A DNA stretch of 24,545 nucleotides, taken from IMG/VR virus record IMGVR_UViG_3300034166_001928, positions 1 to 24,545 of that record. One strand, written 5' to 3'. The stretch is from a virus. This document shows, in pieces, positions 1 through 24,545 of the stretch. Made by a program: the position numbers and the translations under genes. Numbering within the stretch: the first letter of the stretch is position 1; each line of letters starts with the position of its first letter. The notes below the pieces were generated by a model. That model was given only the letters and a program-made list of their open reading frames with translations, was not told the origin of the DNA and ran no database searches.

Positions 1-372
1 GTCGAGCTGGGCGAAGAGGTCGACGTACGCGGCGCGCGACTCGGTCACCTGGTACTCGCCCGCGTTCAGCAGGAGCACGTGCCGCCCCGGCAGCAGGCAC
101 CCCTCGGTGTCGTCCTTCGTGTTGCCGGCGTGAATGCGAATGCCCGAGAAGCCGGGCACGTCCATCACGAGGGGCATGTCGACGCCGAAGCGCGGCGAGT
201 GGGTGATTTCCACTCGGTACTTGCCCTCGGGAATGGCCGTCTGCCGCGGCACCTTCACGCCGGGCGCACGGGCGGTGTCCTCAAGCATGAAGCAGGCGTG
301 CACGCCGTCAATGCGCAGCACGCTCACGGTGCATCGGGGCGTCAGCACCACGCGAATGAGCTCGAGCTTCAC
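1..372 (-). CDS. DUF5675-like protein, 3' end beyond window
   Basis: The reading frame opens with GTG at 372, inside a GTGA overlap with the stop of the preceding gene, and stays open to base 1, so 124 residues are visible and the C-terminus is missing. The visible part has the pattern of the DUF5675 family: FMLED near residue 47, an AIPEGKYRVEI strand, and the signature GIRIHAGN followed by DDTEGC. The paired histidine and cysteine recall the H...GC arrangement of YkuD-type L,D-transpeptidases, so a peptidoglycan-related role is possible but is my inference. It follows two small membrane proteins, a position often taken by lysis genes. No other endolysin is visible in the window. The family match is fairly secure; the function is not. 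Confidence 0.8.
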   Translation of the reverse strand, partial: MKLELIRVVLTPRCTVSVLRIDGVHACFMLEDTARAPGVKVPRQTAIPEGKYRVEITHSPRFGVDMPLVMDVPGFSGIRIHAGNTKDDTEGCLLPGRHVLLLNAGEYQVTESRAAYVDLFAQLD

Positions 373-737
373 GGTCCACCGTCCTTCGCTGGGGCCTCGA
401 GCCGCTCTTGGCGCTGGCCGGTCATCACGGCCTTGTAGAGAGCGCGAATGTCCCGCTGCACCTCGGTCACGTCAGCCTTGATGGCCGCGTGCACGTCGGC
501 GGAGTCGCGCTCGTGTCGCTGCAGGCGCACCTCGAGCTCGGCCGCCTGCTTCGCTGTGGCGGTGACGCCGGCGTCGACCTGGGTCCGCACCACCTGCGCG
601 AGTGCGTGCTGCCCATAGAGTACGGCCCCGCCGATGACGATGGCGAAGGCCGCCAACATCATGGCCTCGCGCCCGAGAGCGCGCTTCACAGTGACCGCGA
701 ACATCTCGGGGATGCTGGGCGTCTTCTCGTCGCTCAC
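369..737 (-). CDS. Membrane-anchored coiled-coil protein, spanin/lysis-accessory-like
   Basis: This 122-residue protein starts with GTG in a GTGA overlap with the stop of the upstream holin-like gene, so the two are translationally coupled. A short cytoplasmic N-terminus is followed by one hydrophobic helix at about residues 25-48 (AAFAIVIGGAVLYG), then by a long charged region rich in heptad-like A, L, V, R and E residues (about 60-110) that should form a coiled coil. This layout, one N-terminal membrane anchor plus a periplasmic coil, fits an inner-membrane spanin subunit or a holin-associated protein. No outer-membrane lipoprotein spanin partner is visible next to it. Function is inferred from topology and from its place between a holin candidate and a DUF5675 gene. 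Confidence 0.7.
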   Translation of the reverse strand: MSDEKTPSIPEMFAVTVKRALGREAMMLAAFAIVIGGAVLYGQHALAQVVRTQVDAGVTATAKQAAELEVRLQRHERDSADVHAAIKADVTEVQRDIRALYKAVMTGQRQERLEAPAKDGGP

Positions 738-946
738 GGGCTCACCTTGGGGCGCTGGGCGAAGGACTCGGCCACGCGGCTGCCGCTGTACGTGCCGACG
801 AGCGAGACGAGGGCGATGCAGTACTCACCCCAGCCCGCGCCGTTGCCGGTGCGCGCGACCACGAAGAGGAAGACGAGCGTCAGCACGCCCATTCCGATGA
901 GCGCGAGGTGAAGCTTGGAGCTGCGCCAGCCACTGCGAGCATTCAC
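734..946 (-). CDS. Small two-helix membrane protein, holin candidate
   Basis: The start is GTG at 946, sharing GTGA with the stop of the preceding 56-residue gene; a longer open frame upstream is an out-of-frame shadow of that gene. The product has 70 residues with two hydrophobic segments: about 13-32 (LALIGMGVLTLVFLFVVA) and a weaker one at about 42-55 (YCIALVSLVGTY). The tail is charged. Small size, two membrane segments and location in a tight cluster with another membrane protein and a DUF5675 gene are typical of phage holins, which make holes in the inner membrane to time lysis. No specific holin family is recognised from the sequence alone. Confidence 0.65.
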   Translation of the reverse strand: MNARSGWRSSKLHLALIGMGVLTLVFLFVVARTGNGAGWGEYCIALVSLVGTYSGSRVAESFAQRPKVSP

Positions 947-1113
947 GGATGCACCCCCATCAGCGCGATGCCCAACACCAGCAGCACGAGGCCAACGGCA
1001 GTGCGACGGCTTGCGCGCCTCTCGGCGGGCTCGAGACACCGCTCTTCGTGGCCCCAGCGGAGGCGCCGCAGACGCCCGCCGCAGGTCGAGCACATCGCCT
1101 CATAGCGACCCAT
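943..1113 (-). CDS. 56-residue CxxC membrane protein
   Basis: The ATG at 1113 opens a 56-residue frame that ends in a GTGA overlap with the next gene. The N-terminal half has a small zinc-ribbon-like set of ligands (Cys8, Cys11, His22, Cys26, with CSTCGG around the first pair) in a very basic context. The C-terminal half is a single hydrophobic helix, about residues 39-54. No Shine-Dalgarno sequence precedes the start: the 21 bases before the ATG are pyrimidine-rich. A copy of the 20-base repeated element lies just upstream of that spacer. Tight coupling with the holin-like gene suggests a role in the lysis or membrane cassette, but no family is recognised. Confidence 0.6.
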   Translation of the reverse strand: MGRYEAMCSTCGGRLRRLRWGHEERCLEPAERRASRRTAVGLVLLVLGIALMGVHP

Positions 1114-1134
1114 GGAAGGCAGGGTGGAGCGCAA

Positions 1135-1154
1135 CTGGACCGCCCAGCTACACC
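1135..1154 (-). promoter_or_regulatory. Repeated 20-base element, copy 1
   Basis: Read on the minus strand this is GGTGTAGCTGGGCGGTCCAG. It matches the other two copies at 18 of 20 bases and ends 21 bases before the ATG at 1113. It starts within the final valine and TAG stop codons of the repeat protein. The CTGG and CCAG in this copy could pair around a short loop. The gene it precedes lacks a Shine-Dalgarno sequence. It may be a promoter or a translation signal; this is inference from position. Confidence 0.55.
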
Positions 1155-1648
1155 CTCCGACGTCGCCCGGAGCTGAGTCGCCAGCGGCGAAGCTCGTTGT
1201 TGGGCGGCGCGTACGGGGCTCCGTGCGCCACGAAGAAGGCCGCCACCGAAGGCCCCGGCAGCGTGGCGGAGACTTCCGCCGTGATGCTGCTCGCAAAGGT
1301 GGCGCTGATGTTCGACGACGGGGCCGGGAGCGTCGCCGACAGGGCGACGGCCACGCCGTGGGCGCCACCGATGGCGACACCAGGCGCAGGCAGGGTCGAC
1401 GACAGGGCCGCGCTGACGCCGTGCGCCGCAGCAATGCTTGAGCTCGGCGCCGGCAGCGTGCTCGAGATGGCGGCGGAGACGCCGTGCGACGCAGAGAGAG
1501 CGCTGGTGGGCGCAGGCAGCGTCGAGCTGACAGCCGCAGCGACGCCATGGGCCGCGGCAATGCTCGACGTCGGCCCCGGAAGGGTCGAACTGATGTCGGC
1601 GGTGACAGAACCGCCGCCCGTGCCGACCAGCGCAAGGAGGAGCGACAC
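1148..1648 (-). CDS. Phage appendage protein with 21-residue repeats
   Basis: The start is GTG at 1648 with the strong ribosome site GGGAGG upstream; the start lies just beyond the stop of the previous gene. Of the 166 residues, about 17-144 are six imperfect repeats of about 21 residues (one is 23), each with the core SSTLPAP and most ending in AHGV. The alternation of short hydrophobic strands with LPAP turns suggests a beta-rich repeat fold. The last 20 residues are basic. I do not recognise the family with confidence, although LPAP-type repeats occur in other phage structural proteins. It follows the lectin-like appendage gene, so a virion surface or fibre-associated role is the simplest guess. 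Confidence 0.6.
   Translation of the reverse strand: MSLLLALVGTGGGSVTADISSTLPGPTSSIAAAHGVAAAVSSTLPAPTSALSASHGVSAAISSTLPAPSSSIAAAHGVSAALSSTLPAPGVAIGGAHGVAVALSATLPAPSSNISATFASSITAEVSATLPGPSVAAFFVAHGAPYAPPNNELRRWRLSSGRRRRV
1217..1600 (-). repeat. Coding tandem repeat, about 63-base period, six units
   Basis: Six consecutive units of about 63 bases (one about 69) encode the repeated motif SSTLPAP followed by AHGV. The DNA units differ at many third positions while the protein motif stays, which suggests an old expansion under selection for the protein rather than a recent slippage event. Confidence 0.75.
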
Positions 1649-1668
1649 GGCGGACCTCCCTCAGCTGC

Positions 1669-3099
1669 TCAGATGAAGACGGCGTCGAAGGTCACGATGA
1701 ACATGATGACGCCCGTCGTCGTGACCGTGCCCACGTTCTTGGCGGCAATGGCGACGAATTCGCCCGGAAGCACCGCGATGGGGTTGGCGAAAGCCATGTA
1801 CTGCCCACCCACTGAGCCGAGCGTGCCGACCGCCGCGTTGAGCGCAAGCGTCTCGAGCCCGATGGGCAGGCGCCGCGGGGCCTTGGTGGTCGCACCTTCG
1901 GCCGTGGCCAGCGACAGGGCCGTGTGGCCGTAGCAGAACGAGTACTCGTAGAGCACCGGGCCGCCCGCCAGCACCGTGGTGACGATGCTCTGAATGCGCA
2001 CGCCCTTGATGAGCAGCGTCTTGGCGGGGATGGCGCTGGTAGGCAGGGGATTCTGGTAGCTGCAGACGATGCCGTCGGTGTTGGCGGCCAGCGTCGGAAG
2101 CGCAGCGAACTGCCCGCCCAACCCCGAGCCCAGCGCCGCGGTGGTGTTCGTCATCGCGGCGCCAGCACCCGGCGCCAGCGAGTTGGTGAGCAGCGCGGTG
2201 CTGCCCATGGTGTGGCCCGTCTGCCCCTGCGAGCCGTGCTTCCCGCCGATGGCCATGAGCGTGGGCGTGTCGATGGCGAGCCCGACGGCGTCCTGCAACC
2301 CGACGCAAAGGTAGCCGATGCGCAGCTGCACGGCGAGCGACGGCACGCCGCTGTTGTACACGCGCGCGAAGAAGGGCTGAGCGGGCGCGTAGACCGGAAA
2401 GCCAGCGGTGACGGGCGTCGAGATGACGGCCTGCACCACGCCATTGATGGCGAAGAAGACACGATCGTTCTCGACCGTGATTTTGTAGCGGTGCATCACG
2501 TTGTCGGCCGGCGCTGTCAACGGCCCGCTCTGCACCTCGGTGCCGTTGACGTTGATGACCGCGAGCAGCTGGCCCGACGCGTTGTACCGGAAGAAGGCGC
2601 CGTCAGTGGGGGCCGCCGTGCCGGTCGCAATGCCGAAACCCATCTCGACCACGCAGTTGTTCTGCGGCGGCTGAGTCAGCAGCGCATCGAACGTCGTGTA
2701 GGTCGCGAGATCCGCGAAGAAGGGAAGGTGCGCATACGTCGAGACGCGCGCCACCGTGGCTGTGGTGGTGAGGTTGGATGCGTTGAGGTTGAGCGTGCCG
2801 CCCGCTGTCGTCACCGTCATCGTCGTGACCGGCGCCGTGAAGACGGCGGAGTTCAACGTGGTGTTGTTGAAGAACTCGTTGAGCAACGCGACCGGCTGCC
2901 CGACCGAGAGGCGCCCCTGAGCCGACGTGCGAATCTCTTCGACGAGAATCCCGGCAGGGTCCCCGCTCCCCGAGAGCTCGCCGGCGAGTTGCACGAAGCC
3001 CGCCTGATTCGGAATGACGGGCAGCGCTACCTTGAGGTTGTTGTTGGAGTCGACCTCAGCGAGGTTGCTCGTGCCGCGAATGTTGGTGTCCAACGCCAT
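1669..3099 (-). CDS. Phage appendage (tail fibre-like) protein with lectin-like domain
   Basis: This 476-residue protein starts with ATG at 3099, preceded by GAGGAG at good spacing. The N-terminal 80 residues (MALDTNIRG, then a VEEIRTSAQGRL segment) look like a virion attachment region. Residues about 85-270 have the character of a concanavalin/LamG-type jelly roll: FFRYNASGQLLAVINVNG followed by RYKITVENDRVFFAINGVVQ, a common pattern in ligand-binding beta sandwiches. The C-terminal 180 residues are Gly, Thr and Ala-rich and probably beta-structured. The protein lies in a run of small virion-associated genes downstream of the tail fibres, so binding of a host surface glycan is a reasonable inference. 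The domain call rests on pattern only. Confidence 0.65.
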   Translation of the reverse strand: MALDTNIRGTSNLAEVDSNNNLKVALPVIPNQAGFVQLAGELSGSGDPAGILVEEIRTSAQGRLSVGQPVALLNEFFNNTTLNSAVFTAPVTTMTVTTAGGTLNLNASNLTTTATVARVSTYAHLPFFADLATYTTFDALLTQPPQNNCVVEMGFGIATGTAAPTDGAFFRYNASGQLLAVINVNGTEVQSGPLTAPADNVMHRYKITVENDRVFFAINGVVQAVISTPVTAGFPVYAPAQPFFARVYNSGVPSLAVQLRIGYLCVGLQDAVGLAIDTPTLMAIGGKHGSQGQTGHTMGSTALLTNSLAPGAGAAMTNTTAALGSGLGGQFAALPTLAANTDGIVCSYQNPLPTSAIPAKTLLIKGVRIQSIVTTVLAGGPVLYEYSFCYGHTALSLATAEGATTKAPRRLPIGLETLALNAAVGTLGSVGGQYMAFANPIAVLPGEFVAIAAKNVGTVTTTGVIMFIVTFDAVFI

Positions 3100-3110
3100 G
3101 GTGTGTCTCC

Positions 3111-3401
3111 TCAGTCAGCCCAGACGAACTGCAGGGTGAATTGCCCGGTGAGCTTCTCGGTGCTGCGGGCGTAGATGGTGAAGCCGGTGCCAGAAACGAC
3201 GTCGCCGCACGAGAGACCGGTGAAGAGCGCCGCGTACGAGTGGTCGTTCACTGAGTGACTCGCCGACGTGCTGCGCATGAAGAAGGCCTCGACCTTCGCG
3301 CTGCCGCCGATGCCCGTGACGCCGGTGACGACGACAGAGGCCTCATTCGCCCCAGGCATCGCGCCGAAGTCGATGGTGGCGGTGCCGGTGCCCGATGCCA
3401 T
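3111..3401 (-). CDS. Small phage virion-associated protein, unknown
   Basis: This 96-residue protein starts with ATG at 3401 behind GGAGGG. It opens with a Gly/Thr-rich strand (ASGTGTATIDFG) and contains SHSVNDHSYAALF and a C-terminal FTLQFVW strand, giving an all-beta look. Similar small proteins are found in the tail appendage regions of many proteobacterial prophages, next to a MALQLS-type protein like the one two genes upstream. It ends 11 bases before the lectin-like appendage gene. No enzymatic motif is visible and the function is unknown. Confidence 0.65.
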   Translation of the reverse strand: MASGTGTATIDFGAMPGANEASVVVTGVTGIGGSAKVEAFFMRSTSASHSVNDHSYAALFTGLSCGDVVSGTGFTIYARSTEKLTGQFTLQFVWAD

Positions 3402-3412
3402 TCAGCCCTCCG

Positions 3413-3604
3413 TCAGCCAGCCCTGTTCGGGACCGGCAGCACCGTGACGGGCTTCACCAGCTGCTGCGGCTCGTTCTGCTGGGCCAGCACGACGCCCTTC
3501 GCGAGCTCGAGCATGCCCAGCGCCAACACCTTGTCGGTGGGGCCGCTGAAGGTGAGCTGCCCATCGCGGGTAAACTCGATGGTGATGCGAATCGCCTGGC
3601 TCAT
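3413..3604 (-). CDS. 63-residue phage protein, unknown
   Basis: The ATG at 3604 forms an ATGA overlap with the stop of the preceding gene and has GGAAGGTGG just upstream, so it is translationally coupled. The product (MSQAIRITIEFTRDG at its start, then LGMLELAKGVVLAQQ) has a short beta segment and one helix. It is not recognised. Its conserved position between two typical tail-appendage small proteins suggests a chaperone or accessory role, but nothing in the sequence proves this. Confidence 0.6.
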   Translation of the reverse strand: MSQAIRITIEFTRDGQLTFSGPTDKVLALGMLELAKGVVLAQQNEPQQLVKPVTVLPVPNRAG

Positions 3605-3996
3605 GCGCCACCTTCCGGGAAGCTCCAGCTGTTGATTTGCACGGGCCCGCCCGCCACCAGCGCCAGCGTGTTGATGTTCATGTCGGCGCCCGACACGCCC
3701 ACCGTGCCCTGAAGCACCGCAACGCCCGCCGAGGTGGTGACGCGCCAGTAGCCCGCAGTGCCCGTGGCGCTCGCGTTGACGTTGGCTGGCAGGGTCGGCG
3801 ACAGCGTTCCGCCAGATGCCGCAGGAGCGAATGGGCTGCCCAGCGTGTGCTCGGCCAGCAACGTCCCAGACTGCGCAGTCGCCACGTCGGCAGGCAGCGA
3901 GCCGGTGAGAATGCGCAGACGCCCGCCGCTCCCCACTGCCGCCGTCACTGCGTCTGCACGCGCGTTGCGAGCTGCCATGGAGAGCTGCAGGGCCAT
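3601..3996 (-). CDS. MALQLS-type small phage tail-appendage protein
   Basis: This 131-residue protein begins MALQLSMAARNARADAV and has a repeating Gly/Ala/Thr beta region ending in INSWSFPEGGA. The N-terminal helix plus RILTGSLPADVA and GTAGYWRV motifs are a pattern I recognise from small uncharacterised proteins in tail fibre clusters of many prophages. It is the first gene of the leftmost unit. The ATG at 3996 lacks a Shine-Dalgarno sequence; the 20-base repeated element ends 20 bases upstream instead. The divergent lipoprotein gene begins 92 bases away. Function is unknown; a structural role is inferred from context. Confidence 0.7.
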   Translation of the reverse strand: MALQLSMAARNARADAVTAAVGSGGRLRILTGSLPADVATAQSGTLLAEHTLGSPFAPAASGGTLSPTLPANVNASATGTAGYWRVTTSAGVAVLQGTVGVSGADMNINTLALVAGGPVQINSWSFPEGGA

Positions 3997-4087
3997 GCCG
4001 GGTTTGTCCGCCGCAGGTGGACCGCCGAGCTACACCGCTGAACGGGTGTCGCGTGGCGCGTCGGCTCGTAGGCGGTAGGGTTGGAGC
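3997..4087. other. Divergent intergenic region between appendage unit and lipoprotein moron
   Basis: This 91-base gap separates the minus-strand appendage unit from the plus-strand lipoprotein gene and is one of the longest non-coding stretches in the window. It must hold the promoter of the lipoprotein gene and probably the start of the leftward unit. It contains copy 2 of the repeated element. No clear -35/-10 pair of the standard sigma-70 type stands out on the plus strand. Confidence 0.5.
4017..4036 (-). promoter_or_regulatory. Repeated 20-base element, copy 2
   Basis: Read on the minus strand this is GGTGTAGCTCGGCGGTCCAC, identical over all 20 bases to copy 3. It ends exactly 20 bases before the ATG at 3996. 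The GGTG at one end can pair with the CACC that begins at the other end and runs one base into the spacer, giving a small stem. The downstream gene has no recognisable Shine-Dalgarno sequence. Confidence 0.6.
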
Positions 4088-4489
4088 ATGACTGGTCGAG
4101 TTCTTGTCCTGGCGGTGGTGATGGCTGGGTGCGCCCCCATCGACGGCTCCACGTGCGAGGAGGAGGCAGCGACGCAGTGTGACGGGGCGCGCGTCGCGTA
4201 CTGCGAGCGCGCCAGCCTGGGCGGCCTGAAGTGGAAGGCGTACGACTGTCCGAGCGGGTGCGATTCACTCAAGGCAAGGAAGTGTGACTGGAACGGGGTC
4301 GACGCCGGCGCCGCATGTCCGGCCAACCAGGCGTCGCAGGCGAACTGCCCGGGCGATGGCCGCCTCATGCTTTGTCTGTCGGCCGACGATGGCGGCGTGT
4401 GGGTCGACGCCCCGTGCGAGCGGTGCGTGGCCGGCGCACCAACGAGCTCCGTTCTGAACTGCAACGGCATTTCGTGCGCCTGCCGTTAG
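4088..4489 (+). CDS. Cysteine-rich secreted lipoprotein (moron)
   Basis: This is the only convincing plus-strand gene. AGGG lies 7 bases before the ATG. Residues 1-14 form a short lipoprotein signal ending in VMAG before Cys15, which would be lipidated. The mature protein has 14 further cysteines in two similar halves: Cys23, 31, 39, 54, 58, 66 and then Cys77, 87, 96, 110, 113, 125, with extra cysteines at 130 and 132. An even number fits disulfide bonding outside the cytoplasm. Short Cys-rich lipoproteins with Trp in each repeat are common in myxobacteria. Its reverse orientation within the late genes marks it as a moron, perhaps expressed from the prophage to alter the host envelope (superinfection exclusion or another surface trait); that role is inference. 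Confidence 0.8.
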   Translation: MTGRVLVLAVVMAGCAPIDGSTCEEEAATQCDGARVAYCERASLGGLKWKAYDCPSGCDSLKARKCDWNGVDAGAACPANQASQANCPGDGRLMLCLSADDGGVWVDAPCERCVAGAPTSSVLNCNGISCACR

Positions 4490-5007
4490 GTTGAAGGTCG
4501 CTCGCCCCACACAGCAAGAGAGAAGTTGAAGTCCGTGCGTGCCCACGAGGGAGCCCGCTCCCACGTCGAGACGATGACCAGCGACCCGCTCGGCCCGCTA
4601 GAGATAAAGCACGTCGCCTTCCGCTCGACACCCGTAGTTGCTCGAGGCGTGGCCACACAGAAGAAGTTCTGCGAGGTCGCGAGGTAGATTCGCCACTGCC
4701 CCGTGCCGATGCGCTGCGGTGCGATGGTTCCGAAGATGCCGCCAGAGAGGCTGGCCCCCAGCGAAGGCGTGATGCCCGACGTACTGTCGATGAAGAAGTC
4801 AGCGGTCGCGCGCGCGATGAGGATGTCGTTGTGCTTGCCCGGCACGTTCCTTTGCCAGAACGGCGAGCCTGCAGTCGCCGACGTCGGCACGAGGTGTTTC
4901 AATTCGTAGATGTCGAGCACCGCCTCGCCGTTGTCGTTCGCCTGGTTGAGCGACTGGAAGCCTACCGCATGGTCCCGCACCGTCTTCGGAAGCTTGACGT
5001 ACGTCAT
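4486..5007 (-). CDS. Tail fibre-like protein, shorter paralogue
   Basis: The start chosen is ATG at 5007, in an ATGA overlap with the stop of the longer fibre gene upstream; the frame extends further but only as a shadow of that gene. The 173-residue product begins MTYVKLPKTVRDHAVGFQSL and resembles both ends of its upstream neighbour: LNQANDNGEAVLDIYELKH near its N-terminus, and WARTDFNFSLAVWG near its C-terminus, matching WARADRTFSAAMFG in the neighbour. It therefore looks like a shortened copy lacking the middle part. A virion fibre or receptor-binding role is inferred from position after the tail-tip genes. Its TAA stop overlaps the TAG stop of the convergent lipoprotein gene. Confidence 0.7.
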   Translation of the reverse strand: MTYVKLPKTVRDHAVGFQSLNQANDNGEAVLDIYELKHLVPTSATAGSPFWQRNVPGKHNDILIARATADFFIDSTSGITPSLGASLSGGIFGTIAPQRIGTGQWRIYLATSQNFFCVATPRATTGVERKATCFISSGPSGSLVIVSTWERAPSWARTDFNFSLAVWGERPST

Positions 5008-5993
5008 GCCGTCACCCCGAACATTGCCGCCGAGAAGGTGCGGTCGGCCCGCGCCCAGTTCGTCCCGTCGAAGGCGTAGATGTAGAAGCGAAACTTTGAC
5101 GTCCCCGCGCCCGTGCCGAAGCCCGCGCCGTTGATGACGCACAGCTCGTTCGGCGTCGCCGGCTGCACCTCGGGGAAGCAGGCCATCGTGTTGAGCGAGG
5201 TGAAGTTGCCGTCCATGAAGACGTCGATGACGCCGAGCGACACGCGAGACACCGAAGCAACGCCGTCAGCCCACACGCGCGTGTACGCCGTGGGCGCGTA
5301 CGTGAAGAAGCCCACCGCCTTGGCGATGCGGTTGACGTTGTGCGCGCCGGCCGCCGTGTGCTCGAGCAGCGAGGCCTTGCGGATGATGCCCTGATTCTGA
5401 GCAAGGGCGCTCCAGTCGGTGGCCGCTTCGGTGAGCCAGTCGCGGCGGCGCTTCAGCGTGCGGCTGAGCAGCAACGACGTACTGTGGGGCTGAGCCGGCG
5501 CATGTACCGCGACGTCGACGTTTCGATTGACCGCCGCCCATGCGTCGCCCGACCCCAGGGCACTGGTGAGCCACTCGACGCGGAGCCGCACAGAGGTCGC
5601 CGACACCGTCTCTGTGGTGATGAGGTGGGGCTTTGCCTCGATGCCCGAGCCGCAGACGTTCGCGAGCACACTCGAGAGAAATTTGCCGCTCGCGTCCGTA
5701 GGGATGAACCCCGAGGTGACATTGAGCGTGTACTCGCCGGTGGCTGGGCGAGCGAGCGTGCCGCCGCCGTACGCCGTGTCGAAGAGGTGACCCGTGGGCG
5801 GGGAGCCGTCGACCATGTGCCCCAGCACCCAAGGGATTTCCTGCGCGTTGTGCTCCCCGTCGCTGAAGTGCTCCGCGCGTGCGAGCTCGTCGATGGCCTC
5901 CGCGTTCACCTGCAGCTGATTGACGGTGCCCGGCCCGAGCGGCTCCTGTCGGGCAAAGGCATTTAGCGGTGTGTAGCGGAACGGAGGCGGCAT
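5004..5993 (-). CDS. Tail fibre-like protein
   Basis: This 329-residue protein starts with ATG at 5993 behind CAGGGTGA, directly after the large tail-tip gene. The N-terminal region (PLNAFARQEPLGPGTVNQL, then NAEAIDELARAEHFSDGEHNA) is a pattern seen at the attachment end of phage fibres and baseplate-associated proteins. The middle holds an Arg-rich helix (LLSRTLKRRRDWLTEA). The C-terminal part is beta-rich and ends KFRFYIYAFDGTNWARADRTF. It is paralogous to the next gene. Binding of a host receptor is the likely role, inferred from gene order. Confidence 0.7.
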   Translation of the reverse strand: MPPPFRYTPLNAFARQEPLGPGTVNQLQVNAEAIDELARAEHFSDGEHNAQEIPWVLGHMVDGSPPTGHLFDTAYGGGTLARPATGEYTLNVTSGFIPTDASGKFLSSVLANVCGSGIEAKPHLITTETVSATSVRLRVEWLTSALGSGDAWAAVNRNVDVAVHAPAQPHSTSLLLSRTLKRRRDWLTEAATDWSALAQNQGIIRKASLLEHTAAGAHNVNRIAKAVGFFTYAPTAYTRVWADGVASVSRVSLGVIDVFMDGNFTSLNTMACFPEVQPATPNELCVINGAGFGTGAGTSKFRFYIYAFDGTNWARADRTFSAAMFGVTA

Positions 5994-5997
5994 GGTG

Positions 5998-8430
5998 TCA
6001 CCCTGAGATGAGGCGGTTGCCCGTTGCGGTGTCTGAGGTGGTGCCGCTGGCGTTCGTCACCTTGCCGTACATGGCGCCGCCGCTCGGGTAGTTGCTCGGA
6101 TCGCTGATGGCCGTCGGGTACGTTGTCGCCCCGCGCTGAATCGACCAGTCGGCGTTGATCACTATGCCCGTGGGGATGGCTGCAGCGGCCCCCGTCTCGT
6201 CCACAACCGTCACTTGGAACGTGGCTGAAATGGTGACGATTCGAAACGCTGCGTTGCGCGTGAAAACGTCGTCGGCCTGCGTCGAATCACGGAGGATGAG
6301 GATGTCGCCGACCTGCACTCCCATCGTCGTGAGGTTGATGGTGCCTGTGAACTCCACGAGGTCAGAGCCGTCGGTGCTGGCGCTCCCGGTCAGCACGCCC
6401 TTGCTGCGCACGAGCAGCGTCTCGTCGTCGAGCAGGTACTGGCGCTCGTCGCTCGCGTCCTGCCGCCAGATGGCCTCAATCTCCACGGAATCGTCGCCGC
6501 TGGCGTAGGTGAGCCCCTCAATCTGAAACCACGTCTTTGCGTACGGGCCGCCAATGCTGGGCCCACGGGTCCACGTGAAGGCGAAGTAGCTGCCGAGATC
6601 GAGCAGCATCACGCGGATGTTCGTCTTGAAGCGGATTCGAGGGCGGGCCTCGGTGTCGATGCTGGTGCGCCAACCAAAGGGCGAGCGGGCCTGTTGCCGG
6701 TAGGGGCGCCAGCCCTGCTCGTACTTCGCTTCGATGATGCGGTCGGCGAGCGCGATGCCCGCCCCCGCCGTCAGGGTCGCAAAGTCGAAGGGCCCCGCGT
6801 AGGCAGGCATCGTCATGCCTTCGGCTTCGTAGATTTTCCCGCCTGTGAAGAAGATGCGGTTGGCCGGGGAGAAGCGCTCGCCATCGCCCGGGATGTCGTC
6901 GACGACATCGCGCACCTGCGTCTCCGGGATGTCAATGAGGGCCGCCGCCTGCGTCGCGATGGTGAAGTCACGCACGTCGCTCGAGAAGGCAAAGAGGCCA
7001 TCGTTGTTGATAAAGACATCGATGTCGCTCGACTGCGCCAGCGCGGTGATGACGGCTCGAAGCGAGGGAGGGCGGTACCACGAGTCGGGGCGGCGGTCGG
7101 TCCACGGCGCGACGACGCCGGCGCACGCAGCGTTCGGACACCCCCTGCGAATGCGCCCGCGCGAGACGGCGTCCACCGTCACGGCCGCATCGCTGTAGTG
7201 CGTGGCGAGATCCGTCAGAACGTCGGTCGCGTGCTGCACTGCGCTGACGGTGTGCGTGCGCGCGGAGAGCGGGAAGCCCTGAACGTACCATGCCGTGACG
7301 CCAGCGGCGGCGTTGCCGTACTGGATGTTGGATGCGTTGTTCGATGCGTAGTCGCGCATCTTGTAGACGGCGGTCGGCGGGTAGCCGCCCTGCCATTCGT
7401 TGGCGAAGTCGGTCGACTCGTAGGTGATGGCGCCGTTGGTGCCCGTGGCCGGGTTCTGACGGTCGACCGCCTTGCCACCAAACAGCCAATACAAGCCGCT
7501 CGTCATGTTGCCGACATTCCCGAGGTCGGCTCGCACAACGAGATAGATGATTTTGAACGTCTTGCTGCCGACCGTGATTGAGGGGCTGCGCTCGACGCTC
7601 CACACAGTCGTGGGCGCGCCACCCCCGCTGGTGACGGTCCTGGGGACGTCGTAGAGGCCTCCGGGGACAGCAGGAGTGCCAGCCCAGTTGATCCGCAGCG
7701 CGGTGATTTCTGTGCTCGAGGCCGCCCCGGCGTCTGTCGTGCAGCAGATGGGGACGATGACCTTGTTCTGGTACGCCGCGTCCACCGTCCCGAGCGGGAT
7801 GAGATGTGGGAAGGCGCGCACCCAGTCCTCACCGAAGGCGAGTTGAACCGGCGTGGACTCTTCTCCGTCGAGCACATCGGGGCGGCCGTAGCCATTCTTC
7901 AGCGGGTTGTTCGCCGTCGTGCCGACTGCCGCCCAGTTGTCGAGCGTGGGCAGTGACGCGGCCTCGGCCAGCCGCCCCATGATGTCGTCGCCGAGTTGCA
8001 GCGTCACCTTGGAGTCGTCGCGGCGCGGCGGCTCCGAGAGCATGAAGGTCCCGAGAGAGCGCGTGTCGGCCGTGCCCACGGGGTTGCTGACTTCGTAGAG
8101 CGCGAGGTACAGCTTGATGCGCACCTTCATTGCGGTGGCGATGTTCGGCCGCCCACACAGCCAATCGAGCCCGCCGTCGGCGTTGTCGAGGACGAGCTCG
8201 CACGTCGCAGACGTGGCCACGCGACTCTGCCCGAAGCCGCGCCGCACCGGAGACAACGAGAGCACGCGACTCGCGCGGCCCTGGGCGTTGGGCCTCGAGG
8301 TCGGGCTGCCCCCGTAAAGCCCTGCCTTGTCGGCGTACCGCGCCTCCATCGTGACGAAGTTGTCGAGCGACATGTCGACGAGAATGGCGCGACCGATGCC
8401 TTCGGTGGCGAGGAGGGAGGCAAGACTCAC
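5998..8430 (-). CDS. Large tail-tip/baseplate hub protein candidate
   Basis: The GTG start at 8430 lies in a GTGA overlap with the preceding distal tail gene. At 810 residues it is the largest product in the window. The N-terminal part (ILVDMSLDNFVTMEARYADK, later VATSATCELVLDNADGGLDWL, then TFMLSEPPRRDDSKVTLQLGD) resembles hub-type domains that precede phage tail-tip proteins. The centre includes CPNAAC and a region around PSLRAVITALAQSSDIDVFINNDG that recalls hub proteins which load and process a tip domain. Residues about 675-810 are Gly/Thr-rich and end GKVTNASGTTSDTATGN. Gene order (tape measure, distal tail protein, this gene, fibres) supports a tail-tip hub or central fibre; a specific family is not certain. 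Confidence 0.75.
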   Translation of the reverse strand: MSLASLLATEGIGRAILVDMSLDNFVTMEARYADKAGLYGGSPTSRPNAQGRASRVLSLSPVRRGFGQSRVATSATCELVLDNADGGLDWLCGRPNIATAMKVRIKLYLALYEVSNPVGTADTRSLGTFMLSEPPRRDDSKVTLQLGDDIMGRLAEAASLPTLDNWAAVGTTANNPLKNGYGRPDVLDGEESTPVQLAFGEDWVRAFPHLIPLGTVDAAYQNKVIVPICCTTDAGAASSTEITALRINWAGTPAVPGGLYDVPRTVTSGGGAPTTVWSVERSPSITVGSKTFKIIYLVVRADLGNVGNMTSGLYWLFGGKAVDRQNPATGTNGAITYESTDFANEWQGGYPPTAVYKMRDYASNNASNIQYGNAAAGVTAWYVQGFPLSARTHTVSAVQHATDVLTDLATHYSDAAVTVDAVSRGRIRRGCPNAACAGVVAPWTDRRPDSWYRPPSLRAVITALAQSSDIDVFINNDGLFAFSSDVRDFTIATQAAALIDIPETQVRDVVDDIPGDGERFSPANRIFFTGGKIYEAEGMTMPAYAGPFDFATLTAGAGIALADRIIEAKYEQGWRPYRQQARSPFGWRTSIDTEARPRIRFKTNIRVMLLDLGSYFAFTWTRGPSIGGPYAKTWFQIEGLTYASGDDSVEIEAIWRQDASDERQYLLDDETLLVRSKGVLTGSASTDGSDLVEFTGTINLTTMGVQVGDILILRDSTQADDVFTRNAAFRIVTISATFQVTVVDETGAAAAIPTGIVINADWSIQRGATTYPTAISDPSNYPSGGAMYGKVTNASGTTSDTATGNRLISG

Positions 8431-9254
8431 GAGCCCACCTCACGACCCAGCCCCACGAGCGTCAGGCTGTCGATGCCAAAGAGGCGGAAGTCATTCTCCG
8501 TCCATCCGAGCGTGTCCTGAAACTTGCCCCACAGGCACTGCAGCGCTGCAGAGGTGGCCGCTGTTGCGGTCGACTCAATGAAGTCGATGAAGAGGACGTT
8601 GATGGCGCCGCCTCGCGTGGCGCGCCACATCGCCATCACCTCGTTGCGCTGCGACGTCCCCTGTAGGTCGACGAAGGGCAACGACACGGTCCGAATGGGG
8701 CCACCTACGAAGGTGCTGCGCACGTTGCCGGTGCGCGACTCGTTGCGATTCTGCACGTAGCGCTCGGACTCTCCACTGCCGTACACGGGGTCTCGAGAGA
8801 GGACGCCGATGGTGGTGAGCGCCAGCAGCTCGCCCAGCGTGACGGTGAGCGTCCCGGTATGCGTGAACGTCAGCCGCCAGTAGCGACGCGAGACGGCGGG
8901 GAACTGCAGCACCGTGTCCTTCTGGTACGGCTCGTCGACGTTGAGGGTGGACGCCGCCTTCGCCGTTCCCGTGCCCGTCGTGAAGCCCGCGTCGCTCGCG
9001 TAGGTGACGGCCACCAAGCCGGCCGCCGCAGCCAGGTTGTGGTTGAGCAACGCAAAGCCCGAGAGACTCACCGCCGCGCCGAGGTCGATGGTGAGCGTCT
9101 GCCCGCTGGCCTGCGGCGTCGCGCTGCCGGCCACGAGTTCATCCATCACGCCGTCGTTGAGGCGCGCGCGGTTGTCCGTGAAGCCGCTGCTCCACGTGAA
9201 CGAAGTGGCAGCGAGGCCAGCGAGCGCCTGCGTTACGGAGAATCCGCGGCTCAT
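8427..9254 (-). CDS. Distal tail protein with discoidin-like domain
   Basis: This 275-residue protein starts with ATG at 9254 in an ATGA overlap with the tape measure stop. Residues about 20-150 have the pattern of an F5/8 type C (discoidin) sandwich: a FTDNRARLNDGVMDELVAGS opening, LTIDLGAAVSLSGFALLNHN, and a closing YWRLTFTHTGT strand followed by LGELLAL. The C-terminal half has VGGPIRTVSLPFVDL and an IDFIESTATAA segment. The place just after the tape measure and before the hub candidate is that of the distal tail protein in siphoviruses. A carbohydrate-binding module there could help adsorption. The domain is called from pattern, not from a search. Confidence 0.75.
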   Translation of the reverse strand: MSRGFSVTQALAGLAATSFTWSSGFTDNRARLNDGVMDELVAGSATPQASGQTLTIDLGAAVSLSGFALLNHNLAAAAGLVAVTYASDAGFTTGTGTAKAASTLNVDEPYQKDTVLQFPAVSRRYWRLTFTHTGTLTVTLGELLALTTIGVLSRDPVYGSGESERYVQNRNESRTGNVRSTFVGGPIRTVSLPFVDLQGTSQRNEVMAMWRATRGGAINVLFIDFIESTATAATSAALQCLWGKFQDTLGWTENDFRLFGIDSLTLVGLGREVGS

Positions 9255-11152
9255 CCCGGCACCATGCCCATCAGGCCGACGTTGCCGCGCCCGGCCCGAA
9301 TCGCGCGACGCAAGCCCAACCCGAAGTCAGACTCCACCGACTCGGCCACCGACTTCGCGTTGAGCGCCGAGACGTTGACGGTGAGGCTGGGCCCGCCCTT
9401 CGCCGCCGAGTCGACGCCGCCCTTGCCGCCCATGCGCTGCACCTCGTTCCTCGAGAGGACGCGCTCGCCCGACTGAAGAATGGCCGCGTGCTCGTCGGCG
9501 CCAATCCACGAGCCGGAGTGGTACCGGGGCAGCGTCGCCTCGTCGCCCACCCAGCCGCCCGAGTGGAACTTCTTGGGCATGTTGCCGCGGCTCCGGTTGG
9601 AGCGGCTCATCTCGCCGAAGCCCGCCTGAATGCCCATCGAGCCGAGGTTGCCGATGGCCGCGCCGAGAGCGGGCATGCCGTACGCCGTGCCGATGGCTGA
9701 GGCTGCGATGCTGAAGACGGCCGAGAGGATGGAGCCGACGAATTGCGCCGCGTCGAACTCGCCGCCGTCGGCCAGCTTCGCGAGTTGGTCGCTCAGTGCG
9801 TTGACGAAGGCCGCGCCGATTTGGTCACCGGTGGCCTTCCACTGGCGCTCCTTCGCTTCGATGCTCTGTCGGGCCTCTTGCGTGGCGCGCTTCTCGGCCT
9901 CCTCCTCGGCCTTGAGCATGTCCTCGGTTGCCTTGCGCTCCATCGCGGACTGCTGCTTCCACGAGTCGAGAGCCGCCTTCTCCTGGGCGTCGTGGTACTT
10001 CTGCCGCTCGGCGAGCGCCTGCGCGTACATCTGCCGGTCCGCCTCGAGCGCCTCCTCGTTCTGCTGCTGGATGAGCACCGACTGCTCGGCCATGCCGTCC
10101 TTCACGGCCGCCGTCTCCTCCTGCACGTACTCCTTCGTCAGCGTGAGGCTCTTCTTCGCGGCCTCCGCCGCCGCGTCGTGCATGCCCTTGTTCGTGGTGC
10201 CGGTGACGGAGGGAAGCGTCAGCTCCTTACTCTTGCCGACGAGGGCATCGAGCTTCGCCTGCGCCCGGTCCATGTCCTCGGTGAACATCTTGATGATGGT
10301 GTCGGACTGGCCCTCCATCATCGCTTCGTTCAGCTCGTACTGCGCATCAGTGAGCGCCTGCTTCGCGTTGGCGAGGTCGAGCGCACGAATCTTCTCGTCG
10401 AGCTCACCACGCGAGCGCTTCTGCGTGATGAACTCGTCCATCTCGCGCAGCGCCGAGGTGAGCGCCCCGACGGCCCCCGCCTCCTGCATGAAGCCCGCGA
10501 TGGACTCGCCGATGCTCTTCTGCAGGTCGTCGAAGGCGAGCCCCGCGCCACGCAGCGAGCCGGTGAGCGACTCCGCGTCAGCGGTAGCCGCCCCGCCGAA
10601 CTTCGCGTTGAGCGCTGCCACCGCCGCGGCGAGGTCCTTCCCCTTGTCGCCCGTCTCCGTGAAGTGAACACCCAGCTTCGCGAGACCCACGCCGCCCGAC
10701 TCGACGTTGCGAATGAGGTCCTGCGTCGCGCCGACGGCGTCCTGCCCGGTGGCCGCCGCGTAGTTGAGGATGGCCTCTTCGACTTCCTTCGTCGCCGCGC
10801 CGACACCGCCCCACTGCGTGAGCAGAATCTCCGACTGCTTGATGATGTCGTCGTCGACCGCGTACAGCCGCGAGAGGGCTTCCGCCTGGTCGTCCAGCAC
10901 GTCGGCGTAGTCGCCGGCCGCTCGAGCGAGCTGCCGCTGCACGCGCTCCGACTCGGCGTAGGCCTTCACCGCATCGACGCCGAAGCGCACCACCATCTCA
11001 GCGGCCGCCTTGGCGACATTCGCCAGCTCCTGCCACTTCACCACCGACTTGCCGACGTCGTCGCCGAGCTCGCCGACAGCGCCCCCCGCCTCGTTGAAGG
11101 CACCGACGGCGCCGCTTGCATCGCCGTTGAGTCGAATCTCGATGTCAGACAC
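9251..11152 (-). CDS. Tape measure protein
   Basis: The start is GTG at 11152, six bases after AGGAGG and overlapping the end of the chaperone extension. The 633-residue protein begins MSDIEIRLNGDASGAVGAFN, a usual opening for tape measures. A long charged coiled coil covers about residues 335-450. A hydrophobic Gly/Ala-rich stretch follows at about 480-525. The C-terminus has HSGSWIGADEHAAILQSGE and VLSRNEVQRMGG, a signature of many siphovirus tape measures. The protein sets tail length during tube assembly and passes into the host envelope at injection. At roughly 0.15 nm per residue the tail would be about 95 nm. Order (tube, chaperones, tape measure) is classical. Confidence 0.92.
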   Translation of the reverse strand: MSDIEIRLNGDASGAVGAFNEAGGAVGELGDDVGKSVVKWQELANVAKAAAEMVVRFGVDAVKAYAESERVQRQLARAAGDYADVLDDQAEALSRLYAVDDDIIKQSEILLTQWGGVGAATKEVEEAILNYAAATGQDAVGATQDLIRNVESGGVGLAKLGVHFTETGDKGKDLAAAVAALNAKFGGAATADAESLTGSLRGAGLAFDDLQKSIGESIAGFMQEAGAVGALTSALREMDEFITQKRSRGELDEKIRALDLANAKQALTDAQYELNEAMMEGQSDTIIKMFTEDMDRAQAKLDALVGKSKELTLPSVTGTTNKGMHDAAAEAAKKSLTLTKEYVQEETAAVKDGMAEQSVLIQQQNEEALEADRQMYAQALAERQKYHDAQEKAALDSWKQQSAMERKATEDMLKAEEEAEKRATQEARQSIEAKERQWKATGDQIGAAFVNALSDQLAKLADGGEFDAAQFVGSILSAVFSIAASAIGTAYGMPALGAAIGNLGSMGIQAGFGEMSRSNRSRGNMPKKFHSGGWVGDEATLPRYHSGSWIGADEHAAILQSGERVLSRNEVQRMGGKGGVDSAAKGGPSLTVNVSALNAKSVAESVESDFGLGLRRAIRAGRGNVGLMGMVPG

Positions 11153-11576
11153 CGGCCGCCTCCTGTCGCAAGTACGCCTTCACCACTGCCGCCTCGCTCC
11201 GCATGAACGCCAGCCCGTCAGCGATGCGCTTCGGCCACGAGTCCCACACGCCGCCCGAGAAGGGGGGCGCGTCAACCCACTGCGACGTCGAGCGCCACAC
11301 CGCCACGATGTCGGCCACCTTCGCGTGGGCCTCGTCGATGTCGACGAGCGCGAGGTGACGCGGCTGGGGAGCGGCGGGCTTGCCGTCCCTCCACTGCGGT
11401 GTCAGCCCGAAGAAGCCCATCGCCTGGTCTGCCTCCCACTTCAGCGGGCGCCCGTCTGCTTCGCGGCCTTCGCGGGCCTCTGGTCGCCCGTAGAGCGCGC
11501 CCCACCAGAGGACCGCAGCGAGAAAAGCTCGTCGGGCCCGGCCAGCGAATTGAAGCTGGTCAGCGCCGCGCTCAAG
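11145..11576 (-). CDS. Tail assembly chaperone, T-like extension in the -1 frame
   Basis: This is the stretch of the -1 frame that is open relative to the chaperone gene, from the base after its TGA at 11577-11579 to its stop just before the tape measure. An ATG at 11420 could start a 91-residue protein, but the sequence upstream of it is clearly coding: LWWGALYGRPEAREG, then GRPLKWEADQAMGFFGLTP. A Trp-rich core followed by an acidic helix is typical of the T domain of phage tail chaperones. It is therefore best read as the C-terminal part of a G-T fusion made by -1 frameshifting, about 250 residues in all. The fusion binds the tape measure and recruits tube subunits in phage lambda. Confidence 0.8.
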   Translation of the reverse strand, partial: LERGADQLQFAGRARRAFLAAVLWWGALYGRPEAREGREADGRPLKWEADQAMGFFGLTPQWRDGKPAAPQPRHLALVDIDEAHAKVADIVAVWRSTSQWVDAPPFSGGVWDSWPKRIADGLAFMRSEAAVVKAYLRQEAAGV

Positions 11577-11896
11577 TCACGCAGCGCGCCCAGCCCCCGG
11601 TCCGCCATCGTCGAGACGAGCGCCACGTAGTCGCCGAAGGTGGCCAGCGGCTGGCCATCGACGGCGTGCGGCCCCTCGAAGACGCGCACGTACGGCGTCA
11701 GCGCCTCGGCCATGGCCGCGCGCACCCCGTCGACGGTGTCGGCCGTGCGAATGGCGGCGAAGACGCCCTCGAGTTGCTCCGCCGTCAGGCCCGCCGCCAA
11801 CTCGAGGAAGAGCACCGGCCCGCCCTCGAGCTCTCGATTCTCCCCGATGTCGGGAGCCCACTTCTTCCAGCTCCACCTGCGCGTGAGCGTCGCCAT
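11441..11896 (-). CDS. Tail assembly chaperone, G-like
   Basis: The ATG at 11896 has GAGG upstream and begins a 151-residue product (MATLTRRWSWKKWAPDIGEN). It is mostly helical and contains FLELAAGLTAEQLEGVFAAI and a GLGALRDLSAALTSF segment. It sits between the tail tube and the tape measure, the place of gpG in lambda-like tails, where it coats the tape measure during assembly. The downstream end overlaps the T-like frame, with a plausible slip site at 11522-11527. The last 28 residues (RSSGGARSTGDQRPAKAAK) are low-complexity, as expected if translation often leaves this frame earlier. Confidence 0.8.
   Translation of the reverse strand: MATLTRRWSWKKWAPDIGENRELEGGPVLFLELAAGLTAEQLEGVFAAIRTADTVDGVRAAMAEALTPYVRVFEGPHAVDGQPLATFGDYVALVSTMADRGLGALRDLSAALTSFNSLAGPDELFSLRSSGGARSTGDQRPAKAAKQTGAR
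11522..11527 (-). promoter_or_regulatory. Possible -1 frameshift slip site
   Basis: On the minus strand, codons GAG CTT TTC TCG of the G-like frame contain the run CTTTTC. A phenylalanine tRNA on TTC can move back one base to TTT with full wobble pairing. After the slip, translation continues as L-A-A-V-L-W-W-G-A-L in the T-like frame. It is not a perfect XXXYYYZ heptamer. The site lies inside the only window (11441-11576) in which both frames are open. Confidence 0.45.
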
Positions 11897-11903
11897 GTGC
11901 GCC

Positions 11904-13124
11904 TCAGGTCAAGACGATGTTGAACGCGTCGTTGCCGTTGCCCGTGCCGCCGCGCACCCGGAGCGAGACGTCGACGATGGCGATGTCCGACGCCGTGTCG
12001 GGCGGGTTGAAGGTGACAATCTCGCAGTTGGGCGCGTTGAACGTGACGATGCCGCCCGCGCCGGTGCCCTGCACGAGAGCGAGCGCGAGGTTGGGGCGAG
12101 CCGTGGCCTTGCCCATCATCGACACCGCGTCACCGCTGAGCACCATCTGCATCTGCACCTTCACCGCGGTGCGCGTGTACTTCGCGCCCTGCGAGTAGCG
12201 GCTGCCCGTCTCGGGCTCGAGCAGGTCCATGCCGGTGGTGATGTCGACCGACCAGCTGCGCACGCGCGTCGCCACGCCGCCGAGCGTCACCGTCGAAACG
12301 GGCTCCGCGATGGGCGAGCCGGTGAAGGTGGGCGTCGGGCGGAACGGCACGAGGGGCTGCGCAGTGTGTGCCGCCGCGGTGGAGCCGAGCGCGCCACGCA
12401 CGATGGTGGCCGACGTGCCGCCCGGCGTGCAGGCCGTCACCTGAATGACTTCGGCCTCACACTGGTAGTACCCAAGGCCGAGCCGGTACGACTCTTCGGC
12501 CGTGATGGTGAGCGACGTCACCACGCCAGAGGCGAGGGTGATGGAGTCGATGCGGCCCAGCACGCCCGCCTGCCCGGCCGCCGTCGTCTTGCCGATGCCC
12601 ACGCCCGCGAACTTGGCCATCAACTCGGAGCCGCCGCCCTCGAGGCGCAGCGACTTCGCGACGCAGCCGCGCAGCACTTCGGCCTCGTGCACCGCCAGGC
12701 CGTTACCGAGGAAGCGCGTCAGCGACACGCCGGCGAAGGCCCCGCCCTCGAGCGGCTGCCCGGGCGCGGTGATGGTGACGTTCGAGCCGCCGTTGATGGT
12801 GTGCAGCAGGCCCGCCGAGCGGAGGAAGGGCAGCAGCGGAGAGGCCGTGTCGACCGCCGCGCGGCTCTTCATCGACGTGTCGAAGGTCCACTCGCGAGGC
12901 ATCACGCGCCCCTCGACGAAGCCCGACGTCTCGTCACGGCCGACGGCGCGGTCCTGCTTCGCGCGTACGATGCCGGCTTCAGCGCCGCCCAGGCTGCAGG
13001 CGATGGCCTCGACGGCCAGCAGCCCGTAGGCCGCAGTCGACGCAGGGGCAGGGGTGACGCCGAGAGTCGTCTCGGTCGCGGCGAGGACCAGCTCGTCCCA
13101 GGCATTCACAGGGTTGGCAGACAT
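11904..13124 (-). CDS. Major tail tube protein
   Basis: This 406-residue protein starts with ATG at 13124 behind AAGGAAG. It begins MSANPVNAWDELVLAATETT and contains FVEGRVMPREWTFDTSMKS, a motif of tube subunits that include an early loop. Several beta stretches follow, with the end at GNGNDAFNIVLT. It is long for a tube subunit, so an added surface domain is likely (for example the region around residues 200-290 with TLASGVVTSLTITAEESYRL). Placement immediately before the chaperone pair and tape measure is the main support for the call. The strong ribosome site and separate cistron suit high expression. Confidence 0.8.
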   Translation of the reverse strand: MSANPVNAWDELVLAATETTLGVTPAPASTAAYGLLAVEAIACSLGGAEAGIVRAKQDRAVGRDETSGFVEGRVMPREWTFDTSMKSRAAVDTASPLLPFLRSAGLLHTINGGSNVTITAPGQPLEGGAFAGVSLTRFLGNGLAVHEAEVLRGCVAKSLRLEGGGSELMAKFAGVGIGKTTAAGQAGVLGRIDSITLASGVVTSLTITAEESYRLGLGYYQCEAEVIQVTACTPGGTSATIVRGALGSTAAAHTAQPLVPFRPTPTFTGSPIAEPVSTVTLGGVATRVRSWSVDITTGMDLLEPETGSRYSQGAKYTRTAVKVQMQMVLSGDAVSMMGKATARPNLALALVQGTGAGGIVTFNAPNCEIVTFNPPDTASDIAIVDVSLRVRGGTGNGNDAFNIVLT

Positions 13125-13136
13125 GGGTGCTTCCTT

Positions 13137-14516
13137 TCATTCGGGCCGCTGGAAGACGCGGACGTTGATGGTGAGTCGGGCGGTGTCGAACAGCACGCCA
13201 GGCACTTCGCTCAGCGCGAGCGGGTCCCCGGAGATGACGGTGTCGGTGAGGCTGGCCAGCTGAATGTCACCGGCTCGGCCGAGGTAGCTGCCTTCGGTGG
13301 TGAGCAGCAGCTCGCGCACCGCACGCACGCAGGAGGAAATCATCTCGCGGCTTCGGTGCGGCGGGGCCGCAGCACTGAAGGGGCGCCAGATGTCGGTGGT
13401 GATGGCGACGTTGAATGTGTCGCGGCGCAGGCCCGGGTGTGTCGGCCGCGTGGTGCGGTTGCCGAGCAGCACCCAGAAGCCTTGGCCCATGTCGGGCGCA
13501 GTGAGGGGGCGCCCGTCGACGACGCCACGCCACGAGGGCGAGACGAGGGCGCCGGCCTCGACGTGCTCCCCGCCCTCAGCCCAGCCCAGCGCCGCGTTGC
13601 CACCCGTGGGACCGAGGTCGCGAGCCACCAGCGCCACCGAGGGCGCACCCACGGCAGGCGCGAGCGTGCTGGTGAGCTGCACGCGCCCGGCGAAGTCGAC
13701 CGACGCGGTGAGGTTGGGCACCGACGCCGCGTTGATGTCGTTGGCGATGGTGTTGGCTGACACCGCGCCGCCGCTGGTGAGCGTCACCTCGACGGGCGTG
13801 GCACCCTGCGACACCGACGAGAGCCGCAGCTTCGCGCCGCTGGGCACCACGAAGGGGCCGGCGAGGGCCGACTTGAGCACCGCGGGGCGCAGCGCGTTCA
13901 GCTGGGCCACCTTGGCCGGCAGGTAGCGCAGCAGGTACTCGCGCACGGCGGTGATGGCCAGCGCGTCAGGCTGCAGCCCGGGCGAGGCGCTGATGACGGT
14001 GCCGCCGCCACCCGAGACGAGCGGCTCCGTGTCGTAGGACCAGAAGGGCTGCGCGCTGCCCGTGGGCCCGAGAATGACGCCGACCGCCCCCGCCGCGAGG
14101 TCGCCCGCTGCCGGCGTGAAGGCGAAGAGGCTGGTCGAGCCGCCCGGCACGGGCGTCACGGTGAGGCTGGTGCCGCTGTACCCGGCCACCGTCGGCGCAG
14201 CGCCCGCCCACAGCGTGCCGTCGGGGTTGGTCACCACCACAGCGTCGAACTGGTTGCTGCCGTCGGGCAGGTACACGGGCACGGCCCAGTACCGGGGGAG
14301 GTTGCCCGCGCCGAAATCGACGAGCACCACCGTGCCCGCCAGTTCGTCTGCGTCGCTCGCGTTGATGCGCCACACGCCGGGCGCAGAGGCCACAGGCGTC
14401 ACGCTGGGCGCGGTGCGAACGTTGCCCGCCCGGTCCCATGCAGACACACCGGGGCTGCCGCTGGTGAGCGGTGCGCCGGTCGAGTCGACAACAGGGACGG
14501 TGCGGGCGTCAGCCAT
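13137..14516 (-). CDS. Tail completion/terminator region protein, multi-domain
   Basis: This 459-residue protein starts with ATG at 14516. The N-terminal 170 residues are beta-rich and Ig-like in character (PVVDSTGAPLTSGSPGVSAW, later YWAVPVYLPDGSNQF). A second region at about 210-330 (KLRLSSVSQGATPVEVTL) resembles a further sandwich. The last 110 residues carry FNVAITTDIWRPFSAAAPP and a helix IISCVRAVREL-like segment followed by LFDTARLTINVRVF, which recalls tail terminator proteins. Its place before the tail tube fits a tail completion protein with N-terminal additions. I cannot name a family with certainty. Confidence 0.55.
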   Translation of the reverse strand: MADARTVPVVDSTGAPLTSGSPGVSAWDRAGNVRTAPSVTPVASAPGVWRINASDADELAGTVVLVDFGAGNLPRYWAVPVYLPDGSNQFDAVVVTNPDGTLWAGAAPTVAGYSGTSLTVTPVPGGSTSLFAFTPAAGDLAAGAVGVILGPTGSAQPFWSYDTEPLVSGGGGTVISASPGLQPDALAITAVREYLLRYLPAKVAQLNALRPAVLKSALAGPFVVPSGAKLRLSSVSQGATPVEVTLTSGGAVSANTIANDINAASVPNLTASVDFAGRVQLTSTLAPAVGAPSVALVARDLGPTGGNAALGWAEGGEHVEAGALVSPSWRGVVDGRPLTAPDMGQGFWVLLGNRTTRPTHPGLRRDTFNVAITTDIWRPFSAAAPPHRSREMISSCVRAVRELLLTTEGSYLGRAGDIQLASLTDTVISGDPLALSEVPGVLFDTARLTINVRVFQRPE

Positions 14517-14519
14517 GGC

Positions 14520-14756
14520 TCAGGGGTTCGCGGCGAGCCACGCCTGAAAGCGGGTGACGACCAACGCATCGCGCTGGTCGGTGAAGGTCTGCGTCTGAAC
14601 GGTGGTGACGGTGGTGTCGGCCGTCGCCTTGTCGTGCAGAGCGGCGAGCTCGTGCAGCGTGTTGATGGCCTCGGCCAAATTCTCGCGGAAAGTGGCGGTG
14701 CCCTCGCTGTAGAGCGCGACCGCGAGGGTGGTGGCCTGCTGTTTCGGAGTGGGCAT
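14520..14756 (-). CDS. 78-residue helical phage protein, unknown
   Basis: The ATG at 14756 has AGGA upstream, and the gene ends 3 bases before the next start. The product is helical and Ala/Thr-rich (MPTPKQQATTLAVALYSEG, then FRENLAEAINTLHELAALHD). It ends RFQAWLAANP. It has no membrane segment. Size and position, immediately downstream of a fibre-like gene, fit either a fibre chaperone or a small tail completion factor, but no family is recognised. Confidence 0.6.
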   Translation of the reverse strand: MPTPKQQATTLAVALYSEGTATFRENLAEAINTLHELAALHDKATADTTVTTVQTQTFTDQRDALVVTRFQAWLAANP

Positions 14757-14763
14757 GTGTTCC

Positions 14764-15918
14764 TCAGAGGATGTTGGAGACCTGCCAGCTGAACGGGAGG
14801 GCTGCGGTGGCGTTGGCCGTGCCGCTCACGGTGAATGAGCCGGCAGCGGGGACCGCAATCAACTCTTTGCAGGTCGCATCGCGCGCGTGCTGCGTGATGA
14901 TCACACGCGACGCTGCGGTGACGAGCGAGTTCGTGATGACGACCGACGAAGCACCGATGGCGATCGCGCTCTTCCCGGTCGGCTTGTTGATAGTCGCGGC
15001 ACCGGGCGTGCCGGTTGAGTCGGTGCCCCACTGGTCGAGCGCGCCGAGTCGTGTCTTGAGGTAGACGGTTGCGCCCACGGAAAACTCGTAGCCGAACTCG
15101 CTCACCGCGTAGCCGTCGCTGAATCGGAGCCCGAAGTAGGTCGAGGTATTGTTGCCGAAGCGCAGCGACCCGGTGCCCGGCGCAGCCTCGATCTGCCACG
15201 ACACGCCCGGCGTACCGTTGTCCCACTTGATAGCGTTCGATGAAGCGCCCCAGAACGTCAAGCCTCCCTTCTGAAAGAAGGCGCGCTCCACTTCGGTACC
15301 GCCTACACCGGTGCGCACTGAGAGCAGCTTCGCGCCCGCGTTGACGGTGCCATCGGCAACCGACGTGCCGACCTTGGTCGCAACGTCAGAAGCGCCAGCG
15401 CCCGTCTGCCCGAACAACTGCACGCCGACAGCGTTTGCTGCCTTGAAAACACCTGCATCACTCGTGAACTGACCCGAGCACCCCGCCGCGCCCGTGCCGG
15501 GGAAAAGTCCGAGATATGCGGCCGCACCGTTCCAGATGCCCGCCATACCGTCGCCTGTGCGGTACTGGAGTTTGACTCCGCCGCCGTCGCCATTGAACTC
15601 GAACGCCTGCGTGCTCGTCATGGCCGGGCCATTCTTGTTGACCCAGAATTTCTCTGTTTCCGATCCGCCAAGACCAGTGCGCACAGTCAGCAGTTTTGCG
15701 GTCGCGTTGGTTGATGCTTCTGAAGTGCTGGTGCCGACCTTCACGACGACGTCGCTCGCGCCCGTGCCGTTCGTGTTGAACAGGCTCGCGACCTGAATGC
15801 CCGCGCTGGCGATGATGGTGGAGAGGAACGTCTTCACGCCCTGCACTTGCTGCGCGATGGTGTTCAGGAACCCGCGCAACGTGCCGGAGGCGTCGGGCGG
15901 GGCAGAGGGAGTGCTCAT
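14764..15918 (-). CDS. Fibre-like protein with internal duplication
   Basis: This 384-residue protein starts with ATG at 15918 in an ATGA overlap with the gpG-like gene. Residues 1-45 are helical and may attach or trimerise. Two copies of a segment of about 50 residues follow (about 47-97 and 169-219), each with the order GASDV, KVGTS, AKLL, VRTG, GG, E. The C-terminus has a SAIAIGASSVVITNSL strand and then a closing FSWQVSNIL. Segments with GASDV...AKLLSVRTG are found in tail fibre and capsid fibre proteins of several phages. Its place between head completion and tail genes, away from the other fibres, is unusual. Base composition looks somewhat less GC-rich than in neighbouring genes. Confidence 0.6.
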   Translation of the reverse strand: MSTPSAPPDASGTLRGFLNTIAQQVQGVKTFLSTIIASAGIQVASLFNTNGTGASDVVVKVGTSTSEASTNATAKLLTVRTGLGGSETEKFWVNKNGPAMTSTQAFEFNGDGGGVKLQYRTGDGMAGIWNGAAAYLGLFPGTGAAGCSGQFTSDAGVFKAANAVGVQLFGQTGAGASDVATKVGTSVADGTVNAGAKLLSVRTGVGGTEVERAFFQKGGLTFWGASSNAIKWDNGTPGVSWQIEAAPGTGSLRFGNNTSTYFGLRFSDGYAVSEFGYEFSVGATVYLKTRLGALDQWGTDSTGTPGAATINKPTGKSAIAIGASSVVITNSLVTAASRVIITQHARDATCKELIAVPAAGSFTVSGTANATAALPFSWQVSNIL

Positions 15919-16484
15919 CGTCGACCTCTGCCGGTGAGGGTGGGCGCGTCATCGTCGTTGCCCTTCACCTCGAGCACGCCGTTGCTGCCCTCGCGCACGG
16001 CCTCGCGCACGCCTGCAGCGATGGCCGACTGCAGGCCCCGCTCGAAGTCGTCGGCGAAGTCGAACACCGCGCGCGCCGGCATCTTCGCCGTGCCCGTCTG
16101 GTGGTAGCTGGCCCACGGCACGCCGACGGTGCCGAACGTCAGCTCGTTGCCCGTCACGTCACGCCGCGCGTTGGGCCCCGACTGCGTGAGGCCCGCCCGG
16201 AGTGCGCCACTGCGCTCGAGCAAGGGCTTGCCCGGGTAGTTGGCCTGCTTCCACTTCGCGTAGGCCACCGAGAGCGGCGCCCAGCTGCCTGAGCTGCCAC
16301 GCCCGCGCGCGTCGAACTGCTTCGCCACCGACGACTCCATCAGCGGAATCAGCTTCGGCAGCACGTGCTTGCCGACGTTCGCCAGCTCTGCGCCCGCTCG
16401 CTCGACAGCGGCGGAGAAGCGACGCAGCCCGGCATCAGGCACACCGCCCACCTGGTACTCGACGCTGACGACGATGGCGCTCAC
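15915..16484 (-). CDS. Phage virion morphogenesis protein, Mu gpG-like
   Basis: The GTG at 16484 overlaps the stop of the preceding gene. The 189-residue protein opens with a beta strand (SAIVVSVEYQVGG) and has the family pattern RGSSGSWAPLSVAYAKWK, then PLLERSGALRAGL and a VPWASYHQTGTAKMPARAVF segment. This is the pattern of Mu gpG and related neck proteins (Pfam virion morphogenesis family), which join head and tail. The C-terminal 25 residues are acidic then basic. Location at the end of the head genes agrees. Confidence 0.88.
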   Translation of the reverse strand: MSAIVVSVEYQVGGVPDAGLRRFSAAVERAGAELANVGKHVLPKLIPLMESSVAKQFDARGRGSSGSWAPLSVAYAKWKQANYPGKPLLERSGALRAGLTQSGPNARRDVTGNELTFGTVGVPWASYHQTGTAKMPARAVFDFADDFERGLQSAIAAGVREAVREGSNGVLEVKGNDDDAPTLTGRGRR

Positions 16485-16960
16485 AGCTCGTCCTTTCGAC
16501 GCAGAACGGGGATGGCGTCGGACGCGTCCTCGTCGGAGCCGACGTCAATCAGCAGCTCGGAGATGTGGTCGGTCGGCCCGTCGGGCTCACTCGCTCCCAC
16601 CGTGGCCCCCTCCCCGAGCCAGTCGGCGTTCGACTCGTCCACCCCTTCGAACCACTCGCTCACTTCGGCGCGCCAGGCTTTGGCCACCTCGGGGTCAACG
16701 CCCGTCATGTCGCGGGCGATGCGCAGCGCCACCATCATGCGCAGCTGCTGGCGGCAGCTGACGAAGGCCTCGGTGTTGGCGTCGTCCTCGACGGTGGTGT
16801 TCGCCGCGCGAAGGGCGGCGCCGAGACGACCGGCCGCTTCGGCGATGGCCTCTCCGATGGCCGCTTCCGACGGACGCGACGACGCGGTCCACGCATCGGC
16901 GTTGGGGAAGTGGTGCGAGCGGACGGACTCAGCCGTCACGCCGAAGAGTTGAAGTGCCAT
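16481..16960 (-). CDS. Head-tail connector-like protein
   Basis: This 159-residue protein starts with ATG at 16960. It is mostly helical: SEAAIGEAIAEAAGRLGAAL, then QLRMMVALRIARDMTG and VAKAWRAEVSEWF. A helical, acidic protein between the capsid and the gpG-like gene occupies the position of gp36-type (DUF1320) connectors in Mu-like phages, but the N-terminal signature of that family is weak. The C-terminus is strongly acidic. The role as a head completion or adaptor protein is inferred from order. Confidence 0.6.
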   Translation of the reverse strand: MALQLFGVTAESVRSHHFPNADAWTASSRPSEAAIGEAIAEAAGRLGAALRAANTTVEDDANTEAFVSCRQQLRMMVALRIARDMTGVDPEVAKAWRAEVSEWFEGVDESNADWLGEGATVGASEPDGPTDHISELLIDVGSDEDASDAIPVLRRKDEL

Positions 16961-16977
16961 CGCCGAAGGGCCTCACG

Positions 16978-17154
16978 TCACTTCGAGTCGGACTTCTTCT
17001 CGGCCTTCTTCAGCTCGAGGTAGTGGCCGGTCGGGTCCATCTTCTCGGCCTGCTCCTTCGACAGCTCGAGCTCGTCGCCCACCTTCTTGGTGACGCGCTC
17101 GCCCTTGGGGCCCAGCACGACGACGCTGCCGTTCTTCACGATGTAGAGGCTCAT
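16978..17154 (-). CDS. 58-residue capsid-module protein
   Basis: The ATG at 17154 opens a 58-residue frame with stop at 16978. The product (MSLYIVKNGSVVVLGPKG start, KKVGDELELSKEQAEKM middle) is an N-terminal beta hairpin followed by a helix and a Lys/Ser tail. Small proteins of this form follow the capsid gene in many Mu-like prophages. It is encoded just after the hairpin that follows the capsid gene. The ribosome site is weak (GAGAAA). Function is unknown. Confidence 0.7.
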   Translation of the reverse strand: MSLYIVKNGSVVVLGPKGERVTKKVGDELELSKEQAEKMDPTGHYLELKKAEKKSDSK

Positions 17155-17184
17155 GGGTTTCTCGGTGTGGTGTGGAAAGACGAA

Positions 17185-17216
17185 GAGCGCGCGGCCTCAG
17201 CGGGCACCGCGCGCTC
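17185..17216 (-). terminator. Hairpin after the capsid gene
   Basis: A perfect 10-base-pair stem (GAGCGCGCGG with CCGCGCGCTC) encloses a 12-base loop and begins 7 bases after the capsid stop codon. On the minus strand it is followed by TTCGTCTTTCC, a moderately U-rich tract. It could be a partial terminator that limits read-through to the connector genes, or it could protect the capsid mRNA 3' end. Confidence 0.6.
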
Positions 17217-17223
17217 AGTCACG

Positions 17224-18189
17224 TCAGTTGACGTTGTCGATGCGGTAGCCGGCGATGGCCTTGCCCGAGCCCGCCGAGTCGACCGCGCCGAACTGCAGGT
17301 CGTACCACCAGCCCTGGTAGAGGTACTTCATGCCCTCTTCCGCGCCTTCGGCCATCACGAGGTCCCGCTTCGTGTAGATGCCCGTCTTGACGGTGAAGTT
17401 GTTGGCGAACGACATCTGCCGCAGGCCCTGACGGCCCGACACGAAGCAGACGGCGAAGTCGCCCCACATGTCGGCGAGCGCATCCGCCGACGCGCCTTCC
17501 ACGGCGGTCGTCGACGTCGCGCCGCACACGAGGATGCGCTTGAAGCCGAGCAGCGCGGCGATGGCCTGGTCGCTGGGCGTCATGCCGTTCGTGTACTGGA
17601 GGCGGTTGACAATCTGCGCGTTGGTGCGCAGGTGCTCCATCGTCACCCACGACACCGCGAGGGTGTCCGGCTCGGTGCCGCACTTGGTGCGGACCGCCAG
17701 ACGCATCGTCTTCGCGTCGTCGATGGGCTTGCCGCCCGCCGCGCTCCACTCGAGACCGCCGCCGAGGGTGGAGGTGAGGCCGGTCGCGAAGTTGGCCGCG
17801 GCGACCTTGTTGATCATGTCGCGCTCCTTCGCCATCAGCAGCTTCGACGTGATGGTTTCGGCGGCGTCGAACTCGAGGTCCGCCACGGCCGCGTCGAAGT
17901 CGCGCTCGTCGCTCGGGTCGATGCGCGCGCCGTGCTCACGGAGCTCGCAGAGGCCCGACGTCTTGAACACGCCCCAGTCGGAGATGTTCGAACGCGCCTT
18001 GGTCGACTTCTTCACCACGGCCTCGCGCTTGTGGCTGAGGTCGTACTGGTACTTCGTGTACTGCGCCGTCTTCACGGGTTGAGGGGGGAAGACGAGGTCG
18101 GCGATGAAGTCCTTTCGGTCGACCATCACCTTCTGGGAGTAGTTGCTGACCGGGTCGGTCGTCTTGAACAGCGAGCCGTCGAGAGCCAT
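17224..18189 (-). CDS. Major capsid protein
   Basis: This 321-residue protein starts with ATG at 18189, preceded by AGAAGGAC at good spacing. It begins MALDGSLFKTTDPVSNYSQK. Size, lack of catalytic motifs and place right after protease/scaffold and a DUF2190-like gene fit the HK97-fold capsid subunit. Visible features are a long helix at about 100-135 (ADLEFDAAETITSKLLMAKE), the stretch DTLAVSWVTMEHLRTN, and a C-terminal beta-rich part with FANNFTVKTGIYTKRDL and YLYQGWWYDLQFG. The cistron is bracketed by two strong hairpins (18238-18264 and 17185-17216), which suits separate control of the most abundant virion protein. Confidence 0.88.
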   Translation of the reverse strand: MALDGSLFKTTDPVSNYSQKVMVDRKDFIADLVFPPQPVKTAQYTKYQYDLSHKREAVVKKSTKARSNISDWGVFKTSGLCELREHGARIDPSDERDFDAAVADLEFDAAETITSKLLMAKERDMINKVAAANFATGLTSTLGGGLEWSAAGGKPIDDAKTMRLAVRTKCGTEPDTLAVSWVTMEHLRTNAQIVNRLQYTNGMTPSDQAIAALLGFKRILVCGATSTTAVEGASADALADMWGDFAVCFVSGRQGLRQMSFANNFTVKTGIYTKRDLVMAEGAEEGMKYLYQGWWYDLQFGAVDSAGSGKAIAGYRIDNVN

Positions 18190-18237
18190 CTGAGTGAGTC
18201 CTTCTGAAAGCGGGTTGGTGAGAGGGTGGAAGAGAAA

Positions 18238-18264
18238 GCCACTCGAGCCAGAAGCCCGAGCGGC
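18238..18264 (-). terminator. Terminator-like hairpin before the capsid gene
   Basis: On the minus strand, GCCGCTCGGGC pairs with GCTCGAGTGGC around the loop TTCTG: 11 pairs, two of them G-U. TTTCTCTTCC follows immediately. This has the form of an intrinsic terminator or attenuator. It lies between the DUF2190-like gene and the capsid gene, about 50 bases upstream of the capsid start. Confidence 0.65.
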
Positions 18265-18270
18265 AGAGCA

Positions 18271-18663
18271 TCAGGGGACGACCGGGCCGCGGGTGTTCGG
18301 CGTCTTCAGCCTGATGGAGACCATCTCGCCGGCAGCCGCCGCCGCAGGACCGACCATCTTCCCGTGGGCGACGTTGCCCGTGGCCGCCGTGACAGCGCGA
18401 CCCGACGCGTCGGAGGTGACTTCGGCGCCGGCCGCGATGATGCCGCCCGCCTCGATGACGGCCACGCCGTCGGTCTGAATCTCAAGCGCGCCGCCGACGG
18501 TGGACTGGCCCTCGGTCGCGACGCCGTCCGCGATTTCCGAGGCCGCCGCCACCTGCGTGGCGACGAAGTTGGCAGCCGTGAAGCGCACGAAGCGACGGCG
18601 CGTGATGGCCGCCGACGCGTAGCCGGTGAGAGACGAAACGCCCTGGTTGTTGGTGAGGCTCAT
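18271..18663 (-). CDS. DUF2190-like capsid decoration/stabilisation protein
   Basis: This 130-residue protein starts with ATG at 18663 behind AAGGAA. It is Ala/Gly/Val-rich, with VRFTAANFVATQVAAASEI and then IIAAGAEVTSDASGRAVTA, the second being the DUF2190 hallmark, and ends VSIRLKTPNTRG. Proteins of this family lie between protease and capsid genes in many Mu-like phages and are thought to decorate or stabilise the capsid. A hairpin lies on each side of the gene. Confidence 0.8.
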   Translation of the reverse strand: MSLTNNQGVSSLTGYASAAITRRRFVRFTAANFVATQVAAASEIADGVATEGQSTVGGALEIQTDGVAVIEAGGIIAAGAEVTSDASGRAVTAATGNVAHGKMVGPAAAAAGEMVSIRLKTPNTRGPVVP

Positions 18664-18690
18664 GTGGTTTTCCTTGTGAGGGTGGGTGAG

Positions 18691-18714
18691 GCCGCGCCCT
18701 CACAAGCGCGCGGC
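18691..18714 (-). other. Hairpin after the protease/scaffold gene
   Basis: A perfect 7-base-pair stem (GCCGCGC with GCGCGGC on the minus strand) with a 10-base loop begins about 11 bases after the protease stop codon. No U-tract follows, so it is less likely to be a terminator and more likely to be an mRNA stability or processing element. Confidence 0.45.
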
Positions 18715-18725
18715 GGGTGAGAGAT

Positions 18726-19319
18726 TCAGGCCTCGGGCGCCGGGCGCTTCGACTTCGCGCTCGACGACGCGGCCAGCTTCAGCAGCTCCGGCTTCTCCGC
18801 CGCGAGACGCTTGCGGGCCTCGGAGTAGGTGAGGCCCGGGGTGTCCTTGCGGATGCGCTCGAGCTCGTCGTCGAGCTGCTGCGTCACCTGCTCAGGGGCC
18901 ACGGCCTCGTCGCCACCCTTGCCGCGGATGCCGACCTCGCCAACGGGCACGATGGGCGTCGCCGCACCGAAGTGCTTCTTGGCGAACTCCATGCCCATCT
19001 TCAGGCAGATTTCCTTCGCGCTCTCGCGGTTCGCCGGGAGCAGCTTCTTCTCGCTCTCGAGCTTGACGAGGAAGGCGTCGACTTCGACGCCGAGGGCGTC
19101 CGACTTCGCCTTGGCGAGGTCGGCCTCGAGCTTCACGACAGTCTCGCGGGCCGCGGCCAGCTCCACCTTCAGCGGCTTCGAGGTGAACTCGACCTTCTCG
19201 TTCATCTCGTTGCCCAGTTTCAGGTTGTCCGCCTTCAGCTTGCGGACCGCCTCGGCGAGGGCTTCATCGGTGGTGACTTCGGGCATGGCGAAAAGCGACA
19301 GCAGCAACGTGCGCAGCAT
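18726..19319 (-). CDS. Scaffold protein from internal in-frame start (Mu Z-like)
   Basis: An ATG at 19319, codon 178 of the protease frame, has AGGAG exactly 6 bases upstream (19326-19330). This is among the best ribosome sites in the window, although it lies inside a gene. The resulting 197-residue product begins MLRTLLLSLFAMPEVTTDEA and is helical and charged, as expected for scaffold. Phage Mu makes its scaffold Z from inside gene I, and lambda makes Nu3 inside C, so the arrangement is known. Here it is inferred from the sequence. Confidence 0.78.
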   Translation of the reverse strand: MLRTLLLSLFAMPEVTTDEALAEAVRKLKADNLKLGNEMNEKVEFTSKPLKVELAAARETVVKLEADLAKAKSDALGVEVDAFLVKLESEKKLLPANRESAKEICLKMGMEFAKKHFGAATPIVPVGEVGIRGKGGDEAVAPEQVTQQLDDELERIRKDTPGLTYSEARKRLAAEKPELLKLAASSSAKSKRPAPEA

Positions 19320-19850
19320 GGTGTTCTCCTGGGAAGGGTGAGGCGTGGATGAGGGTGCTCGGCCTGCCGCCACGCGAGGCAGGTCGAAAAGGAAGGGCTG
19401 ATTCAGCAGCGCAGCGCCCAACAGCGTCGGGCCCTGGCGCTTGCCGGTGGTGGTGTCCCAGCCGTCGAGGGCGAAAGAGGGCGAGAGGCACCGCAGCTCG
19501 TCAGCGAGAATCCGCGCGCGGGCCGCAGCGGTCCACTTGATGAGCCCGTAGAGCCCGTCGTCGCGCAGCTCGAGCCCCTCAATCCACCCCGAAGCGATGG
19601 AGGTGGGGCTTTCGTCGTCGTGCCAGTAGTCGACCGGCAGGGGCGCCTTGTTGATGCGCTCCCAGTTGGCCACCATCTTCGCGAGGAACTCCCGCGACAT
19701 GGTGATGGAGCCACCGGGGAAGTCGGGGCGGAACCGCTTCACGCCCACGGGGAACAGCATGTTCCACTTCGGAGCGTCGTCTCCGAGCGGAGCCAGCGCC
19801 TGCGAGTCGAAGCGCACCACATCGCGCTCACCAGAAGCCATGCGCGTCAT
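18726..19850 (-). CDS. Mu I-like prohead protease with C-terminal scaffold
   Basis: This 374-residue protein starts with ATG at 19850 in an ATGA overlap with the portal-MuF gene; AGGTGA lies upstream. The N-terminal 165 residues follow the Mu I protease pattern: WNMLFPVGVKRF, then PVDYWHDDES (His in the expected place) and LADELRCLSPSFALDGWD, where the Ser of LSPSF is a good candidate for the nucleophile. After a low-complexity linker, about 180-300 is a highly charged helical region, as in scaffold proteins, with the final 60 residues again helical. The enzyme matures the prohead; the C-terminal part acts as scaffold and is also made separately from an internal start. Confidence 0.88.
   Translation of the reverse strand: MTRMASGERDVVRFDSQALAPLGDDAPKWNMLFPVGVKRFRPDFPGGSITMSREFLAKMVANWERINKAPLPVDYWHDDESPTSIASGWIEGLELRDDGLYGLIKWTAAARARILADELRCLSPSFALDGWDTTTGKRQGPTLLGAALLNQPFLFDLPRVAAGRAPSSTPHPSQENTMLRTLLLSLFAMPEVTTDEALAEAVRKLKADNLKLGNEMNEKVEFTSKPLKVELAAARETVVKLEADLAKAKSDALGVEVDAFLVKLESEKKLLPANRESAKEICLKMGMEFAKKHFGAATPIVPVGEVGIRGKGGDEAVAPEQVTQQLDDELERIRKDTPGLTYSEARKRLAAEKPELLKLAASSSAKSKRPAPEA
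19326..19330 (-). promoter_or_regulatory. Internal Shine-Dalgarno for scaffold start
   Basis: AGGAG on the minus strand, six bases before an in-frame ATG within the protease gene. It decides the nested scaffold start. Confidence 0.75.
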
Positions 19851-22105
19851 TCGTCACCTGCCTCTTTCTTGCGGAACAGCAGCAGACAGCGGCACTTGTC
19901 GCGCCCGTCGCAGTTGCGGTCCGGTGGAGTGAGGCGGTCATGCGCGGGGGAGTCGAACTCCGCCGTCTGCCCGTCGGCCGCCTCGCACGTGGGGCACGTG
20001 TTGGTGTCCAGCACCGCGCTGCGCTCGACCTCGTCGACGCCGCCAATGAGGCGCGCAGCCTCGTCACGGCCCACGTTCCAGATGCGCGTCGTGACGCTGC
20101 CCGCGTCGGCCTTGAAGGCCCCCGTCTCAATCTGCTTCACGACGGTGCGCGCGACGACTTCGCCGGCGCTGCCTCCCGTGCGCACGACGTCGACGGCCTC
20201 GCGCTCGAGCTCGCCACGCAGCCGCGCCACCATGCGACGCACCAGCCCCTTCTCGGACTGCTGCACCACCTGCTCGGCCTTCACGACGGCCTCGTCGAGC
20301 TCTTCCTCTTCCTGCATCTTCACCAGGCGCTGCGGGACGGTGGCGCGCAGCTCCTTCGCCACCTGACGCGCACCCAGCTGGCGCAGCTGCGCGTGGTACT
20401 CGGTCACGGCCTTCTCGAGGCGCGCGGTGTCGAACTGCATGGTGGCGACTTCGTCGGGGTTGCCGTCCTGCATCGCCGCGGTGATGGCGGGGCCAGCGGC
20501 CACCAGCATCTCCGCGATGATGGGGCGCACGCGCTGCTCGAACTCCACCGGCGCCGCGTCGAGCGCCTGCGCCATGGCGACGAGGTCAAGCTTCATCTCC
20601 GACGGGCGGAGCGGCCGCGAGGGCACGAAGGGGCGCGCGCTCATCTTCTTGGGCGCGTCGTCGACCTCTTCGCCCTCGTCTTCGTCTTCTTCGGCTTGCT
20701 CACCTGCACCACCGAAGGGCGGGGCCATGACGGGCGCGCGGGCCGCCTTCGCCTCGAGGGCCTCTTCGCGTGCCTCGTGGTCGATGGGCGCGAAGCCGAG
20801 GTCCTCACGCACCACGTTCTCATCATCGAGCGTGACGGTGAGGAGTCCCGTGGCCACGGCCTTCGTTGCAGCGTCGAGGCGCGCACCAGGCGACAGCTGC
20901 GGGCGCTTCAGCGTGATGGTCAGCTTCGGGTACTCGCTCTGCGGCCCGAAGTTGGCGTCCACCAGCTTCTTGACGGCGCCCGTGTACGCGCGCGAGCCGA
21001 CGCCGTTCCACACGGCCTCCAGCTCCGAGACGACACCCTGCACGAAGGCGAAGCTCTGCCCGTCGTGCGTGTCGCCGACAGCACGAGAGCCCGTGCCGTT
21101 GATGCCGAGCGACAACTGCTGCGCCTGCACGATGGTGAGGATGCAGGAGCCGAGCTGCTGCCACGCGTCGAGCACGTGGCCCTTGTTCGCGCCGGGCGAG
21201 TACACCCACTCGATGCTCCAGCCGAAGGGCATCACCACCGCGGCGTTCTCGTGGAACACCAGATTCTCGAGCAGGCGCTGCAGCTTCTTGCGCTGGCCGT
21301 CCGTCAGCTTCGCGGCACGGTCCGACGACGAGACGGCCGTGGGAATGCCCGCGCCCTCGCGCACGAGACTGATGCCCGCCAGCTTGAGCAGCTGCTCCTG
21401 AATCTTCGCGAGGTACCAGACAGGGCGCCACACGCTGTAGCCGGCGAAGTTGTTGCCCCGCCGCTTCCAGCTGAAGAGGGCCAGCTTCGCCGCGGGGATG
21501 TCGTACGTGCCCCACGCGCCGGTGTCGTCGGGCCCCTGCTGGCGAACGAAGGAGAGCTCTCCGCCCGCGAGGTGCCAGCCCTGATGCGCCACCGTCGAGG
21601 GCAGGCGCTCGGCCATGCGCACGATGCCGAGGCCGCGGCCACCGGGCAGCGTCTCGTGCTGCACGTCGTCCCACACCAACTCGTGCAGCGAGAAGCCGGG
21701 CGTCAGGCCTTCGGTCATCTGCTGATTCACCGCAGCGACACCGGGCTCCATCTTCTCGGTGAGGGCCCACTTCACGAAGTCGGCGTGTCGCTGCCCGTCG
21801 GCCACCTTCTCCGAGGCCTTCACGCCGATGCGCGCGTCGCGGATGTGCCCGCCGATGAAGTCCATCCCCATCGCGACGAAGGGGTTGGTGCGGAGCAACT
21901 TCTCGTACTCGCCCCAGCTGCGAGAGCCGGGCGTGCCGTACGCGGCTTCGTGCAACAGGCGGTTGTTGTTCTCCGCCTGAATGTCGCCGGAGTAGTTGCC
22001 GATGCCGTCGACGCCGAGTTCGCCCGGCAGGGGCGCTTCGGGCGCAGGGGCACCCGCAGCCAAGCGCGTCACACGGCCCTTGCTGGCGCTTCGCTTGGTG
22101 CCCAC
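19847..22105 (-). CDS. Portal (Mu gp29-like) fused to MuF head morphogenesis protein
   Basis: The 752-residue frame starts with GTG at 22105; there is no Shine-Dalgarno, and a second GTG a dozen codons on (MTRLAAGAP) is an alternative. Residues about 20-460 are of the DUF935/Mu gp29 portal type: SGDIQAENNNRLLHEAAYGT, then NPFVAMGMDFIGGHIRDARI and LVREGAGIPTAV. A run of acidic residues (about 466-487) forms a linker. The last 250 residues are helical and end in the SPP1 gp7/MuF signature: AVLDTNTCPTCEAADGQT, then H in PAHDRLTPP and CDGRDKCRC. In Mu these are separate proteins (gp29 and gp30). The portal is the DNA gate of the head; MuF proteins sit inside it. Confidence 0.87.
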   Translation of the reverse strand: MGTKRSASKGRVTRLAAGAPAPEAPLPGELGVDGIGNYSGDIQAENNNRLLHEAAYGTPGSRSWGEYEKLLRTNPFVAMGMDFIGGHIRDARIGVKASEKVADGQRHADFVKWALTEKMEPGVAAVNQQMTEGLTPGFSLHELVWDDVQHETLPGGRGLGIVRMAERLPSTVAHQGWHLAGGELSFVRQQGPDDTGAWGTYDIPAAKLALFSWKRRGNNFAGYSVWRPVWYLAKIQEQLLKLAGISLVREGAGIPTAVSSSDRAAKLTDGQRKKLQRLLENLVFHENAAVVMPFGWSIEWVYSPGANKGHVLDAWQQLGSCILTIVQAQQLSLGINGTGSRAVGDTHDGQSFAFVQGVVSELEAVWNGVGSRAYTGAVKKLVDANFGPQSEYPKLTITLKRPQLSPGARLDAATKAVATGLLTVTLDDENVVREDLGFAPIDHEAREEALEAKAARAPVMAPPFGGAGEQAEEDEDEGEEVDDAPKKMSARPFVPSRPLRPSEMKLDLVAMAQALDAAPVEFEQRVRPIIAEMLVAAGPAITAAMQDGNPDEVATMQFDTARLEKAVTEYHAQLRQLGARQVAKELRATVPQRLVKMQEEEELDEAVVKAEQVVQQSEKGLVRRMVARLRGELEREAVDVVRTGGSAGEVVARTVVKQIETGAFKADAGSVTTRIWNVGRDEAARLIGGVDEVERSAVLDTNTCPTCEAADGQTAEFDSPAHDRLTPPDRNCDGRDKCRCLLLFRKKEAGDE

Positions 22106-22125
22106 GTCGCGAAGCTGCGACGTGA

Positions 22126-22145
22126 GTGGACCGCCGAGCTACACC
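22126..22145 (-). promoter_or_regulatory. Repeated 20-base element, copy 3
   Basis: Read on the minus strand this is GGTGTAGCTCGGCGGTCCAC, identical to copy 2. It starts 1 base after the terminase stop codon and ends 20 bases before the portal GTG. The 20-base spacer contains GTCGC-AGCTTC-GCGAC, a short hairpin directly before the start, and no Shine-Dalgarno. Confidence 0.6.
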
Positions 22146-22146
22146 C

Positions 22147-23544
22147 TCAGAGGTCCATGTCTCGCAGGTACTCCTTGCCGGGCAGCTTGCGGGGCTTTGT
22201 TCCGATTTTCGCGTCGCTCTCGTTGTCGAGCTCATCGAAGGCTGCGACGGCTGCGTCGATGAAGTCGTCGCGCTTGTCGTTGACGCCGGTGAAGGCCGCG
22301 TGCTCCGCGAGGAAGTCGTTGAGCCAGGGCGCGTGCTTCGGCACCAGCACGTGCCCGCGATTCCACGCCGCCGAGTACCGCTGCGCGCGGATGAACTTGT
22401 CCTCCTTCGCGATTTCCCCGCGCACCGGGATGGCGTTGTCGCCGTCGTCGAGCAGCTCTGCGGCACCCGACTCGGACGATGCGACGTACCAGCGCCACGT
22501 CATCGTCGGCTCGGCGTCATGCACGGTGCGAAGCCGCGCCTTGAAGTGCGCCATCGGTGCGCGGCCGCGCCACGCGTCGACGACGTAGAAGTACTTCCCG
22601 CTGCGCACCATCTTCACGAAGGCGCTGAAGTCGGCGCGCTTCTTCTGCGAGTACGCCGAGTCGACGCCGCCCGCAGCCCGGTACACTTCGGGCGCCGTCG
22701 ACCATGCGTGCGGGTCCTCGAAGAGGCGCTCGCCTCGGACGCGGGGCTGGCCCTGGTACAGCGACGCCGCGGTGTACTCGCCGACCTCCTCGAGCCGCGC
22801 GCGCATCGCCTCGGTGGGCCATCGCTCCGGCCACAGCGCGGTGCCTGATTCTTCGTCGGGGACGCGCACGCCGTCGACGTCGCGACCAAGCGCGGGGAGG
22901 TTGATGTTCTCGAAGCCCTCGTTGGCGACGAGCTGGCCGATGAGGTCGTCCGGGTGCCAACGCGTCGCGAAGACGAAGACGCTCCCGCCCGGCTCGATGC
23001 GCGTCATGAGCACGTCGCGGAACCAGTCCATGAGGCGGTCGCGGTAGATGGCCGACTCCGCCTCGAGTCGATTCTTCGTCGGGTCATCAACGATGGCGAT
23101 GTCGACACCGAAGCCGGTGAGGGGGCCACCGACACCGCCTGCGAGAAGCCCGCCACCCTCGGGCGTGCGCCACTCGTTGATGTTGCCCTCGATGAGCAGG
23201 CCCTCGGCCTTGCATAGCGCGCGCGCCTTGCGGCTGCCCTTGCGCGAGAGGCGTTCGCCGTACGTCGAGTAGCTGAGCGTCAGCTCGGGGCGACGTCGCA
23301 GCGCGAAGGCGGGGACGTGAAAGACGCTCTCGCTCTTCGCGTGCCGTGGCGGTGCAGAGCAGCACACGCGCTGCGGCACGCCTTCGACGGCCAGCTCGAA
23401 CCGACGCAGCAACGGCGCGAGGTGCGTGGGCGGGAGGAACTTCGGCGACAGCTTCGGAATGAAGCGCACGAGGTCGCGCAGCTCGAGCTCTGCCTCAAGC
23501 TCGGCTGCATCAGGCACGCCCTCGAGTTGCAGCACGTCGCTCAC
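22147..23544 (-). CDS. Terminase large subunit
   Basis: The GTG at 23544 shares GTGA with the stop of the DUF5681 gene. The 465-residue protein has the two-domain packaging motor layout. ATPase: a Walker A-like CSAPPRHAKSES at about residues 62-73, Walker B VDIAIVDD near 150, and ATRWHPDDL near 195 as the coupling segment. Nuclease: AGGVDSAYSQKKRADFSAF near 290 with the first Asp, and a C-terminal DDFIDAAVAAFDEL, consistent with the RNase H-like metal site. It cuts and pumps phage DNA into the head. The PPRHAKS form of Walker A is that of the terminase group found in many Mu-like and other prophages. Confidence 0.92.
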   Translation of the reverse strand: MSDVLQLEGVPDAAELEAELELRDLVRFIPKLSPKFLPPTHLAPLLRRFELAVEGVPQRVCCSAPPRHAKSESVFHVPAFALRRRPELTLSYSTYGERLSRKGSRKARALCKAEGLLIEGNINEWRTPEGGGLLAGGVGGPLTGFGVDIAIVDDPTKNRLEAESAIYRDRLMDWFRDVLMTRIEPGGSVFVFATRWHPDDLIGQLVANEGFENINLPALGRDVDGVRVPDEESGTALWPERWPTEAMRARLEEVGEYTAASLYQGQPRVRGERLFEDPHAWSTAPEVYRAAGGVDSAYSQKKRADFSAFVKMVRSGKYFYVVDAWRGRAPMAHFKARLRTVHDAEPTMTWRWYVASSESGAAELLDDGDNAIPVRGEIAKEDKFIRAQRYSAAWNRGHVLVPKHAPWLNDFLAEHAAFTGVNDKRDDFIDAAVAAFDELDNESDAKIGTKPRKLPGKEYLRDMDL

Positions 23545-23903
23545 GTCGACTCGCGGGCCTTCTGGATGGCGATGAGCATGGCCAGCTCGTCCTTGCTGAG
23601 CCTCTTCGGGTCGATGACGAGGGTGCGCAGCGGCTTGCCGTCGGGGTCTCCCACCAGCAGAGTCTGCGCATCGGGCATGGTCTTCTTGAGCAGCCCGAGC
23701 ACGATGCTGCCGGCCGTCTTGAGGTCGCCCATCGCCTCGGCCTTCTCTGCGAGGTCCTTCGCCTTCTCGTAGAGCACGAGGGTGTCGGCCGCGAGCGCCT
23801 CCTTCAGCTCCGAGGGCAGCTTCGGTCGGCCGCCCGGGTTGCCCGACTCGCCGGGCTTGAAGGGCTTCCCTCGCTTCGCTGTTTTCCCGCTGTTCTCAGC
23901 CAC
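23541..23903 (-). CDS. DUF5681 protein, small terminase candidate
   Basis: The 120-residue protein starts with GTG at 23903, overlapping the preceding stop by 8 bases. Residues about 11-28 (GKPFKPGESGNPGGRPK) are the basic signature of DUF5681. The rest is helical and charged (LKEALAADTLVLYEKAKDL, later RLSKDELAMLIAIQKA). Proteins of this family commonly precede large terminase genes, so a small terminase or DNA-binding adaptor role is likely by context. A direct function is not established for the family as far as I know. Confidence 0.82.
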   Translation of the reverse strand: MAENSGKTAKRGKPFKPGESGNPGGRPKLPSELKEALAADTLVLYEKAKDLAEKAEAMGDLKTAGSIVLGLLKKTMPDAQTLLVGDPDGKPLRTLVIDPKRLSKDELAMLIAIQKAREST

Positions 23904-24165
23904 AACGCACCTCGCCCTTTCGTGCCACCCGTCCGAACGTCTGCCCGGTGTTGCGCCAGGCTCGACCAGTCACCAGCTGCTGCCACACGCGCGAGGCCAG
24001 CACCTTGCTCCGGCTGCACCCGAGTCGCTTCGCCGTGTCGCGCGTCGACTCGCCCTCGGCGAAGGCCTTGGCCACCTCGTTGTCGAACTGCCGCACGCGC
24101 TTGCTTCGCTCGAGCGCTGCGTCTCGCGCGTCTTCTCGGCGGCGCTCGTCTTCTCGTCGGCTCAT
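23896..24165 (-). CDS. Small helix-turn-helix protein
   Basis: The start chosen is ATG at 24165, in an ATGA overlap with the methyltransferase stop and with GGAGG upstream; a GTG four codons earlier is less likely. The 89-residue product opens with a highly charged Arg/Glu helix (MSRREDERRREDARDAALER). Residues about 38-60 (FAEGESTRDTAKRLGCSRSK) form a helix-turn-helix of the type that binds DNA. It may be a packaging recognition subunit or a late-gene regulator. Its position immediately before the DUF5681 and terminase genes favours packaging. Confidence 0.72.
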   Translation of the reverse strand: MSRREDERRREDARDAALERSKRVRQFDNEVAKAFAEGESTRDTAKRLGCSRSKVLASRVWQQLVTGRAWRNTGQTFGRVARKGEVRCG

Positions 24166-24545
24166 GCGCGCCTCCACACCAGCAGGGCTGAGGGGAAGTC
24201 GGCGCTGCCCACTGCCACGCCGTTGGACCCAGGCTGCGCGTACGCCTGACGCCCGGGTGGGAAGTAGCAGTCGAGCCGGTGGCCGAATTGTTTGGCGCGA
24301 CCGTCGCGGAAGGGCTCAACGAGCTCTTGCCAGAAGGGCTGCTCGTGCCGGTTGCCGGGGAGAACGAAGGCGATGATCAGATCGATGCCGAATCGCATGG
24401 CTCCGGCGAGCGTCTCCAAGACCTTCAAGAGCCACGCTTCGATGTCGTCGAAGGGAGGGTTCACGAAGATGCACCACGTCCAGACAGGCGGGTGGCGATG
24501 CTGGCCCTGAAAGCCCGGCGGCAACCACGACTGCGCGAGCCCATC
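24162..24545 (-). CDS. Phage N6-adenine DNA methyltransferase, 5' end beyond window
   Basis: The frame is open to the right edge, so the N-terminus is missing; 127 residues are visible. They match the phage Dam family (Pfam PF05869): DGLAQSW, then FVNPPFDDIEAWLLK with the NPPF catalytic motif at visible residues 29-32, IIAFVLPGNRHEQPFW, and a C-terminal FPSALLVW strand. The enzyme would transfer a methyl group from S-adenosylmethionine to adenine in phage DNA, protecting it from host enzymes or marking it for packaging. A TTG or later start within the visible part is unlikely because DGLAQSW belongs to the family core. Confidence 0.88.
   Translation of the reverse strand, partial: DGLAQSWLPPGFQGQHRHPPVWTWCIFVNPPFDDIEAWLLKVLETLAGAMRFGIDLIIAFVLPGNRHEQPFWQELVEPFRDGRAKQFGHRLDCYFPPGRQAYAQPGSNGVAVGSADFPSALLVWRRA

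Follow-up and report, generated by a model that had tools for sequence, protein, structure and literature searches.

Three copies of a 20-base element are carried on the minus strand of the window (the whole stretch of phage DNA analysed, 24,545 nt), each of them shortly upstream of a minus-strand gene. Copy A (22126-22145; 20 of 20 bases) lies between the genes for the terminase large subunit and the portal protein, starting one base past the terminase stop, and the gene after it (19847-22105) encodes a portal protein (PHROG 113) whose C-terminal part is head-morphogenesis-like. Copy B (4017-4036; again 20 of 20) precedes the gene of a virion structural protein (PHROG 3758; 3601-3996), which opens a run of minus-strand genes reaching 1148. 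Directly upstream of copy B lies a divergent plus-strand gene (4088-4489) for a small Cys-rich lipoprotein-like product, a moron that runs against the late-gene direction. Copy C (1135-1154; 18 of 20) overlaps the stop codon, TAG (1148-1150), that ends the gene upstream and heads the gene of a 56-aa zinc-ribbon-like membrane protein (943-1113), followed by a small membrane protein, an Rz-like spanin (369-737; a weak match, E 0.009) and a 140-aa protein. The preliminary description had assigned the copies to the portal gene, an appendage unit and a lysis-like unit; the portal is borne out by its family and copy B does head a virion structural gene, while the name "lysis-like" is reasonable from the gene content without being proven.

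The window is a fragment of a 38.5-kb genome, that of the record IMGVR_UViG_3300042480_001415 (G001; 38,483 bp), base 158 of which is base 1 of the window, and the two are identical over the common part except at 5 positions in the interval 127-147 of the window. At its two ends G001 carries a direct repeat of 326 bases with two mismatches (L020 1-326; L021 19157-19482), so that G001 is probably a complete genome. The phage, which comes from soil, looks temperate from its gene content, with a late arm of terminase, portal and protease and another arm of an integrase and an excisionase-like HTH protein. Its base composition, 67-70% G+C, is insufficient on its own to name the host; only remote homologues, of the portal, protease and terminase, were found among GenBank phages, a single-protein portal scan gave no prophage relatives in bacterial genomes, and two distant terminases came from 395 genomes of one phylum, which is possibly not that of the host.

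Number, spacing and start codons of the copies

The three copies, with the positions, strand and mismatches first reported for them, were recovered by an exact scan (0 mismatches at 4017-4036, 0 at 22126-22145 and 2 at 1135-1154, all on the minus strand), and none appeared in 100 dinucleotide-preserving shuffles. Measurement likewise upheld the reported spacing, the 3' end of the element standing 20, 20 and 21 bases from the start codons GTG 22105, ATG 3996 and ATG 1113, respectively. The whole of G001 was searched for additional copies, whether within genes or at arbitrary distances, which would have spoken against the preliminary description; just these three were present, each on the transcribed strand and shortly upstream of a gene start, the next-best match having 5 mismatches and lying on the opposite strand. 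The distance to the upstream gene is variable and that to the downstream start is constant. Copies A and C are, moreover, alike over 29 bases (90%), the similarity extending upstream of the 20-mer. Among 2.9 million viral contigs and 85k genomes, four single matches to the 20-mer were found, all in unrelated coding regions; otherwise the 20-mer and its looser forms were confined to this phage.

The start at 3996 is firm, as the PHROG 3758 alignment begins at residue 1 and annotation puts the start of the phage Pan4 homologue at the same residue. The starts at 22105 and 1113 are likely correct; alternative in-frame starts occur 33 bases downstream for the portal (GTG) and 18 bases downstream after copy C (ATG). 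At copy A only, a perfect 8-bp inverted repeat, CACGTCGC-AGCTTC-GCGACGTG (22103-22124, minus strand), ends by its right arm in the portal start codon GTG, and it could be either a hairpin hiding this start or a site for a protein.

The three genes had been described as lacking a Shine-Dalgarno (SD) sequence. By the pairing energy with the 16S tail, compared over 26 valid starts after two further entries without a valid start codon had been set aside, they are within the four weakest (+0.6, -1.5 and -5.0 kcal/mol), which agrees with the claim in the main, although the gene after copy B, at -5.0 kcal/mol, is barely weaker than several ordinary genes.

Corresponding sites in related phages

Syntenic relatives were found among public viral contigs, namely G002 (IMGVR_UViG_3300029930_000020), G011 (IMGVR_UViG_3300036985_004188) and G012 (IMGVR_UViG_3300036715_004097). 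The terminase of G012 is 65% identical to that of the window phage, its proteins being mostly 27-65% identical. A variant of the 20-mer, GCGGTGTAGCAGCGAAGGAC, occurs exactly twice in G012: between terminase and portal, the place of copy A, and past the tail-fibre genes, on the far side of a divergent lipoprotein-like gene, where the second gene after it is weakly holin-like (this second site is called G012-B below). The lipoprotein-like gene of G012 stands at the place corresponding to that in the window, about 52 bases from its element, and the two genes have no significant sequence similarity. At both G012 sites GGTGTAGC starts 40 bases before the start codon, as at copies A and B, and in the partial contig G011 CATGTAGC starts 40 bases before the portal GTG. 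The core is common to the window phage and G012 and the second half of the element is different, this half being identical between the two exact copies inside each of the two phages. The relatives thus show the element to be a conserved signal that is not unique to one phage. Several near-duplicate stretches were also seen in the non-structural arm of G012 (L048 6395-8045 region), with repeats of 16-mers or longer at 23395/25036, 23620/25954 and 23636/25974.

The TGTAGC arrangement is missing from G002, which carries another repeat, TTGACGGTGAAACG, at the two corresponding places (L030+L031, 21095-21108 at the portal start and 4529-4542 after the tail-fibre genes, both on the minus strand). 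It contains a -35-like TTGACG, agrees in 19 of 22 bases when extended and is the best-matching pair among all G002 gene starts (p about 0.007); the portal start of G002 is ambiguous. In G009 and G010, whose terminases are more distantly related, the core is absent from the junction and nothing similar stands there.

Six sites were aligned on the element: three in the window phage, two in G012 and one in G011. Common to all six are TGTAGC (-38 to -33; in the window 22138-22143, 4029-4034 and 1147-1152 for copies A, B and C, the first of them at -38 to -33 from its start codon), G-29, G-26 and A-11, and T-7 is present in five. When the 20 bases downstream of the element were shuffled, the A-N3-T pair of columns gave p about 3e-5 with the portal sites counted once, and about 9e-4 when any A/T pair was allowed, values to be read as a guide, since the pair was noticed after the fact and was not predicted, and since the sample is six sites of three phages in which the portal sites share ancestry. 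The pair falls into putative -10-like hexamers, CAGCTT at copy A (22112-22117; A-11 and T-7 from GTG 22105), GACAAA at copy B (4003-4008; with A-11 and no T-7) and CACCCT at copy C (1121-1126), all on the minus strand. At copy C the start codon stands one base further away and both the element-to-hexamer distance and the A/T register are unchanged, which favours a spacing kept in DNA, that of a promoter, over a distance to the start codon. The copies, their positions and spacing, their conservation in two relatives and the conserved A/T at -11/-7 are directly established.

Promoter reading and its alternatives

With moderate confidence, and on the evidence of the sequences compared, we take the element to be the upstream (-35-like) half of a phage-specific late promoter that would give leaderless or near-leaderless late mRNAs. 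A phage-encoded or phage-modified factor would read TGTAGC together with the variable second half that is the phage's own, at about -40 to -21, and would help the host RNA polymerase to open a weak -10-like hexamer (SANNNT) starting 20 bases after TGTAGC; transcription would begin at the start codon or a few bases away, and the operons served would be those of portal and head (A), appendage genes (B) and lysis-like genes (C). The start of transcription at these points, the binding of a factor and the late expression are what we infer from this layout. In a set of phage late promoters one motif would stand upstream of several late operons at a fixed distance from the transcript start; the motif seen here keeps a fixed distance from the start codon. 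The B copies adjoin a divergently transcribed gene in two phages, and the gene downstream therefore probably needs a promoter of its own; a signal with constant spacing to a -10-like hexamer, which a start codon follows within 7-8 bases, is how the promoter of a (nearly) leaderless mRNA would be laid out. A promoter with a short leader had been one of the two explanations offered in the preliminary description, and it is strengthened by the same genome positions, the 40-base distance, TGTAGC and the A/T pair in the relatives, the promoter function remaining a deduction from these features.

The weak points of the promoter reading are the poor hexamers, the lack of a sigma-70 match and the SD of G012-B. 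The first position of the hexamers is never T, and TGTAGC is separated from the hexamer by 20 bases, more than is usual for sigma-70. A-11/T-7 and the weak SD suggest leaderless mRNAs; however, G012-B has a strong SD (GGAGG, -10 kcal/mol) overlapping the proposed hexamer, which is odd for a leaderless message and counts against strict leaderlessness at that site, and for this reason being SD-less is not a defining property. A promoter would remain consistent with all six sites if transcripts began somewhere between the element and the position of the SD, and the case for strict leaderlessness is accordingly weaker than that for a promoter.

Three known promoter classes did not fit the sites as a set. 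Sigma-70 promoters have TTGACA- and TATAAT-like hexamers 16-18 bases apart, and no match was found around any of the three copies, the G002 counterpart alone having TTGACG. The GG-N10-GC of sigma-54 promoters at -24/-12 fits copies B and C and, by inspection, fails at copy A and at both G012 sites. T7-like promoters imply a phage-encoded single-subunit RNA polymerase of about 800-900 aa, and the longest gene-like ORFs were assigned by length and family hits to tail (810 aa), portal (752 aa) and tape-measure-like (633 aa) proteins.

The late promoters of P2 are activated by the zinc-finger protein Ogr, the signal being the dyad TGT-N12-ACA near -55, and one phage-specific signal is common to several late operons. 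Leaderless genes have also been cited from P2, which has four late promoters (PMC4633059). The likeness consists in several late operons under one phage-specific signal, weak host promoter elements and a short or absent leader, whereas the element described here is asymmetric, lies at -40 to -21 and is without that dyad: TGT-N12-ACA is absent from the six element sites by inspection, and no Ogr match was given by Pfam or PHROGs among the candidate proteins scanned. The plan of such a late-operon signal is known from P2, its sequence and position being different here. In T4 the MotA box lies at about -30 before a good TATAAT, and the leaders are normal. The middle promoters of T4 use this box with appropriation of sigma (PMC6755090, PMC2988021), and they resemble the proposed arrangement in that the box of a phage factor replaces the -35 hexamer and is followed by a -10 element, whereas the hexamers described above are weak and are followed directly by the start codon. 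The T4 MotA boxes and the P2 Ogr sites are the nearest to the element in the mechanism proposed for it.

Three other explanations were weighed against the promoter. The element may be an operator, that is, a site for a phage repressor or regulator over or near late promoters, or a stoperator-like stop of elongation, which we regard as unlikely. The integrase and the excisionase-like HTH protein make lysogeny and repression likely, and the copies are asymmetric, of one orientation and confined to short intergenic stretches. In cluster A phages, up to 30 repressor-bound 13-bp stoperators are spread across the genome (PMC6550527), which are also asymmetric and oriented with transcription, and identity within a phage with a second half diverging between phages would parallel their variation, with that of the repressors, between related phages (PMC6550527). 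However, there are just three copies per genome here, at a fixed distance from the starts of late and not early genes, and a roadblock needs neither that fixed distance nor a conserved A/T pair at fixed spacing. An element of the mRNA, either a leader signal enabling SD-less starts or a target for a blocking phage RNA-binding protein, is given a somewhat smaller chance still, and the new translation signal that had been the other early suggestion fared less well than the promoter. In its favour are the constant spacing of 40 or 41 bases from the start codon, the place of the three window genes among those with the weakest SDs and an in-frame TAG inside the element at five of the six sites; for the start-associated sequences (SAS) of cluster K phages a role in translation was proposed (PMC3203893). 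The six sites, however, have no shared RNA fold, the hairpins being different (a start-codon hairpin at copy A, a 12-bp one at copy C) and the 20-mer by itself barely structured; the element ends 20 bases upstream of the start, beyond the SD region; the copies after the divergent gene would still require a promoter within about 50 bases upstream; the SD at G012-B is normal; and the A/T pair of copy C tracks the element and not the start codon.

The SAS itself (GGGATAGGAGCCC; 13 bp, 11-19 copies, typically 3-7 bp from the start, containing AGGAG, in the non-structural half) is accompanied by the inverted repeat ESAS, which differs between subclusters (PMC3203893). It is likewise a short asymmetric repeat, mostly of one orientation, close to starts at a fixed distance and rare outside its clade, but the element has another sequence, has 2-3 copies standing about 20 bp ahead of the start, contains no SD and has late genes behind it. 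In form, the SAS and the cluster A stoperators are the nearest described repeats, and each differs from the element in copy number, distance and sequence. A structured RNA family or tRNA was rejected, with no relevant Rfam hit, no tRNA and no consensus structure, as was a resemblance to a tRNA D-arm (GTGTAGCTC.GCGGT), for which ARAGORN and Rfam were negative. Coupling to an upstream stop was set aside too, the stop being inside the element only at copy C and in G011, and copy B having no convincing upstream sense gene. Finally, the copies might be the footprint of recombination or of a mobile element, left when a short stretch without regulatory function was copied from one module border to another. 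Their place at such borders, the similarity of A and C beyond the 20-mer and the identity inside one phage, as if recently copied, would fit; against this, the two corresponding borders carry the element at the same start distance in a relative with such diverged proteins, the core is invariant where the flanks have diverged and the rest of the genome has no copies, and we hold it to be very improbable.

Returning to the promoter, a wider and clearly more tentative proposal is that of an undescribed bipartite class, TGTAGC-N20-SANNNT with the start codon 7-8 bases on, possibly serving leaderless late operons in a clade of temperate phages and co-evolving with a phage-encoded specificity factor that would read the variable second half. 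A single motif predicting late operon starts would amount to a regulatory code open to test, in a phage clade that is uncultured and has no close relatives in culture. Should the near-leaderless reading be true, abundant structural and lysis proteins would be made from mRNAs without ribosome-binding sites, which is unusual, and a second half that is the same within a phage and divergent between phages points to a phage transcription factor that may be discoverable. Two small Cys-rich proteins of 99 and 166 aa are encoded upstream of the terminase genes (L021 7285-7584 and 6815-7315, both on the minus strand) and are candidate late regulators; together with a 124-aa HTH protein they would be the first to consider as proteins binding the 20-mer, and at the equivalent place G012 encodes a weak counterpart of the former Cys-rich protein.

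What the first reader, a model, noticed from the sequence alone, without database searches (positions are those of the whole stretch)
4088..4489. Reverse-strand cysteine-rich lipoprotein moron in the tail module
A plus-strand gene for a secreted lipoprotein with 14 cysteines beyond the lipidated one, arranged as two similar repeats, sits among leftward fibre genes. Such a gene is not needed for the virion. Its own orientation suggests expression from the prophage. It may change the host surface, for example to block superinfection, or serve a host trait. I know of no described function for this arrangement.
Basis: partly seen in the sequence, partly recalled or inferred. Interest (0 to 1): 0.75.

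Follow-up and report, generated by a model that had tools for sequence, protein, structure and literature searches.

The report
Reversed phage lipoprotein gene among tail genes
A phage carries, backwards among its tail genes, a gene for a small lipid-anchored, cysteine-rich envelope protein with no detectable relatives; its position matches that of known phage proteins that block the host receptor after infection, so it is probably an unrecognised, unusually cysteine-rich protein of that kind.

Summary
Window 4088-4489 (+) encodes a 133-aa lipoprotein (lipobox VMAGC, Cys15) with 14 further cysteines, and it is a real gene. A codon model trained on the window's own genes calls it the only plus-strand coding stretch in 24.5 kb, and the competing minus ORF (4030-4470) scores as its shadow. 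It fills the only large hole (489 bp) in the late minus-strand operon that lacks a minus-strand gene. The 'two repeats' rest on cysteine/tryptophan spacing (1 in 100,000 shuffles, post hoc); residue similarity is weak. No homologue was found in any library or collection searched, and none of 15 loci sharing the neighbouring virion gene has such a gene. 'Prophage moron' is only partly supported: the parent record (38.5 kb, 99.98% identical) has a degenerate integrase-like gene and no HTH_3 repressor. Nor is the arrangement undescribed: T5 llp and Rtp45, receptor-blocking superinfection-exclusion lipoproteins, lie on the strand opposite their neighbouring receptor-binding or tail-fibre genes. 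Best reading: a non-homologous, cysteine-rich lipoprotein of that functional kind, expressed early or from a prophage. Function is inferred.

The parts
4088..4489 (+). Gene for the 133-aa cysteine-rich lipoprotein (signal peptide 1-14, lipidated Cys15, 14 more Cys)
   Evidence: translation; lipobox regex; codon model
4088..4129 (+). Signal peptide MTGRVLVLAVVMAG; Cys15 follows (4130-4132), residue +2 Ala
   Evidence: outer-membrane sorting from +2 Ala is inference from E. coli rules
4154..4285 (+). First six-cysteine module, Cys23-Cys66 (C-x7-C-x7-C-x14-C-x3-C-x7-C)
4316..4462 (+). Second six-cysteine module, Cys77-Cys125 (C-x9-C-x8-C-x13-C-x2-C-x11-C); Cys130 and Cys132 follow
3997..4087 (.). 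91-bp divergent region between the lipoprotein gene and the minus-strand virion gene; presumed site of the lipoprotein promoter
   Evidence: coordinates; no sigma-70 consensus found; role inferred
3601..3996 (-). Neighbouring virion structural protein gene (PHROG 3758, 131 aa), divergent from the lipoprotein gene
   Evidence: PHROG hit 7.5e-28; relatives
4486..5007 (-). Convergent tail-module gene (173 aa; the ORF-list start at 5142 is too early), stop codon overlapping the lipoprotein stop by 4 bp
4030..4470 (-). Antisense ORF of 146 aa, judged spurious (shadow of the lipoprotein gene)
   Evidence: codon model; no PHROG match
5004..11152 (-). Presumed fibre/host-recognition block (genes of 329, 810, 275 and 633 aa; the 275-aa one with a weak F5/8 type C-like match)
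   Evidence: fibre role is inference from position and domain

Best explanation
The gene is a phage accessory gene for a small, probably disulfide-rich lipoprotein. It is exported, lipidated at Cys15, and held in the envelope of a (presumably Gram-negative) host. It is probably transcribed from its own promoter in the 91-bp divergent gap, at a time when the late tail operon (which reads through it antisense) is off: early in infection and/or in a lysogen. Most likely it works like T5 Llp, T1 Cor or Rtp45. It binds the outer-membrane receptor that the phage's own neighbouring fibre proteins use, and so blocks adsorption or DNA entry of sibling phages and loss of progeny on debris. Shown here: the gene, the lipobox, the cysteines, the coding strand, its absence in related loci and the matching anatomy of T5 and Rtp. 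Inferred: disulfides, outer-membrane location, timing, receptor blocking.
For: Real plus-strand gene with lipobox. It is the sole reversed gene in 24.5 kb of minus-strand genes, inside the presumed fibre/host-recognition block. A relative phage (parent record of L005) and 14 other loci with the same virion gene lack it. T5: llp is on the opposite strand to oad (pb5), separated by 79 bp, with promoters annotated both ways. Rtp45 is opposite to the J-like fibre gene rtp43, with one gene between. Both block the receptor from the periplasmic side, and Llp has a disulfide (PMC9586334; PMC12685063). Llp proteins of T5 and BF23 have no homology yet the same function (PMC4728585), so lack of sequence similarity is no argument against. 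Genes antisense to lytic genes are characteristic of accessory loci (PMC7067206).
Against: No homologue of known function. It is nearly twice the size of Llp or Rtp45 and far richer in Cys, which suits a host-derived surface protein equally. Receptor and host are unknown. No promoter consensus. The gene in divergent position is PHROG 3758 (head/virion structural), not a proven receptor-binding protein.
Confidence: 0.45

Rival explanations
1. Lysogenic-conversion moron for a host trait: a lipoprotein captured from the host lineage, made in the lysogen, that alters surface properties (adhesion, contact exchange, stress) rather than phage entry.
For: Antisense-to-lytic position typical of morons. 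The parent record has a second plus-strand lipoprotein beside an integrase-like gene. The Cys/W module resembles modules I recall from myxobacterial secreted proteins (memory only, untested).
Confidence: 0.28
2. Recently acquired passenger with no function for the phage (drifting host gene).
For: No relatives; present in a single phage lineage.
Against: Intact frame with lipobox, regular cysteines and codon bias like phage genes. Only two records, identical in this gene, are known, so selection cannot be measured.
Confidence: 0.12
3. Lysis or virion component, such as an outer-membrane spanin or a virion-carried lipoprotein.
For: Outer spanins are lipoproteins and a weak spanin-like gene lies at 369-737 (phrog_13, E 0.009).
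Against: Wrong strand, about 3.3 kb from that gene, no PHROG match, overlapped by antisense late transcription.
Confidence: 0.07
4. Not a gene: the minus ORF 4030-4470 is the real operon member and the plus ORF is its antisense shadow.
For: The minus ORF fits tightly between its neighbours (15 bp and 33 bp); third positions are shared, so GC3 cannot decide.
Against: Codon model gives 43.9 nats for the minus ORF being the shadow; lipobox and regular Cys on the plus strand.
Confidence: 0.04

Closest known systems
T5 Llp (lytic conversion lipoprotein, gene llp next to oad)
   Same: Small lipoprotein with a disulfide, gene on the strand opposite the neighbouring host-recognition gene, short divergent gap (79 bp vs 91 bp here)
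   Different: 77 aa with 2 Cys after the lipidated one vs 133 aa with 14; no sequence similarity; function shown for Llp, not here
Rtp45 / SE(Oeko) and Cor of T1-like phages
   Same: Lipoprotein gene at the host-recognition locus, for Rtp45 opposite to the J-like fibre gene; Rtp45 blocks RBP binding from the periplasmic side
   Different: Rtp45 is 76 aa; no sequence similarity; receptor known for those
Ltp of Streptococcus thermophilus phage TP-J34
   Same: Prophage-encoded lipoprotein; superinfection exclusion; called a moron (PMC3952083)
   Different: Gram-positive host, gene in the lysogeny module, 142 aa, targets tape measure protein; no Pfam match of our protein
Myxococcus cysteine-rich repeat (TIGR02232 / DUF4215), as in TraA
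   Same: Cysteine-rich extracellular repeats typical of myxobacteria
   Different: No NCBIfam or Pfam match to our protein

Membership tests
Receptor-blocking superinfection-exclusion lipoproteins (functional class: Llp, Cor, Rtp45) | N-terminal signal peptide with lipobox | tested here: met
   VLVLAVVMAGC, PS51257 pattern, Arg in n-region
Receptor-blocking superinfection-exclusion lipoproteins (functional class: Llp, Cor, Rtp45) | Gene in the host-recognition/tail module, on the strand opposite the late genes | tested here: met
   Window gene map compared with T5 and Rtp records
Receptor-blocking superinfection-exclusion lipoproteins (functional class: Llp, Cor, Rtp45) | Early or lysogenic expression from its own promoter | tested here: inconclusive
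   91-bp divergent gap; no sigma-70 consensus; host sigma factors unknown
Receptor-blocking superinfection-exclusion lipoproteins (functional class: Llp, Cor, Rtp45) | Binds the phage receptor and lowers infection | not testable with these tools
   Needs host and bench assay
T5 Llp sequence family | Sequence homology to Llp | tested here: not met
   BLASTP 6-residue match only
Phage moron | Extra gene absent from related phages at the same site | tested here: met
   15 loci with the same virion gene carry no Cys-rich reversed gene beside it (output partly cut for L011-L012; Cys-rich ORF lists agree)
Phage moron | Temperate phage, expression from the prophage | tested here: inconclusive
   Integrase-like gene lacks Arg I and His II; no HTH_3; no RNA data
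Myxococcus cysteine-rich repeat (TIGR02232) | Match to the family model | tested here: not met
   No NCBIfam match up to E 10
Ltp / host cell surface-exposed lipoprotein | Match to its Pfam domain | tested here: not met
   No Pfam match

The most novel reading that the evidence does not exclude
A two-module, 14-cysteine disulfide-stabilised lipoprotein captured from a bacterial surface-protein lineage has become a new class of phage envelope protein that blocks entry, or reshapes the cell surface or contact-dependent exchange of a (possibly myxobacterial) host.
Probability: 0.15. Interest if true: 0.65.

Novelty: new variant of a known kind. Interest (0 to 1): 0.4.

Why it matters
Receptor-blocking phage lipoproteins are known mainly from E. 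coli phages; a related exclusion lipoprotein, Ltp, comes from streptococcal phages. If this protein does the same job it would extend the reversed-lipoprotein-in-tail-module anatomy to a GC-rich, unidentified host, and to a disulfide-rich protein unlike Llp, Cor or Rtp45. It would also support finding such genes by position and lipobox rather than by homology.

Tried and rejected
Homology searches of the protein: Pfam, PHROGs, NCBIfam, PDB, phage and plasmid tblastn, viral contigs (only its own parent record), genome contigs, about 600 genomes drawn from the phyla of two MAGs: no credible relative; the single 5.5e-4 hit has two stop codons inside. A DNA pattern for a CDG..C..W..C..GC module in viral contigs gave 4 hits, judged chance from their translations. 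A consensus of a myxobacterial-type module written from memory found nothing in plasmids, phages or viral contigs; those collections may hold few or no such genomes, so this says nothing about chromosomes. The minus ORF 4030-4470 was considered as the true gene and rejected. Spanin role rejected by strand and place. Sequence-level duplication of the repeats is not firmly supported.

Full report
Where it lies. The window is an IMG/VR record of 24,545 bases. It is contained at 99.98% identity in a longer record, IMGVR_UViG_3300042480_001415 (38,483 bases), whose ends repeat over 326 bp (99.4%), so the phage genome is probably near complete at about 38.2 kb. It is a tailed phage: terminase, portal, protease, scaffold, major head protein, neck, minor tail protein. 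It has no close relatives in the collections. The best relative, the parent record of L005, shares the terminase (46%), the virion protein at 3601-3996 (62%) and a few other genes.

The gene is real. Position 4088-4489 on the plus strand encodes MTGRVLVLAVVMAGC... with a lipobox and 14 more cysteines. In GC-rich DNA long spurious ORFs are common, and a minus ORF of 146 aa (4030-4470) would fit the leftward operon well. The two frames share third codon positions, so GC3 is no guide. A codon model trained on the window's own genes separates them: the minus ORF looks like a shadow frame by 43.9 nats, as much as the shadows of known genes of that size, and the plus ORF scores as sense. Over the whole window the plus segment 4106-4246 is the only plus-strand coding signal, and the gene fills the only large gap of the late operon (489 bp) with no minus-strand coding. 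The plus ORF's margin over its own antisense frame is modest (10.5 nats), probably because of its unusual composition.

The repeats. The first twelve cysteines after the lipidated one fall into two sets of six with similar spacing, and a tryptophan lies four residues before the fourth cysteine of each (W-x4-C). The combination occurred in 1 of 100,000 residue shuffles, though it was chosen after looking.

No relatives. No family library, solved structure, phage, plasmid, viral contig (apart from the parent record) or genome contig gave a homologue. In 15 loci that carry a relative of the neighbouring virion protein, no reversed cysteine-rich lipoprotein gene was seen beside it (the listing was cut for parts of L011 and L012).

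Is it a prophage gene? The parent record has an integrase-like gene on the same (plus) strand (PHROG 5.9e-10), but its alignment to integron integrase IntI4 shows GTGLH where the catalytic Arg I should be and G where His II should be, and no HTH_3 repressor was found. Temperate life is possible but not shown.

What it most likely does. The anatomy has known counterparts. In T5, llp (110429-110662, plus) stands opposite to oad, the receptor-binding protein gene (108427-110349, minus), separated by 79 bp with annotated promoters in both directions. In phage Rtp, rtp45 (minus) lies beside the J-like fibre gene (plus), with one gene between. Llp and Rtp45 bind the outer-membrane receptor from the periplasm and stop the receptor-binding protein from docking (PMC9586334; PMC12685063). 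Llp proteins of T5 and BF23 are unrelated in sequence yet do the same job for different receptors (PMC4728585). The BASEL paper describes the locus next to the J-like fibre hub as the site of receptor-binding proteins and exclusion factors in small coliphages (PMC11990801). Our gene matches in lipobox, strand, short divergent gap and place in the fibre block, but not in sequence, size or number of cysteines. I therefore propose a receptor-blocking, Llp-like function at 0.45, with a host-trait moron at 0.28. Such a gene needs no lysogeny: T5 expresses Llp early in a lytic infection (title of Decker et al. 1994, cited).

Verdict. A genuine, homologue-free lipoprotein gene in a known type of position: a new variant of a known kind, with the function inferred from position and topology only.

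Noticed in passing
L017:9989-10405 (+), parent record 29989-30405, outside the window: A second plus-strand lipoprotein gene (138 aa, MRTLVLVLAVVAVGC, several Cys, very similar signal peptide) lies upstream of the integrase-like gene; the codon scan supports part of it as coding and no homologue was found.
   Followed up: partly
L017:10985-12055 (+): Divergent tyrosine-recombinase-like protein with His at the Arg I position and Gly at the His II position, but Arg II, the later His and Tyr kept; possibly inactive or an unusual recombinase.
   Followed up: partly
window 3413-3604 (-): Small gene (63 aa) between the virion protein and the 96-aa gene, overlapping the virion gene by 4 bp; missed by an 80-aa ORF cut-off.
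   Followed up: no
window 8427-9254 (-): Fibre-block protein with a weak F5/8 type C (galactose-binding-like) match, below Pfam's cut-off; possible carbohydrate-binding tail protein.
   Followed up: no
L017:8041-9747 (-), 4319-5239 (-), 14316-15950 (+): C5 cytosine DNA methyltransferase of 568 aa, a second methyltransferase-like gene, and a RecT gene in the parent record.
   Followed up: no
L017:16064-16133 and 16490-16560 (+): ARAGORN reports tRNA-Ile and tRNA-Trp in the parent record; only the Trp one reaches Rfam's threshold.
   Followed up: no
window 127-147 and parent record ends: The parent record has a 326-bp near-identical end repeat (2 mismatches), suggesting a complete circular or terminally redundant genome; the window's five differences to it all lie in window bases 127-147.
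   Followed up: partly
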